From Eubacterium sp. AM49-13BH (lineage in GTDB: Bacteria > Bacillota > Clostridia > Lachnospirales > Lachnospiraceae), in contig NZ_QSEK01000010.1 of NCBI RefSeq assembly GCF_003464165.1, positions 10,492 through 74,491 of the forward strand: a stretch of 64,000 nt of DNA, in the 5' to 3' direction. Below are positions 1 to 64,000 of this stretch, piece after piece. The position numbers and the translations under genes are program-made. The notes beneath the pieces are model-generated. The model searched no databases. It was not told the DNA's origin and saw only the letters and a program-made list of their open reading frames with translations. Positions within the stretch are counted from its first letter, which is position 1. Each line of letters begins with the position of its first letter.

Positions 1-186
1 GTATACAATTGCATACCATATATTACCCGTTATTAATCCTATAATAAGTACCAGTATTACACTTATAATTCCTGCTACTATTAATTCCACTCCATATGCA
101 CACACTTCTCTTTCTTCTTCAGTAATCACATCCTTAGACACAAAAAAATCAGCTATAACCAATGCAACTGAATGAATCATATACAT
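1..186 (-). CDS. agrB: AgrB-like peptide-processing membrane protease, N-terminal part (cut by window edge)
   Basis: The first 62 codons of an AgrB-family protein, open to the window edge. AgrB is a membrane cysteine endopeptidase that trims and cyclises the AgrD signal peptide. The visible part carries the family's N-terminal pattern: a short amphipathic start, then ITEEEREVCAYGVELIV, then a hydrophobic segment (AGIISVILVLIIGLITG). The catalytic His and Cys lie outside the window. Two ATGs are possible (186 and 180); AAAGGA lies 4-5 bases before the first and about 10 before the second, so the second fits spacing better. It has its own -10 (TATAAT, 210-215, minus strand) and lies downstream of an AgrC-like kinase and LytTR regulator. 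AgrD would be expected just outside the window. Confidence 0.8.
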   Translation of the reverse strand, partial: MYMIHSVALVIADFFVSKDVITEEEREVCAYGVELIVAGIISVILVLIIGLITGNIWYAIVY

Positions 187-209
187 AATTCCTTTCACTT
201 TATACATTG

Positions 210-215
210 ATTATA
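210..215 (-). promoter_or_regulatory. Probable -10 box of agrB
   Basis: TATAAT reads on the minus strand about 24 bases before the agrB start, in a 110-base AT-rich gap after the kinase. No convincing -35 is present. GTTTGG-type direct repeats nearby (about 239-255) could be LytTR sites, but the match is weak. Confidence 0.45.
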
Positions 216-296
216 GCTGATTTAATTTTTTAAAAAAGTAGTTTGGCGTATTTGGTAATATATGGCATAATCTGCACATTTTTATTTTCAAAAAAG

Positions 297-1599
297 CTAT
301 TGACAAACTCTTTCCAGTATGCATCTGCAGATTAGATAATTATCTCCCTGTCCTTCATAATTGATAGTTCCATTATATTTATCAATAATATCCCTGATAT
401 CATAATTCCAAAGCCATGCAAATCTTTATCTTTCTTAGTTGTATTCATATCAGGATTACTCTTTAATACATTGCCTGACGTTGTATTGCCTATATCTATA
501 TACAGCTTCTCCTTATCCTCCGATATCTGTAACCTTATTGTCGAATTATTACATTGTCCTGCCGCTTCAATAGCATTGTCACACAGATTCTCAAGAAGTA
601 TATACAGATCCATATCATCAATACCCTCAATATCTCCCAGTACATAACACCCCATATCTATTCCATTATTGCGACACTCGTTAATCTTTCTGTTCAACAA
701 ATAATTAAGTACAATATTATTACTTACAATCTCTGTAACATTAATGTTCTTATAGCCTGTACGGTATTTATCAAGCACCTCAAGTGCCTTTGAATACTTC
801 TCATCCTGAATAAGCTCACTGATAAGTATCAGGACATTCTTAATGTCATGTCTTTGCTTACTGTTCTGCTTCTGCATATCAAGTATTGATTCTATATCTT
901 TCTCTTTCTGCTGATATGCACTAAGCATAACCTGCTGCCGTATCTTTTGTTCATATAATTTCTGTTCCATAATAAGCAGTAATATACTAATCACATTAAC
1001 TATTACTATACCAACTACAGCTACATATGTATATATCACATTCATTTCATAACTCTTATCTGAACGATATATCATAAAACAGCATATTACCACTGAAATT
1101 GCTGGTATCATTGACATAGTAAACATATATTTATTATCTTTTCTTTTAAAACCTTCTTTAATTTTATAAAGAATCCCAGAAACAACATAAGTAATAACTG
1201 TACCAGTATACCACTTACATATCTAGAAGCTGTACCGAATGGAATAGCATTGAGAAAGTCTTTTTTTATAACCAGTGATATTAAACCAACACCTAATAAT
1301 GCACTTCCAGCCAGACAACCTATCATCATAACATTATAGAATAGCTTCTCAATAATAGTACCGCCCAATACCCAAAAGCTGAATATAAGAGAATAAATCA
1401 TATATATGTATATTCCCACACTCTCAAAATATGCAATATGATTAGATACTGTAAGATATATGAATGTGGTAACTATCCCGATTATGCCTATGCATTTCTT
1501 ATTATACTTATCCTTACATCCAAGACTAGCCATAAGGAATACTGTCACAACCACACTCTGAAACAGATTTATGACATTTTCAAATATTATATGCATCAT
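297..1599 (-). pseudogene. agrC: AgrC-like GHKL sensor histidine kinase, frame broken twice
   Basis: Read as one gene, this encodes a roughly 434-residue AgrC-type sensor: an N-terminal multi-span membrane half (1599 to about 1160), a linker, and a GHKL kinase half. The kinase half shows the phospho-acceptor His in QRHDIKN, an N-box LENLCDNAIEAA and the glycine motif LHGFGI. Family members bind the cyclic peptide signal and phosphorylate the LytTR regulator. Two breaks split it. Near 1145-1165, one extra A in an AAAA run gives FIKIKEGFKRKDNKYMF. Near 396-403, one extra A (ATGAATATC) restores the usual ending RDIIDKYNGTINYEG and a stop at 297-299. Both repairs are +1 and give the expected family length. 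Either the gene is dead or the sequence has base-calling errors. It overlaps the regulator by 4 bases. Confidence 0.75.
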
Positions 1600-2282
1600 A
1601 TAAACATTCTCCTTATCTCATCGACTCTGCTCCTGCTTATGTGATAGCTTGTACCATCCTTCATAATAAGATTATCTCTTTTTCTTTCTTTTACATAATC
1701 CTTATTAACCATCTCTCCTGATGATATTTTAATAAATCCTAATGGTTTTAGTTTGTCTTCATACTTACTTAAGTTCGCTCTTATTTTTCTCTCACCATTC
1801 TCGCCTTTGAATATAAGATTATGTTTTATCACATTTACTGCTACAACATCCGAAAGCCTTATTATGTCACCATCTTCAATTACAAGTATCTTCTTTTTTT
1901 CTCCGAGATAACTCATGATATTGTACATCGTATGCACAATATCATCTTTCATATTGTTTTTTCTTATAAACCCTATTGGTCTGAAACCAAATGCCTGATA
2001 CACATAATTATCATGTGAAGTACAGAATACTATCCCTGCATCCTTCTTTCGTTCATGTATCCTCGTTGCAATATCAAATCCATTCACCGTTCCACACTCA
2101 ATATCAAGTATGAATATATCCGTATCTTCTACTGCTTCCTCAAGCATTTTCTCCGGAGACTGATATACCACAACTTCTGCTATATCAGTCTCTGAAACAT
2201 GCTTTGCATATTCAGTCTTTATATATCTGCTTATTAATTCGCCATGCCCAGGCTCATCATCACATATAGTAAATCTCGTCAA
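1596..2282 (-). CDS. agrA: AgrA/LytTR-type response regulator
   Basis: A 228-residue two-component regulator. Residues 1-120 form a receiver domain: acidic cluster CDDE near residues 8-10, and DIFILDIE containing the probable phospho-Asp. Residues 130-228 form a LytTR DNA-binding domain (VIEDGDIIRLSDVVAV, LGFIKISSGEMVN). Known members bind paired direct repeats upstream of agr-type promoters after phosphorylation by the partner kinase. The start codon is TTG, with GGGGG about 7 bases before it. It overlaps the kinase by 4 bases (ATGA), so the two are translationally coupled. Only 24 bases separate it from iorB with no terminator, so it may be transcribed with the indolepyruvate oxidoreductase genes. 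Confidence 0.88.
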   Translation of the reverse strand: MTRFTICDDEPGHGELISRYIKTEYAKHVSETDIAEVVVYQSPEKMLEEAVEDTDIFILDIECGTVNGFDIATRIHERKKDAGIVFCTSHDNYVYQAFGFRPIGFIRKNNMKDDIVHTMYNIMSYLGEKKKILVIEDGDIIRLSDVVAVNVIKHNLIFKGENGERKIRANLSKYEDKLKPLGFIKISSGEMVNKDYVKERKRDNLIMKDGTSYHISRSRVDEIRRMFI

Positions 2283-2306
2283 ATGCCTTCCCCCTGTGTG
2301 TATTAT

Positions 2307-2879
2307 CTAAGCATTTCTTCCCAGTTCAAATGCCTTCCTGTTAAGCTCAAGGAATTTAGCAGGAACATTTTTCTCTATGGCATCCTGCCACTGTTCGTCT
2401 GTTATGTCAGGGAAGTATGTTGAGAATCTTCCCATAAGTGCTATATTAACAGCCTTAGAAGAACCTGCCTCCTCAGCGAGTGCAAGGAAATCCTTCGCAT
2501 CAACCTTGGCGCCTGCTGCTGTAAGCTTCTCAATAAGTCCTTCCGGATACTCTGCTGCCCCTGTAATTACAGGCATTGGCTCCATCTTCTGCGTATTGGT
2601 GATGATAACTCCGTCTTTCTTTAAGAATTCAACCCATCTTGCAGCCTCTAACTGCTCAAATGAAATGATAACATCAGCCTCACCTTTATCAATTACCGGT
2701 GAATATACCTTTTCACCATATCTTACATAAGTTACAACAGAACCGCCTCTCTGGCTCATTCCGTGTACCTCGGAAACCTTAACATCATATCCCTGCTTTA
2801 ATAATACATATCCTAACATCTTGCTGGCAAGAAGTGTTCCCTGTCCGCCAACACCAACTATCATAATATTCTTTGTCAT
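2307..2879 (-). CDS. iorB: Indolepyruvate:ferredoxin oxidoreductase, beta subunit
   Basis: A 190-residue IorB. With IorA it performs CoA-dependent oxidative decarboxylation of arylpyruvates (from Trp, Phe, Tyr) to arylacetyl-CoA, passing electrons to ferredoxin. The N-terminus NIMIVGVGGQGTLLASKML is the usual gamma-type domain of 2-oxoacid oxidoreductases, and SEVHGMSQRGGSV is the conserved motif after the second strand. Length is normal for the family. It follows iorA by 31 bases and shares its direction. The enzyme is cytoplasmic and oxygen-sensitive, which fits a fermenting anaerobe. Confidence 0.93.
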   Translation of the reverse strand: MTKNIMIVGVGGQGTLLASKMLGYVLLKQGYDVKVSEVHGMSQRGGSVVTYVRYGEKVYSPVIDKGEADVIISFEQLEAARWVEFLKKDGVIITNTQKMEPMPVITGAAEYPEGLIEKLTAAGAKVDAKDFLALAEEAGSSKAVNIALMGRFSTYFPDITDEQWQDAIEKNVPAKFLELNRKAFELGRNA

Positions 2880-2910
2880 ATTGAATCTCCCTTCAGTTAC
2901 CTGTCTAATC

Positions 2911-4656
2911 TTACATTCCTATTGCATCGAATCTGCACATCTGCTTGCACACTTCACATCCGATACATAAAGTTGGGTCAATATGTGCTTTCTTATCCTT
3001 GAATGATATAGCAGGACAGCCAATCTGCATACATGCCTTACAGCCTTTACATTTGTCCTGATTAATTGCGATTGCAGGCTTATGTACAGTTCCCTTAATC
3101 ATTACACATGGTCTTCTGCTTATGATTATAGATGGCTCTTTAGCTGCAAGCTCCTCTGTTACTGCTGTCTCAACTGCTGCGAGGTCGTATGGGTCAACAA
3201 CTCTTACTCTGTTAAAGCCTAAAGCCCTGCATAATGCTTCAAGATCAACCTTACCTGCCGGCTCTCCTCTTAAGTTCTTACCAGTTGTAGGATTCTGCTG
3301 ATGTCCTGTCATACCTGTGATTGAGTTATCAAGAATAATTACTGTTGAATTACTCATGTTGTAAGATATATCTGTAATTCCAGTCATTCCTGAATGCATA
3401 AATGTTGAATCTCCGATAACACCTACGCTGTTACTCTCACCAGCTTCTCCCATAGCCTTGTTAAAGCCATGAAGTCCTGAGCATGACGCACCCATGCAGA
3501 CATTAAGATCCATTGCATTAAGTGGTGCAACTGCTCCCAATGTATAACATCCGATATCTCCGTATACCATAATCTTCTTCTTGTGAAGAATGTAGAATAT
3601 TCCTCTGTGTGGACAGCCGGCACACATAACTGGTGGTCTGCCCGGAATCTGTGCATCTATTGTTGTGTATTCAGGTTCTTCCATTCCCATACATTTCTTA
3701 ATAAGATTCTGTGAGAATTCTCCGCATATTGGAAATGTATCTTTACCATGAACCTGTATTCCTAACTGCTTGCAGTGGTTCTCAATAATTGGGTCAAGCT
3801 CCTCTATTACATAGATTTCGTCCTTGCCCTGTGCGAAATCCTTGATAAGCTTCTCTGGAAGTGGATATACCATACCAAGCTTAAGTACGCTTACCTTATC
3901 TCCAAATACTTCCTTAGTATACTGGTATGATGTTGAAGATGTGATTACACCTATTTTCTTGCCATTGACAAGGCTTCCCTCTGCACACTCTTCAACTCTG
4001 TTAATTCCACTTGTCTCTGCGTACTGTATAAGGTCAAGTGTTCTCTGCTCAACTCTTACATGTGCATCTCTTGAATTCTTAGTCATCATGACCTTAGTTG
4101 GGTCTTTTACATAAGGAACCTGTGTCGGCTCTACTCTTTCCTCAGGACATACAACACTCTGTGAATGTGCAACTCTTGTACACATTTTGATAAATACTGG
4201 TGTATTGTACTTCTCTGATATCTCATATGCTTCCTTAACGAAAAGTCTTGATTCTTCTGAATCTGCAGGCTCAAGCATAGGTACTTTGGCTGCAAATGCA
4301 TAATGTCTTGAATCCTGTTCGTTCTGTGATGAATGCATTCCCGGGTCATCTGCTACACAGATTACAAGTCCTGCGTTAAGTCCCTGATATGATATTGTAA
4401 ATAACGGGTCTGCTGCCACATTTAAACCAACATGCTTCATTGCACATGCTGCTCTTACTCCACCGAGTGTTGCTCCGTGTGCTGCCTCTAATGCAACCTT
4501 TTCATTAGGCGCCCACTCGCAGTATATCTCATCGTATTTTGCTGCTTCTTCTGTTATCTCTGTACTTGGTGTTCCCGGATAACTTGATATTACCTTACAG
4601 CCTGCTTCATACATTCCTCTTGCAACTGCCTTATTGCCCAGCATTAATTCTCTCAT
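2911..4656 (-). CDS. iorA: Indolepyruvate:ferredoxin oxidoreductase, alpha subunit
   Basis: A protein of about 581 residues. The N-terminal third is the pyrimidine-binding/transketolase-like domain (MRELMLGNKAVARGMYEAG, SSYPGTPSTEI). The central third carries the thiamine diphosphate motif, starting GDIGCYTLG and GDSTFMHSG and ending with an Asn in ILDNSITGMTG. The C-terminus is a two-cluster ferredoxin with CKGCKACMQIGCP and CIGCEVCKQMC. It catalyses the decarboxylation step of arylpyruvate oxidation. An upstream in-frame ATG (4668) has no good ribosome site; GGAG sits 6 bases before the ATG at 4656, and the protein then starts like other family members. It lies between an acyl-CoA ligase and iorB. 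Confidence 0.93.
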   Translation of the reverse strand: MRELMLGNKAVARGMYEAGCKVISSYPGTPSTEITEEAAKYDEIYCEWAPNEKVALEAAHGATLGGVRAACAMKHVGLNVAADPLFTISYQGLNAGLVICVADDPGMHSSQNEQDSRHYAFAAKVPMLEPADSEESRLFVKEAYEISEKYNTPVFIKMCTRVAHSQSVVCPEERVEPTQVPYVKDPTKVMMTKNSRDAHVRVEQRTLDLIQYAETSGINRVEECAEGSLVNGKKIGVITSSTSYQYTKEVFGDKVSVLKLGMVYPLPEKLIKDFAQGKDEIYVIEELDPIIENHCKQLGIQVHGKDTFPICGEFSQNLIKKCMGMEEPEYTTIDAQIPGRPPVMCAGCPHRGIFYILHKKKIMVYGDIGCYTLGAVAPLNAMDLNVCMGASCSGLHGFNKAMGEAGESNSVGVIGDSTFMHSGMTGITDISYNMSNSTVIILDNSITGMTGHQQNPTTGKNLRGEPAGKVDLEALCRALGFNRVRVVDPYDLAAVETAVTEELAAKEPSIIISRRPCVMIKGTVHKPAIAINQDKCKGCKACMQIGCPAISFKDKKAHIDPTLCIGCEVCKQMCRFDAIGM

Positions 4657-4682
4657 AACATTCTCCATTCTATGTATTCTTA

Positions 4683-6317
4683 TCAGCCTTTATTTTCCTG
4701 TTCTACAAGTCTGTCTGCGCCGTACATCTTACGAAGCTTCGGCTTCTCAATCTTTCCTGTAGCATTACGCGGAATATCTGCAAATATAATCTCTTTCGGA
4801 CGCTTGTATCTTGGTAGCTCCATACAGAAGTCTTCTATCTCTTCCTTAGTACATGTAACTCCGTCCTTAACTTCTATGATAGCCGCTGTCTTTTCGCCCA
4901 GTCTATGGTCTGGAAGTCCGATAACAGCTACATCTTTAACTTTATTAAATCTTCTGATGAAGTCCTCTATCTGAACCGGATAAATGTTTTCTCCACCGCT
5001 TACGATAACGTCTTTCTTTCTGTCTACAAGGAAGTAGAAGCCATCCTCATCCTGCATAGCCATATCACCTGTATATAACCAGCCATCCTTAAGAACTTCC
5101 TTAGTAGCTTCCTCGTTGCGGTAATAACATGTCATGACACCCGGTCCTTTAACACAGAGTTCTCCGACATCTCCCTGTTTTACTGTATTACCGTCTTCAT
5201 CAACTATCTTACATTCCCATCTGTAACCCGGAATTCCGATAGCACCAACCTTATTGATATTCTCAACACCAAGATGTACACAGCCCGGACCTGTTGATTC
5301 TGAAAGTCCGTAGTTGGTATCGTACTGGTGCTTAGGGAAATATTCCTTCCATCTCTTGATAAGTGAAGGTGGAACCGGCTGCGCACCTATATGCATAAGT
5401 CTCCACTGATCAAGTCTGTAATCTGATAACTTGATGTCTCCCCTGTCGAGTGCATCTAATATATCCTGAGCCCAAGGCACTAACAGCCATACTATTGTAC
5501 ATTCTTCATCTGATACCGCCTTAAGAATTGTCTCCGGCTTAGTTCCCTTAAGAAGTACTGCTTTGCTTCCTGCCACAAGACTTCCCATCCAGTGGAACTT
5601 AGCTCCTGTATGGTAAAGCGGCGGAATACATAAAAATGTATCATATCTTCCAGTTCCATGATGCTTCTGCTCCATCTCGGCAGCCTGTGTAAGACTTCTG
5701 TGCTTATGAAGTATTGCCTTAGGAAATCCTGTTGTTCCTGATGAAAAATATATTGCGCCATAATCGTCTTCTGTTATAGTCACATCAGGTGCTTTGCTTG
5801 AGCAGTCAGCAACAAGCTCTCTGTAGCTTTCTGCAAAGCTTGGACAATTGTCTCCAACATAGATAAGGAGTCTGCCCTTTGATAATCTCTCAGCATTTAC
5901 TTCAATTCGTCCGATAAACTGTGGTCCAAATACAATAACATCTACCTCTGCAAGCTCTGCACAGTAATAGATTTCGTCTGAATCATATCTGAAGTTGAAA
6001 GGCACTGCTATCGCACCCGTCTTTAACACTCCGAAATATATAGGAAGCCATTCAAGGCAGTTATACATAATAATAGCTACCTTATCGCCCTTCTTGATTC
6101 CTCTGCCGATAAGCATGTTGGCGAATCTGTTAGCTTTCTCATTAAATACGCTCCATGTAATCTCCCTGCGGTATGGAGAATAAGTTGTAGGCTCAATAAG
6201 CCCGAACTCCTTCCATGTCATCCTTCTTGTATCCTTCTCATCAGGATTAAGCTCTACCAATGCAACCTCGTCTGGATATTCTCTTGCATTGCGCTCTAAG
6301 TACTCTGTAACTGGCAT
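4683..6317 (-). CDS. AMP-forming acyl-CoA ligase (possibly arylacetate-CoA ligase)
   Basis: A 544-residue adenylate-forming enzyme that activates a carboxylic acid with ATP and joins it to CoA. Seen motifs: AMP-binding P-loop YFSSGTTGFPKA, LYTGDMA, DRKKDVIVSGGENIYP, and the C-terminal catalytic Lys motif PRNATGKIEK. The start at 6317 has AAGGAA 6-7 bases upstream; an ATG 42 bases further up has no site. It is the first gene of the operon with iorA and iorB, which suggests an arylacetate or similar acid as substrate, or the reverse role of making ATP from arylacetyl-CoA. The substrate cannot be read from sequence alone; medium-chain or long-chain fatty acids remain possible. Confidence 0.85.
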   Translation of the reverse strand: MPVTEYLERNAREYPDEVALVELNPDEKDTRRMTWKEFGLIEPTTYSPYRREITWSVFNEKANRFANMLIGRGIKKGDKVAIIMYNCLEWLPIYFGVLKTGAIAVPFNFRYDSDEIYYCAELAEVDVIVFGPQFIGRIEVNAERLSKGRLLIYVGDNCPSFAESYRELVADCSSKAPDVTITEDDYGAIYFSSGTTGFPKAILHKHRSLTQAAEMEQKHHGTGRYDTFLCIPPLYHTGAKFHWMGSLVAGSKAVLLKGTKPETILKAVSDEECTIVWLLVPWAQDILDALDRGDIKLSDYRLDQWRLMHIGAQPVPPSLIKRWKEYFPKHQYDTNYGLSESTGPGCVHLGVENINKVGAIGIPGYRWECKIVDEDGNTVKQGDVGELCVKGPGVMTCYYRNEEATKEVLKDGWLYTGDMAMQDEDGFYFLVDRKKDVIVSGGENIYPVQIEDFIRRFNKVKDVAVIGLPDHRLGEKTAAIIEVKDGVTCTKEEIEDFCMELPRYKRPKEIIFADIPRNATGKIEKPKLRKMYGADRLVEQENKG

Positions 6318-6480
6318 AATAATTCCTTCCCTGCTGCCCCCGACAGCATGCAATTTCATTAAGCTATATAATACTATATTTCACTCAAAAAATCTAGGAA
6401 ACTCCCAACCTTTCTCCGCTCTTTCGTCAAACTTCCCCTTTAATTCCATATTAAAAAATGCTATGATTTAGTTAGTTAAG

Positions 6481-6731
6481 TTGCGCGTGTGTATCCGGCT
6501 GTCCGGCACCTGTCTGTGGTGCAGGAATGAATTGTGACGAGCTGTGCAGGAGTTAAGCCGCTGTCTGCATAAGTTCATTGCACAAAAGCTCGTCCAAGCG
6601 AAGCGCGTTTGCTTTTGAGCGATGTAATAGACTCTGCAGACAGCGGCTTTTACTCCTGCTAAGCGAGGAAAACCTGAGTTCCCGCGCCACAGACAGGTGC
6701 CGGACAGCCGGCCTACCGGACGCACACATGC
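6481..6731. repeat. Long imperfect palindrome A (about 250 bases) with core shared with palindrome B
   Basis: The gap between two divergent genes holds nested inverted repeats. The outer arms match exactly over 25 bases (6495-6519 with 6687-6711). A second pair is 6547-6569 with 6635-6658. The apex (6584-6616) is a GC-rich core; its complement, containing GCAAACGCGCTTCGCTTG, recurs at 8119-8149 with one mismatch over 31 bases. If transcribed, the whole element could fold into one long hairpin. GC content is clearly above that of the flanks. It does not resemble a simple terminator, because no T run follows. The rest of the gap (6318-6480 and 6732-6767) holds only AT-rich promoter-like sequence and the AAAGGGGG site of the next gene. 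Confidence 0.8.
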
Positions 6732-6767
6732 AATCTACTATATAACATCTTTAAAGGGGGATATATT

Positions 6768-8003
6768 ATGGCTTTACATGTTATGGACGAGGCCAACCGC
6801 TGCTTACAGTGCAAAGTGCCTCAGTGTCAGAAGGGATGTCCTATTAACACTAACATTCCTATGGCAATCCGTTTACTTAAAGAGAATAAGCTTAACGAAG
6901 CTGGTAAAATGCTTTTCGAGAACAACCCGCTTACTACCGTGTGCAGTCTCATCTGCAATCACGAGAACCAGTGTGAAGGTCACTGTGTACTTGGAAGAAA
7001 GGGCGCTCCTGTACATTTTTCTACTATTGAGAATTATATCTCAAGTACATATGCCAACCAGATGACTGAAGGTCCTAAGCCTTCTAACGGCATGAGAGTC
7101 GCAATCATCGGTTCAGGTCCTGCCGGTATCACTATTGCAATTATTCTGGCAAGATACGGATATCAGGTTACTATATTTGAAGGAAAGGACAAGATTGGCG
7201 GCGTATTAAGATACGGTATTCCGGAATTCAGACTTCCTAAGACTGTTCTTGACGACATTGAATACAGACATCTTGCCTTAAAGGGAATCAAAATTCGTCC
7301 TAACACCACTATCGGTGGTGCAATCGGAATTGATGATTTGTTCCGTGACGGCTACAAATCTATATTCATTGGTACTGGCGTATGGAAGCCTAACTCTCTT
7401 CATATTAAAGGAGAGACTTTCGGTAATGTCCACTTTGGTATCAATTACCTCAATAACCCTGACAGCTACCACCTCGGTGAAACTGTTATTGTTATCGGTG
7501 CCGGTAATGCCGCTATGGACGTTGCAAGAACTGCCAAGAGAAAGGGCTCTCGCAATGTCATCTGTTTCTCTATCACTAAGGAAGTTGCTGCAAGTAAATA
7601 TGAATTCAGCTATGCACAGCTTGAAGGAATCACATTTGAATATAACAAACGCCCTGTTGAGATTAAGGATGACGGTGTTATATTCAGGGATATTATTGAG
7701 AATGAGGATGGAACTTTCACTGATGTAGAAGGAACTGATACACTTCACCACTCAGACAGTGTTATCATCTCTATCAGTCAGGGACCTCAGAACCGTATTG
7801 TCAACACAACAACAGGTCTTAAGGCTACTGCAAGGGGACTTCTTGACGCAGACGAGACTGGTCACACAAGCCGTCCTGGTATATTTGCATCAGGTGATGT
7901 TGTAAACGGTGCAAGAACCGTAGTAGAAGCTGTCGCACACAGCAAGATAGTGGCAGAATCAATGCATCAGTATATGCAGTCTCTGCCGAAAGATAGTGAA
8001 TAA
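6768..8003 (+). CDS. GltD-like FAD/NAD(P)-dependent oxidoreductase, no large subunit nearby
   Basis: A 411-residue protein of the glutamate synthase small subunit/NfnB family. The N-terminus has the iron-sulfur Cys set (CLQCKVPQCQKGCP and a second set, CSLIC...CEGHC). A first dinucleotide fold follows (VAIIGSGPAGI, FAD). The second is at about residue 240 (VIVIGAGNAAMDVA, NAD(P)H). The FAD-closing motif GIFASGDVV lies near the C-terminus. Such proteins move electrons between NAD(P)H and a partner via FAD and clusters. No glutamate synthase large subunit or NfnA partner is nearby, so its electron acceptor is unknown. The start has AAAGGGGG at good spacing. The gene is flanked on both sides by palindromes that share a core in opposite orientation. 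Confidence 0.85.
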   Translation: MALHVMDEANRCLQCKVPQCQKGCPINTNIPMAIRLLKENKLNEAGKMLFENNPLTTVCSLICNHENQCEGHCVLGRKGAPVHFSTIENYISSTYANQMTEGPKPSNGMRVAIIGSGPAGITIAIILARYGYQVTIFEGKDKIGGVLRYGIPEFRLPKTVLDDIEYRHLALKGIKIRPNTTIGGAIGIDDLFRDGYKSIFIGTGVWKPNSLHIKGETFGNVHFGINYLNNPDSYHLGETVIVIGAGNAAMDVARTAKRKGSRNVICFSITKEVAASKYEFSYAQLEGITFEYNKRPVEIKDDGVIFRDIIENEDGTFTDVEGTDTLHHSDSVIISISQGPQNRIVNTTTGLKATARGLLDADETGHTSRPGIFASGDVVNGARTVVEAVAHSKIVAESMHQYMQSLPKDSE

Positions 8004-8028
8004 AGGGATTGCTGTTTACATTTTGCCA

Positions 8029-8234
8029 TAAAAAAATCGTCTACAGCTTACGCTCTCATGGATTACTACGCTTAGTGGGAGTAAATGCCGTCATCTGCAA
8101 TGTTTATTACTGTGAGTGAAAGCAAACGCGCTTCGCTTGAACGAGCTTTCACTCACAGACCTTATGCATATAACGGCATTAACTCCCACACAGCTCGTAA
8201 TAAATCGAGCTTCAGTTGTAAACGATTTTTTATG
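8029..8234. repeat. Long imperfect palindrome B (about 205 bases), core shared with palindrome A
   Basis: It lies between convergent genes. Outer arms are 8029-8056 with 8207-8233 (imperfect), then 8074-8091 with 8172-8189, then CTGTGAGTGAAAGC (8110-8123) with its complement ending at about 8158. The apex core at 8119-8149 matches palindrome A's core in inverted orientation with one mismatch; the arms do not match those of A. The A-rich left edge and T-rich right edge could also let it end transcription from both sides. Confidence 0.8.
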
Positions 8235-8265
8235 AAATATAAACTAATTCCTAAATTACTGGCAA

Positions 8266-9348
8266 TTACTTCAACATCACCATATCCGCTATATACCACT
8301 TGCCGCTTCTTTTTACGAATATATACTCCATATGAGTAGGGTAATCTTTGAAACTGCCACTGTTATAGGATACTTGTAAATCAAAACTTACTTCACATGA
8401 AAAACAATCTTTTGTATATGACTGGTAATTATATACTTTCATATCACTGAATGCTGGTTCCCTGCTTACCTCTAACCATATATTAGTCTTTGATATTCTG
8501 GACAGGTATGAGTATGCATATGAGCCAGGCAGTATGTATGGTGAAAGCTTTGCAAAGCCTTCATAATTAACTACATATTTACCGTAAATTTCTGTAATCT
8601 CTTTTATGCGGCTTTCCTGTTCCTCTATCAGCTTGCTATTAGCTTCAAATCCAAATTCATATACATTATCTGTGCTGCTTATAAGCTCCAGTTCACTGTT
8701 ATACACAGGACCTGTTGCTTTTATTTCATGTTCTTTATATACATTCTCTATATGATATGTTGTTGTCTTAGGCATATTAATGTGTTTGGCAACATTACTT
8801 AGTACTTCTGCATCTTTAGTTTCTGTTACATATTCACTTCCTAGCTTATTGCCATCAACTGTCACTTCTGAATTCTCCGGAACTATTATCTCATAGGTCT
8901 TTCCTTCACAACTAAGTCCTGACACATCCGCAATTGTCCACTCATTTTTACTGTTTTTCTCAAGATATATTATTATATCTGTTTTCTGCCCGTCTTTCTT
9001 TAACTGATATACTGGATTATCATTAGTGTACTCACCAGATTTCTTAGTGTATGCCCACTCTCCCTCACATAATACATTTTTAATATATTCTCTCACAGCT
9101 TCATCTAACGCTTCACTGCCTTCATAAGCGTTTTCTCCCGTGTGTACATACTTTGTGAAATCTCCTGTGTCCTGTAATTGTATCTGTTCAGTTATCTTAT
9201 CCATAGCATACTCTGGTCGTGACTGCTCATACTTTTTTAAAGCTGTCCACAGGATGCTCCACAGTACAACAAATCCTATCAGTACTATGGTGACAACTAT
9301 TATATATATTTTCCAGAATAACGGGATTTTTATTGTCTTTTTAATCAT
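8266..9348 (-). CDS. Membrane-anchored extracytoplasmic protein of unknown function
   Basis: About 360 residues. A basic N-terminus is followed by one strong membrane span near residues 10-35 (IYIIVVTIVLIGFVVLWSIL); the rest is hydrophilic and predicted outside the cell. No family was recognised. The C-terminal segment (ending MEYIFVKRSGKWYIADM) resembles the cone-fold closing strand seen in many secreted Gram-positive proteins of NTF2-like type, but that is a shape impression only. The start at 9348 has GGAGG 11 bases away; an earlier ATG at 9396 would overlap the upstream gene and lacks a site. It follows a phosphodiester glycosidase gene by 37 bases, so a shared role at the cell surface is possible. 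Confidence 0.6.
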   Translation of the reverse strand: MIKKTIKIPLFWKIYIIVVTIVLIGFVVLWSILWTALKKYEQSRPEYAMDKITEQIQLQDTGDFTKYVHTGENAYEGSEALDEAVREYIKNVLCEGEWAYTKKSGEYTNDNPVYQLKKDGQKTDIIIYLEKNSKNEWTIADVSGLSCEGKTYEIIVPENSEVTVDGNKLGSEYVTETKDAEVLSNVAKHINMPKTTTYHIENVYKEHEIKATGPVYNSELELISSTDNVYEFGFEANSKLIEEQESRIKEITEIYGKYVVNYEGFAKLSPYILPGSYAYSYLSRISKTNIWLEVSREPAFSDMKVYNYQSYTKDCFSCEVSFDLQVSYNSGSFKDYPTHMEYIFVKRSGKWYIADMVMLK

Positions 9349-9385
9349 TATTTTCTCAGCCTCCGGCCTGCCCCTTTTTAAACAT

Positions 9386-10378
9386 TTATTTAACAATTAT
9401 TGTTGTCGGTAAATCTCTTGGTCCATACATTGATGCACAACTGTTGATGTATTCTCCATTGTAATACATAAGTGATGATGAACCACCATCAAGATTAGCC
9501 GCATTAACTGCACCATACTCAAGCATGAGCTCTATCACATCTGAATATGACGCTCCCAGACTGTTTACCTGGCGTCCATCTATTACTACAAGCAGTATTG
9601 AACCATCTTCTCTCTGTCCGATTGCTGTTCTTGGATTAAGACCGCTTCCGCTCCCATTAACTTCAACCGCTTCTCCATTAACAACAAGCACCGGCCCGAA
9701 GCTTACGGCATCTCTTACTCCCCGGTCAAGTGCCGCCTGTGCTGTCATATCTCCCACTACAAGTACATTATTATTGTCTATACCTATAATTCCATAAGTT
9801 GTTCCCAGTGACCCCCACTTTAACCTGCCTTCTGATATAACAAGTCCATCCGGCTCGCCACCTGTTCCTACTCCTCCTGCATCCCGAAAACCGCCGGCAT
9901 TAGTCGCAGCTATTGCGCCATAGCTTTCCGCTATCTCTGATACTTTCTTTCCCTTACAGCTTTTCCCATATTCTCCGCTTGTTCCTACCATAACTCTTGA
10001 TGGGTCTCTTACAATCATCATCTTACCTCTGTAAGTATCCTTCTCTATATCAATAACCTCTATCATTGATTTTTCTTCTTGTGTAAGAATTGTTGTATCT
10101 GATATAAGCGAAGAATCTGTCACTTCATCTGTCTTCTGTATGGAATTGATTGCTCTTATTCTGGCTATCTCTTCATCTGAAAAAAATAGCGTTACAAGTA
10201 TTCCTCCTGCACTTGATTCCATTGCTGAATTAACAAACAGATTTCTTGCTGTCTTTGATGGTCCGAATTCCATAATTCTTACAACGCCTAACAGCCCTAT
10301 AAGAAGCAGAACCACTGTGGTAAGAATACATATTCCTACTCTCCTTACTATTTTCAATGCTATCCTTTTCTTTGTCAT
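9386..10378 (-). CDS. Phosphodiester glycosidase (NAGPA-domain) family protein, membrane anchored
   Basis: About 330 residues. One membrane span near residues 15-35 (VGICILTTVVLLLIGLLGVV) anchors an outward-facing NAGPA domain. Domain marks: ATNAGGF, NPRTAIGQREDGSILLVVID and the closing NLDGGSSSLMYYNG. Family members cleave N-acetylglucosamine phosphodiester bonds, or act on teichoic or exopolysaccharide material in bacteria. The start at 10378 has AAAGGA at proper spacing; a longer frame to 10462 would run through a terminator hairpin and is rejected. It is followed closely by the unknown anchored protein at 8266-9348. Confidence 0.85.
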   Translation of the reverse strand: MTKKRIALKIVRRVGICILTTVVLLLIGLLGVVRIMEFGPSKTARNLFVNSAMESSAGGILVTLFFSDEEIARIRAINSIQKTDEVTDSSLISDTTILTQEEKSMIEVIDIEKDTYRGKMMIVRDPSRVMVGTSGEYGKSCKGKKVSEIAESYGAIAATNAGGFRDAGGVGTGGEPDGLVISEGRLKWGSLGTTYGIIGIDNNNVLVVGDMTAQAALDRGVRDAVSFGPVLVVNGEAVEVNGSGSGLNPRTAIGQREDGSILLVVIDGRQVNSLGASYSDVIELMLEYGAVNAANLDGGSSSLMYYNGEYINSCASMYGPRDLPTTIIVK

Positions 10379-10418
10379 AATTTCTATCCTTTCACACAAA
10401 GTGAAAAAATTATAGCAT

Positions 10419-10448
10419 AAAAAAAGGCCAGAGTAAATCACTCTGACC
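10419..10448 (-). terminator. Rho-independent terminator
   Basis: GGCCAGAGT and ACTCTGACC (10426-10448) form a 9-pair stem with a 5-base loop. On the minus strand it is followed by a run of T. It closes the small gene at 10482-10709. Confidence 0.85.
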
Positions 10449-10481
10449 ATTATTTTAGACATATTCTGTTATAAATATATT

Positions 10482-10709
10482 CTACATATCAGCAAGCAAT
10501 TCCTTTGCCTTGTCCATAGAATCCATATGAACATAGATATCACACTTAGAATTCTTGCTGTTATTAAGGAACTTGAACACGCCTGTGTGGAAATTCCACT
10601 TCTCAAAATATGATATATTGTTTCTTCTAAGAACTCTCTCTATCTTTCTGCTTTCTTCTAATGTTACATCAGAACGCAATAAACGTTCATTAGTTCCGAC
10701 TTCTGACAT
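10482..10709 (-). CDS. Small conserved-looking protein, unknown function
   Basis: A 75-residue, mostly charged soluble protein (KIERVLRRNNISYFEKW, then CDIYVHMDSMDKAKELLADM). The alternation of helix, strand and closing helix, and the phrase on residues near the end, resemble the small DUF2007-like ferredoxin-fold proteins, but the match is loose and not claimed. It has its own terminator downstream and lies after the ilvE terminator, so it is probably a single-gene unit. No catalytic motif or membrane span is seen. Confidence 0.6.
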   Translation of the reverse strand: MSEVGTNERLLRSDVTLEESRKIERVLRRNNISYFEKWNFHTGVFKFLNNSKNSKCDIYVHMDSMDKAKELLADM

Positions 10710-10787
10710 ACTGCTGCACCTCTTTACTAACGTCTGTTATATTAGTATGTTATCACATTTTTAATGTAAAATCCACTTTAGAAAATT

Positions 10788-10819
10788 AAAAAATCGGTCT
10801 GAACACTTGTCCAGACCGA
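10788..10819 (-). terminator. Rho-independent terminator of ilvE
   Basis: TCGGTCTG (10794-10801) pairs with CAGACCGA (10812-10819). On the minus strand the stem is followed by TTTTTTAATTTT. It lies 23 bases beyond the ilvE stop. Confidence 0.9.
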
Positions 10820-10841
10820 ATAAACATTTAAAGAATATCAA

Positions 10842-11867
10842 TTAAGCGATTGTGTAAATCCATCCCTTAGGAGCTTCAATCTTGCCCATCTGGATACCTG
10901 TTAATGTATCATAGAGCTTCTGGATTGTAGGACCCATCTTCTCCATTCCGCTTGGGAAGCAGATTTCCTTACCATGGTCGTTAATCTTTCCAACAGGTGA
11001 GATAACTGCAGCTGTACCACAAAGACCACACTCTGCAAAATCCTTAACTTCATCAAAGAGAACTTCTCTTTCCTCAACCTCTAATCCAAGATATTCCTTA
11101 GCAACAACCATTAATGAACGGCGTGTGATTGATGGAAGAATTGAATTAGACTTTGGTGTTACGAACTTACCATCTTTAGTGATGAAGATGAAGTTAGCAC
11201 CACCTGTCTCCTCAACCTTAGTTCTTGTTGCTGGGTCAAGGTACATGTTCTCTGCATATCCTTCTTCATGTGCTGTCATAATAGCATGTAAGCTCATTGC
11301 ATAGTTAAGTCCAGCCTTTATATGTCCTGTTCCGTGTGGTGCTGCTCTATCAAAATCTGAAACTTTGATAGTAATAGGCTTAGCACCGCCCTTGAAGTAA
11401 GGACCTACTGGAGTTGTAAGTACTCTGAACTGATATTCATCAGCAGGCTTAACTCCGATAACAGGGTTACTTCCGAACATGTATGGACGGACATAAAGTG
11501 TAGCACCTGAACCAAAAGGTGGTACCCATGCTGCATTAGCTTCTACTGTCTTAGCAACTGCCTCTACCCACTTATCTTCTGGGTAAACTGGCATTTCAAG
11601 TCTCTCACATGAATCTTTCATTCTTGCTGCATTCAGATCTGGGCGGAACATAACAATGTGACCATCCTCTGTTGTATAAGCCTTAAGACCTTCAAAACAT
11701 GTCTGTGCATACTGAAGGACACCTGCACACTCGTTAATGACAACCTTGTCATCCTCTGTAAGTGTTCCGTTATCCCATGCGCCATCTTTATAGTTGGCTA
11801 CGAATCTCTTGTCAGTCTTGATGTAACCAAAGCCAAGGCTTGACCAATCAATATTCTTCTTTTCCAT
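10842..11867 (-). CDS. ilvE: Branched-chain amino acid aminotransferase
   Basis: A 341-residue fold-type IV PLP enzyme. It moves the amino group between glutamate and the oxo acids of valine, leucine and isoleucine, the last step of their synthesis. Seen: N-terminal SSLGFGYIKTDKRF, the PLP lysine in HIKAGLNYAMSL, EETGGANFIFI, and the C-terminal CGTAAVISPVG motif that binds the cofactor phosphate. Length is normal for the Gram-positive and eukaryote-like long form. It has a good ribosome site, and a terminator follows the stop. It sits downstream of an aldolase gene in the same direction; a 99-base gap separates them. Confidence 0.95.
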   Translation of the reverse strand: MEKKNIDWSSLGFGYIKTDKRFVANYKDGAWDNGTLTEDDKVVINECAGVLQYAQTCFEGLKAYTTEDGHIVMFRPDLNAARMKDSCERLEMPVYPEDKWVEAVAKTVEANAAWVPPFGSGATLYVRPYMFGSNPVIGVKPADEYQFRVLTTPVGPYFKGGAKPITIKVSDFDRAAPHGTGHIKAGLNYAMSLHAIMTAHEEGYAENMYLDPATRTKVEETGGANFIFITKDGKFVTPKSNSILPSITRRSLMVVAKEYLGLEVEEREVLFDEVKDFAECGLCGTAAVISPVGKINDHGKEICFPSGMEKMGPTIQKLYDTLTGIQMGKIEAPKGWIYTIA

Positions 11868-11966
11868 TGTTAGTACTTCCTTTCATCTAAAGATACTGAT
11901 GTAAAAAATGTTTTACACGATTTTGAGCATATTTTACGCTCTTAAAAATGTCATGTCAACATTTCA

Positions 11967-12947
11967 TTATTCATCTCCGGTAATTTCTGTGTAATATTTA
12001 GCATAATCGGTTCTTTCTGCCTTAGTAAATGCAATTGCTGTTCTTGGATGCTGGTTAGTCTGACCGGTAAGCATGTACTGTACATCACATCCCCATACAA
12101 CACCTGATGCTTTAAGTGGAACCATATGCTTCTCAATAAACTTAAGCACTGGAACTATATTAAACTTAGGATTTCTTAAGAACCCTAATAATAATTCTGA
12201 ATAGCAGTTACCTGCACCTCTTCCCATTCCGCTTACTGTTGCATCAAGAAGGCTTACGCCGATTGAGCATGCCTCGATTGTATTGGCAAATGCAAGCTGC
12301 TGGTTGTTATGTGCATGTATACCAACACTTTTTCCATACTTCTCTGCTATCTTAATGTATTTGTCAGCAAGTCTTCTTACCTGCTCCGGGTATAATGAAC
12401 CATAGCTGTCAACAAGGTATATATACTGTGCCTTGCTCTGTGATGCAAGAAGCTCTAATGCAAGGTCTAACTCATTCTCACCTGCTGTTGATATCGCCAT
12501 AATATTGACTGTAACCTCATATCCCATATCTGAACAGTAGTTAGCCATCTCAATAGCTGCCGGAATGGTATTAATATATGTTGCAACTCTCACCATATCA
12601 ACAACTGACTCTGATTTAGGTGGAATATCTCTCTTCATATTAGTTCTTCCGACATCAGCCATAACTGATATCTTAAGTGGTGTATCATTCTCGCCAACAA
12701 TAGCTCTGATATCTTCTTCCTTACAGAACTTCCACTTTCCGAATTCTTTCTCATTAAATATATCCTTATCAGCCTTATATCCAAATTCCATATAATCAAC
12801 GCCTGCTGCCACATTAGCTTCATAAAGATCTTTAACAAACTCATCAGTGAATTCAAAATTATTCACAAGACCTCCATCTCTTAATGTACAGTCCATAACC
12901 TTGATGTCTGGTCTGTAAGAAGTCAAATTACCCCTGTTTTCTGCCAT
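11967..12947 (-). CDS. DRE-TIM aldolase (HMG-CoA lyase-like / 4-hydroxy-2-oxovalerate aldolase-like)
   Basis: About 326 residues. The metal-dependent aldolase signature DCTLRDGG is near residue 18, and the HAHNN metal ligands are in the middle (VGIHAHNNQQLAFAN). GMGRGAGN matches the glycine loop of this superfamily, which includes HMG-CoA lyase, isopropylmalate synthase and 4-hydroxy-2-oxovalerate aldolase. The exact reaction cannot be told. It lacks the C-terminal regulatory domain of LeuA. The start at 12947 has AGGAGG 9 bases before it. The leader is unusual (see findings) and a near-consensus promoter lies at 13061-13088. The ilvE gene follows, so a role in oxo-acid metabolism is plausible. 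Confidence 0.8.
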   Translation of the reverse strand: MAENRGNLTSYRPDIKVMDCTLRDGGLVNNFEFTDEFVKDLYEANVAAGVDYMEFGYKADKDIFNEKEFGKWKFCKEEDIRAIVGENDTPLKISVMADVGRTNMKRDIPPKSESVVDMVRVATYINTIPAAIEMANYCSDMGYEVTVNIMAISTAGENELDLALELLASQSKAQYIYLVDSYGSLYPEQVRRLADKYIKIAEKYGKSVGIHAHNNQQLAFANTIEACSIGVSLLDATVSGMGRGAGNCYSELLLGFLRNPKFNIVPVLKFIEKHMVPLKASGVVWGCDVQYMLTGQTNQHPRTAIAFTKAERTDYAKYYTEITGDE

Positions 12948-13060
12948 AACCTGTTTCCTCCTGTAAAATTTCCTCCTGGAATTGTTTCCTTTCGGAATTG
13001 CTCCCATTCAGAATTGTTTCACTTTAAACCGTTACGCTTTAAAGTACTAAACTGTTTTGA

Positions 13061-13088
13061 ATTATAACACATCTATTGAGGTTGTCAA
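13061..13088 (-). promoter_or_regulatory. Sigma-A type promoter of the aldolase gene
   Basis: On the minus strand, TTGACA (13083-13088), a 16-base spacer, then TATAAT (13061-13066). Both boxes are perfect. The implied leader is about 105 bases and holds an ACTTTAAA/TTTAAAGT hairpin (13021-13045) and repeated purine-rich segments. Confidence 0.8.
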
Positions 13089-13152
13089 CTGTTGATGTAA
13101 GATTTTTAGCTTTGACCTACTAATCTTCCATAACTGCTTCCGCATTATGCCA

Positions 13153-16100
13153 TCACGACTTCACCGTCAGCCTCTCAATAAACACATCCATCAACGCATT
13201 AAGCCCCTTAAGATATTCCTTCGCATTAGTGAATTTCTTCTTTGTTACAGTCCATATGAATGCAGGATTGGCGTCTACTCTCATCTGTATTGCACCGCCA
13301 TACTCGTCAAGAAGCTTCTTTATAGCATCCGGGTCTAATTCAGCCTTAGGATAAACTGTCATCACCGTACGCCATACCGCAGTTCCTGATTCCTGATGTG
13401 TCACGCCGCCCTTTATCTCTATCATGCCAAGCTTATGTGCCTTTGACTTGATAAGCGCAATCATAAGCAGATTGTCGGCGCATGATGGCACACTTCCGTA
13501 TCTGTCTGATAACTCGTCCTTCATATCTGATAATTCATCCATGTTCTCAAGTGCAGCAATTCTCTTATATATATCAAGCTTCTGGTACTCACTCTTAATA
13601 TATGTTGCCGGAATATAAGCATCCACATCTACATCTATTGTTGTCTCAAACTCATACTCATTCTTAATTCCCTTAAGATTGTTGACCGCCTGATTAAGCA
13701 TTTTACAGTACAGGTCGTATCCTACAGCCGCCATGTGACCGTGCTGGCTGTTCCCAAGCACATTTCCTGCACCTCGGATTTCCAGATCCTTCATCGCAAT
13801 CTTAAAGCCCGAACCAAAATCCGCAAATTCCCTGATTACGCTGAGTCGCTTTTCCGCTACCTCTGTCAGTACCTTATCTCTTCTGTACAGCAAAAATGCA
13901 TACGCAGTCCTTGAGCTTCTGCCAACTCTTCCTCTTAGCTGATAAAGCTGAGAAAGTCCAAAACGATCTGCATCTTCAATTATCATTGTGTTGCAGTTGG
14001 ATATATCCATACCTGTTTCAATTATAGTTGTAGACACCAGCACATCTATCTCACCATTAACGAAATCACACATTATCTTCTCAAGCTCCCGTTTAGCCAT
14101 CTGACCGTGGGCATATGCCACATTTGCATCAGGAACAAGCTCCTGAATGTGTGCAGCCGCCTCATCAATGCTTCTTACACGGTTGTATACATAGTATACC
14201 TGACCGTTTCTGGCAAGCTCTCTTGTGATTGCCTCTCGTATCATCTCATCATTATGCTCTGTAACGAAAGTCTGTATCGGAACACGGTCAACCGGAGGCT
14301 CCTCAAGAACACTCATATCCCTGATTCCCGCAAGGCTCATGTGAAGCGTTCTTGGAATCGGAGTGGCACTAAGCGTAAGTACATCAACATTATTCTTTAA
14401 CTTCTTAATCTTCTCCTTGTGTGTAACACCAAATCGCTGTTCCTCATCAATAATAAGAAGTCCCAGATCCTTGAACACCACGTCTTTAGAAAGAAGCCTG
14501 TGTGTGCCTATTACAATGTCAACCATGCCCTTCTTAAGTTCCTCAATAGTCTCCTTATTCTGTGCCGAAGTTCTGAAGCTTGACAACTGGGCTACCGTAA
14601 CCGGAAAGTCCTTCATTCTCTGTTCAAATGTGGTAAAATGCTGACTTGCAAGTACTGTTGTCGGTACAAGATAAGCAACCTGCTTTCCTTCCTGAACCGC
14701 CTTAAATGCTGCTCTTATCGCAATCTCTGTCTTACCATAGCCCACATCTCCACATATAAGTCTGTCCATTACCCTGCGGCTTTCCATGTCATGCTTCGTG
14801 TCTTCTATCGCATTTAACTGGTCTGTTGTCTCCTCATAAGGGAACATTTCCTCAAATTCCTGCTGCCATACCGTATCCGGTCCAAACTGGTATCCTTCTA
14901 TTCTCTGTCTCGTGGCATACAGCTCAACAAGGTCTTTAGCCACTTCTTCAACAGCTGAATGAACCTTTGACTTAGTCTTGCCCCACTCTGAACCGCCAAT
15001 CTTATTAAGCTTCGGCTTCTTCTCAACATCCGAACCCGCAAATTTCTGCAGACGGTCAAGCTGTGTTGCGAGCACATAAAGGTTGCTGTTATCTGCGTAA
15101 GATATCTTGATGTAATCCTTCTCAACACCTTCAACCTTAATCTTCTCAATGCCCTTGTACTGGCCTATACCGTAATTCTCATGAACAACATAATCGCCAA
15201 TATTAAGTTCATTAAAGCCTGCAATATTCTTGCCGTCGTACTCCTTCTTCTTTACTTTCTTGCGCTTCTTCTCTGTAAATATGTCATTCTCAGCAATGCA
15301 CACAAAGCCCTGCAGCGGATACTCAAATCCCCTGTGAAGACTTCCGTAAGTAACCATCACAAGTCCGCCTGCCATGGATTTATTGCTGTCCTCTGTATAG
15401 AAGCTCTCAATCCCAAGCCTTCCGAGGTCATCAACAATTCTGTTAGCTCTTGTTCTTGAGCTGCACACAAGAAGAACTGCATATTTATTGCGTTTGTACT
15501 TCCTTATGTCATCTGAAAGATATTCAAAGCTGTTATTATATGAGCTTATGCTTCTCGCTTCAATATGCATTGAATAATCTATCCCAAAGAATTCAGGTGT
15601 GTATTCAAGTGTTGTCAGCACAAGCTGCTTATGTCCGTTCATTGAAAGAACGGCTGTCTCCATATCCATAAACATATGTGTCTGACTTGGTAGCACATAA
15701 CCGCTTTCTAATCTGTTCTTCATACTCTCACTGTACTCATAGAAAGTCATGTCGCTGTGTTCCTTAAGCCTTGCAGGTTCGTCTACGACAATAAGAGTAT
15801 CTCCCTTAGGGAAATACTCTGCCAGACTGCTCACTCTGTCTGCAAATGTATATATGAATTTGCTGTAATCTCCTGTCCTTAACGCGTCATCAAACATTCT
15901 GTTAAGATGATTGCCAGCCTCTATCTGTTCCTTAGTACGCTTTCTTTTATCTGCTCCGAACAGCTTCATCTGTTCATCTTTTTCATGTCTGATTTTTTCA
16001 ATTCCCTGCTCTATCTCATCCTCTGTAAAAAGAAACTCTGTTGCAGGAAATACCGTATAACTCTTATAGTTCTCAATGGAACGCTGACTGTCTGCATCAA

Positions 16101-16776
16101 ATGCCCTTATTGAGTCTATCTCATCGTCCCACAATTCAATTCTCACAGGTGCTTCGTCTGTATATGAAAATATATCAATTATTCCGCCTCTTATGGCAAA
16201 CTGTCCTCTGGCTTCAACCATTCCGAATCTCTCGAATCCCATAGCAGTAAGCTTCTTTGCCATATCCTCTACATCGAGTATGTCACCCTTCTTAAGGTTA
16301 ATTACTGCCCTCCTGAATCTGTCGACTGGAAGAAGCATATCTGATATTCCATCAATGGTTGTCACTATTGTAAGCGGTCCATCTGAAACTTTCTCTGTTG
16401 ATTTCTCCATTCCGGATTTGGCGATGTCCGATTTATTCAATCTGTCAATTATGGCTGCTATACATCTGATTCGCTCTCCGGCAATCTGTCGTCCCTGCAC
16501 ATCTGCGTTATAAAATATTACATCCTTCGCAGGATAATACATTACATTACCGCTGTTAAAGAATCTGGCATCCTCCGCCATATCCCTTGCTTTCCCCTCA
16601 TCACTGGTTATAACAAGCTGGAAGTTATAATTGCTGGCTATGGCACTTGAAAAATGCAGCTTCTGCGTGTCAATACAGCCACTTACCATTACTGTTCTGC
16701 CGCCATCTTTAGCAAGCTCTTTATTAAGTTGTTCCACACCGGCTGTATTATACACCGGCTCAAATATTGCTTTCAT
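13153..16776 (-). CDS. mfd: Transcription-repair coupling factor
   Basis: A 1207-residue Mfd, full length. It is a DNA translocase that removes RNA polymerase stalled at lesions and recruits UvrA. Domains in order: UvrB-homology N-terminal region (1-350), RNA polymerase-interacting CarD-like domain near residue 525 (YVVHENYGIGQYKGIE), helicase domain with Walker A GDVGYGKTE near residue 674 and DEEQ box (LLIIDEEQRFG), second helicase domain with QLRGRVGRSSR, and a C-terminal TRCF domain. It begins 13 bases after pth, with GGTGG as ribosome site, so the two are probably co-transcribed; pth-mfd linkage is common in Firmicutes. Confidence 0.97.
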   Translation of the reverse strand: MKAIFEPVYNTAGVEQLNKELAKDGGRTVMVSGCIDTQKLHFSSAIASNYNFQLVITSDEGKARDMAEDARFFNSGNVMYYPAKDVIFYNADVQGRQIAGERIRCIAAIIDRLNKSDIAKSGMEKSTEKVSDGPLTIVTTIDGISDMLLPVDRFRRAVINLKKGDILDVEDMAKKLTAMGFERFGMVEARGQFAIRGGIIDIFSYTDEAPVRIELWDDEIDSIRAFDADSQRSIENYKSYTVFPATEFLFTEDEIEQGIEKIRHEKDEQMKLFGADKRKRTKEQIEAGNHLNRMFDDALRTGDYSKFIYTFADRVSSLAEYFPKGDTLIVVDEPARLKEHSDMTFYEYSESMKNRLESGYVLPSQTHMFMDMETAVLSMNGHKQLVLTTLEYTPEFFGIDYSMHIEARSISSYNNSFEYLSDDIRKYKRNKYAVLLVCSSRTRANRIVDDLGRLGIESFYTEDSNKSMAGGLVMVTYGSLHRGFEYPLQGFVCIAENDIFTEKKRKKVKKKEYDGKNIAGFNELNIGDYVVHENYGIGQYKGIEKIKVEGVEKDYIKISYADNSNLYVLATQLDRLQKFAGSDVEKKPKLNKIGGSEWGKTKSKVHSAVEEVAKDLVELYATRQRIEGYQFGPDTVWQQEFEEMFPYEETTDQLNAIEDTKHDMESRRVMDRLICGDVGYGKTEIAIRAAFKAVQEGKQVAYLVPTTVLASQHFTTFEQRMKDFPVTVAQLSSFRTSAQNKETIEELKKGMVDIVIGTHRLLSKDVVFKDLGLLIIDEEQRFGVTHKEKIKKLKNNVDVLTLSATPIPRTLHMSLAGIRDMSVLEEPPVDRVPIQTFVTEHNDEMIREAITRELARNGQVYYVYNRVRSIDEAAAHIQELVPDANVAYAHGQMAKRELEKIMCDFVNGEIDVLVSTTIIETGMDISNCNTMIIEDADRFGLSQLYQLRGRVGRSSRTAYAFLLYRRDKVLTEVAEKRLSVIREFADFGSGFKIAMKDLEIRGAGNVLGNSQHGHMAAVGYDLYCKMLNQAVNNLKGIKNEYEFETTIDVDVDAYIPATYIKSEYQKLDIYKRIAALENMDELSDMKDELSDRYGSVPSCADNLLMIALIKSKAHKLGMIEIKGGVTHQESGTAVWRTVMTVYPKAELDPDAIKKLLDEYGGAIQMRVDANPAFIWTVTKKKFTNAKEYLKGLNALMDVFIERLTVKS

Positions 16777-16789
16777 ATTATACCACCAG

Positions 16790-17350
16790 TTATCCGTTAT
16801 ATTTATTCATACCACTTTCTATTCCATCTGTAAGTATGCATTCTACAGCTTCACAGGCTTTCTTATTAGCCTCTCTTAATGTTGCATATTCCTCTGTAGG
16901 AAATTTCCCAAGCACCCAGTCTGCAAGATCCCAGTTCTTAGGCTTATCGCCGACTCCGAACTTTATTCTCTTGAACTTGTCGCTTCCAAGATGTGCTATT
17001 ATACTCTTGATTCCATTGTGTCCACCTGCACTTCCCTTTGCACGGAGTCTTAGTTTACCTACGTCAAGACTTATATCATCGAAGATAACAATAAAATCAT
17101 CTATATCACATTTGTAATAATCCATAACTTCTCTTATACACTCGCCTGAATTATTCATATATGTCATAGGCTTAACAAGTATTACTTTCTGACCTGCTAT
17201 TACGCCTTTTCCGATAAGTCCTTTGTGCTTTGCTGTGTCCACACTGATATTATATTTGTCTGCAAGCTCGTCTATTACTGAAAATCCTGCATTGTGTCTT
17301 GTTCCCATATATTCTTTACCCGGATTACCCAGTCCCGCTATTATATACAT
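16790..17350 (-). CDS. pth: Peptidyl-tRNA hydrolase
   Basis: A 186-residue Pth. It frees tRNA from peptidyl-tRNAs dropped by ribosomes. Seen: LGNPGKEYMGTRHNAGF with the catalytic His, the KPMTYMNNSGE motif and GSAGGHNGIKSI. The start at 17350 has AGGAGG a few bases upstream; a frame extending eight codons earlier lacks a site. Length is normal. It is the first gene of the pth-mfd unit. Confidence 0.96.
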   Translation of the reverse strand: MYIIAGLGNPGKEYMGTRHNAGFSVIDELADKYNISVDTAKHKGLIGKGVIAGQKVILVKPMTYMNNSGECIREVMDYYKCDIDDFIVIFDDISLDVGKLRLRAKGSAGGHNGIKSIIAHLGSDKFKRIKFGVGDKPKNWDLADWVLGKFPTEEYATLREANKKACEAVECILTDGIESGMNKYNG

Positions 17351-17464
17351 AACATCCTCCTGATTAATTATCATATATTAGCAAGTATATAACATATTTC
17401 TTCTTTTGGCTATCTTAACGCATCATCTGTAACCTGACAGGTTAAGACAACCTTATCTTTATCC

Positions 17465-17502
17465 AAAAAGTCCCGCAAGTCATAACGACCGCGGGACTTT
17501 TT
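17465..17502 (-). terminator. Rho-independent terminator of the pectinesterase gene
   Basis: AAAAAGTCCCGC pairs with GCGGGACTTTTT around a 14-base loop, about 30 bases beyond the pectinesterase stop. The symmetrical A and T runs would allow it to work in both directions. Confidence 0.9.
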
Positions 17503-17530
17503 GTTATATTAAACAATTATTTAATTATAA

Positions 17531-20500
17531 TTATTTAACAGATATTCTTCTTTTCTTTGATACAAATACAATTCCTGCTAATGCACAAAGCATTAATACT
17601 ACATATAATGCAATTGGAGCTGTATCTCCAGTCTTTACAGTTTCACCTGTTGACTCTGTTGTTCCATTAACATTATTGTCTTTTCCTGTTTCTCCACCGT
17701 CTGCTACATCGCCCTTTGATGAACCGTCATCCTTAGAGATAACTTCTTTATAATGAACTGGCTTCCATGTACCAAGAACTGTATCAACAGCAGAAACATT
17801 TTCTGAATCAATATAATTAACAACAGCATCTAATGTACTATTAGTGCAGCCTGTTGTCACAAATGCTTCACCCTTGTTTGTGTTATTGTACTCATTGAAG
17901 ATTGCTGAAGCCTTCTCTCCATTAGACATTTCTGCCCAGCCTTCTGAGTCAATGTATCCATTAGTCTCACACTCAATAAATGATGCATTAGAGTTAGCAC
18001 CCCATGTTCTACCATACTTACCTAATACTGCTGCATCACCATGTGCTCCATCTGTTGTAACCTCACAGTTTCTGAATACATATGGGCTTGTCTTAGGTGC
18101 AACAATGTAACCAATCTTTGCATTATTATTTTCATCATTCTTATATGTCTTCCACTGTAACTTACAGTTATCAAATACAGCTGCAAACTCACCACAGATA
18201 TAATCTACATTACCACCGATTGTACAACCGTTGAAATATGCGTGATATCCATAATTTGCTGAACCATTTCTACCAAGTGTATCCTGTGATGAAAGAATTG
18301 AACAGTTGAAAACTTCAATATTATCAGCCTCAATATAGAAAGCATTTGATCTCTCTTTAAACTTGTAATCTGATACATCTGCGCCTTCTGCTAATCTGTC
18401 TACTGAAAGATTTGAACCTGCAATATCTGTCTTCTCAGCCTCTGTTAAGTAATAGTTGTATGTATTCAAGAATGTTGTATTCTCTGCAACAAAATTATTA
18501 CCTCTAACAATGAATACACCACCCCAGAGACTTCCATTTCCTTCTTCAGATGAGTATCTGTCCATAGCAAGTGTCTTATTGTAAAGACCTGTTGCTGGAT
18601 CTATTGAATAATACTTTGTTCCAACACCATAATACCATGAAATTGTATGTCCATTACCCTTAAGTGTTACATATGGTGCAGCCATAACTACCTGTTCAAA
18701 TACATCAGATGTAAGGTTAATAGTTACTCTGCCTGCTTCGCCTTCTGGTCTGTTCTGCATACCAAGAATAGCATCTGAAGCTTCATTTAATGTATCATAA
18801 TCGCCAGGAACATTAATCTCTGACTTGAATTCTGTCATAGGAACAACTGAAATTCCTGTAATATATGTTGTTGCACCGAAGTTAACAACAGCATCACCTT
18901 CAACTACCATCTCAAATGTATCTGTCTTAGATGTTGTACCAACTGATGTATAACCCTTATCTGTTTCTGTACTATCGTACTTCTCCCCATTAACTGTAAA
19001 GTTGAATGCATAGTAAGTAGAAATAGTAACCTTAGCTTTTCCCTTTACTGGAATTGTAAGTGAAGAATCAGCTCTTGCTACTGTGTGAGGCTTTCCATTC
19101 TCTACTGCAATACTACCTGTTGTTGTAAGAGATGGAACTCTTGTATAGCTGTAATCTCTCTTAGATGCTGGATCATCCTTCTCTACATATACATCATTAA
19201 CATTATCAACACCAGCCTTAACAGATGCTCTGTCATATGTTGTTGAGCCATCCTTAGTCTCTACGCTTGTTGTATATTCACCAGGCTTTACAGAAACCTT
19301 GTATGAATCTCCTGTTATTGTTGCTTCATTTACTGTTCCACTAGTATTATTAGTAAACACGAGCTTTGTAACATTAGATGAATCTGTACCTACAATCTTA
19401 CCTGTAAGTTCAACATCCGGAACATTATTAAGTGTGATTGTAACTGCATCACCTGTTACTGTAAATGTCTGTGAATCACCTACAAGTGGCTTAACACCGC
19501 CATCGTTAGAGCTTACTCTGTATGTGTGTCCCTTAAGAAGCTTAAGAGATTTTGTTGTTGTGCTGAGAGATATCTCATCTCCACCTAACTGGTCATCTAC
19601 TAATGATAACTTTAATCCGCTACCAATTGTTGCATCAATATTATTTACAGTTACCGGAACTGTAATCTTCTCATCTGCAACATAGCTGTATCCAGCATAG
19701 AACATATTATTAGTCTTTCCTGTTGTTGACATAACATATGTCTTACCAGGAACAACTTTAAATGAATATGATGTTAATCCTGTTTCTGAATCAACAAAGC
19801 CTTCCTTAGTTCCATCAGCATTGAAAGTATGTACTCTGAGGAATGATGTTGAATTATAGTAAACTGTCATCATACCCTTGGCAGCTGGTGTAAATGTAGC
19901 TAAACATCCATCACCCTCTCCTGGAAGATTAGGAATATTATTGGCATCTGCATGTCTCTTACCTGATGTATAAGCATCATGTTCAACACCATTAATTGTA
20001 ACCTTCTTATCTGGCTTTACTGTATACTGAGTAATAACTCCGCCTACTGTCTGTCCACCTAATGTAAGTGTGCTGTCTCCGAACTTGTACTCACCAGTCT
20101 TAACAACACCATCTACAGCCTGCTCATCCATAACAAATGTAAAGTTTTCTACATTAGCCTCTGGCTCTGCAATATGCTTTACTTCAATGCTTCCAATATA
20201 TCCATCAGCTGTTGCAACTAAGTCTACATATCCTGCTGCACCTGAGTATGTATACTTGAATTCTTTGGTGCTGACATCTGTTCCTTCAATTGTAGCCTGA
20301 CTGACATCATATGATCCAATTGTGATTTCACATGAGCCCTTAACTGGAATCTTAACAACAGCTCCTGTGTTAAACTGTGCCCAGTCACCTCTTGTAGAAT
20401 CAAACTTACCAGTTGTAGCATCAATAACTAAGCCATTAACTTCACCAGTAGTTCCCTGAATGAGCTTTCCATTAGAACCCATTAATTCAGAACCGCTTCT

Positions 20501-21151
20501 GAAGTTCCATGTTCTGTCTCCGTTATCTTTTGATTCTACTAATGTTAAATTCTTAATCTTCATCTCACCTGAATCACCGCTTGCAAGTGTATCTGGTGTA
20601 AGTAAAATATAACCATCCTCAAAAGCTGCTGATGAAACTGTTACAGTAGCTTCTTTATCACCATTGATATTAACTGCATTAGGAAGTTCCTCTCTACCTG
20701 CTGTATTCAGACAGATAACTGCATTCTCTCCGCTCTTGTCACCAACATAAACATATCTGTTATTGTTGTTACTAGAAAACTTTAAAGTAAGTGTAACTGA
20801 TGTTGCTGTTGGGTCAACAGGAACAGCAATAACAGCATCCTTTGTTTTCTGAGCTGATAATCCTGCTCCACCAGTCTTAACATATGCTGTACCGGCAGCA
20901 ACCTTTATTCTGCCAACCTCATCACCTTCTGCTAAAGTAAGTGAACTGCTTCCTGAGTATTTTGAAAAATCCCAGGTTGTTGTTCTTTCGTTATTCTCCC
21001 ATGTACCAGCGTCTACTACAACCCCTGAATCAGCGGTCTTATCATCAGCTTTAGTATTAGTAATACTGCCTGGCATGAGAGCTGCAACCATAAGAACCGC
21101 CATGAATAATGATGCAATTCTTCTGATCTTGCGCTTTTTCATAAACTTCAT
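17531..21151 (-). CDS. Cell-surface pectin methylesterase with multiple beta-domains (CE8)
   Basis: A 1206-residue secreted enzyme that removes methyl esters from pectin. A signal peptide covers residues 1-35 (KKRKIRRIASLFMAVLMVAA). Residues about 40-780 hold several beta-rich modules, some alike (TWDFSKYSG and TWNFRSG), probably carbohydrate-binding. The catalytic beta-helix covers roughly 800-1150: QDT near residue 953, GGNVDYICG near 979 (catalytic Asp) and GRTWG near 1046 (substrate Arg). The end is a sorting-type tail: KTGDTAPIALYVVLM then KKRR; it lacks a classical LPxTG but matches TGD-type tails common in this family of bacteria. The start at 21151 has AAGGAGG. It is divergent from an AraC regulator and is followed by its own terminator. 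Confidence 0.9.
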   Translation of the reverse strand: MKFMKKRKIRRIASLFMAVLMVAALMPGSITNTKADDKTADSGVVVDAGTWENNERTTTWDFSKYSGSSSLTLAEGDEVGRIKVAAGTAYVKTGGAGLSAQKTKDAVIAVPVDPTATSVTLTLKFSSNNNNRYVYVGDKSGENAVICLNTAGREELPNAVNINGDKEATVTVSSAAFEDGYILLTPDTLASGDSGEMKIKNLTLVESKDNGDRTWNFRSGSELMGSNGKLIQGTTGEVNGLVIDATTGKFDSTRGDWAQFNTGAVVKIPVKGSCEITIGSYDVSQATIEGTDVSTKEFKYTYSGAAGYVDLVATADGYIGSIEVKHIAEPEANVENFTFVMDEQAVDGVVKTGEYKFGDSTLTLGGQTVGGVITQYTVKPDKKVTINGVEHDAYTSGKRHADANNIPNLPGEGDGCLATFTPAAKGMMTVYYNSTSFLRVHTFNADGTKEGFVDSETGLTSYSFKVVPGKTYVMSTTGKTNNMFYAGYSYVADEKITVPVTVNNIDATIGSGLKLSLVDDQLGGDEISLSTTTKSLKLLKGHTYRVSSNDGGVKPLVGDSQTFTVTGDAVTITLNNVPDVELTGKIVGTDSSNVTKLVFTNNTSGTVNEATITGDSYKVSVKPGEYTTSVETKDGSTTYDRASVKAGVDNVNDVYVEKDDPASKRDYSYTRVPSLTTTGSIAVENGKPHTVARADSSLTIPVKGKAKVTISTYYAFNFTVNGEKYDSTETDKGYTSVGTTSKTDTFEMVVEGDAVVNFGATTYITGISVVPMTEFKSEINVPGDYDTLNEASDAILGMQNRPEGEAGRVTINLTSDVFEQVVMAAPYVTLKGNGHTISWYYGVGTKYYSIDPATGLYNKTLAMDRYSSEEGNGSLWGGVFIVRGNNFVAENTTFLNTYNYYLTEAEKTDIAGSNLSVDRLAEGADVSDYKFKERSNAFYIEADNIEVFNCSILSSQDTLGRNGSANYGYHAYFNGCTIGGNVDYICGEFAAVFDNCKLQWKTYKNDENNNAKIGYIVAPKTSPYVFRNCEVTTDGAHGDAAVLGKYGRTWGANSNASFIECETNGYIDSEGWAEMSNGEKASAIFNEYNNTNKGEAFVTTGCTNSTLDAVVNYIDSENVSAVDTVLGTWKPVHYKEVISKDDGSSKGDVADGGETGKDNNVNGTTESTGETVKTGDTAPIALYVVLMLCALAGIVFVSKKRRISVK

Positions 21152-21455
21152 AATTATCCTCCTTAAATATATTTGCACACGATTGTGTCTTTCGCGGCAG
21201 TTTTCCGCTTTTGTTATCATAATACATTTATGTAATGTGTTTTGCTACCGCTTTTTTTGTTTCTTAAGTTGTTTTTACATATAATTTTGGTTTAAATTTT
21301 TATTCATTTGTTAATTACAGCAATATTTTTATGTGTTTTTTGTGCAAAATGTATATATTATGCTTATTTTGCTCTAAAATTTTCCGTTTTTAAGTCCATT
21401 TATTTTTTTATTTTTCTGTGTTAATATATCTTTAAATATAACTTCAGGAGAATGT
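21152..21455. promoter_or_regulatory. Divergent control region of pectinesterase and AraC gene
   Basis: A 304-base, very AT-rich gap with T runs, between two divergent starts. Promoter-like hexamers are present but none stands out. By analogy with other AraC-controlled polysaccharide genes, operator sites for the AraC protein are expected here. No clear repeat was found by eye. Confidence 0.4.
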
Positions 21456-22286
21456 ATGAATTCAAATTATTTTAACATTTCAAAATTATATCGCACTCCA
21501 AAAAATTCAATGTCATCTTCTCATACGCACTCTTTCTGGGAATTATTTTACCTCACTAAAGGAAGCTGCAGCATTTTAATAAGAGATGCTTTATATGAAA
21601 TAAATGAAGGAACCATCTTCCTGATTCCACATGACATTTCTCATAAAGCCATATATTCCAGTACAGATAATGAGCGAATTGTAATTGAATTAGGGGATGA
21701 CTATGTATCACCAATTATATCAGGTTTCCCCGACTTAACTTTTTATAATAAATACTGCTGTCATTTCTTTACTTTTAATCTGTCAGCATCTAACCTGATT
21801 AATTATTATTTCGACACTATTCTTTTAGAATCTAAAAAACACAATTCTATATCTTCATTAACTATAAGGCATTCAATTCAGGGAATTATTCTGTGTATAA
21901 TCCGTTCCGGTTTTGATATAACAGCATCATTAAATGTCAGGAACTCATTACAAACAGAGAATATAATTATTCAGAATGCTATTGATTACATAGAACAGAA
22001 CTTTTCCGCCAATATTTCTTTGACTACTTTGGCTGAACATTTACATCTGAACCCTTCTTATCTGTCCAAGCTTTTTAAAGATGAAACTGAAATGACATTT
22101 AAAGATTTTCTGAATAGGACACGAATTACCCATGCTGAAAGATTATTGCTTGAAACCAGCCTTCCAATGTCAGATGTTGCTTCATTATGTGGATATGAAT
22201 CCGGTAATTATTTTGGGGATGTTTTCAAGAAAACAAAAGGTATTTCCCCTATCAAATTCAGGGAAGCAAAAGGTTATATTGCATAA
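21456..22286 (+). CDS. AraC-family transcription regulator
   Basis: 276 residues. Residues 1-150 form a cupin-like sensing domain (SSSHTHSFWELFYLTKGSC, with the metal- or sugar-pocket His pair). Residues 175-276 form the AraC double helix-turn-helix (ISLTTLAEHLHLNPSYLSKLF and MSDVASLCGYESGNYFGDVF). It has AGGAG 7 bases ahead of the ATG. It is divergent from the pectinesterase, so it most likely controls that gene in response to a pectin-derived sugar; this is inference from position. A shared two-way terminator follows the gene. Confidence 0.9.
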   Translation: MNSNYFNISKLYRTPKNSMSSSHTHSFWELFYLTKGSCSILIRDALYEINEGTIFLIPHDISHKAIYSSTDNERIVIELGDDYVSPIISGFPDLTFYNKYCCHFFTFNLSASNLINYYFDTILLESKKHNSISSLTIRHSIQGIILCIIRSGFDITASLNVRNSLQTENIIIQNAIDYIEQNFSANISLTTLAEHLHLNPSYLSKLFKDETEMTFKDFLNRTRITHAERLLLETSLPMSDVASLCGYESGNYFGDVFKKTKGISPIKFREAKGYIA

Positions 22287-22339
22287 AAAAGGTCTGACTC
22301 TGAAAATGCGCTAACGCATCTATCAAAGTCAGACCTTTT
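22286..22339. terminator. Two-way terminator between AraC gene and spoVG
   Basis: AAAAGGTCTGACT pairs with AGTCAGACCTTTT, and a second inner hairpin ATGCG/CGCAT sits at the tip. A runs on one side and T runs on the other suit both convergent genes. Confidence 0.9.
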
Positions 22340-22354
22340 AAATGTGTTAAATTG

Positions 22355-22621
22355 TTACTCCTCTACATCCTCTGCCTTATCATAGGCCTCAAGAACAAGC
22401 TTCTGCAGCTTATCTCTTGTCTGAGTGTTGATAGGATGAGCAATGTCTCGATACTCTCCGTCTGATGATTTTCTGCTTGGCATTGCAATGAACAAGCCCT
22501 TCTCTCCCTCAATCACCTTAATATCATGTACCACGAACTCATCATCTATTGTGATTGACACAACTGCTCTCATCTTGCCCTCTTTAGCAATCTTTCTTAC
22601 CCTTACATCTGTTATATTCAT
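22355..22621 (-). CDS. spoVG: Septation/sporulation regulator SpoVG
   Basis: An 88-residue SpoVG. It is a small nucleic acid-binding protein that affects septation, sporulation and surface genes in Firmicutes. Seen: [32 protein letters not shown] and the family motif [23 protein letters not shown] near the C-terminal third (given here as [10 protein letters not shown]). Length is normal. It is a short single gene downstream of glgD, separated by about 70 bases. Confidence 0.95.
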
Positions 22622-22691
22622 AACGCACCCCTTTTTAGGTTATATTAACCTCGTTATACTTTGGTTCAAACACCTTCTGTTGAAACTATTA

Positions 22692-23807
22692 TTAATAGTA
22701 TAAAGGACTATCCTCCACAACAATCCTTGTACCATTCTCTCCAACATATCTTGAATTAGCTTTGATTGTACTGTTGCTTTCAACAATACAGTTCTCAATA
22801 TAAGCATTATCTCCAATATATGCATTATTAAGAATAATTGAATTCTTAATTACACTGTTATTACCAACATATATCTTCTTGAATAACACTGAGTCTTCAA
22901 CAGTTCCGTTAATTATACATCCGCTTGAAACAAGGCTGTTTCTTACGTTAGCTCCGAAGTTATACTTTGCTGGTGGAAGATCTTCTACCTTAGAATATAC
23001 ATCCGGATACTGCTTGAAGAAGTAATCTCTTACATCCTTATTAAGGAAATCCATATTAGTCTTGTAATATGCATCCACTGTTGAAATATTGCTCCAGTAA
23101 GAATCAATATTATAACCATATATCTTCTTGATATTCTTATATCTTACAAGAATATCTCTTACAAACTCATGTCTGTCTTCTTCAGCAGCCTTCTCAAGAA
23201 GCTCTATGAGAAGTCTTCTTCTTATTACATAGATACCAGTTGAAACTGTTGAGAGGTTAGTCTCTATTGGTTTCTCATCAATATCTGTGATTCTGCCTTC
23301 TTCTGTCATGGCTACAACGCCATAACGACCTATGTCTGAACGGTCTTCAAGCTTCTTAACAACAACTGTTATATCTGCTTTCTTCTCAATGTGATACTGA
23401 AGTACCTTATTGTAATCAAGCTTATATACACCATCACCTGACGCAATAACTACATATGGTTCATGGCTCTGCTTTAAGAAATGTATATTCTGATATAATG
23501 AATCAGCTGTTCCACGATACCAGTTGCTGCTCTCAGCAGTAATTGTAGGAGTAAATACGAATAATCCTCCCTGTTTTCTTCCGAAATCCCACCACTTAGA
23601 TGAACTTAAATGTTCATTAAGTGATCTTGCGTTATACTGTGTGATAACAGCTACTTTCTGGATTCTTGAATTAGTCATGTTGCTTAATGCAAAATCTATG
23701 GCGCGATAACTTCCGGCAATCGGCATGGCTGCAATCGCTCTCTTATTAGAGAGTTCACGCATCGCTCTGTTATTTCCGCCAGCTAATATAATACCTATTG
23801 CTTTCAT
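22692..23807 (-). CDS. glgD: GlgD, non-catalytic ADP-glucose pyrophosphorylase partner
   Basis: A 371-residue sugar nucleotidyltransferase-like protein with a C-terminal hexapeptide (left-handed beta-helix) domain (about 280-371: NSVIKNSIILNNAYIGDNAY). The glycine loop is LAGGNNRAMRELSNKRAIA rather than the GGQGSRL of GlgC, so it is the modulatory subunit. In Firmicutes, GlgC and GlgD form a more active complex that makes ADP-glucose for glycogen. It overlaps glgC by one base (TAATG), so translation is coupled. Confidence 0.93.
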   Translation of the reverse strand: MKAIGIILAGGNNRAMRELSNKRAIAAMPIAGSYRAIDFALSNMTNSRIQKVAVITQYNARSLNEHLSSSKWWDFGRKQGGLFVFTPTITAESSNWYRGTADSLYQNIHFLKQSHEPYVVIASGDGVYKLDYNKVLQYHIEKKADITVVVKKLEDRSDIGRYGVVAMTEEGRITDIDEKPIETNLSTVSTGIYVIRRRLLIELLEKAAEEDRHEFVRDILVRYKNIKKIYGYNIDSYWSNISTVDAYYKTNMDFLNKDVRDYFFKQYPDVYSKVEDLPPAKYNFGANVRNSLVSSGCIINGTVEDSVLFKKIYVGNNSVIKNSIILNNAYIGDNAYIENCIVESNSTIKANSRYVGENGTRIVVEDSPLYY

Positions 23808-25078
23808 TAATTATCACCTGCCTTAATTATTATGCCTCCGCCTGGTAACTCACCATTAGGGTAATCCTGTAATGTTGTCTCCCCTGATATGGCTGTATTC
23901 TTTCCAACCTTAACATTGTCCGGAATAACAGACCACTCACCGACGGTAACAAGTCCAGAATTATATATCTTAGGGAACTTAACATTCTCTGCTTCTTCAC
24001 CAACTCCAAGTTCAACATTCTCTCCAATCGTTACATCTTCTGCGATTATTGACTTGGTTATTGTTGTGTTCTTTCCGATGTGGGAATTATTCATAATTAT
24101 TGAATCACGGATTACACATCCTTCCTCAATAACTACACCTGAACCGATTACGGAATTAAATACACGTCCGTATACTTCTGTTCCGTCACCTATGATACTC
24201 TTCTCAATATATGCATCTTTAGCTATATACTGTGGTGGAATTGTATCTGTCTTGGTATATATCTTCCAGAATTCTTCATACAGATTAAATATAGGGATAA
24301 TGTCTATAAGCTCCATGTTAGCTTCCCAATATGAGCTTAATGTTCCTACATCCTTCCAGTATCCGTTATACTCGTAAGCAAATATTCTCTTATTATTATT
24401 AAAGCAGTATGGAATTACATGTTTTCCGAAGTCACATTCCTGCTGATCCTTAAGCTTGATCAGTGCATCCTTAAGAACCTTCCAGCTGAATATGTATATA
24501 CCCATTGAAGCAAGATTGCTCTTTGGATGTTCTGGTTTCTCTTCGAATTCAGTAATCTTATTATCGTTATCTGTTACAACTACACCGAATCTGCTTGCTT
24601 CCTCTATAGGTACAGGCATTGCAGCTATTGTTATATCTGCATTATTAGCCTTGTGATAATCAAGCATTATCTTATAATCCATCTTGTATATATGATCACC
24701 AGAAAGAATAAGTACATATTCTGGATTATACTGCTCCATATATTCAAGGTTCTGGTAAATGGCATTAGCTGTTCCTGTATACCATTCACTGTTCTGACTC
24801 TTCTCATAAGGTGGAAGAACTGATACCCCTCCAACATTACGATCCAAATCCCAAGGAATACCAATTCCTATGTGCGTATTAAGACGGAGTGGCTGATACT
24901 GTGTTAAAACACCTACTGTATCGATTCCTGAATTAATACAGTTACTGAGAGGGAAGTCAATTATTCTATACTTTCCTCCAAATGCTACTGCCGGCTTTGC
25001 CACTTTAGAAGTAAGTACTCCTAATCTGCTTCCCTGGCCACCAGCTAACAGCATTGCAATCATTTCTTTTTTAATCAT
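23807..25078 (-). CDS. glgC: Glucose-1-phosphate adenylyltransferase
   Basis: A 423-residue catalytic subunit that makes ADP-glucose from glucose-1-phosphate and ATP, the committed step of glycogen synthesis. Seen: [20 protein letters not shown], the sugar-binding loop [31 protein letters not shown], and a C-terminal beta-helix of hexapeptide repeats ([20 protein letters not shown]). It starts 7 bases after AGGTGAT. It is the first gene of the glgC-glgD pair. Confidence 0.96.
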
Positions 25079-25286
25079 GCTATCACCTCTGATGTTAATT
25101 TTTTACTGCTTTTAGATATTCTGATTATATCATACTATTTTCATTAAGTAAAAAGAATTTCGCTTTTTTTATACACATTTTTATGCACATTTTCTAAATC
25201 GTATAGTATATAATAAGAAAGGTTTGAAAAATAAGCCGATAAGACATACAATATAACAAACACTAATTTCAAGAAAGGACAATATC

Positions 25287-26666
25287 ATGTACAAGATTGA
25301 TTTCAACAACCCTATCCATATTCACTTCATTGGCATAGGCGGTATAAGTATGAGCGGACTTGCCAAGATTCTCTTATCTAAAGGTTTTACTGTTTCAGGC
25401 TCTGATGCTCACTCATCAGCTCTTACTGACGAACTTATCGGGGACGGCTGTATCGTATCCGTACCACAGAGCGCCGGTAATATAACTAATGATATAGATC
25501 TTGTTGTATATACAGCAGCAATTCATCCGGACAATCCAGAATTCAAGGCAGCTAAGGAGGCTGGTCTTCCAATGCTTACCCGTGCCGAGCTTCTTGGTCA
25601 GATTATGACTATCTACAAGAATGCCATTAACATTGCAGGTACTCATGGAAAGACAACGACTACTTCCATGGTCTCTGAAATATTACTTGCAGCAAGCATG
25701 GATCCTACTATCTCTGTAGGTGGTATCCTTAACAGCATTGGCGGCAATACAAGAGTCGGCGGTGATAGATACTTTGTTGCAGAAGCCTGCGAATATACTA
25801 ACAGCTTTTTATCATTTAATCCTACAATGAACATTATTCTTAATGTCAAGGAAGATCATCTTGATTTCTTCAAGGATATTGATGACATCCGCCATTCTTT
25901 CAAGCTTTTTACTGAAAAGCTTCCTTCTGACGGAACTCTCATCATCAATACTGACATTGATAATTATGAATATTTCTATCAGGATACTGACTGCGAGGTC
26001 ATAACATTTGGTTCTGACCCAGCAAAGAGCATGTACAGTGCTTCTGATATCACTTACGACGAACTTGGAAGATGCACATATTCTCTTCTTATTAATAGTG
26101 AGAAGACTGACACCATAACTCTTGGTGTACCTGGTCTTCACAATGTATATAATTCTCTTGCTGCTATTGCCGCTGCCAGAAAGCTTTCTGTTGATATGGT
26201 ACATATCAAAACAGGTCTTTCTAACTTTAAAGGTACAAACAGAAGATTTGAGAAGAAAGGCACATTTAACGGAGTTACTGTTATTGATGACTATGCTCAC
26301 CACCCTGACGAAATCCGTGCTACCTTAGCTTCTGCTGCCCACTATCCACACAATCATGTATGGGTAGTCTTCCAGCCTCATACATATTCGCGTACCAAGC
26401 TTTTATTCAATGAGTTTGCTGATGCTTTAAGCCACGCTGATAAGGTTGTCCTTGCCAAGATATATGCTGCAAGAGAAACTGACACTCTCGGAATCAGCTC
26501 TGCTGACCTGTGTGAAAAGATACAGTCTCTTGGTAAAGAATGTATATATATAGACAATTTTGAGGACATTGAAAAATATTTATTAAAAAATTGTATCAAC
26601 GGTGACTTGTTAATAACTATGGGTGCAGGTGACGTATATAAAATCGGCGAAGACTTGCTTAAATAG
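25287..26666 (+). CDS. murC: UDP-N-acetylmuramate--L-alanine ligase
   Basis: A 459-residue Mur ligase that adds L-alanine to UDP-MurNAc in peptidoglycan precursor synthesis. Seen: N-terminal Rossmann-type UDP-binding GIGGISMSGLAKILLSKG, the ATP P-loop GTHGKTTTTSMVSEI, the middle YFVAEACEYTNSFL, and DDYAHHPDEIRATL in the C-terminal domain. AAAGGA precedes the ATG. A -10 TATAAT is at 25209-25214 with a poor -35. It is divergent from glgC. Confidence 0.97.
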   Translation: MYKIDFNNPIHIHFIGIGGISMSGLAKILLSKGFTVSGSDAHSSALTDELIGDGCIVSVPQSAGNITNDIDLVVYTAAIHPDNPEFKAAKEAGLPMLTRAELLGQIMTIYKNAINIAGTHGKTTTTSMVSEILLAASMDPTISVGGILNSIGGNTRVGGDRYFVAEACEYTNSFLSFNPTMNIILNVKEDHLDFFKDIDDIRHSFKLFTEKLPSDGTLIINTDIDNYEYFYQDTDCEVITFGSDPAKSMYSASDITYDELGRCTYSLLINSEKTDTITLGVPGLHNVYNSLAAIAAARKLSVDMVHIKTGLSNFKGTNRRFEKKGTFNGVTVIDDYAHHPDEIRATLASAAHYPHNHVWVVFQPHTYSRTKLLFNEFADALSHADKVVLAKIYAARETDTLGISSADLCEKIQSLGKECIYIDNFEDIEKYLLKNCINGDLLITMGAGDVYKIGEDLLK

Positions 26667-26701
26667 TACATTTTCCACCCGCACGAACTTTTTCAACAAA
26701 G

Positions 26702-26848
26702 TTATCCACATTATCCACAATTTTCTGTTACTAAATTGTTCAGAATGATTGTGGATAATTTTTTATTCTGGCATTTTTCTGAACCCACATTTTATGCGGT
26801 TTTCCTATGTATATTTTTTATTTATCCACATTTTCCACATTATCCACA
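26702..26848. promoter_or_regulatory. Cluster of six DnaA boxes upstream of the dnaD-like gene
   Basis: Perfect TTATCCACA occurs at 26702-26710, 26711-26719, 26822-26830 and 26840-26848 (plus strand) and as its complement at 26750-26758. A near match TTTTCCACA sits at 26831-26839. The spacer between the two groups is AT-rich. The region lies between murC and the DnaD/DnaC-like genes. Confidence 0.85.
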
Positions 26849-26933
26849 TTTCTCCTTTCCGCACTGGACGTGCTTTGCATTTATTTTTTTCAGTGGTATA
26901 ATCTGCTCATAACTTTTTGGGGAGACTAATACC

Positions 26934-28105
26934 ATGAATAATCTGAACTTGTATTCAGAGACTGTTTCTGGCTATACAGCAGTTTCTGATATTTTCATAG
27001 ACGAATATGTACCATCAGCCAACGGAGACTTTGTTAAGGTCTATCTTTATCTTTTGAGACTTTTCACAAGAAAGAACAGTAACTTAAGCATCTCTTCTCT
27101 TGCTGATACTTTTAACCAGACTGAGAATGATGTGATGCGTGCTTTAAGATACTGGGACAGATCTGTCTTGTCCAGCTTTCTTACGACGACAATAACCAGC
27201 TTTGCGGTATCACTTTGAAGGATATTGCTAATCACGGTTATTCACCTGAACCTGATGACCGCATTGCTGCCCCTGAGATTAATAACGATGCTGTTGACAA
27301 TTCTGTTTCAGAGGCTGCCGCAGATAACAAACCCGTTTCCTGTAGTTCTGCATCTGATTCATCATCTAATGTTGTCTCTATGGATTTTGCCACGGCATCT
27401 TCAGCACACAATATAGAGCCTTCGAAAGTAACTGCTCCTGCTGACAAGCTTAGCGAGCTTAATTCCAATGATGATTTTTCAATGTTGCTTTTCGTAATCC
27501 AGACTTATCTTGGAAAGACCCTTTCTCAGCCTGAGACTAATGCTATTGTGTATTTCTATGACACATTACATTTCTCTGCTGACCTTATCGAATACCTTTT
27601 TGAATACTGCGTATCCAAGGGTAAGACTTCAATAAGATACATAGAGAAGGTTGCTCTTGCATGGGCTGATGAAGGTATCAGCACTGTTGATGCTGCCAAA
27701 GATGAAGTATCCAATCATAATGAAGCTGTCTTCAGTGTCATGAAAGCATTTGGACTTAACAGCAGAGAACCTGGTAAGGTTGAGAAAGACCTTATTATCA
27801 AGTGGACTGATATATACTGCTTCGAAACTGACATAATTGTCGAAGCATGTAACAGAACCATGAAGGCTACTCACCAGCCAAGCTTTGAATATGCCGATTC
27901 TATTCTTACCAAGTGGCATACTTCTAACATCAGAAGTTCTGAGGATATCAGGAAAGCTGATGCACAGTACGAAGCCGGTAAGGCCGCCAAAGCAGCTAAG
28001 TCATCTAATGTCATTAAACAGAATGCTAACCGTTTTAATAATTACCAGCAGCGTCCTAAGAAATCTGACGACTGGTATAACTCTCTGCTAAGTAATAATA
28101 ATTAA
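26934..28105 (+). pseudogene. DnaD-domain replication protein, frame broken once
   Basis: Read through one repaired base, this is a protein of about 390 residues. It has an N-terminal winged-helix domain (FLRLFTRKN-like start, LADTFNQTENDVMRALRYW), an acidic low-complexity linker, and a C-terminal DnaD/DnaB2 domain (residues about 185-330). The end shows the family motif WYNSLL. Such proteins help load the replicative helicase. At about 27165 the sequence reads TCTGTCTT; TCTGGTCTT would restore YWDRSGLVQLSYDDNNQLC. The break is a single missing G in a GG pair. The start has GGGGAG upstream. It is 17 bases before a helicase-loader gene, as with dnaD/dnaI-type partners in Firmicutes. Confidence 0.8.
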
Positions 28106-28122
28106 TTATAAGGAGTGGTGCT

Positions 28123-29124
28123 ATGCCTTTGACCAATACACAATATGCCTCTATTATGAGACAATATGATGATATTAAAACAGCCAACAGGCACCTGCAG
28201 AGTGACCGTTATAAAGAAGTCACTGCCCTGTGTCCTGATATAGCAGATATTGACTCTGAGATTATAGACTTGTCCATAAAAACTGCCAGAGCGCGTATAG
28301 AAGCTGACTCATCGGACACGACTACTGATGAATTAGCTTCCAGCCTTAAGTCACTCAACAACAGAAAAGTGGCTGCTCTGGCTTCTATAGGCAAGCCCGC
28401 TGATTATCTTGATGATATATTTACATGTCCTTATTGCAAGGATTCCGGTTATGTTGATGGTAAACGTTGCATGTGCTTTAACAAAAAAGCTATAGATCTT
28501 ATATATAAGGACTCTAATCTCAAGAACATAACTACTGACGAGAATTTTGACACATTCTCTTTTAGCTGGTACAACAATACTGATATTGATCCAGCAACAG
28601 GGCTCACACCTTATAATAATATGCAGAAAGTTCTCAAAGTATGTCACGATTTCGTCGATAACTTTGACACCAATTTTTCTAATCTGTTATTTATTGGACA
28701 GACTGGTGTTGGAAAGACTTTTCTTTCCAACTGTATTGCAAGGGCGCTTATGGACTCCTGCCACAGCATAATATATCTTACTGCCGGGGAATTCTTTGAT
28801 TCTTTCAAGAGCGATGATTTTAAGGAATTCGGAAGTTCCAAGTTTGACACTTCATTTTTTATTGAATGTGACCTGCTTATTATTGATGATCTCGGAACAG
28901 AGAAAGCTTCAGATTATAATTTTTCTAATCTGTTTAATACTATTAATGAAAGGCTTCTTAGAAGAAAGAGTATTATTATATCTTCTAACCTTGAGATGCC
29001 TGATATTGAGACAAGGTACTCACAGAGAATTTTCTCAAGACTTGTAAGTGCCTATTCAATTTTAAGACTCTTTGGAGATGATATCCGCTGTATGAAGAAA
29101 TTATCACCAACTAAAAGGTCTTAA
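28123..29124 (+). CDS. DnaC/DnaI-like helicase loader ATPase
   Basis: 333 residues. The N-terminal half is a helical region followed by a zinc-type Cys cluster (CPYCKDSGYVDGKRCMCF, near residues 105-122). The C-terminal half is an AAA+ ATPase: Walker A GQTGVGKTFLSNCIA, Walker B LLIIDDLGTE and an arginine finger region IETRYSQRIFSR. Such proteins deliver DnaB helicase to DNA with DnaD-type partners. AAGGAG precedes the start. The gene is co-transcribed with the DnaD-like gene; a weak inverted repeat CATTGAC/GTCAATG (29147-29169) follows. Confidence 0.9.
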   Translation: MPLTNTQYASIMRQYDDIKTANRHLQSDRYKEVTALCPDIADIDSEIIDLSIKTARARIEADSSDTTTDELASSLKSLNNRKVAALASIGKPADYLDDIFTCPYCKDSGYVDGKRCMCFNKKAIDLIYKDSNLKNITTDENFDTFSFSWYNNTDIDPATGLTPYNNMQKVLKVCHDFVDNFDTNFSNLLFIGQTGVGKTFLSNCIARALMDSCHSIIYLTAGEFFDSFKSDDFKEFGSSKFDTSFFIECDLLIIDDLGTEKASDYNFSNLFNTINERLLRRKSIIISSNLEMPDIETRYSQRIFSRLVSAYSILRLFGDDIRCMKKLSPTKRS

Positions 29125-29224
29125 CGATTATTTATGTCAAATATATCATTGACTTATTTCGCGTCAATGTTTATATTTTTATATGTATGTTTAATTATTA
29201 TACTTTTATGGAGGATTATTTATT

Positions 29225-30409
29225 ATGCCACGTGATGAAAAACACACAGAAACTATTCCCTACGGAACTTTAGGTATTATCCCATTAGCAAGCTGCACTG
29301 AAATGGGTAAGAAAGTTGACGAGTACCTTGTAAAGTGGAGAGAGCAGCGTCAGAATGAGAATACTTCCACCCTTAATTTTGCAGGATATAAGAGAGACAG
29401 TTATATTGTTAACGCTAAGACTCCTAGATTCGGTTCAGGAGAAGGAAAGGGCGTTCTTGTAGATTCTGTCCGTGGTCATGACTTATATATTATGCTTGAT
29501 GTCTGCAACTACAGTCTTGAATATACTGTTTGCGGTTTCAAGAACCATATGTCTCCTGATGATCACTATGCTGACCTCAAGAGAGTTATTGCTGCTGCAG
29601 GTGGTAAGGCAAGAAGAATTAATGTAATCATGCCTTTCCTTTATGAATCAAGACAGCACAAGAGAACAGGAAGAGAATCTCTTGACTGTGCACTTATGCT
29701 TCAGGAACTTACAGATATGGGCGTTGAGAATATTATTACTTTTGACGCACATGACCCAAGAGTACACAATGCTATTCCTCTTAAGGGCTTTGAATCTGTA
29801 TCATGCACATACCAGTTTATCAAGTATCTCCTTCTTAATGTGGACGACCTTCACATCGACAGCGAGCATATGATGGTTATCAGCCCGGATGAAGGTGGTA
29901 TGGGACGTGCTGTTTACTTTGCTAATGTTCTTGGTCTTGATATGGGTATGTTCTATAAGAGAAGAGATTACACTAAGATTGTTAATGGACGTAATCCTAT
30001 CGTTGCACATGAGTTCCTTGGAACTAATGTTGAAGGTAAGGATGTTATCATCATTGATGATATGATTTCTTCTGGTGAAAGTATGATTGATGTTGCTTCT
30101 GAGCTTAAGAAGCGTGGTGCAAGCAGAGTATTCTGTGCAACTACATTCGGTCTTTTCACTAACGGATTCAAGAAATTTGATGAAGCATATGAGAATGGTA
30201 TTATCGACAGAATCCTTACAACTAACCTTGTATACCAGCCATCAGAGCTTCTCTCTAAGCCTTGGTACATCAATGTTGATATGAGCAAATACATGGCTCT
30301 CCTTATTGATACACTTAACCATGATTCTTCAATCAGTAACCTCTTAAGCCCTGTTGAAAGAATCCAGCAGAGAGTTAAGGAATATAACGAACTTCATTAC
30401 GGTAAGTAA
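29225..30409 (+). CDS. prs: Ribose-phosphate pyrophosphokinase (PRPP synthetase)
   Basis: A 394-residue enzyme that makes PRPP from ribose-5-phosphate and ATP for nucleotide, His and Trp synthesis. Seen: ESRQHKRTGRESLDCALMLQ, DAHDPRVHNAIP, SPDEGGMGRAVYFAN and the PRPP loop DVIIIDDMISSGES. It is longer than the usual 310-320 residues: the N-terminus has extra sequence before the first domain (LAGC-like segments ASCTEMGKKVDEYL), as in clostridial long-form enzymes. Strong GGAGG upstream. A terminator follows 35 bases after the stop. Confidence 0.93.
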   Translation: MPRDEKHTETIPYGTLGIIPLASCTEMGKKVDEYLVKWREQRQNENTSTLNFAGYKRDSYIVNAKTPRFGSGEGKGVLVDSVRGHDLYIMLDVCNYSLEYTVCGFKNHMSPDDHYADLKRVIAAAGGKARRINVIMPFLYESRQHKRTGRESLDCALMLQELTDMGVENIITFDAHDPRVHNAIPLKGFESVSCTYQFIKYLLLNVDDLHIDSEHMMVISPDEGGMGRAVYFANVLGLDMGMFYKRRDYTKIVNGRNPIVAHEFLGTNVEGKDVIIIDDMISSGESMIDVASELKKRGASRVFCATTFGLFTNGFKKFDEAYENGIIDRILTTNLVYQPSELLSKPWYINVDMSKYMALLIDTLNHDSSISNLLSPVERIQQRVKEYNELHYGK

Positions 30410-30443
30410 TTATTCACTTACAGCTTAATTGTTATAATAATTT

Positions 30444-30471
30444 AGCCGGGCGCTTATGCGTCCGGCTTTTT
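30444..30471 (+). terminator. Rho-independent terminator of prs
   Basis: AGCCGGGCGC pairs with GCGTCCGGCT around TTAT, followed by TTTT. The stem overlaps the stop codon and last codons of the convergent penicillin-binding protein gene. Confidence 0.9.
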
Positions 30472-32655
30472 ATCTGTGTGATTATTACTCTGTGTTGTCT
30501 CCTGTGTTGAACCTGTATTATCTGGATTAGTACCAGTATTTCCACTTGATGAACCACTCTGTGATTCTTGCTGTGACTGGCTTGGATTCTGTGTCTGTGA
30601 AGATTTCTGTGTCTCTGATTGTGTCTGTTTCTGTGTTTCCTTTACCGATTCAGTCTCAGATTCTGTCTCCTTTGTTGTCTCCTGCACATCACTCTTCTTT
30701 CCATATGATGGAAAATCCTTCTTTGAAAGATTTTTATGTGCAGATTCCATAAACTGCCTGAATATCTGCTTAGTATAGATCTGTGATATTGTTGCAGGAT
30801 AATCATACCCCTGCCATACAGCAACTGTATAATAAGCACTATATCCGCAGAACCACGAATCATAATTAGAATTAGTTGTACCAGTCTTTCCTGCGACAAT
30901 AGCATTATTCGTTGCTGCTTCCCGTCCAGTTCCATCAGTTACTGCTGTCTTTAGCATGTCAGTCATCATTCTGCATGCATCTGAATCATATATCTTCTGC
31001 TGTCTGTTAGATGAATCATATATAACTTTTCCACGCACATTCTTTATCTGTGACACACATGTAACTCTTCTGTACTGTCCGTCATTAACAATTGTTGCAT
31101 ACGCACCAGCCATTTCTTCTGTCGATACTCCATATGTGAAGCCACCTATTGATATTGCATCATAATCTTTATCCATCCATATCTTATGGAATCCCTGATT
31201 AAGCAGATATGAACTTCCAACTCTCGGAGTAATTTCTTTAAGTACATTCCATGCAACTGTATTTCGTGACAGATTTACTGCCGTCCTTAATGTAATACTG
31301 CCCATATATGTTCCATCAGCATTCTTAGGACCATTCTCAATATACTCATCTTTTACGATTGTATCAGGTGTATTGCCACGCTCAAGATATGGAACATAAT
31401 CAAGTATTGGTTTAATGGAGCTTCCTGGCTGTCTGTAGCTCTGATATGCCCTGTTTAATGTATATCCTTCAAGTTCCTGACTTCTTGCCCCCACAATAGC
31501 CACTACATTTCCAGTTTCATTATCTATACATGTAGCTGCCGCCTGCATCTCATAGACATCATCCTTCATGGCCGTATAACCTTTAAGATTGTCATCTATT
31601 GCATCCTGGAGTTTCTGCTGTAAATCCATGTCTATACTTGTATATACCTTATATCCACCCGAAAGAAGCTTCTGCTGGAACAATGTATAACTCTGTTCAT
31701 ATAGATCCTTATACTGGTTGTAATCATCATCACTGCTGAAATCCGTTCTGAATACGAATCCGTTAGCCTGCATCATACCCTCTATAGCACAATGTCTTGC
31801 ATATGTTTCCACCGAATTATTCTTAGATACCTCCGGCTGCTGTGCAAGCACTATCTGGGTATTAACTGCTGTATCATAATCTTCCTGGCTTATCTTATTA
31901 TTCTCAAGAAGCTTCTCAAGTATAAGATTTCTTCTGGTCATCGTATTATCGTAATTAGTAAGCGGATTATATCTTGTAGGGCTGTTAGGTATTGCCGCGA
32001 TAAATACCTGTTCTGCAAGAGAAAGTTCATTAATTTCCTTGTCAAAATATCCTCTTGCCGCAGCTCCAACGCCATAATATCCATTGGCGAAATAGATATT
32101 ATTAAGATAAAACTCAAGAATTTCATTCTTCGAGTACTTCTTCTCTATATATGTCGCAACAAATATCTCCTTGACTTTTCGCTGCCATGTAACTTCCTGA
32201 CTTAAGAATATATTCTTGGCGAGCTGCTGTGTTATAGTACTGGCTCCCTGGACAATTTCGTCATTCTCCGTATTAGCTATTACAGCTCTTATTATGGCTT
32301 TGATATCAATTCCTTTGTGTTTATAGAAATCTTTATCTTCCATTACAACAAATGCATCTGCCAGTGTATCAGGAATCTGCCCAATATCTATATAATACAT
32401 GTCTTTTGATTCCATCATTGAGCATAACTCATTGCCATCAGTGTCATATATTAGTGTTGTTCCTGATGCCATAAATGTGTCTGCTGAACTATCATTTACA
32501 AGTTCTTTGGCATCCTGTGCCAGTTGTATAACTTTTACTATCTTTGGTGAAAATATCGCCAGAGTTACTACAAAAGCAAGTAATATTATTAATAATACAA
32601 GCCTTCTTATTAATCTGCGTCTTCTTTTCTTTTTAGATAATTTTTTCTTAGCCAT
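30454..32655 (-). CDS. Class A penicillin-binding protein (PBP1A type)
   Basis: A 733-residue bifunctional wall synthase. A basic N-terminus (KKKRRRRLIRR) and one membrane span (about 15-35) anchor it. The glycosyltransferase domain (about 75-250) has EDKDFYKHKGID with the catalytic Glu and QGASTITQQLAKN. The transpeptidase domain (about 380-620) has PGSSIKP (catalytic Ser), SRN, and AGKTGTTNSNYD. The C-terminal 80 residues are a Ser, Thr, Gln and Glu-rich tail without predicted fold. It polymerises and cross-links peptidoglycan outside the membrane. The next gene in the same direction codes for another anchored protein 25 bases upstream. Confidence 0.95.
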   Translation of the reverse strand: MAKKKLSKKKRRRRLIRRLVLLIILLAFVVTLAIFSPKIVKVIQLAQDAKELVNDSSADTFMASGTTLIYDTDGNELCSMMESKDMYYIDIGQIPDTLADAFVVMEDKDFYKHKGIDIKAIIRAVIANTENDEIVQGASTITQQLAKNIFLSQEVTWQRKVKEIFVATYIEKKYSKNEILEFYLNNIYFANGYYGVGAAARGYFDKEINELSLAEQVFIAAIPNSPTRYNPLTNYDNTMTRRNLILEKLLENNKISQEDYDTAVNTQIVLAQQPEVSKNNSVETYARHCAIEGMMQANGFVFRTDFSSDDDYNQYKDLYEQSYTLFQQKLLSGGYKVYTSIDMDLQQKLQDAIDDNLKGYTAMKDDVYEMQAAATCIDNETGNVVAIVGARSQELEGYTLNRAYQSYRQPGSSIKPILDYVPYLERGNTPDTIVKDEYIENGPKNADGTYMGSITLRTAVNLSRNTVAWNVLKEITPRVGSSYLLNQGFHKIWMDKDYDAISIGGFTYGVSTEEMAGAYATIVNDGQYRRVTCVSQIKNVRGKVIYDSSNRQQKIYDSDACRMMTDMLKTAVTDGTGREAATNNAIVAGKTGTTNSNYDSWFCGYSAYYTVAVWQGYDYPATISQIYTKQIFRQFMESAHKNLSKKDFPSYGKKSDVQETTKETESETESVKETQKQTQSETQKSSQTQNPSQSQQESQSGSSSGNTGTNPDNTGSTQETTQSNNHTDKKPDA

Positions 32656-32679
32656 AAACTTAAATCCTTATGAATATCA

Positions 32680-35217
32680 TTATTTGTAATAAGTTACATA
32701 TATATTACCACCCTGAGAAAACATCTTACCTGCCTCATTCATTGAAGCTGTCTTCTGTGCTCCAGTCGACGCTTCAATATATGCAATCTCACTTGAATTA
32801 TATGCAGTAATAATTATATATTCGTCTTCTCCAATCCTTGCTATCACAGGACTTCCGTCCCCTACATAGCTGAGTGCTTTTTCATAAGTTATTCCCGTAA
32901 GACTGATTCCATGTACACCGCTTATATTGTCAAATGTCTCAACAGCGGTATGTCCCTGCTCCATATAAGACACTGCGTTGAAATCAGCACCAAGATAATT
33001 ACTTACCGCAGCAACTGCATTAGTAATTGAATCTCCAGATGTAACCGGTACAATGCCATCTATTGATGCCTGTGTACTCTTATATCTCTTCCATACCAGC
33101 TTGGAATTGCTGTCAACTACTGTTCCATATGTGTCGTATGCAAGGGTTATTGCCTGATTAAGCTGTGTTCTGCTTCCCTGGAACTTGCCATAACCATATA
33201 CATAATATCTTCCATCCCATGAAAATTCATCCTCAAGTTCAAGTTTTGTATTATCCTTAAATATTATCTCTCCAGAAGTTCTATAAGTAACCGATATATC
33301 ACCTATCTTGGTTATAAGTTCAATATACAGTTCCTGTTTCCTTGCATCTGTACTTATTGTCTCGGCTTTTACAGCATTTTCTATTACATTCTCATCTTTA
33401 TTAATAAGCTGATCTATACTTGTCGATACATAACCGCTTCCAGATTTCACAATTCGTGAAAGTGTTATTCGCTTTCCCTGAACCTCTGTACTGGAAACAT
33501 ATATATCCGGCTGCTCATATTCCTTAATCAGATTGTAGTCGACATCAATAATTCCAACCCTATACATTGCATAAGTCCTGCTTCCATCTGCTCCTGATAT
33601 AATATCAGCCTTATGCGCCATTCCATATATGAAATCAGAATCAATATAACCAAGCGGTCTTAATGTATCACCTTCATCTGCATTTATCTCATATGCACTA
33701 TCATTGCTCATATTAAGTATTCTTATAGTATCTGTGTTATATATATCTCCCGAAACACTGTATGCAATAGCATCTCCCGCATCGGACACTGCATAAGCAT
33801 CTTCTTTAAGTCCTGTTATCTCTGTCATGACCTCTTTACTTACAAGGTCTACAGAATACAGAGTCTCATCTATAAGTATATAGAATTTGTCATTAGAAAC
33901 ATAAGAAACGCCGCCAACATTCTGTGTGAGAATGTTATAAGGAATTGCCACTGGAATGAACAATCTTTCAGTAACATCATTATCTGAATATGAATATCTG
34001 CATAAAGATACGCCAACCTGTCCTTCATGCTCTCCTCTGTTCATATATCCTGATACTAAAAATGTTGCATCTCCGTTATCTTCTATTTTCATTATCTTAA
34101 TGTTATGGGCATCATAATCTTCTCTGACAGAATCAGTTTCCTCACCCCTGAATGAAAATACCCTTGTAAATGTCTGTGAACTGCTGTTAAAACACCACAG
34201 TGACCCCTGATTAACAAAATAGGTATATATTCCCTTTTCATCAGAAGTACAGTTAACATATGTTGAAGAATTAATTCCAAGATTAATCTTTGCTGAAGAA
34301 GTAAGGTCATTCTTCGCATCAAATACCTGATTCATCTCTCTTTCAAAATTAAGAAGATAAAAGCCACTATTAGTTTGACGTATTCTGTAATACTCATTCA
34401 CATTATATGTATCACTTGAAGAATAATCATTAGCAGCTCCTACTCTGTAATCAAGCCTTATTATTGCAACGTCGTCATTAATAGATATAATTTCTGGTGT
34501 TATCTCACTTTCTATATATGGTTCAAGATCTCCCCATCCAATCTGACTCAGTGAACAGTTGATATTAACCTTTCCATAATTAGTGTTATCTCCAACACTC
34601 GAAGTTTCAAGATATCCTCCTATATCTTTAAGTCTTGCACTATCGAATGTACATGCATTGAAATCCCTGACAAAATCCAGCTTCTTCTGCAGATCGTAAT
34701 CTGTTCCATACATAATTCTTGTATAATAATAAACTGCATCATGTTTCTTTGTCTTAAGAACAACCTCAAGAGCATACTCTTTTCCGGTATCAAGAAGGTT
34801 CTTTATGTTCAATGTAACATTTATCTTATTATCAGTTACCTGATATCCACTTACTTCTGTATTCTCTATGAGAGACTTGTCCTCTAAAGAACGTATCTTA
34901 TAGCCGACCGACTCAACATCTTCTCCATATGTATTAATTGTTATCGCAAGTTTTCTATCCTTATTAACCGGTGTAATATTGCCATAAAACAATGTTGAAT
35001 CCAGCTCCGAAGTGTAACCATGAAGCACATTATACTGTGTGCCTGCCTCTGTATCCATTGCAACTGTTGGAAGAGTTGCATCTGCCATAGTGGTTGCTGA
35101 CGGCATTATCTGTTCGAATTTCATTGATATAAATGTTATGATAACCGTAACTAAAAATATAACTCCAAGTATAAAATACTTAGAACCTGATATACTATAA
35201 TTCCTGATTCTTTTCAA
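32680..35217 (-). CDS. Large membrane-anchored extracytoplasmic protein with C39-like C-terminal domain lacking the Cys
   Basis: 845 residues. One membrane span near residues 14-32 (FILGVIFLVTVIITFISM); the rest faces outward. Residues about 350-600 look like repeated beta-blades (propeller-like, e.g. YSVDLVSKEV, RILNMSNDSAYEINADEG). The last 120 residues (about 725-845) resemble the C39-like papain fold, but the usual Cys-Gly-Pro is SGDSITNAVAAVSNYLG and the usual His position is YIIITAYN, so activity is unlikely. The start codon is TTG with GGAGG 6 bases away. It overlaps nothing but begins next to the methyltransferase stop, and it runs into the penicillin-binding protein gene, so a role in envelope assembly is possible. 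Confidence 0.7.
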   Translation of the reverse strand: MKRIRNYSISGSKYFILGVIFLVTVIITFISMKFEQIMPSATTMADATLPTVAMDTEAGTQYNVLHGYTSELDSTLFYGNITPVNKDRKLAITINTYGEDVESVGYKIRSLEDKSLIENTEVSGYQVTDNKINVTLNIKNLLDTGKEYALEVVLKTKKHDAVYYYTRIMYGTDYDLQKKLDFVRDFNACTFDSARLKDIGGYLETSSVGDNTNYGKVNINCSLSQIGWGDLEPYIESEITPEIISINDDVAIIRLDYRVGAANDYSSSDTYNVNEYYRIRQTNSGFYLLNFEREMNQVFDAKNDLTSSAKINLGINSSTYVNCTSDEKGIYTYFVNQGSLWCFNSSSQTFTRVFSFRGEETDSVREDYDAHNIKIMKIEDNGDATFLVSGYMNRGEHEGQVGVSLCRYSYSDNDVTERLFIPVAIPYNILTQNVGGVSYVSNDKFYILIDETLYSVDLVSKEVMTEITGLKEDAYAVSDAGDAIAYSVSGDIYNTDTIRILNMSNDSAYEINADEGDTLRPLGYIDSDFIYGMAHKADIISGADGSRTYAMYRVGIIDVDYNLIKEYEQPDIYVSSTEVQGKRITLSRIVKSGSGYVSTSIDQLINKDENVIENAVKAETISTDARKQELYIELITKIGDISVTYRTSGEIIFKDNTKLELEDEFSWDGRYYVYGYGKFQGSRTQLNQAITLAYDTYGTVVDSNSKLVWKRYKSTQASIDGIVPVTSGDSITNAVAAVSNYLGADFNAVSYMEQGHTAVETFDNISGVHGISLTGITYEKALSYVGDGSPVIARIGEDEYIIITAYNSSEIAYIEASTGAQKTASMNEAGKMFSQGGNIYVTYYK

Positions 35218-35218
35218 T

Positions 35219-36367
35219 TTAATCCTCCAAAAGCTTCTTTAGCGTAAGGTCAATATTAAGCACCCTGCTCATATTCTGTACTTCCTCATAAGCCTTTGCA
35301 TCAGGCTTTCCAGTCTTAACAGCTCTTATAAGCAGATTCTTTGGTGTATGCTCCATGTCTATGAATTCGAGTATCTGTGTCTGGTAACCCTTAGATTCTA
35401 AAAGCTTTGCCCTTGCACCATCTGTCGCTATTGCTGCAAATCTTTCCTTTAAGATTCCATAATCCATGACAGGTGAAAGAGTTTCATCTGCAATTGTTCT
35501 GTTTGCCTCATGCTGACAGCAAGGCACAGAAAGTATAACCTTCGCACCCCATTTTACTGCTTTGGCGAGTGCATAATCTGTAGCCGTATCACATGCATGA
35601 AGTGTTACAACCATATCTACAGACTCAACACCCTTGTAAGAAGCAATATCTCCTTCATAGAAATCCAGCTTGTCATAGCCATATCTGGTTCTTAACTGAT
35701 TGCAGTGCTCAATAACATCTTTCTTTAAATCCAGCCCGATTATTGTTATATTGTATCCCTTAAGAACCTTAAGATAATAATACATTGCAAATGTAAGATA
35801 TGATTTTCCACATCCAAAATCAATTATTGTCTGTTCTTTATCCTTATCTAACTGTGGCAGAATATCCTCTATAAATTCAAGGAATCTATTAATCTGCCTG
35901 AACTTATCATATCTTGTTCTTACAATTGCCCCCTCTTTAGTCATAACTCCAAGATCAACAAGAAAATCCACCTTCTCGCCCTCTTTAAGAATATATGTCT
36001 TGGTTCTGTTGTGTGACATATCCTTCTGACTCTTTATCTGTGCAAGCCTTTTATACTTACAGGTACATGCGCCCTTCTTTGAACTAAGCACCGTGGCAGT
36101 CGCATCTGTCATATTAAACTGCGCCTGTTTAAATGTGTTCTCCATATATTCTGTAATTCTTGTCTTAATCTCTTCTTCTGAATAATTGGTGTGAAGCACT
36201 TTTCTTCCCACGAATTCTGATGCCTGATACTTTATCTCATCCTTAAGCTGGACCGGACGAATCTTAACTCTCATCACACCTTCTTCATTCTTAACCTTCT
36301 GTCCGCTTATTGTAAGATCAATAAGCCTGTCATTAATACATTTATCTAAAAGCTCTTTTAATTCCAT
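35219..36367 (-). CDS. Class I SAM-dependent methyltransferase, target unknown
   Basis: 382 residues. The N-terminal 150 residues are family-specific with KKGACTCKYKRL. The C-terminal half is a Rossmann methyltransferase: motif I IIDFGCGKSYLTFAMYYYL, IIGLDLKKDVIEHCNQL, DFYEGDIASYKG and VVTLHACDTATDYAL. The LHACDTATD stretch is seen in a family annotated only as SAM-dependent methyltransferase in Clostridia and in related eukaryote tRNA-modifying proteins. The substrate is not known. A good start with no long leader. It is the first gene of a unit with the 845-residue protein and the penicillin-binding protein. Confidence 0.8.
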   Translation of the reverse strand: MELKELLDKCINDRLIDLTISGQKVKNEEGVMRVKIRPVQLKDEIKYQASEFVGRKVLHTNYSEEEIKTRITEYMENTFKQAQFNMTDATATVLSSKKGACTCKYKRLAQIKSQKDMSHNRTKTYILKEGEKVDFLVDLGVMTKEGAIVRTRYDKFRQINRFLEFIEDILPQLDKDKEQTIIDFGCGKSYLTFAMYYYLKVLKGYNITIIGLDLKKDVIEHCNQLRTRYGYDKLDFYEGDIASYKGVESVDMVVTLHACDTATDYALAKAVKWGAKVILSVPCCQHEANRTIADETLSPVMDYGILKERFAAIATDGARAKLLESKGYQTQILEFIDMEHTPKNLLIRAVKTGKPDAKAYEEVQNMSRVLNIDLTLKKLLED

Positions 36368-36470
36368 ATCTGCCTCATCTTTTCTTGATTTATCCTCTGG
36401 ATATACATGGTTATTTTAATCTCTTTAGACAAAAACCACAATAGCAAGTTTCATGCCTTAAAAATCATTA

Positions 36471-37196
36471 TCAGAAATCCTCATTATATATCGGTGTTGA
36501 AAGCTGTATATCCGTCACTCCCCTTGTCTCGTCATAATTCATTGTTATATTAACATTTATCTTGTTTTTTCCTATGCTTACAGAATCCTTAACGCTTTTA
36601 GCATAAGCATACACAACATATGAATCCTGTATCTGTCCCGTAGTCACAGTCTTTGCACCCAGCATCTTAAGCATTCTGCCGCTGACCTCGCTCTTATCAT
36701 ACTGTGACATATCCCCAGCAATGCTTCCTTTCATGCTGACTGTTACATGAGTATCTATTCCATATTCCTCTAAAACCTGTTTCATCAGCTTTTCATAATC
36801 TGAAGTGCTCTCAAATCCCTTATACAGTTCTATATCAGTTATAAAATATTCTCCTGTACTGCTCTTTTTTATTGATATATCTGCGCTGCCATTAACTGAT
36901 TGCTGTGTAAGATATATTCCTGTTTCATCCTCCGTTATATTATATCTGTTAAGCCCCAGAGTCTTTGCCATCTGTGTCATCATAAGTTTCTTTGCTGTAT
37001 CCGACATCCCATTGTCAAGCTTTCCTGTCGCTGATATGTCGGCACTTATATCATAGTAAACATTTTCACAGAATGTATCTACAACATCCATTGCCTCACC
37101 CTTTATGCCCTTGTATACAAGTCTGCCGGCAAATACTGCCCATATAATTACTGCGGCTGCTATCATCAGCCTCTGAAATCTATATATCCTTACCAT
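36471..37196 (-). CDS. YwmB-like (TATA-box-binding-fold) membrane protein
   Basis: 241 residues with an N-terminal membrane span (about 9-28, LMIAAAVIIWAVFAGRLV). The rest shows two similar halves of a strand-helix pattern (DISADISATGKLDN and THVTVSMKGSIAGD). Its position right after atpC matches the ywmB neighbourhood of Bacillus subtilis, which supports YwmB-family membership, though identity is loose. Function is not known. Its ribosome site GGGAGG is inside the right arm of the atp operon terminator-like hairpin. Confidence 0.6.
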   Translation of the reverse strand: MVRIYRFQRLMIAAAVIIWAVFAGRLVYKGIKGEAMDVVDTFCENVYYDISADISATGKLDNGMSDTAKKLMMTQMAKTLGLNRYNITEDETGIYLTQQSVNGSADISIKKSSTGEYFITDIELYKGFESTSDYEKLMKQVLEEYGIDTHVTVSMKGSIAGDMSQYDKSEVSGRMLKMLGAKTVTTGQIQDSYVVYAYAKSVKDSVSIGKNKINVNITMNYDETRGVTDIQLSTPIYNEDF

Positions 37197-37198
37197 AT

Positions 37199-37243
37199 AA
37201 AAAACCTCCCATCACCTGAAATATTCCCAGATAATGGAAGGTT
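37199..37243 (-). terminator. Imperfect terminator-like hairpin after atpC
   Basis: On the minus strand AACCTTCCAT pairs imperfectly with ATGGGAGGTT and is followed by TTTTTT. The stem's right arm contains the ribosome site of the next gene, which starts 8 bases later. Confidence 0.6.
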
Positions 37244-37255
37244 TATACATATTAT

Positions 37256-37660
37256 TTAATTAACAGCCTTAATTCTCGCAAGCGATCTCTTAAGCGCTGC
37301 ATCTGCTCTTACCATATCCAGACTATTATCATGGCTGGCAAGTCTCTTTTCAGCTCGCAGTCTCGCCTCATTAGCTCTTTCTACATCGATTTCATCTGAC
37401 CATTCTGCCACCTCAGCAAGAATAGTTATCTTATCCTTGAGAATCTCTATAATTCCACCGTGTACCGCAGCTTTCTTTACATCATTACCATTGTGTATGC
37501 TAAGAACACAAGGAACAACAACTGCAGTAAGCGGAATATGTCCCGGATAAACACCTATATCGCCTTCACTGGTAGAAAGTTCAACAAATGTAGCGTCATC
37601 ATCGTAGAAAACTCTGTCCGGCGTATTAACCAGAAGCTTTATTGTCTGTAAATCTGCCAT
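37256..37660 (-). CDS. atpC: ATP synthase epsilon subunit
   Basis: A 134-residue epsilon subunit of the F1 central stalk. It has the N-terminal beta-sandwich (TIKLLVNTPDRVFYDDDATF, VYPGHIPLTAVV) and the C-terminal two-helix part (EIDVERANEARLRAEKRL) that can lock rotation. Length is normal. It is the last atp gene, 14 bases after atpD. Confidence 0.97.
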   Translation of the reverse strand: MADLQTIKLLVNTPDRVFYDDDATFVELSTSEGDIGVYPGHIPLTAVVVPCVLSIHNGNDVKKAAVHGGIIEILKDKITILAEVAEWSDEIDVERANEARLRAEKRLASHDNSLDMVRADAALKRSLARIKAVN

Positions 37661-37673
37661 TACAACCTCTTTT

Positions 37674-39948
<2,275 letters not shown>

Positions 39949-39974
39949 AAACTATTACCTCCATTCCAAAACAT

Positions 39975-41507
<1,533 letters not shown>

Positions 41508-41534
41508 TTAATTAAACTAACCTGTCTGATATTC

Positions 41535-42080
41535 CTATAACTGGATCTTCATCAGACTTCTGGAAAGTTCGTCTATTTTATGCTTAATACTGCTGTCTAC
41601 TACACGGTCACCGATTCTTATTACCATTCCGCCAATAAGACTTTCATCAACCGTATAATTCATCTGGAAATCTACATATCCTGTAGTTTCTAACAGCTTC
41701 CCAGCAACAGCCTTCTTCTGTTCATCAGTGAGTGGCTTTGCTGTGCTTATATAAGCAATTCCTATTTTCTTGTATTCGAGAACTCTCTTTCGAAAATACT
41801 CAAGTGTATCAACAATCTTTTTCTGTCTGTCCTTTGAGACCATGGTTATCAACAAACCCGTCATATCTCCTGAAACAAACTGAGAGAAAATGTTATTAAT
41901 AAGTCCTTCCTTTTCTCCCTTTTCAACTTCTGGATGATTGAGCAGTCTGCCAAACTCCGGATTATCATTAAATGCTTCAATGACAGCCCCGGCCTCATCA
42001 TACAGAGAATCCACTCTGGACTCTTCTACGGCAAGCTCAAATAAAGCATCACCGTATGTTGCTTCAATTAGCTTAGCCAT
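41535..42080 (-). CDS. atpH: ATP synthase delta subunit
   Basis: 181 residues, part of the outer stalk that ties F1 to the b subunits. The C-terminal motif VDESLIGGMVIRIGDRVVD is typical of the family. It overlaps atpF by 13 bases, so translation is coupled. Confidence 0.95.
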   Translation of the reverse strand: MAKLIEATYGDALFELAVEESRVDSLYDEAGAVIEAFNDNPEFGRLLNHPEVEKGEKEGLINNIFSQFVSGDMTGLLITMVSKDRQKKIVDTLEYFRKRVLEYKKIGIAYISTAKPLTDEQKKAVAGKLLETTGYVDFQMNYTVDESLIGGMVIRIGDRVVDSSIKHKIDELSRSLMKIQL

Positions 42081-42622
42081 GTTTTCTCACCCATTTCATT
42101 CAAAGTCTCTTCAATAAGAGCATTGCTGTCCTTCTCATCAATAGATCTGGCAACTAACTTAGATGCCATAACAGCTGCTACAGTTACAATCTGCTGTTTA
42201 ACCTCATCAGCAACCTTCTGCTTCTCAAGTTCAGCTTCAACATTAGCTCTTTCTATAATTCTTGCTGCCTCAGCCTTGGCTTCATCAATGATTTTGGTCT
42301 CATTGTGCATAGCAGTCTTTCTTGCGTCACTAAGAATCTGTTCTGCCTCCTTGTGGGCATCCTTTAACTTAGCCTCATATTCTGCTTTAAGGGCACCCGC
42401 TTCCTTCTTATCGTTCTCAGCGTTCTCCCTGTCACTTGTTATCTTGTCCTGTCTCTTCTTTAACATATTCCTTACAGGATTGAAAAGAATAAATGTAAGT
42501 AAAAGAAACAGTATAAATACATTGACTGCAGTTACTGCTGCATCAAAAAGGAGCTGCGGATCCAGACCGAATAATCGTCCATCAGCCGCTAGGGCAACAA
42601 ATGTATTTCCTGACAAATTCAA
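42068..42622 (-). CDS. atpF: ATP synthase b subunit
   Basis: 184 residues, one membrane span near residues 27-50 (VTAVNVFILFLLLTFILF), then a long charged helix that forms the outer stalk (DKITSDRENAENDKKEAG). The start codon is TTG, with AAAGGAGG 7 bases upstream. TTG starts lower initiation, but two b copies per complex are required, so the strong site may compensate. Confidence 0.95.
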   Translation of the reverse strand: MNLSGNTFVALAADGRLFGLDPQLLFDAAVTAVNVFILFLLLTFILFNPVRNMLKKRQDKITSDRENAENDKKEAGALKAEYEAKLKDAHKEAEQILSDARKTAMHNETKIIDEAKAEAARIIERANVEAELEKQKVADEVKQQIVTVAAVMASKLVARSIDEKDSNALIEETLNEMGEKTWLS

Positions 42623-42658
42623 TTGTAGGCCTCCTTTCTATTATCTTCGCACCTCTTC

Positions 42659-42916
<258 letters not shown>

Positions 42917-42950
42917 TTAAAAATCCTCCGTCTAATAAAAATATTTGCCG

Positions 42951-43673
42951 TTAATCGGCTATCTTGTCGTTAACATAAACCATAGTTAACATGCAGAATA
43001 CATACGCCTGAATGCAGCCTGAGAATAAATCAAAGTACGCATGCAGAACTGCCGGGTATGCAACTGTGAATGGACTGAGCAAATCATATATCAATCCCAT
43101 AAGAACTGTTCCTGACATTACATTACCGAAAAGACGTAATGATAATGATAACGGAACTGCAAATTCACCAATAAGGTTAATCGGGAATAAAAACCATATC
43201 GGTTGGAATAATGCTGTAAAGTGCTTAATCCTGTTCTTCTTGACACCATTGAACTGAACCAGTATAAATGTTATCAGACCAAGACACAGAGTAACACCAT
43301 AATCAGCCGTTGGTGGTCTTAACCCAAACAGACCGGATATGTTAGATATTATTATAAACAAGAATAATGTGGATATATAATTCACAAACTTGTTGGCATT
43401 CTTACCCATAATACCATCAACCATAGTGCCTAACATCTCAACGATGATTTCTATGGCATTCTGGAACATTCCCGGTGTATCTGAAGCATCGACTTTATTA
43501 ATCTTAATCCTTGCTATTACAGCCATAACAAGAATAAAGACTGATACCAGCAGCAGAGCCACATGTGTTGTGTCAATGTTTAATGAAACGCCATTCAGCT
43601 TAAATGTGTACAGCGTCTTAATCATGAAACTTGAATCTCCGGCCACCATCGTAGTCAAACTCTCGCTTCCCAC
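42951..43673 (-). CDS. atpB: ATP synthase a subunit
   Basis: 240 residues, six or so membrane helices. The essential Arg is in SLSLRLFGNVMSG. It forms the ion half-channels facing the c ring. The start codon is GTG directly after the stop of the preceding gene (43674-43676), with AGGAG about 9 bases upstream. Confidence 0.96.
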   Translation of the reverse strand: MGSESLTTMVAGDSSFMIKTLYTFKLNGVSLNIDTTHVALLLVSVFILVMAVIARIKINKVDASDTPGMFQNAIEIIVEMLGTMVDGIMGKNANKFVNYISTLFLFIIISNISGLFGLRPPTADYGVTLCLGLITFILVQFNGVKKNRIKHFTALFQPIWFLFPINLIGEFAVPLSLSLRLFGNVMSGTVLMGLIYDLLSPFTVAYPAVLHAYFDLFSGCIQAYVFCMLTMVYVNDKIAD

Positions 43674-44126
43674 CTACTCACTCTCCTTTTCTATTATATT
43701 TTTATCAGTCTGAGGAAACTCCCCAGTACTGTTTTCCCCTTTTACGGACCTGTTCTTGTCCAGTAAAGGCGACAGATATGCCGCTATCTTCTCTGAGAAC
43801 ATGCCAATAATTGCACACAGCAAATCTCCTGCCTTGAAGATATACAATAATGCAAGCAGTATTATCATTACAAGAAATCTTACAATATACCCAAATACAA
43901 GTGTTGAAGACTGCTTATGCCCGCCATACACAACCTTTCGTATAGTAAAGCTTAAATGAAATGAACTGAATACAGCATATATAACACCCACAAGCAGTCC
44001 CACTGCACACATTATTTTATTCGGAACAGCGATAAATATAATTATCTGTGCAACAACAAGATAAATACATTCTATAAGCAGCATTCCCGGAAGAGCTTCA
44101 TTAATATCTTTAATTCTTTTTAACAT
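43674..44126 (-). CDS. atpI: ATP synthase subunit I-like membrane protein
   Basis: 150 residues with four predicted membrane segments (LLIECIYLVVAQIIIFIAV, then ICAVGLLVGVIYAVF, then YIVRFLVMIILLALLYIF). Proteins in this position are AtpI family members that help assemble the c ring. The final 35 residues are charged (DKNRSVKGENSTGEF). It is placed between atpZ and atpB. Confidence 0.8.
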   Translation of the reverse strand: MLKRIKDINEALPGMLLIECIYLVVAQIIIFIAVPNKIMCAVGLLVGVIYAVFSSFHLSFTIRKVVYGGHKQSSTLVFGYIVRFLVMIILLALLYIFKAGDLLCAIIGMFSEKIAAYLSPLLDKNRSVKGENSTGEFPQTDKNIIEKESE

Positions 44127-44129
44127 AAA

Positions 44130-44438
44130 TCACCTCTTAATTTCACTGGAATCTTTTTCCTGCCTCTTTCTGTATTCCTCTACCTTTCTGTTGATTTCAT
44201 CCTGCTGTGCCTTATCTTTCTTAGCTTTATCCTGCCTTACTGTGTCCATTGCCAGAACATATGCATTTCTTGCACCTGCTGCCATCCCAATAAAAAGCAG
44301 TGGAACCGTAAACCATGTTCCAAATCTTTTATCAAGCCAAATTCCAATTGCCAGACATAAAAATGTTGGCACCATCACGCATATAGCGAGCTGAGATATC
44401 AGTACAATATTTCGTAATGCTTTGCTATCATTCTTCAT
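44130..44438 (-). CDS. AtpZ/AtpI-type small membrane protein
   Basis: 102 residues with two membrane segments (IVLISQLAICVMVPTFLCLAIG and FTVPLLFIGMAAGARNAYV, approximately 10-60), then a Lys- and Glu-rich tail (DKAKKDKAQQDEINRK). It is the first gene of the atp operon. Its family is annotated as AtpZ or F0F1 ATPase assembly/cation-related proteins. It overlaps nothing and lies 3 bases before the next gene. Confidence 0.75.
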   Translation of the reverse strand: MKNDSKALRNIVLISQLAICVMVPTFLCLAIGIWLDKRFGTWFTVPLLFIGMAAGARNAYVLAMDTVRQDKAKKDKAQQDEINRKVEEYRKRQEKDSSEIKR

Positions 44439-44586
44439 ATCATGTTCCTCACAAAAGTCTGCATTAATTTTACCAATTTATAGGTATATTTTTCAACCCT
44501 TTTTATTGAAATTTAATTAATCTGCTGATATAATTTTGTCATTATATTTTGTGTATTATTAACTATACCGAAAAGGGGGATTTTAT

Positions 44587-45057
44587 ATGCCTACATTATA
44601 CAGAAAAAGACTTATTCCTGATGAATGTGTTAATCTTAAGAATGATAACATAATATTCTTAGATTCCGATGCTATTGTGACCAGTTGGAACACATTCCGT
44701 CCCAAAGCTGAATTCACACATGGAACATCATATTATGTTATTAATGAAGGGTTTAAGATAAGCAAATTCTATAAAGCAGACAACTCTCTTGCATATATCT
44801 ATTGTGACATTATTGACACTTCTTATGATGCTGTCTCTGATACATATATATTCACAGATCTTCTTGCAGATGTCATAATTGAGAATAACGGGCGTGTTCG
44901 TGTTGTCGACCTTGATGAATTAGGCGATGCACTTACAGATAATATCATAAGCTGTGAGCTTATGTCTGATGCGCTTCACAAGCTTAACAAGCTTCTTACT
45001 GCCATCTATAATGGAACCTTTAGTGAATACATCAGGATTCTTGAATCGCATGAATAA
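44587..45057 (+). CDS. DUF402-family protein
   Basis: 156 residues with the DUF402 pattern: SWNTFRPKAEFTHGTSYYVI, KFYKADNSLAYIYCDIID and DLLADVIIENNGRVRVVDLDEL. Related proteins include nucleoside diphosphate and RNA-related phosphatases of the FAU-1/Ntdp type, with the acidic residues typical of metal binding. The exact role is not known. GGGGG lies upstream. It is divergent from the atp operon and ends at a shared two-way terminator. Confidence 0.85.
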   Translation: MPTLYRKRLIPDECVNLKNDNIIFLDSDAIVTSWNTFRPKAEFTHGTSYYVINEGFKISKFYKADNSLAYIYCDIIDTSYDAVSDTYIFTDLLADVIIENNGRVRVVDLDELGDALTDNIISCELMSDALHKLNKLLTAIYNGTFSEYIRILESHE

Positions 45058-45062
45058 CATAT

Positions 45063-45104
45063 AAAGGGAGCTGGAAACCTTATTCGTTTCCAGCTCCCTT
45101 TTTA
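45063..45104. terminator. Two-way terminator
   Basis: AAAGGGAGCTGGAAAC pairs with GTTTCCAGCTCCCTTT around a short loop, with A and T runs on the outside. It serves the DUF402 gene and the convergent dCMP deaminase gene. Confidence 0.92.
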
Positions 45105-45581
45105 CATGTCAATCGTTATTGTGCGACCTGTTCTTTCATACTTGTAATATCTGACACCTGCGGCATTAAGCATTCTCTTTGATGCAATTACAGATGCAGT
45201 ATCTGCATATTTGTCACAGTCATATACAACAGTCTTAATCCCTGCCTGAATAATTGCCTTCGCACACTCATTGCATGGAAAAAGTGTTACATAAAGCTTG
45301 GCATTATCAAGGCTTCCGCCTCTGTAATTAAGAATCGCATTAAGCTCACTATGAGTTGTATAGAAATACTTATTATCTTCACCATCTCTGTTCCATGGAA
45401 ACTCATCATCAGAACAGCCCCTTGGCAGCCCGTTATATCCCATGGATAATATCTTATTATCCTGACTTACTATACACGCGCCAACCTGTGTATTAGGGTC
45501 TTTGGACCTCATACCGGAAAGTGTTGCAATCCCCATGAAATATTCATCCCATGATATATAATCTTTTCTCTTATCGCCCAT
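45102..45581 (-). CDS. dCMP deaminase (ComEB-like)
   Basis: 159 residues. It converts dCMP to dUMP for thymidylate synthesis. Zinc motifs: HSELNAIL (His and proton-relay Glu; HSE rather than the commoner HAE) and PCNECAKAI (two Cys). Also DPNTQVGACIV, which is typical. It is the end of a run with rpiB 3 bases upstream. Confidence 0.92.
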   Translation of the reverse strand: MGDKRKDYISWDEYFMGIATLSGMRSKDPNTQVGACIVSQDNKILSMGYNGLPRGCSDDEFPWNRDGEDNKYFYTTHSELNAILNYRGGSLDNAKLYVTLFPCNECAKAIIQAGIKTVVYDCDKYADTASVIASKRMLNAAGVRYYKYERTGRTITIDM

Positions 45582-45584
45582 TTA

Positions 45585-46013
45585 TTAATCCTCTAACATG
45601 CTGATTCTTCTAATGTGTCTCTCATCATTAGAAAACTTAGAATCTAAAAATGTATCTGCTATTCTGAAAGCAAGCTCTGGTCCGATAACTCTTGCACCCA
45701 TGCATAATACATTGGCATTGTTATGTTCCTTAGTAGCCTGTGCTGAGAAGCAATCGCTACATAATGCTGCTCTAATTCCCTTAATCTTATTAGCCGCCAT
45801 GCTCATTCCTATTCCTGTTCCGCAAAGAAGAATTCCTTCCTCACACTCACCTGAAAGAATAGCCTCAGCTACCTTCCTGGCATATACAGGATAATCGCAT
45901 GAATCCTTAGTATATGTGCCATAATCCTTGCACTCAATACCTCTCTTCTTAAGATGCTCTATGAGCTGTTCCTTTAATTCTAATGCTCCATGATCACAAC
46001 CAATTGCTATCAT
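45585..46013 (-). CDS. rpiB: Ribose-5-phosphate isomerase B
   Basis: 142 residues. It interconverts ribulose-5-phosphate and ribose-5-phosphate. The N-terminus IAIGCDHGALELKEQLIEHL and the catalytic GILLCGTGIGMSMAANKIKG motif with Cys are present. It overlaps the phosphatase gene by 4 bases, so translation is coupled. A very similar enzyme (LacAB type) is possible but less likely in this context. Confidence 0.93.
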   Translation of the reverse strand: MIAIGCDHGALELKEQLIEHLKKRGIECKDYGTYTKDSCDYPVYARKVAEAILSGECEEGILLCGTGIGMSMAANKIKGIRAALCSDCFSAQATKEHNNANVLCMGARVIGPELAFRIADTFLDSKFSNDERHIRRISMLED

Positions 46014-46489
46014 TGTTCTTCTCCTTTATCTTCTTTTTCTTCTGATAACTTATCCAGATACTCTGCAACATTACCAACAAGCCTGTATATAAGCTCGAAA
46101 CAGACATTATATTCCTCAATTCCCTTGCCATAAGGGTCTGTAATCTCCTGCTCTGGCTCACCGGCATATTCACTCAGAGTATATACATTAATTGCCTCGC
46201 TGTATTCATCATATATCTTCTGCTTCATAGATGAATCCATAGCCAGTACAAGTGTATCATTTCCGAAATCCTCATTCAACAACTGTTTTGCTGAATTATT
46301 CGGAATTATCATATTATGCTTTGCTGCAACCGCAACAGCCTTCGGATTATATGGCTCTGGAAAAAGCACAACCATTCCTCTGGATTCCGATATAATATCC
46401 TGTTTAAGATTAGCCATGACAGTTGCCGCCATCGGACTCCTGCATGTATTGCCATTACATACGAATATCACTTTATCAAATGTGTTCAT
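46010..46489 (-). CDS. Low-molecular-weight protein tyrosine phosphatase
   Basis: 159 residues. The catalytic loop is VCNGNTCRSPMA (C-x5-R), near the N-terminus, and the acid Asp is in ITDPYGKG near the C-terminus. Such enzymes remove phosphate from Tyr residues, and in some species from arginine. Gram-positive members often sit near sua5 and rpiB, as here. Which protein is its target is not known. Confidence 0.92.
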   Translation of the reverse strand: MNTFDKVIFVCNGNTCRSPMAATVMANLKQDIISESRGMVVLFPEPYNPKAVAVAAKHNMIIPNNSAKQLLNEDFGNDTLVLAMDSSMKQKIYDEYSEAINVYTLSEYAGEPEQEITDPYGKGIEEYNVCFELIYRLVGNVAEYLDKLSEEKEDKGEEQ

Positions 46490-46523
46490 CGTAAACCCTC
46501 ATATCTTCTTTAATAAAAATGTA

Positions 46524-47578
46524 TTAATCCAGCTTAATTATCTTGTGACCTGCCGCCTTAATCAGTCTGTTCATAACAGCCTGCCCTACATTTTTCGTCT
46601 CAAAGCTCTCAGAATATACAAATTCTATATTCTGCTTATCAAAATCTCTTAATATTGCATACAGATTTCTTGCAACACTAAGCTCGTCATCCTTATGACC
46701 TGCTGAAACAATATCCTTGCAGATATATTTACCTTTAGTTTCATCAGTTGCCATAACTGCACATCTGTGTCCTTCTGCTTCTTTTTCAGCTATCTGGCTG
46801 TTAATATATTCAACAACCTTTTCATGTTGACCTTCAACAATAGTCACATCTGCATTAGGTGCATAATGCTTGTATTTCATTCCCGGTGCTTTAGGAACAA
46901 CGCCTTCTTTAAGGCTTCCCATAATAGCAGGGTCGATTATTGTCTTTCCTATAACCTCCTCAAACATAGCCTGAGTAATATATCCAGGTCTTAATATAGT
47001 CGGAACTTCTTCGCTAAGATCAATAATCGTAGACTCCACACCTATATCTACAGTATCATCCTGGATAATCATATCTATACGTCCTGACAGGTCATTAATT
47101 ACATGTTCTGCCCTTGTCGGACTTGGCTTTCCTGATGTATTGGCACTTGGTGCCGCAATATACACCCCTGAACGTCTTATAGCTCTGCTGCCACAGGATG
47201 ACTTGGCATCCTTATCGCAACCGTTCCAAGCCCGCCTGTGATAGAATCAGGTACTTTATCCTGTTTCTTAAGAATCATAGTAAGTGGACCCGGCCAGAAT
47301 TTTTCAGCCAGTACAAGTGCCTTTTCTGGCACTTCTGATGCCAGATCATACAATGCATTGACATCCGCAATATGGACTATAAGAGGATTGTCAGATGGCC
47401 TTCCCTTTGCTGCATATATCTTGGCTGAAGCTTTCGCATCAAGTGCATCCGCACCAAGTCCATATACAGTCTCTGTAGGAAAAGCCACAAGCCCTCCCGC
47501 TCTTAGAATCTGTCCTGCCTGTTCATATATTTTCTTATCTTCTTCTGTGTGTGTTATCTTCTTTATTATTGTTTCCAT
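46524..47578 (-). pseudogene. Sua5/YrdC threonylcarbamoyl-AMP synthase, frame broken once
   Basis: Joined across the break this is a protein of about 350 residues: YrdC domain (1-200) and a C-terminal Sua5 domain (about 230-350). It makes threonylcarbamoyl-AMP for the t6A tRNA modification, normally essential. Seen: PTETVYGLGADALD, KGRPSDNPLIVH, WPGPLTMIL and SANTSGKPSPTRAEHVI. At about 47180 the sequence reads GAGCTATAAGA; one more T restores AAELIRRSGVYIAAPS. Left as it is, the first part stops at residue 133. The break looks like a lost base in a TT pair. Confidence 0.85.
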
Positions 47579-47599
47579 AAAACCTTTCGCCAGCTTTCA

Positions 47600-48387
47600 T
47601 TATTTCATATTCATCATCAGATATTCTATTATACCACAATACAGAGCATCAGCCACTTTTTCCTGATATTCTTCCGTACACAGTCTCTGCTCCTCTTCTG
47701 GATTAGACAAGAAACCACACTCTGATATAATTGTCGGAAGCTTGGAATGAAGCAGTATGTAATAATTAACATCTGACTTAATCTGCCTTGTTGTACCTAA
47801 CTTCTCACCAAGAATCCCTTGCATTATCTGCGCTATTCTTTTACTTTCCTCAGACTTCTTATAATAAAATACCTGTGCACCTTCTGCCTTAGGTGTGACA
47901 TAACTGTTCTGATGGATACTAATTACCATATCTGCACCACTGCTATTGATTATATCACATCTTCTTTCCAGGTCAGCTTTCTTTTTACTCTTATCGGACT
48001 CCACACTTAAATCATCATCTGTGTCCCTTGTCATAATAACATTAATCTGAGCATCTTCAAGCCGTTCCTGTAATTTTTTTGCAATTGCAGATTAATTTCT
48101 TTCTCTTTCGTTCCGGAAACTCCAACCTTTCCCGGATCAGCCCCGCCATGACCGCTGTCAATAACTATACATTTCTCTGAGAAATTAATATTCATCTCGA
48201 CGGCTTCACCACTTCCTGCATCATCTGACAAATGTTGATTATCACTCACATAATCATCCTTCCCGTTTCCTTTGCCATCTGCCTTTAGCGGCAAAAGTAC
48301 ATTAGCTGTCATATATACAGACACAAGAAGTATTATTGACATTAATGGCAGAATCAGTGTCCTGCTTATATTGGCTTTTTCTGGCAT
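47600..48387 (-). pseudogene. N-acetylmuramoyl-L-alanine amidase (CwlD-like), frame broken once
   Basis: Joined across the break this is a protein of about 260 residues with an N-terminal membrane segment (LILPLMSIILLVSVYMTANVLL) and an amidase_3 domain. The zinc His is in IDSGHGGADPGKVG, and the second half has VMTRDTDDDL (in-frame IMTRDTDDDLS), SIHQNSY and ISECGFLSNPEEE. Such enzymes cut the amide between muramic acid and the peptide; CwlD acts on spore cortex. At about 48088, CAATTG would be CAAATTG, giving INLQIAKKLQERLEDAQINV. A single A is missing. The gene follows sua5 by 21 bases. Confidence 0.85.
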
Positions 48388-48459
48388 ACTTTCCCCGAAA
48401 CCTGTAATTCTCTACTAATTTATTACAGAATTCAGCCGCTTATTACTATTACCTGATAC

Positions 48460-50151
48460 TTATTTGTTATACTGGCTGATAACAGACCATACAGTGGATT
48501 TCTCAAGTCCTAACTTCCAGCATGCAACACCTGCTGTATTCTCCTGCTGTATAACCTGCATCTTGGCTTCTATAGATTTCTCTTCTTCAAACCATATCTG
48601 TCTTGTAGAACTTCCTACCGTATATGAAGCCACATACTGTCCGCAGTCGTCATTCCATAATGCTACCTGTCCATCACTGTTTAACTGATCGATTGCTGCC
48701 TGCATGCCAACAGCTCTGCTTGTTGTGTTTCCATCTGTTGTTGTCCATATTCTTGTATAAAATGGAATACCTGCTATTACATGTTCCTTACCAACAAGCT
48801 GTACTGTATCCTCAACTGCCTCCTTTACAAATGGAAGTGAAGCTACCGAGCCTGCATCAGTTCCCGCATAATGCTCATCATATGCCATTACGATAACATA
48901 ATCCACAAATTTTGACTGTTCCTTAAGATTATAGCATCTGTTATATGCCTCCGGCTTGTAATTATCTGTCGATAATACAATTCCATTTCTTTCACATGCA
49001 ACAGATAATTCTCTTACAAACTGCAGATAATCCTTTGCATACGCACTCTTAATATTCTCATAATCAAGATTAATTCCATCAAAGCCATAGCTCTTAGCTT
49101 CACCAACGAGTTTGTTAACCATGTTAGTTCTTGCCGCCTTGCTTGAATAAAGCTGTGCAAAATCAACATTTGTATCAAAATCACTTACCAGTGCCCACAC
49201 ATCAATACCTCTCTGATGCATTTTGCTGACGAAATCTGCTGATGCATAACTTGACATGTTACCTGACGCGTCAGTCACAGAATACCATGTTGGAGCAATA
49301 ACATTAACTCCTGATATAGTGGACATATTATTATCTATACTTGAATTACCTGCTGTTCCACTCACCTGAAACCACGCAAGTGTAATCTTTTCATTCTTAA
49401 GAAGAAAATTATGTTCTTCGACAGCCTTCTGTTCTCTTACATATTCAAATGTATCAGACACCTCGGACTTTTTCACATAACCTGTATATCCTGAAACTGT
49501 TGTGACCTTAATCCACTCATCAATATCATCAACATATTCAAGTCTGTCGCCCTTGCTCACATACTCAAGCACCGGACTCTTGATTCCGCCTCTGTATCTT
49601 ACAGCAGCCTTCTTACCAGCAGTTACACACTGCTTAGCTTCGCTTTTAAGAGTTACATTCAGTCTGTCCGGTTCTGAAGCATACTGGTATTCACAGTCAG
49701 TGCGTTCTGCAACGTAATCCCACGCAATAAAGCACTCCCCGTCAACATCACGGATAACACTATAATCCATCGTATAAATCTTACCTGTATCATCTGAATA
49801 ATCATTCTGATTCTTCTTAAATGCATAGATATATGAAGTGTCTGAATACAACGTTGCATCAGACTCCTTATCATAATAAAACCCGACATTAATATTATCT
49901 GCTATAAATTCCTGCGTAAGATACAACCTTCCATCTATATTAATTCCTGTGTCTGGATAACTTTCCCCATCAATCATTACAAGTACTTTGTCCGTATTCT
50001 TATCTATATCAAAATACTTATATCCGCTCATCTTCTCCTTAGTAGGAGTATATCTGACTATAACAAACATTGCTGCTACAATAACAACAAGTCCTGCAGC
50101 CGCAGCGGCAATGATAATCCCTTTAATTCTTTTTCTACCGTGTGTTTCCAT
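48460..50151 (-). CDS. Membrane-anchored glycoside hydrolase family 18 protein with SH3-like domain
   Basis: 563 residues. A signal anchor near residues 8-33 (IKGIIIAAAAAGLVVIVAAMF) holds it to the membrane. Residues about 40-170 are a beta-rich region like copper amine oxidase N-terminal domains. About 175-230 is an SH3-like domain (RYRGGIKSPVLEYVSKGD, VSGYTGYVKKSEV). Residues about 250-563 are a GH18 barrel with DGINLDYE (D-x-x-D-x-D/Y-E type) near residue 355. Members of this layout act on peptidoglycan or spore cortex. It sits near cwlD and precedes nothing else in its unit. Confidence 0.9.
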   Translation of the reverse strand: METHGRKRIKGIIIAAAAAGLVVIVAAMFVIVRYTPTKEKMSGYKYFDIDKNTDKVLVMIDGESYPDTGINIDGRLYLTQEFIADNINVGFYYDKESDATLYSDTSYIYAFKKNQNDYSDDTGKIYTMDYSVIRDVDGECFIAWDYVAERTDCEYQYASEPDRLNVTLKSEAKQCVTAGKKAAVRYRGGIKSPVLEYVSKGDRLEYVDDIDEWIKVTTVSGYTGYVKKSEVSDTFEYVREQKAVEEHNFLLKNEKITLAWFQVSGTAGNSSIDNNMSTISGVNVIAPTWYSVTDASGNMSSYASADFVSKMHQRGIDVWALVSDFDTNVDFAQLYSSKAARTNMVNKLVGEAKSYGFDGINLDYENIKSAYAKDYLQFVRELSVACERNGIVLSTDNYKPEAYNRCYNLKEQSKFVDYVIVMAYDEHYAGTDAGSVASLPFVKEAVEDTVQLVGKEHVIAGIPFYTRIWTTTDGNTTSRAVGMQAAIDQLNSDGQVALWNDDCGQYVASYTVGSSTRQIWFEEEKSIEAKMQVIQQENTAGVACWKLGLEKSTVWSVISQYNK

Positions 50152-50343
50152 TTATCTGCCTTTCCTTTGCACTAAGATACTGACATTGTATCATATTACA
50201 ATAAAAATGGCATACCTTTATTCCCGGAATTACCAACAATAAAAATATGCCATAAACCTAATCATACGCTACGCAAAAGGGATTTCCCATAGAGCATGAT
50301 TTGTGATATATTTTCTTTAGAAGTTTTAGACGTAGAATAATTA

Positions 50344-50943
50344 TCAGGTTACAACTTGACTCAGAATCTTAATGACACTTCCCTTCATCTCAAAAGGATT
50401 CTCTTCCATAGGTGCTTTATATGCTCTGAGTTCAAATTCACGTTCCATGCATTTTGCCCGTTTTTCCTGCCATGTAACTGAAACTATAGGCATGTTTCTT
50501 ACACTGTAGATTCTTCTGATTCTTTCCAGTCTTTTCACACACTCACCATACTTCCACGGAACCATTGAGCCAACAAGAATACGACACTCGCAAGACATAA
50601 CATCTCTCAGACCATCAGCAAGCTTTTCTTTCAGATCCGCAAGATTAACCTCAACAATAACCACATCATAATATTCCGATATAACATGAACGAAACCTTC
50701 TCTGACTCCCCCAAAGAAGTCTATCCCCTTATATGAAAACCCTCGTCTGCTTCCTGCATAATTCTTAACTTTCCCCACATGCTCTTCTTCTTTAATTCTG
50801 TCAAATGAGTCATCAAAGCCAGAACTCACAATAGCTGTTTTCAGATGAAGTCCATTAGAAAAATAGTTAGCAAGCATGATACCAAGCTGCGTTGTTCCGG
50901 CACCGCTGCATAAGCCAATCAGTCCGACAGTCTTATAATTCAT
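50344..50943 (-). CDS. Free-standing ParA/MinD-like protein with GTTQ loop
   Basis: About 199 residues. The start of the fold is VGLIGLCSGAGTTQLGIMLANYF, which matches the position of a deviant Walker A loop but without the two lysines (GAGTTQ in place of GKGGxGKT). The Walker B-like strand is DVVIVEVNLADL. It resembles the C-terminal module of the kinase gene just upstream (GDKAGIGTTHT). ATP binding is doubtful. The start is not certain: ATG at 50943, with a weak purine-rich stretch, or GTG at 50964. The kinase stop is 14 bases away, so the pair is one unit. The role is unknown. Confidence 0.65.
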   Translation of the reverse strand: MNYKTVGLIGLCSGAGTTQLGIMLANYFSNGLHLKTAIVSSGFDDSFDRIKEEEHVGKVKNYAGSRRGFSYKGIDFFGGVREGFVHVISEYYDVVIVEVNLADLKEKLADGLRDVMSCECRILVGSMVPWKYGECVKRLERIRRIYSVRNMPIVSVTWQEKRAKCMEREFELRAYKAPMEENPFEMKGSVIKILSQVVT

Positions 50944-50956
50944 AGCCGCTTCATCA

Positions 50957-52438
50957 TTATTCACTTTTCTTTTTCTTAAACCTCTTAATATATCTGATAC
51001 TACTAATCTTCTCATATAACCTGCCAATACACTCCTTAATTCTACCAGGCCTGTAAACTTTCCATAATCCAGAAAGATTATCCTGTAAGAAATCATTCAT
51101 TGTTTCGTCAAATATAGGATTATCTCCACACCAATCATATATGCATGGCATCCTGTAGCATTTTTTTCCTTTAAACATCACCGACAATTCATAAAACTGT
51201 TCTGCACTCACCAGATTCAGCATATAAACGATATCCTCACTACATTTTGCAAATCTTTTCTTCTCTTCGTATATGTGCTTTCCTGTTACATAAACCATCG
51301 TGTATGAATAATTATCCCCCACCATGTCCACAATACATTTATCATGCATAAGACATCTCATGTTATGCCCCGAATCAACAAGAATAACTTCTGCTTTTAT
51401 TCCTGTAACCGATATCGCATTGTTATAATCTGGAATTATTCTGATGCCCTTATATATATAAGAGCCGTCATCCATCAGCCCTTCTTTAACAAATGCCGGT
51501 ATAACCCTTCTGCTTCCGGACCTGTCTGCCACAACACAGTTAATGCCTTTTTTCTTTAAAAAATGCGCCATACACATTACAGTGTGTGTAGTTCCTATAC
51601 CTGCCTTATCCCCTGCAACCTGTATTATATAAGAGAGTTTTTCATCCGTACCGCCGCCCCAATTCATTATACTTTGTAATTCTTGCTTTAAATATGTGAC
51701 ACTGCTATACCTAAGTCCCCATTCGTGATGCAGTGACTTATTGATAACATGGTACAAACTGGAATATCTGGAAGATATTTCAGACAATTTATGATTCTCA
51801 TCTGTCACAATATGTCCATGAGATACCATAAATAAAATGACCATCCCCAAACTATAGATATCTGACTGGATTACAGCCTTCTCCCTGTTATACTGTTCCG
51901 GTGCAGCATAAAGCGGACTTCCGCTTTCAACTGTCAATCCGGCATTACCTTCAACCGCATTGTCATAATCTATTAATTTAACTTTCCCGTCTTTATCGAG
52001 CATAATATTATCCGGTTTAATATCCATGTGTAAGATTCCATTGCCATTATAACCATGAAGATATTCCAGTATACAACACAATTCAATGCCAATACGACAT
52101 ATCTCATGTACACTCAGATAACCTCTGGTATCTGTCTCGTCATGAACATATTGCCGCAAAGATTTACCATCAATATATTCTTCGATAATGCAGATACTAT
52201 CATCATCTTCTCCAATATTCTGTTCAATATCATAAATAACGGGGATATGGGGATGTTTCAAATTCTTAATAAGATGGGCCTCCTTCATGAGCCTTCTGGC
52301 ATCCTGCTGGTTACCCGAAAATATCTTGGCTACTCTGTACACATCAAGTATACGGTGTCTTACAAGATAAACTTTAGAATGTGTGGAACAAGATAGTTCC
52401 TTTATGATTTCATATTTGTCGTAAAATTCGTTATGCAC
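50957..52438 (-). CDS. Hanks-type Ser/Thr kinase fused to a degenerate ParA/MinD-like module
   Basis: 493 residues. Residues 1-255 form a protein kinase: Lys38 in YRVAKIF, catalytic HMDIKPDN (137-144, Asp139), DYD (157-159) in place of DFG, and AAPEQYN. The Gly-rich loop (ELSCSTHSKVYLV, about 15-27) has no Gly, which is unusual. Residues about 270-450 are ParA/MinD-like with VAGDKAGIGTTHT (275-286) and VVADRSGS, lacking the Lys of a P-loop. No membrane span or PASTA repeats, so it is not a PrkC-type wall sensor. The start is GTG, directly after AGGAG, with a stop codon just ahead, and no other start fits. It is divergent from mecA. Confidence 0.75.
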   Translation of the reverse strand: MHNEFYDKYEIIKELSCSTHSKVYLVRHRILDVYRVAKIFSGNQQDARRLMKEAHLIKNLKHPHIPVIYDIEQNIGEDDDSICIIEEYIDGKSLRQYVHDETDTRGYLSVHEICRIGIELCCILEYLHGYNGNGILHMDIKPDNIMLDKDGKVKLIDYDNAVEGNAGLTVESGSPLYAAPEQYNREKAVIQSDIYSLGMVILFMVSHGHIVTDENHKLSEISSRYSSLYHVINKSLHHEWGLRYSSVTYLKQELQSIMNWGGGTDEKLSYIIQVAGDKAGIGTTHTVMCMAHFLKKKGINCVVADRSGSRRVIPAFVKEGLMDDGSYIYKGIRIIPDYNNAISVTGIKAEVILVDSGHNMRCLMHDKCIVDMVGDNYSYTMVYVTGKHIYEEKKRFAKCSEDIVYMLNLVSAEQFYELSVMFKGKKCYRMPCIYDWCGDNPIFDETMNDFLQDNLSGLWKVYRPGRIKECIGRLYEKISSIRYIKRFKKKKSE

Positions 52439-52630
52439 CTCCTCTTACGACGATACATGAAAAACATCTCCTAAAGAGATAGTACACTATAATATTTTTA
52501 ATTTTCAATATATTTTTTTAAAATTTTTATATTTATTTTATTCATGCGTTATCACACCACCTTTACATATCCATCAAAAATGGGTATTATATCTTTAATA
52601 ATATTAATGAAGTATAGTCAGAGGTGGCTT

Positions 52631-53497
52631 ATGAAAATAGAAAGACTTAATGAGAACCAGATAAGATGTACACTTAACAAGTCTGATCTGGCATCAAGAC
52701 AATTAAAGATTAATGAGCTTGCCTATGGTAGTGATAAAGCGAAAGAACTCTTCCGGGATATGATGCAGCAGGCTTCATATGAATTAGGATTTGAGGCAGA
52801 GGATACGCCTGTTATGATAGAGGCAATTCCTATTTCTTCAGAATGTATTGTCCTTATTGTTACCAAGGTGGACAACCCTGAAGAACTCGATACAAGATTT
52901 TCACGTTTCTCACCATCTGATTCAGATGATGATGAATTCAATTTTGATGATATTGAAACAATTGAAGGTGACAGTTATTCTGATTACTCCCTTCCAACTG
53001 CTGATGACGAGCTTGATGAATGTTCAGCTGCAGAAGAAGAAGAGGGAATACCTGAAGATGAACTTATGAATATATTCAACCGTATGAAAGAATATCTTAA
53101 CAAGGATTTAAGTAATGCATCTTCTGATTCCAAGACTGGTAAACCAGCCACGCAATCAGCTAAAACTGCTGCCAGGGCTGAAGATGACAATTCTGTTAAA
53201 GAGAATATTTCAAGAGTATTTTCATTTGACTCCATGGATGATATAAGCAGTGCTGCAATTATTGTTGACACTTTCTACCATGACAATAATTCTTTATACA
53301 AGAATCCATCAGATAGAAAATATTATCTCTGTATCACTAAGAACAGATGCAGTGCGAAGGATTTTAACAAAGTGTGTAATATACTTTCTGAATATGGTAA
53401 GAAAGAGCCTGGATTCGATAATCACACAGGATTCTTTACCGAGCATTGCGACTGTATTATCGCAGAACACGCCCTTCATATACTACGCACATTATAA
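52631..53497 (+). CDS. mecA: MecA-like ClpC adaptor protein
   Basis: About 288 residues. MecA adaptors bring target proteins to the ClpC unfoldase, for example ComK in Bacillus. The N-terminal domain (MKIERLNENQIRCTLNKSDL, ELFRDMMQQASYELGF) matches the family. The middle (about 90-185) is a long acidic linker (DSDDDEFNFDDIE, DDELDECSAAEEEE) and the C-terminal domain (about 200-288) includes FDSMDDISSAA. The ATG at 52631 follows GAGGTGG; a longer frame lacks a site. It is divergent from the kinase gene. Confidence 0.92.
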   Translation: MKIERLNENQIRCTLNKSDLASRQLKINELAYGSDKAKELFRDMMQQASYELGFEAEDTPVMIEAIPISSECIVLIVTKVDNPEELDTRFSRFSPSDSDDDEFNFDDIETIEGDSYSDYSLPTADDELDECSAAEEEEGIPEDELMNIFNRMKEYLNKDLSNASSDSKTGKPATQSAKTAARAEDDNSVKENISRVFSFDSMDDISSAAIIVDTFYHDNNSLYKNPSDRKYYLCITKNRCSAKDFNKVCNILSEYGKKEPGFDNHTGFFTEHCDCIIAEHALHILRTL

Positions 53498-53536
53498 TGA
53501 CAGATTATATTTAATAGTCTGTGTCCTTATATTAGT

Positions 53537-53565
53537 AAAGCCGGAGCAGTAACTGCCCCGGCTTT
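53537..53565. terminator. Two-way terminator
   Basis: AAAGCCGGAGCAGT pairs with ACTGCCCCGGCTTT, with one mismatch. It closes mecA and the convergent DUF1858 gene. Confidence 0.9.
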
Positions 53566-53588
53566 ATTATTATCTGTTATTCTCTTAA

Positions 53589-53795
53589 TTATCCAACAGA
53601 CTGAAGATAATTCTGAATCTCCTCAATAAGCATATCTGGATCAATACCATGAACCATAGCAGCTTCCTCTAATGTCTCGCCTGCTGATGATGGGCATCCA
53701 ACACAATGCATTCCAATTCCCATAAGAATAGGTATAATTCCTGCATCTATCTGAAGAGCTTCTCCAATTGTAGTGTCCTTAGTAATTCTTGTCAT
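53589..53795 (-). CDS. DUF1858-domain protein
   Basis: 68 residues. It matches the DUF1858 domain linked to hybrid cluster protein and disulfide redox proteins: ITKDTTIGEALQID, and GMHCVGCPSSAGETLEEAA with the C-x2-C pair. It probably is a redox or metal-binding helper; partner unknown. It is divergent from a ferredoxin gene across a 258-base gap. Confidence 0.85.
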   Translation of the reverse strand: MTRITKDTTIGEALQIDAGIIPILMGIGMHCVGCPSSAGETLEEAAMVHGIDPDMLIEEIQNYLQSVG

Positions 53796-53950
53796 ACTGA
53801 CCTCCTGTTATTAGGTTAATATTATCGGTACTTTTGTACCGCTCAACATATCTACTATAATATTGCCCCGAATAAATGTCAATAATACACTAATTTCACT
53901 TTATTATTCTACCTTGAGTTAGTTATACCTAACAGCAATAATATATTTTA

Positions 53951-53995
53951 TTGATAAAAATTCATATTGAATTTTATCAAATGCTATCGTATAAT
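53951..53995 (+). promoter_or_regulatory. Ferredoxin promoter with overlapping palindromic operator
   Basis: The -35 TTGAAT (53967-53972) and -10 TATAAT (53990-53995) are 17 bases apart. A palindrome (53951-53980; half TTGATAAAAATTCAT, mate ATTGAATTTTATCAA) covers the -35. A repressor such as a Fur-like or redox regulator would block RNA polymerase here. The regulator is not identified. The rest of the gap (53796-53950) shows no other clear signal. Confidence 0.65.
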
Positions 53996-54053
53996 ATCAC
54001 TAAAGCAACTGCCAAGGCAGTTAATAAAGAGATTATTAAGGAGGATATATACT

Positions 54054-54224
54054 ATGGCATATGTAATTAATGATGATTGTATCAGTTGTGGTGCTTGTGC
54101 AGCAGGATGTCCTGTTGAAGCAATCAGCGAGGGTGCTGCTCATTACGAAATCAATGCTGATGTTTGTGTTGATTGTGGTGCTTGTGCTGGAACATGTCCA
54201 GTTGGCGCTCCTAACCCACAGTAG
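54054..54224 (+). CDS. Two-cluster [4Fe-4S] ferredoxin
   Basis: 56 residues with two CxxCxxCxxxCP motifs: CISCGACAAGCP and CVDCGACAGTCP, 28 residues apart. It is a low-potential electron carrier, the likely partner of IorAB and other anaerobic oxidoreductases. The ATG at 54054 has AAGGAGG just upstream; earlier in-frame codons are not expected to be used. It ends ahead of a strong terminator. Confidence 0.97.
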   Translation: MAYVINDDCISCGACAAGCPVEAISEGAAHYEINADVCVDCGACAGTCPVGAPNPQ

Positions 54225-54288
54225 TCTGAACAAGATACAGATTAACGTTCACCAGATGGTGTTCAATGTACCTTAACGGTACTTACAT

Positions 54289-54324
54289 AAAACCCCGGAC
54301 CAGTTTAATACTGATTCGGGGTTT
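54289..54324. terminator. Two-way terminator
   Basis: AAAACCCCGGACCAGT pairs with ACTGATTCGGGGTTTT around TTAAT. It closes the ferredoxin gene and the convergent dnaB gene. Confidence 0.92.
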
Positions 54325-54344
54325 TCCTTTAATATCATGTTCAA

Positions 54345-55691
54345 TTACTGTCTTAAGTCTCTTGAAAGATCTGCAAATCTTGTCTGTTCTGGCAACCATG
54401 CCATCTTAACAGTTCCAATAGGACCGTTACGCTGCTTGGCAATAATAATCTCCGCAATACCCTTCTGCTCTGTATCCTTGTTGTAATAATCATCTCTGTA
54501 AAGGAACATAACAACGTCGGCATCCTGCTCGATAGCTCCTGACTCTCGAAGATCTGAAAGCATAGGTCTGTGGTCAGGTCTCTGCTCCACTGCACGGCTT
54601 AACTGTGAAAGTGTTACTACTGGTACATTTAACTCTCTCGCAAGTGCCTTTAACGCTCTTGATATGTCAGATACTTCCTGCTGTCTTCCCTCGGAACGTC
54701 CGCTTCCGCTACCACTCATAAGCTGAAGATAATCGATAATAATAAGTCCAAGATTATTCTCCATCTTGTATTTTCTACATTTACTTCGTAATTCTGCGAT
54801 TGAGATACCCGGAGTATCATCAATTATAAGCTTTGACTTTGCAATACTGTCTGCACCCTCAATAAGCTTACCCCAGTCATTAGAATCCAGATGTCCTTTT
54901 CTTATCTTGTCCGCATCTACTGTTGATTCCAGTGATAACATACGGTTTACAAGCTGGACATTGGACATCTCCAAGCTGAATACAACTGTTGTAATCTGCT
55001 GCCTGATAGCTACATTTTCAGCAACATTAAGGACAAATGCTGTCTTACCCATTGAAGGTCTGGCTGCAACAAGAATAAAATCTGACGGCTGCAGACCTGA
55101 CAGATAAGTATCTAAGTCCTTGAACCCTGTAGGAACACCTGTTACAGCACCTTTGGTCTTTGCTGCCGCAGATATTCTGTCAAGTGCCTCAAGAACTACC
55201 TTATCAATAGGTGTATACTCCTTACCACCCTTATTCTTAACAAGTTCGAATATCTTCTTCTCAGTATCAGCAAGAATATCTTCAGTCTTTTCCTTGCCCG
55301 CATAACACTGATTGGCAATATCATCATTAACTCTTATTATATTCCTGAGTACTGCTTTTTCCTTAACAATACCAGCATACTGTCTTATATTGGCTGATGT
55401 TGGTACTGATGATAACAGTTCTCTTACAAACTCTATACTATAGACTTCAGCCGGTACATCTGTCTCCTTCAATCTTGCCTGCAGAGTAACTATATCTACA
55501 GGTTTTCCCTCGTTATTCATGTCTACCATCGTCTGGAACATAGTTCCATACTGCCTGTAGTAGAAATCATCCTGCCTTAAGATTTCAGCGGCAGTTATAA
55601 TTGCCTGTCTGTCCAGAATCATTGAACCAACAACAGACTGTTCAGCCTCTATGCTGTTAGGCATCACCCGTGTTACCACTGACTCGTCCAT
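54345..55691 (-). CDS. dnaB: Replicative DNA helicase DnaB
   Basis: 448 residues. N-terminal domain (MPNSIEAEQSVVGSMILDRQA) and C-terminal RecA-fold with Walker A ARPSMGKTAFVLN near residue 210, Walker B IIIDYLQLMSG, and SRAVEQRPDHRPMLSDLRESG. It unwinds DNA at the fork. It follows rplI by 34 bases; the rplI-dnaB order is common in Firmicutes. Confidence 0.97.
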   Translation of the reverse strand: MDESVVTRVMPNSIEAEQSVVGSMILDRQAIITAAEILRQDDFYYRQYGTMFQTMVDMNNEGKPVDIVTLQARLKETDVPAEVYSIEFVRELLSSVPTSANIRQYAGIVKEKAVLRNIIRVNDDIANQCYAGKEKTEDILADTEKKIFELVKNKGGKEYTPIDKVVLEALDRISAAAKTKGAVTGVPTGFKDLDTYLSGLQPSDFILVAARPSMGKTAFVLNVAENVAIRQQITTVVFSLEMSNVQLVNRMLSLESTVDADKIRKGHLDSNDWGKLIEGADSIAKSKLIIDDTPGISIAELRSKCRKYKMENNLGLIIIDYLQLMSGSGSGRSEGRQQEVSDISRALKALARELNVPVVTLSQLSRAVEQRPDHRPMLSDLRESGAIEQDADVVMFLYRDDYYNKDTEQKGIAEIIIAKQRNGPIGTVKMAWLPEQTRFADLSRDLRQ

Positions 55692-55725
55692 AGTAATTCC
55701 CTTTCTTACAAATGTGTCTTAAAAC

Positions 55726-56172
55726 TTATTTCTCAACAACCTTAACTGTCAGTTCAGCTGTTACATCTTTATGGAGCTTTATCTGGATAATATAATTACC
55801 TAAAGCCTTAATTGGCACATCAAGCTTCATTTTCTTCTTGTCAATATCAAGACCTAACTGTTTCTTAGCTTCTTCTGCAACTTCCTTGGTTGAAACAGTT
55901 CCAAATGTTCTTCCACCTTCACCTGTCTTCATAGAAACAGTAACTGTGCACTCCTTAATCTTAGCTGCAAGCTCCTTTGCTGCTGCAAGCTCTTCTGCTG
56001 CCTCTTTTTCTTCTCTCTTTCTGGCCAACTTAAGGTCATTAAGATTCTTAGCTGTTGCCTCAATTCCAAGCTTTTTAGGCAGCACATAATTTCTTGCATA
56101 ACCGTCATTAATCTTAACAATCTGTCCCTTTTTTCCTAATGTCTTAACATCCTCTAACAAAATAACATCCAT
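55726..56172 (-). CDS. rplI: 50S ribosomal protein L9
   Basis: 148 residues. The N-terminal motif [20 protein letters not shown] is intact, followed by [13 protein letters not shown], a long connecting helix, and the C-terminal domain ([18 protein letters not shown]). It overlaps the gdpP stop by one base (TAATG), so translation is coupled. Confidence 0.97.
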
Positions 56173-58235
56173 TATATTTCACCATCCTTAATCATATTAT
56201 CAAGTGTAAGCTTAATTTTATTAATTGCCTGGTCAATTGTACAATCGGTAAGCTGAGCTCCTGCAATACTCATATGACCACCACCACCAAGCTTTTCCAT
56301 AACAAGCTGTACATTAACTTCATCAATAGACCTTGCACTCACATATATCTTATCCTCGTAAGGAGTGATAACAAAAGAAGCTTTAATTCCTGATATATCA
56401 AGCAAATCATTGGCTGTCTTGGCGCCGCCAACAGTTGGTGTGTCAATTCCATCGCCATTAAATATTGATATTGCAAATGCGTCCTTATAAACCTCCACAC
56501 GGCTTACAGCCCTTGCAATCTCTTTATATTCATTCATATTGCTTCTTAGCATTTTTCTTACTCTTGTTACATCTGCACCATGTCTTCTTAGGAATGCGGC
56601 TGCCTCAAAAGTTCTTGGTCCTGACTTACTGTTAAATCCATCAGTATCAATATTAATTCCTGCATACAGCGCATCTGCCTCAAATGCCTTTAGCTTAATA
56701 TTGTCATCTACATACTGTATCATCTCTGTTATCATCTCACTAGCTGATGATGCATATGGGTCAACATATGAAAGAACCGCACCAGTAATTGTGTCACTCT
56801 GTCTTCTGTGATGGTCAAATACAACAACAGTCTTGCATTTTTCTAGAAGCTCTGGACACTCTGTTCTCTGTGGTCTGTTGACATCAACAACAATAACAAC
56901 TGTTGATGCATTTATCTTAGAAGGCGCATCATCCGGCTTTATAAACATATCGTCCGGATACTCCTCCTTGTCTATGAATCTGTTCACAAAAGGCCGTACA
57001 CTGCTTGTAACCTCACCAAGGACAATGTGTGCTTCCTTGCCAAGCTTCTTGGCAATAACATATATTCCCAATGCTGAACCAAATGCATCAATATCTGCAA
57101 GTGTATGTCCCATAACAAGCACATTACTGTTATTATCAAGAATCTGTCTTAATGCATGAGCTTTAACACGTACCTTAACTCTTGTATTCTTCTCCATCTG
57201 CTGGCTCTTGCCACCATAATAAAGAATCTTCTCACCATCCTTGACTACCGCCTGGTCTCCGCCTCGTCCAAGAGCAAGATCCATCGCTGCCTTAGCCACA
57301 TCATAATTCTTAGAATACTCTGCCGAACCGGTTCCTATACCCATACTCAGGGTAAGCGTCATCTCATTACCAATCTTGATGCTCTTAATCTCTTCAAGCA
57401 GACTGAATCTGTCCTGCATAAGCTTCTCTAAGAAATTATATCTGAATACAACGATATATTTATCCTTTTCCAGTTTTCTTACAATTGCTGAACCCGGAGA
57501 AAAATACTTATTAACCCTCTTATCAATAAGACCTGCAAGCAACGACCTTCTTACATCGTCAGTACTATCAAGAGCTTCTTCATAATTATCTATATACACA
57601 AGTCCCACAACGAATCGTTCATCCTTTAACTTCTGTATATATGTGTTAATATCAGTCTCATCAAAAAGATACATTACATACATTGAAGAATCCATGCTTT
57701 TCTCTATTATATCAACACCCTCTGCTATAGAATCTGCGTCAATATTCTTTAATTCAGCCTTATAATCCCTGTCCTGAAATGTAAGTCTTATCTCCTTAAA
57801 TCCAATTTCACTATCTGGGAATATACTTGATGTAACTTCTGGAAGAACAGTATTAATATTCTTTCTGAAATCTCTCTTAATGCCTAAGCAATCCTGCATT
57901 GCCTTATTAGTCCACATGACATAGCCGTTATTATCAAGAAGGCAGTATGGCACACTGAGATTATACAAAAGCTGCTTCTGAACCTGAGAATAATTGGATG
58001 CAAACTCCACTATTCCCGACATTATTCTTGGTCTCATATAGAAATACATGAGGCCACATGCCATCAGATATATAACCATGAAAATGCTTACAACTGTCGC
58101 TGCTGTCACATTAACACAGAACATAATTGCACATATTATAATCGGAACCGCCCCAATATATAATGGCCATGCGAAAAATGACCTCAGAAGTCCGCTATAT
58201 TTAAATGCTTTTTTCCCATATTTGTTATCTGGCAT
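56172..58235 (-). CDS. gdpP: GdpP, cyclic-di-AMP phosphodiesterase
   Basis: About 687 residues. Two membrane spans near residues 20-70 ([35 protein letters not shown]), then a degenerate PAS domain (about 85-160), a degenerate GGDEF domain (about 175-300, [14 protein letters not shown]), and a DHH/DHHA1 phosphodiesterase (about 340-690) with [26 protein letters not shown] and [10 protein letters not shown]. It breaks down the second messenger c-di-AMP, which controls potassium and wall stress. The ATG at 58235 is chosen because GGAG precedes it; an in-frame TTG 21 bases earlier has none. Confidence 0.95.
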
Positions 58236-58299
58236 AACACACATCTCCATAATCAAATTAAAATAATTATATCATGTATACAAATATACTACAAGTATG

Positions 58300-58466
58300 C
58301 TTTGTGCAAGCACATTCTGGATTGCACGGCTCACTGCTGCGGGCAGCTCATATGCCAGAACTTCGTTCTGGCATTGTCGCGGCGCTCCTCGAGAAGACAT
58401 GGAAAGTTCTCAGTTCGTGCAAGCACGACTGGGAACTTTCCATGTCTTCTCTCATCGCTGCCCGCG
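58300..58466. repeat. Palindrome-rich intergenic element C
   Basis: It is a cruciform-like set of hairpins between gdpP and the rpsR terminator. TGCCAGAAC/GTTCTGGCA is at 58353-58373; GAGAAGACATGGAAAGTTC pairs with its complement at 58391-58452; GCGGGCAGC and GCTGCCCGC form outer arms. GC content is above the surrounding sequence. It is like elements A and B in style but has a different core. Confidence 0.75.
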
Positions 58467-58500
58467 CAAAAAAGCCGTAGCAGGTTTCCCTGCTACGGCT
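58467..58500 (-). terminator. Rho-independent terminator of the rpsF-ssb-rpsR operon
   Basis: AGCCGTAGCAGG pairs with CCTGCTACGGCT around GAAA (minus strand), followed by a run of T. It is 18 bases beyond the rpsR stop. Confidence 0.95.
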
Positions 58501-58517
58501 CGTAGTCTTAATATATA

Positions 58518-58781
58518 TTAGTCTACTGAATATGGAAGAAGAGCTACGTGTCTTGCTCTCTTAACAGCTACAGTAAGAGCTCTCTGATGCTTTGCACAGT
58601 TTCCTGTAATTCTTCTAGGAAGAATCTTTCCTCTCTCAGAAACATAGTGCTTAAGTGTAGCAACATCCTTATAATCTAATACCTTGTTGGCATCTGCACA
58701 AAATGCGCAAACTTTCTTTCTTCTACGCATTGGTCTTCTTCTCATCTGACCCTCTGGTCTCTCAGCCTTCTTATCTGGCAT
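58518..58781 (-). CDS. rpsR: 30S ribosomal protein S18
   Basis: 87 residues. Seen: [19 protein letters not shown], and [18 protein letters not shown] motif ([14 protein letters not shown]). The Cys residues suggest a zinc-type or partial zinc-type form. It is the last gene of the rpsF-ssb-rpsR operon, 17 bases after ssb. Confidence 0.97.
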
Positions 58782-58798
58782 GGTTTTTACCTCCTATC

Positions 58799-59263
58799 TT
58801 AGTTGAAAGGCAAACCCTCATCATCTACTCCGTCAGGAATAGCCATAAATCCATCTCCAGCCGCCTGGCTTGGTTCTGGTCTTGATGGTGTGTACGCAGC
58901 ATAATTAGAGTCTCCTCCATTACTTGCTGCTGCGGATTTGCTTTCTGCAAATTCCTGTTCTTCAACAACTACATCGGTTGTATAAACTCTCTGACCATCT
59001 TTGTTAGTATAACTACCAGTCTGGATTCTGCCAGTAACAACAATCTTAGTTCCCTGATGAAGATACTTCTCAGCGAATTCCCCTGCTCTTCCAAAAGCAA
59101 CACAGCTTATGAAATCAGCAGACTGTTCATTATCACTGTTTCTTCCACGTCTTCTGTCTACAGCCAATGTATATCTAGCAACTGCCATAGAACCGTCTGC
59201 ATTCTGTGAATATCTTACATCTGGTTCTCTTGTCAGTCTTCCCATTAAAATAACTTTGTTCAT
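58799..59263 (-). CDS. ssb: Single-stranded DNA-binding protein
   Basis: 154 residues. OB-fold at the N-terminus (MNKVILMGRLTREPDVRY, FISCVAFGRAGEFAEKYL), then a flexible linker, then an acidic tail DDEGLPFN (the usual DDDIPF variant) that binds partner proteins. It sits between rpsF and rpsR as in most Firmicutes. Confidence 0.97.
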   Translation of the reverse strand: MNKVILMGRLTREPDVRYSQNADGSMAVARYTLAVDRRRGRNSDNEQSADFISCVAFGRAGEFAEKYLHQGTKIVVTGRIQTGSYTNKDGQRVYTTDVVVEEQEFAESKSAAASNGGDSNYAAYTPSRPEPSQAAGDGFMAIPDGVDDEGLPFN

Positions 59264-59329
59264 ACTTTATCTCCTCTTCTATAAAGAGTTGTAAGTCAAA
59301 CGTCATCTTTAAAAATCGGGATTAATAAA

Positions 59330-59617
59330 TTACTCTCCGTCTTTAACGATTAAGAATCTTAATACATTATCCATGATACGGATTCTGCTTTCAATCTCAG
59401 CTGGAGCAGTAGCTTCTGCTTCAAACTTAATGAAACTATAGAATCCTTCGCTCATATGCTGGATATCGTATGCAAGCTTCTTCTTCTCGCTTGTGCCTGG
59501 ATCTGTAATAGTACCACCGAAACGAGTGATTAACTCATTAACCTTCTCGATAGTAGCTGTTCTTACTTCATCCTCGACGTTTGCGCTAACAACTAATGCT
59601 AATTCATACTTATTCAT
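59330..59617 (-). CDS. rpsF: 30S ribosomal protein S6
   Basis: 95 residues. Seen: YELALVVSANVEDEVRTATI, and GTSEKKKLAYDIQHMSEGFY. First gene of the operon. The 122-base leader ahead of it may hold the S6:S18 autoregulation site known in this operon, but no clear CCG bulge was confirmed. Confidence 0.97.
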   Translation of the reverse strand: MNKYELALVVSANVEDEVRTATIEKVNELITRFGGTITDPGTSEKKKLAYDIQHMSEGFYSFIKFEAEATAPAEIESRIRIMDNVLRFLIVKDGE

Positions 59618-59739
59618 CTACGTCGCACCTCCTTCTGGTCTTTTGGTCCCTTCTATCCTTATACACATAAATGTACATGAAGGAACAAGGATTAAAAATA
59701 TATCACAAGACAAAATCTTATCATATCCAGAAGTTAATT

Positions 59740-59931
59740 TCAAGCTTTTTTCAATTTTTTTGTATTTTTTTGTGCGAGTGATCTTTTTATAATAATTTCA
59801 TGACCACATCCTAAACATTTCATTTTAATATCTGCACCCGCTTTGAGAATCTCCCATTCGCTACTCCCGCATGGATGCTTTTTTTTCATTTCCACAATAT
59901 CACCAGTTTCGTATGGAATAATTCCCGCCAT
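59740..59931 (-). CDS. DUF951-family small protein
   Basis: 63 residues with the DUF951 pattern: YETGDIVEMKKKHPCGSSEW and KMKCLGCGHEIIIKR, with C-x2-C for probable zinc. A small nucleic-acid-binding or regulatory role is possible; function is unknown. It lies between the rpsF operon and the sirtuin gene. Confidence 0.85.
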   Translation of the reverse strand: MAGIIPYETGDIVEMKKKHPCGSSEWEILKAGADIKMKCLGCGHEIIIKRSLAQKNTKKLKKA

Positions 59932-59954
59932 TCAAAACCTCCGCTATATATTAA

Positions 59955-60671
59955 TTAAATAAAATTCCTGAATACATCAGCCAGCGGCTCATTAATAAGA
60001 ATATCAGCCCTGCTGTCATAAGGAGTTGCTGATTTATTAATAAGAACAAGCTTGTCTCCCCTGTAATAATCTATAAGTCCTGCCGCCGGATATACCCCAA
60101 GAGATGTTCCTCCTATTATAAGCATATCAGCATGTCTTATATAATTCACAGCATTTGTTATATTGTTATCGTCAAGACCTTCTTCATACAATACAACATC
60201 AGGCTTTATCCTTCCACCGCATTCACACATCGGAACGCCCTCAGAATTGATAATCTTATCAATACCATAAAACTTATGACATCTTTCACAATAATTCCTG
60301 AGAACTGAACCATGCAGTTCAATTACATTGCTGCTACCAGCCTTCTGATGCAGTCCATCAATATTCTGTGTTATGACAGCCTTAAGTTTTCCTTCTTTTT
60401 CTAGCTTTGCCAATGCCAAATGTGTTATCCCCGGTTCTGCATCAGGATATAACATCTTATCCTTATAGAATCTGTAAAATTCCTCAGGATATCTCTGATA
60501 AAAGGAATGACTGATAATTGTTTCTGGTGGATACTTATATTGCTGGTTATATAATCCATCTGGACTTCTGAAATCAGGAATTCCACTTTCAGTAGATACC
60601 CCTGCACCACCGAAAAATACAATATTGTCAGACTCTTGCACTAATTGCACAAATGTATCAATATTATTCAT
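59955..60671 (-). CDS. NAD-dependent protein deacylase (sirtuin)
   Basis: 238 residues. Seen: GAGVSTESGIPDFRSPDGLY, TQNIDGLHQKAG, catalytic His in ELHGS (near residue 116), zinc pairs CERC and CECGG, and IIGTSLGV-type loop (IIGGTSLGVYPAAG). It removes acyl groups from Lys using NAD. It overlaps the next gene upstream by 8 bases. Confidence 0.95.
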   Translation of the reverse strand: MNNIDTFVQLVQESDNIVFFGGAGVSTESGIPDFRSPDGLYNQQYKYPPETIISHSFYQRYPEEFYRFYKDKMLYPDAEPGITHLALAKLEKEGKLKAVITQNIDGLHQKAGSSNVIELHGSVLRNYCERCHKFYGIDKIINSEGVPMCECGGRIKPDVVLYEEGLDDNNITNAVNYIRHADMLIIGGTSLGVYPAAGLIDYYRGDKLVLINKSATPYDSRADILINEPLADVFRNFI

Positions 60672-61248
60672 TAATTACCACACCCAGAACATTACATTTA
60701 TTGTTCTCAAGTTCATTAGTATACTTCTCTGCTGATAATTCACCGAACTCGCTTTCCTCATACATGATAACAGTTCCATCACAATACTTTGCTATTCTGC
60801 CATCTTCATCTGAACTTACAACAACTCTGTCATATTCAGCAGAATACATATCAATAAGCTGTTTCATAACAGCCTCTTCATCTTCTGTAATAACACCATC
60901 ATCCAATACTCCAGTAAATATAATATCAAAATCAGGATTATTAGTCTTGCATATTAAATCTGCTGTTTCAGATGGATCTTTAAGAAAATCTGCAACACCT
61001 TTCAGGTTCTTTCCAAGCTTATATTTTCCAAGGAAAATCTCAGACATAATATCGGCATCAATAAAAAGGACTTTCTCGCCATCACTTACAAAACTGTATG
61101 CTATCTTAAATGCTCCAATTCCATTTCTTGTTACAGCAAGAACTTTTCCACCATTTAACTCAGACTTCACAGTTTCTCTGACTTCATCGTGACATCTCTT
61201 CTCATTGTCTGTCATATTAACAATTTTGTCTATATTTACGCTGAACAT
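60664..61248 (-). CDS. CpsD/BY-kinase-like protein with lost Walker A
   Basis: 194 residues. It follows the CpsD fold: GGKVLAVTRNGIGAFKIAYS at the P-loop site (GIGAFK instead of GEGKS), VLFIDADIMSE (Walker A' retained), YDRVVVSSDEDG at Walker B (usual IIDTPP lost), and VLGVVIN at the end. There is no Tyr-rich tail. It is therefore predicted not to bind ATP as a BY-kinase does. The gene follows the Wzz-like gene by 20 bases, so both may form a regulatory pair. AGGAGG precedes it. Confidence 0.7.
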   Translation of the reverse strand: MFSVNIDKIVNMTDNEKRCHDEVRETVKSELNGGKVLAVTRNGIGAFKIAYSFVSDGEKVLFIDADIMSEIFLGKYKLGKNLKGVADFLKDPSETADLICKTNNPDFDIIFTGVLDDGVITEDEEAVMKQLIDMYSAEYDRVVVSSDEDGRIAKYCDGTVIMYEESEFGELSAEKYTNELENNKCNVLGVVINE

Positions 61249-61268
61249 ATCATTCCTCCTCCCACATA

Positions 61269-62399
61269 TTATCTGTATATTCTTCCGAGGATTTTAACCC
61301 CTGATTCAACCTGTTTTGTTGCAAGTTCTTCAATTTCGATAGGAGCTGGTTCTTCGTCAACTAATGTTGGTTCCACCTCTGTTGATACCCACTCTGTTTC
61401 TTCTGAATCTGCAACTTCTGGCTCTGCTTTCTGCTCCTCTGGTTCTGCAACTTCTGGCTCTGCTTTCTGCTCCTCTGGTTCCGCAACTTCTGGCTCTGCT
61501 TTCTGCTCCTCTGGTTCCGTAACTTCCGGCTCTGCATCCTGTACATCTGCTGTATCTTCTTCCTTTGCTGCAGCAGCTTCCATATCTGAATCTATATCAA
61601 CTTTATCTTCCGCTTTATCTGAAGTTCTATATAAGAATGAATCATCATACTCCTCGTCATCATCCTCATCATCAAATTCAGCCAGAATATCATCAGTCTT
61701 AATCTTTCTATGGCTCCCCTGCGTGTTGTTATCGTAGGAAATTCTCTTCGTAGAATCTGCTTTATCCTCTATATATCCAGCTCCTGAATATGCATATCTT
61801 CCAAATCTTGCCTCATATTCATATTCGTCATCACTATGATCTTCTTTCTTCTTAAATGCACACAATATCAGGCACACCACCACCTCAATAAATACACATG
61901 CCGCACTGGCTGCAGCTACAATAAGTGCTGTATTATAATATAAATGTAGTTTAGTTGCCACACCATCACTTGTACCTTCTGAAAGAATCTGGATTGACTC
62001 AACTGGGATTATAGTTGTCGTCTTAACTGCAGTCTTGGCAATCGCATCTACGTATGTCTTAGCAGTATTCTGATCCGGATTAGTAATCTTAAGTTCTACA
62101 ATATTACTATCTGCTGGTGAAGACACTGTAAGATATTCTGATATATCTTCTGATGTTCCTGCAATTCTCTGTGCTGATTCAATTACAACTTTACTAGAGA
62201 ATATAATTGTAAAATCCTGATTAAGTCCTCCATTCTTAGCTCTTATAGATGCTTCATTCTGTGAACCAGGCACAACATAGAGTTTAGCAACTGATTCATA
62301 CATTGGAGTTATTGTATTGTTTTCATATATATATCCTCCAACTCCACTAAGTACTGCAACTAATATAAGTATCAATACACATCTGGCAAATTTCTTCAT
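61269..62399 (-). CDS. Wzz/CpsC-like membrane protein with acidic repeat tail
   Basis: 376 residues. Two membrane spans near residues 5-25 (CVLILILVAVLSGVGGYIY) and about 175-198 (ALIVAAASAACVFIEVVVC) flank an outward Wzz domain (MYESVAKLYVVPGS). The C-terminal 180 residues are cytoplasmic, very acidic, and hold a 12-residue repeat EPEVAEPEEQKA about 3 times. In CpsC/CpsD systems the short tail of CpsC activates CpsD. The start at 62399 has AGGAGG; a frame 15 bases longer does not. Confidence 0.75.
   Translation of the reverse strand: MKKFARCVLILILVAVLSGVGGYIYENNTITPMYESVAKLYVVPGSQNEASIRAKNGGLNQDFTIIFSSKVVIESAQRIAGTSEDISEYLTVSSPADSNIVELKITNPDQNTAKTYVDAIAKTAVKTTTIIPVESIQILSEGTSDGVATKLHLYYNTALIVAAASAACVFIEVVVCLILCAFKKKEDHSDDEYEYEARFGRYAYSGAGYIEDKADSTKRISYDNNTQGSHRKIKTDDILAEFDDEDDDEEYDDSFLYRTSDKAEDKVDIDSDMEAAAAKEEDTADVQDAEPEVTEPEEQKAEPEVAEPEEQKAEPEVAEPEEQKAEPEVADSEETEWVSTEVEPTLVDEEPAPIEIEELATKQVESGVKILGRIYR
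61411..61520 (-). repeat. 36-base tandem repeat in the Wzz-like gene
   Basis: About three copies of a 36-base unit that codes for EPEVAEPEEQKA. Copies differ by a few bases, and a fourth, more diverged copy follows. Copy number may vary between strains. Confidence 0.9.
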
Positions 62400-62415
62400 A
62401 ATTGTCCTCCTCATA

Positions 62416-63189
62416 TCAATTTCGTTCTGGATTATAAACCCACGAAACTGCTGTTATCTTACCATTATTGTCTATCTCAAAATCAAGCGTGGCATAATCA
62501 TCATAAATCGTTGCCTTATCACTCTTGTATTTTCCATCAAAATATGTGAATTCAATATTATAGCTTTCGGCTGTCTCCATACTGCTATAGCCCTTATAAT
62601 TAATTAACCCATATGCAAATGTATCTGTCTTCTCAGTCTTATTCAAATCAGAAATAGTACTGTCCCCATACAAAAATTTTCCATATTCAACAGATTTATC
62701 TTCTGATGTATATAAATTATCCTGATAATCTGTGTCCCTGTAATAACATTTCAATATATCTTCTGTAGAATCACCAACCCGTAAATCTCTTGAAAACACA
62801 TCATTATTTCCTATTGATGCCGCCTGTACTACTTTGTATGTACCATTCCAGTCGGGCTTATTATTGTTATTCAATTTCTGAAATCCTATGGACATTTCAT
62901 TATATGAATAGATTTTCTTTCCATTAGTCTCAGTTTCCTCTGTAGGTTTGCCAAGGATTGCCATTACCTGTGACTCTGTCATTAAATACGATACATTACC
63001 TATCTTAAGATCTTTATACGTAAATATATCTGCACTGCTTTTTTCCACCGTCTCATGCTCTGCACTTACTACTGTAACGTCACCCCCATCTGTGATTACA
63101 GCATCCATTTTTTTTCCACAACCACTAAAAATTGTTGCAGTAAAACACAATAAAGCAATTACGGCCTTATATTTTCCAAGTCCTTTCAT
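62416..63189 (-). CDS. Lipoprotein of unknown function
   Basis: 257 residues with a lipobox (TIFSGCGKK, Cys near residue 23) after a hydrophobic signal (AVIALLCFTATIF). The segment MTESQVMAILGKPTEE is like the BamE/OmlA motif and the following (DLRVGDSTEDILKCYY) repeats it. No function is claimed. The start at 63189 is behind GGAGGGG; an earlier in-frame Met lacks a site. It is the first gene of a unit with the Wzz-like and CpsD-like genes. Confidence 0.75.
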   Translation of the reverse strand: MKGLGKYKAVIALLCFTATIFSGCGKKMDAVITDGGDVTVVSAEHETVEKSSADIFTYKDLKIGNVSYLMTESQVMAILGKPTEETETNGKKIYSYNEMSIGFQKLNNNNKPDWNGTYKVVQAASIGNNDVFSRDLRVGDSTEDILKCYYRDTDYQDNLYTSEDKSVEYGKFLYGDSTISDLNKTEKTDTFAYGLINYKGYSSMETAESYNIEFTYFDGKYKSDKATIYDDYATLDFEIDNNGKITAVSWVYNPERN

Positions 63190-63290
63190 TCTCCCCTCCA
63201 TACTGCACATTTTTCATAATTATAACATACCTGTTATTATTCAGAAAGAAAATATTTAATTATTCTTCAATATTCCGCTCACAGTAAAAT

Positions 63291-63324
63291 TAAAAAAAGC
63301 TTTAATCCTTAAGGATTAAAGCTT
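63291..63324 (-). terminator. Terminator of the rRNA-tRNA operon
   Basis: AAGCTTTAATCCTT pairs with AAGGATTAAAGCTT with almost no loop; on the minus strand a run of T follows. It is 5 bases beyond the tRNA-Cys end. Confidence 0.9.
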
Positions 63325-63328
63325 ACAG

Positions 63329-63399
63329 AGGCGACAACCAGATTCGAACTGGTGATCAGGGTGTTGCAGACCCACGCCTTACCACTTGGCTATGTCGCC
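63329..63399 (-). tRNA. tRNA-Cys (anticodon GCA)
   Basis: 71 bases, cloverleaf complete. Acceptor GGCGACA pairs with TGTCGCC; the T arm has GTTCGAATC; the anticodon loop is CTGCAAC. CCA is not encoded. Confidence 0.96.
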
Positions 63400-63413
63400 T
63401 TATTATTGATAAA

Positions 63414-63485
63414 TGACTCCAAGGGGATTTGAACCCCTGATACCACCGTGAAAGGGTGGTGTCTTAACCGCTTGACCATGGAGCC
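63414..63485 (-). tRNA. tRNA-Glu (anticodon TTC)
   Basis: 72 bases. Acceptor GGCTCCA pairs with TGGAGTC (one G-T pair); the T arm has GGTTCAAATCC; the anticodon loop is CTTTCAC. CCA is not encoded. Confidence 0.96.
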
Positions 63486-63528
63486 GCATTAAAGAATTCA
63501 TGGGCAAGTGAACGCCACTTATTCTTAG

Positions 63529-63599
63529 CTCCCCGAGTAGGCTCGAACCTACAACAACTCGGTTAACAGCCGAGTGCTCTACCATTGAGCTATCGAGGA
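63529..63599 (-). tRNA. tRNA-Asn (anticodon GTT)
   Basis: 71 bases. Acceptor TCCTCGA pairs with TCGGGGA; the T arm has GGTTCGAGCC; the anticodon loop is CTGTTAA. It is the first tRNA after the 23S gene. Confidence 0.96.
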
Positions 63600-63624
63600 T
63601 TATCACTAATGTTTCCATTATGTG

Positions 63625-63655
63625 AAAAAATGTAAGCTACATAGCAGCTTACTTT
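63625..63655 (-). terminator. Terminator-like hairpin between 23S and tRNA-Asn
   Basis: On the minus strand GTAAGCT pairs with AGCTTAC (63632-63652), followed by ATTTTTT. It may be a processing or partial termination signal in the rRNA spacer. Confidence 0.5.
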
Positions 63656-63786
63656 TAAAAGGATTGCTCCTTCAAAACTGCACATTAAATATATCATATC
63701 GTATCTGTCTTTGCAAATACTTTTTCATCCAATTACTCTTAAGAATAACTCTCTTTGTTCTATCCAAACCGTCTTAACCTTTTCTT

Positions 63787-64000
63787 TTGGTTAAGCCCTC
63801 GACCTATTAGTACAGATCAGCTCCATATGTCACCACACTTCCACCTTCTGCCTATCTACCTCGTCGTCTTCAAGGGGTCTTACTAACTTATGTTATGGGA
63901 TATCTCATCTTGAGGGGGGCTTCACGCTTAGATGCCTTCAGCGTTTATCCCGTCCCGACTTGGCTACCCGGCTATGCATTTGGCAATGCAACCGGTGCAC
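63787..64000 (-). rRNA. 23S ribosomal RNA, 3' end (cut by window edge)
   Basis: The last roughly 215 bases of 23S rRNA. Minus-strand sequence includes GTACTAATAGGTCGAGGGC near the end, and further upstream GATAAACGCTGAAGGCATC, both conserved. The gene continues past the window. No 5S gene follows before the tRNA genes. Confidence 0.95.

Follow-up and report, generated by a model that had tools for sequence, protein, structure and literature searches.

A Ser/Thr kinase fused to a lysine-less TadZ-like module, its free-standing partner, and their probable origin in a divergent Tad-like operon

Our analysis of two neighbouring genes in the window, by which we mean the whole stretch of 64,000 nucleotides that was analysed, argues that the pair very likely derives from a Tad-like operon. 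We also think it probable that the pair is the kinase and positioning unit of an undescribed, divergent machine of Tad-like (type IVc-like) kind, and that this unit has been orphaned in Lachnospira, where it probably took on another role. The first gene, KIN (50957..52438, minus strand), encodes a Hanks-type Ser/Thr kinase joined to a TadZ-like (ParA/MinD-fold) module, 493 aa in all from a GTG start; the second, MOD2 (50344..50943, minus strand), encodes a free-standing TadZ-like module of 199 aa if read from the ATG at 50943. Both open reading frames, first described in a sequence-only reading of this DNA, are confirmed, and they form a real, conserved and maintained pair rather than a chance feature. 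That reading took them for a free-standing two-gene system, which we revise, since in sister families the pair heads a Tad-like operon.

The kinase domain

The kinase domain of KIN (residues ~1-260; 51659..52438, minus strand) matches Pkinase (PF00069) in Pfam over residues 19-239 with E 2.1e-32, so that its identification as a Hanks-type kinase stands; modelled whole, the protein reaches a mean pLDDT of 79.6. The two peculiarities first noticed in it also hold, in that the glycine loop, ELSCSTHSKVYLV, has Ser in all three Gly places (S16, S18 and S21) and the DFG motif reads DYD. The glycine-rich loop and the DFG Gly are thus the features of active Hanks-type kinases that have no match in KIN, and the catalytic Lys, Glu, HRD-Asp, Asn and DFG-Asp are all retained (K38, E53, D139, K141, N144 and D157 are present). 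In a census of 75 kinases, one per locus from 75 genomes picked for having matches, HRD-Asp and DFG-Asp occur in all 75, and Lys and Glu in all 69 readable ones, where readable counts here and below exclude gapped rows of the 75 kinases and 64 free modules. KIN is in our view quite probably an active kinase. Some of its relatives may be weak or dead kinases, since K141 is replaced by Gln in 14 of 75 and N144 by His in 12 of 75; the window's KIN has neither change.

At 52436-52445 (minus strand) an AGGAGG motif resembling a Shine-Dalgarno sequence overlaps the GTG from which KIN starts, which makes the true start codon or the spacing uncertain. Three lines of enquiry were set aside. A basic C-terminal helix of KIN was considered as a MinD-like membrane anchor and dropped, 349 of 2000 tail shuffles reaching its hydrophobic moment; a scan with two kinase motifs returned mainly unrelated kinases from many phyla, and its 80 loci were not used; and a structure search with full-length KIN was dominated by kinases and uninformative on the C-terminal module.

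Two related modules without the Walker lysine

The C-terminal module of KIN, which we call KINc (residues 268-493; 50960..51637, minus strand), has the strand and helix order of ParA/MinD proteins in the structure model, in agreement with its first assignment. Its P-loop, KAGIGTTH (residues 278-285; 51584..51607, minus strand), has T283 at the place of the Walker lysine, and D355 is the Walker-B-like Asp. The corresponding loop of MOD2 is GLCSGAGTTQ (50887..50916, minus strand), so that a G-x-G-T-T loop without lysine is common to both modules, as the sequence-only reading had it. Its view of one tethered and one free copy of a related module is likewise borne out, KINc and MOD2 being homologous by hhalign (probability 99.65, E 4.6e-25). 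The modules have the ParA/MinD fold and lack the Walker A lysine expected of the same superfamily. Residues 268-493 of KIN match no Pfam model in a search at E<=10, nor in another at E<=0.1, and have one weak NCBIfam match, lpxK (E 0.075); MOD2 matches no Pfam family at E<=10, and its sole NCBIfam match is a sub-threshold response regulator (E 0.042).

The stop-to-start distance between the genes, originally given as about 14 bases, holds in one case only: the ATG at 50943 lies 13 bases past the KIN stop, but an in-frame ATG at 51015 would give a protein of 223 aa overlapping the 3' end of KIN. The gap is uncertain because the closest database relatives of MOD2 are mostly 223 aa long, consistent with the start at 51015.

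Among readable members of the census the Walker A lysine is found in none of 74 KINc modules and none of 63 free modules, while Thr or Ser follows in 74/74 and 62/63 respectively. The Walker-B-like acidic residue is Asp in 74/75 KINc and 59/64 free modules and Glu in the remainder, and the glycine preceding the missing lysine is retained. A His comes after the Walker Thr in 64 of 74 fused and 46 of 63 free modules; a single free module of the 64 (L192) does not adjoin a kinase. Since Gly, Thr/Ser and the acidic residue are kept despite the universal absence of Lys, the aligned sequences identify the lysine-less modules as a conserved family and not a product of decay. The loop is therefore no one-off degeneration but family-wide; the word degenerate, used in the sequence-only reading, misleads, since Lys is absent in every readable member and TadZ, for which a P-loop without lysine is likewise reported, retains ATPase activity (PMC10482377).

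By analogy with TadZ, we infer that the modules bind nucleotide, which we consider somewhat probable, and that KINc and MOD2 touch each other, which we put forward tentatively. A mirror-tree test over 36 loci, which bears on the earlier suggestion that one of the two proteins may phosphorylate or bind the other, found KINc-MOD2 co-evolution not above background. For the kinase domain against MOD2 it gave a partial r of 0.22, with 0 of 500 permutations as high, a correlation to which we attach no weight, since linkage can produce it.

The locus in Lachnospira

In the window the pair lies between mecA (52544..53497, plus strand; PF05389 MecA, E 3.4e-71), its divergent neighbour, and a downstream gene for a protein with SH3 and glycoside hydrolase family 18 domains (48460..50151, minus strand; PF00704, E 5.5e-28, and PF08239, E 5.9e-8), which we call GH18. 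Full-length-type KIN is present in 20 of the 22 Lachnospira genomes searched, the other two (G004, 72% complete, and G010, 59% complete) giving generic kinase matches only. A MOD2 match adjoins KIN in all 20 (in G021 it is partial, at a contig end), and mecA flanks KIN opposite MOD2 in 19, the exception being G018, whose contig begins at KIN. A KIN search over 61 genomes found a match in 60, but outside the genus this was mostly the kinase domain alone. Among the genus loci the pair diverges faster than its flanks, KIN identity falling to 32% where dnaB stays at least 81%. With dN/dS against three relatives of 0.13-0.25 for KIN and 0.04-0.12 for MOD2, both genes are, by this codon measure, under purifying selection.

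Two further observations concern the surroundings. The stretch 48460-53497 (GH18, MOD2, KIN and mecA) has the look of an allelic exchange block, with 74-82% nucleotide identity to the nearest compared genome, G001, against 87-99% for 13 measured flanking genes; with respect to G012, KIN and MOD2 are 96% identical and flanking genes 80-99%. Moreover, 46524-47578 and 47600-48387, which we take to be a sua5-type gene and an amidase gene, are each one gene present as two open reading frames in the window and as single frames of 351 and 262 aa in G001; the splits are either real breaks or sequencing errors.

A Tad-like operon in related families

In a census of the order, which we take to be Lachnospirales, 28 of 147 genomes carry the module at E<=1e-6. 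We mapped 23 of these (including G001, G040, G057 and G058); of the five unmapped (G052, G171, G186, G190 and G291), the first four gave no motor. In the whole operon the gene order is KIN, MOD2, a SAF/CpaB-like gene, P4 (a protein of ~190-230 aa), a TadZ-like gene and a divergent CpaF-like motor of ~600 aa (range ~520-700 aa), beyond which come a large gene at the position expected for the TadB/C platform and then small genes at those expected for pilins. Eight genomes have the operon in one contiguous piece (G040, G058, G201, G241, G254, G227, G211 and G259). Variants are found in G191, without a called P4, in G247, without a separate TadZ-like gene, and in G180, cut by a contig end; in G265 and G234 the kinase is fused to a MOD2-type module and there is no free MOD2, and in G057 the motor is on another contig than KIN.

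Domain searches recognise the motor in L063 as T2SSE (PF00437) barely above cut-off, with 25.3 against 24.9 bits, and the SAF protein (PF08666) above cut-off in L063 (E 3.3e-5) and L068 (E 1.9e-6). None of five platform candidates (L063, L068, L178, L193 and L194) matched T2SSF in Pfam and none of four small candidates a pilin model, that of L178 having a sub-threshold archaeal flagellin match (E 0.059); since Pfam confirmed neither in the candidates tested, the platform and pilin labels follow gene order and size. PDB sequence searches with the TadZ-like relatives gave no useful match. The relatives' pair is part of a Tad-like operon; the window's pair and its 20 congeners lie outside one. 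Among the 16 genomes mapped outside Lachnospiraceae, three have mecA in the vicinity of KIN (G040, G227 and, ~9 kb away, G057), a weak hint that the mecA site may be ancestral for KIN.

Splitting of the system and apparent loss of the motor

Among 120 Lachnospiraceae genomes the module (E<=1e-7) occurs in 37, the motor (E<=1e-100, which leaves out canonical-size CpaF matches, most at 1e-20 to 1e-30) in 14 and both in 13. The resulting two-by-two table (13, 1, 24, 82) gives a Fisher p of 4.5e-7, which ignores shared descent. Nine of 46 genomes with any module match were dropped, their short matches lying in frames of ~220-350 aa that are probably ordinary MinD/ParA; elsewhere, some similarly weak module matches turn out to be P4 genes at motor loci. 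Of the 37, 36 have the module fused to a kinase, G138 being counted module-positive although its module is not fused; the fusion is also present in 13 of the 14 motor-bearing genomes. An adjacent free module is present in 30 of 37. That the two genes form a conserved pair, for which the sequence-only reading had proposed a check across Lachnospiraceae, is supported. KIN adjoins mecA in 32 of the 36 genomes with a fused module.

In the 13 genomes with both, kinase and motor are encoded apart, on separate stretches, and in 12 of them the kinase adjoins mecA. The SAF gene lies at the KIN locus in six (G030, G071, G092, G110, G126 and G142), at the motor locus in four (G066, G093, G158 and G163) and in G128 in neither of the two stretches, so that 10 of the 11 genomes with a single system have it at one cluster and not at the other; G131 and G079 have additional motor loci, each with its own SAF. 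Moreover, SAF at the KIN locus tracks the motor, being there in 7 of 13 genomes with a motor and 1 of 23 without (p 0.0013). The complementary placement of SAF suggests that the KIN and motor clusters make one system. A free module lies within 400 bases of KIN in 63 of 75 mapped genomes; of the other 12, six carry only KINc, in five the kinase bears a module of MOD2 type (the split in the tree has support 0.41), and in one a contig end interrupts the locus. That KIN occurs without an adjacent free module indicates that one module can suffice.

Searched at E<=1e-30, the divergent CpaF-like motor was found in none of 20 Lachnospira genomes. The loop is without Gly in 10 of 12 readable Lachnospira kinases as compared with 12 of 50 readable others, and the DFG Gly has become Asp in 14 of 20 Lachnospira kinases, in 7 of 27 other kinases from genomes without a detected motor (two of the 27, those of G032 and G037, come from genomes unsearched for it) and in none of 28 from motor-bearing genomes. 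By this comparison of sequences the odd glycine loop and DYD are features of the lineage. The same counts indicate that the kinase has drifted in genomes without the machine, its core being kept. We make no such claim for loss of the catalytic Asn (2/28 against 10/47, p 0.19).

Alternative explanations

If the motor has been lost, could the pair be no more than a non-functional, decaying relic of the lost operon? The lost loop and DFG glycines of the motor-less Lachnospira kinases would fit this, as would the retention of DFG-Gly in 28 of 28 kinases from motor genomes against 26 of 47 others (p 7.9e-6, a value that ignores phylogeny, with G032 and G037 among the others). However, dN/dS of 0.04-0.25, the retained catalytic Lys, Glu, Asp and Asp, and the neighbouring pair in 20 of 20 genomes examined make this reading very improbable. 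We likewise give little credence to the idea of a module for phage defence or kin recognition, in which a quickly evolving kinase system would pass from strain to strain. While KIN does match the PADLOC mad6 (E 7.5e-41) and PD-T4-6 kinases, among the best 25 of 35 PADLOC matches 24 end by residue 260, within the kinase domain, and that to MkoA ends at 272; MOD2 has no PADLOC match. The identity pattern of the mecA-KIN-MOD2-GH18 block against G001, and of the pair against G012, would suit such exchange, but a constant chromosomal position next to mecA, seen in 19 of 20 congeners with the last cut by a contig end, is unlike a defence island.

A more serious, though still improbable, alternative is cell-wall regulation, in which the pair would serve as a local phospho-switch controlling the SH3-GH18 hydrolase encoded downstream and the amidase, and the link to Tad would be ancestral only. 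GH18 lies downstream of KIN in 33 of the 36 kinase-fused loci of the family census, also where SAF and motor are gone, and, once mecA is allowed for, the distances of KINc and MOD2 still correlate with those of GH18 (partial r 0.40 and 0.35, values reached in none of 500 permutations). However, these distances are large, and linkage alone can yield the correlation; in the window MOD2 and GH18 are set apart by 192 bases; moreover, the full operons that we mapped in other families showed no GH18, and a recognised GH18 is absent from some Lachnospira loci. We prefer the kinase and positioning unit of a Tad-like machine.

Proposed mechanism and meaning

How might such a unit work? We suppose that the modules, being TadZ-like, would bind ATP without the Walker lysine and pair up among themselves or with the TadZ-like protein. 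As nucleotide switches they would mark the building site of the machine, to which the tether would bring the kinase; the kinase might then phosphorylate a machine component and so give the signal for assembly or secretion. With no motor found in Lachnospira, the pair must there act on something else, having probably been rewired. One candidate is the canonical Tad pilus encoded elsewhere in the genome, whose locus includes an FHA protein, that is, a phosphothreonine reader; we regard this target as rather unlikely. The canonical Tad loci of these genomes carry CpaF, T2SSF-like, TadZ-like and DUF6382-FHA genes, with T2SSF and receiver matches below Pfam cut-offs. Canonical CpaF is itself uninformative as support, being present, by match and frame length, in 23 of 24 genomes. 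Rewiring to the neighbouring cell-wall hydrolase would be another course, and wall hydrolases as the present target seem to us unlikely as well. Gut Lachnospira and other genera may have discarded the motor and retained kinase and switch as a self-contained device for spatial phospho-signalling.

More generally, and with less confidence than in the descent of the pair, we suggest that Lachnospirales may hold a new Tad-like subtype, in which a soluble kinase is carried on a lysine-free MinD-like switch and paired with free switch subunits, bringing phosphorylation to the place marked by the switch, and which has become a stand-alone device in motor-less genera. As machines for adhesion and secretion, Tad pili are widespread, and little is known of how their timing and siting are controlled in Gram-positive cells; a kinase-TadZ-like fusion would couple phosphorylation directly to machine placement. 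The series of split and orphaned systems across genera is a natural experiment on which part of a machine outlives its motor, and doing what, and the 75 kinases and 64 free modules are a defined family in which to test the lysine-less P-loop as a nucleotide switch.

Comparison with known systems

The impression that no described system has this form is upheld, since profile searches gave no named Pfam or NCBIfam family and the literature searched, as far as its accessible portions go, offered neither a match nor any description of a kinase-ParA/MinD fusion, a kinase-TadZ-like fusion or the operon. The modules are akin to TadZ/CpaE of Tad (type IVc) pili: like TadZ, which is reported as an atypical P-loop ATPase of FleN/MinD type (PMC10482377, PMC6668835) with a lysine-less P-loop and retained ATPase activity (PMC10482377), they have the features of an atypical FleN/MinD-type P-loop ATPase. 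Loss of the lysine is not universal in TadZ, 4 of 8 canonical sequences compared by eye still having it. Where TadZ/CpaE proteins such as E. rectale TadZ (3fkq) have an N-terminal receiver, KIN has a kinase and MOD2 nothing; the present system adds a second, free module, and its modules form a family of their own, mostly with His after Thr. Some module relatives (L169, L187 and L178) have a long N-terminus that is receiver-like by eye, though Pfam found no receiver domain in these long N-termini. Compared with the canonical Tad loci of the same genomes, the relatives' machine has a divergent CpaF, its own kinase, another location and one large gene where TadB and TadC are expected.

The module recurs beside secretion machines, being found in conjugation-type, Tad-like and T7SS-type loci. 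Kinase-less module proteins occur in conjugation-type loci in L169, with a TraG-type ATPase, and, by our reading, in L185 and L187; lysine-less module proteins of L169, L185, L187, L189 and L192 sit in loci resembling integrative conjugative elements (L189 by gene sizes only). In G079, a genome with three motor loci, the protein at the head of a Tad-like operon (L178, 9636-12326; 896 aa) combines a lengthy charged segment resembling a coiled coil with what look by eye like two lysine-less modules in tandem. In L221 (559-16945), L214 and L223 a kinase-less Tad-like operon lies divergently beside a module protein and a gene for 1519-1542 aa, which in L221 is FHA plus FtsK, so that Tad-like and T7SS-like clusters stand side by side; an 82 aa neighbour in L221 matches no Pfam family. 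This recalls TsfV, the T7SSf component described in PMC11217815 as an ATPase with a TadZ-like receiver in a secretion gene cluster: in these three loci a module protein adjoins a gene of EssC size. Unlike the modules here, TsfV as described there has no kinase fusion and keeps company with T7SS rather than Tad-like genes. The T7SSc-e kinases TscD, TsdD and TseD are, like KIN in its operon, Ser/Thr kinases encoded among secretion genes and frequently accompanied by FHA proteins, but the passages of PMC11217815 consulted describe them as membrane-bound and make no mention of a ParA/MinD module, which KIN has. The pair belongs with TadZ and the Tad machine, and is set apart by an unexpected kinase fusion and by its history of splitting and orphaning.
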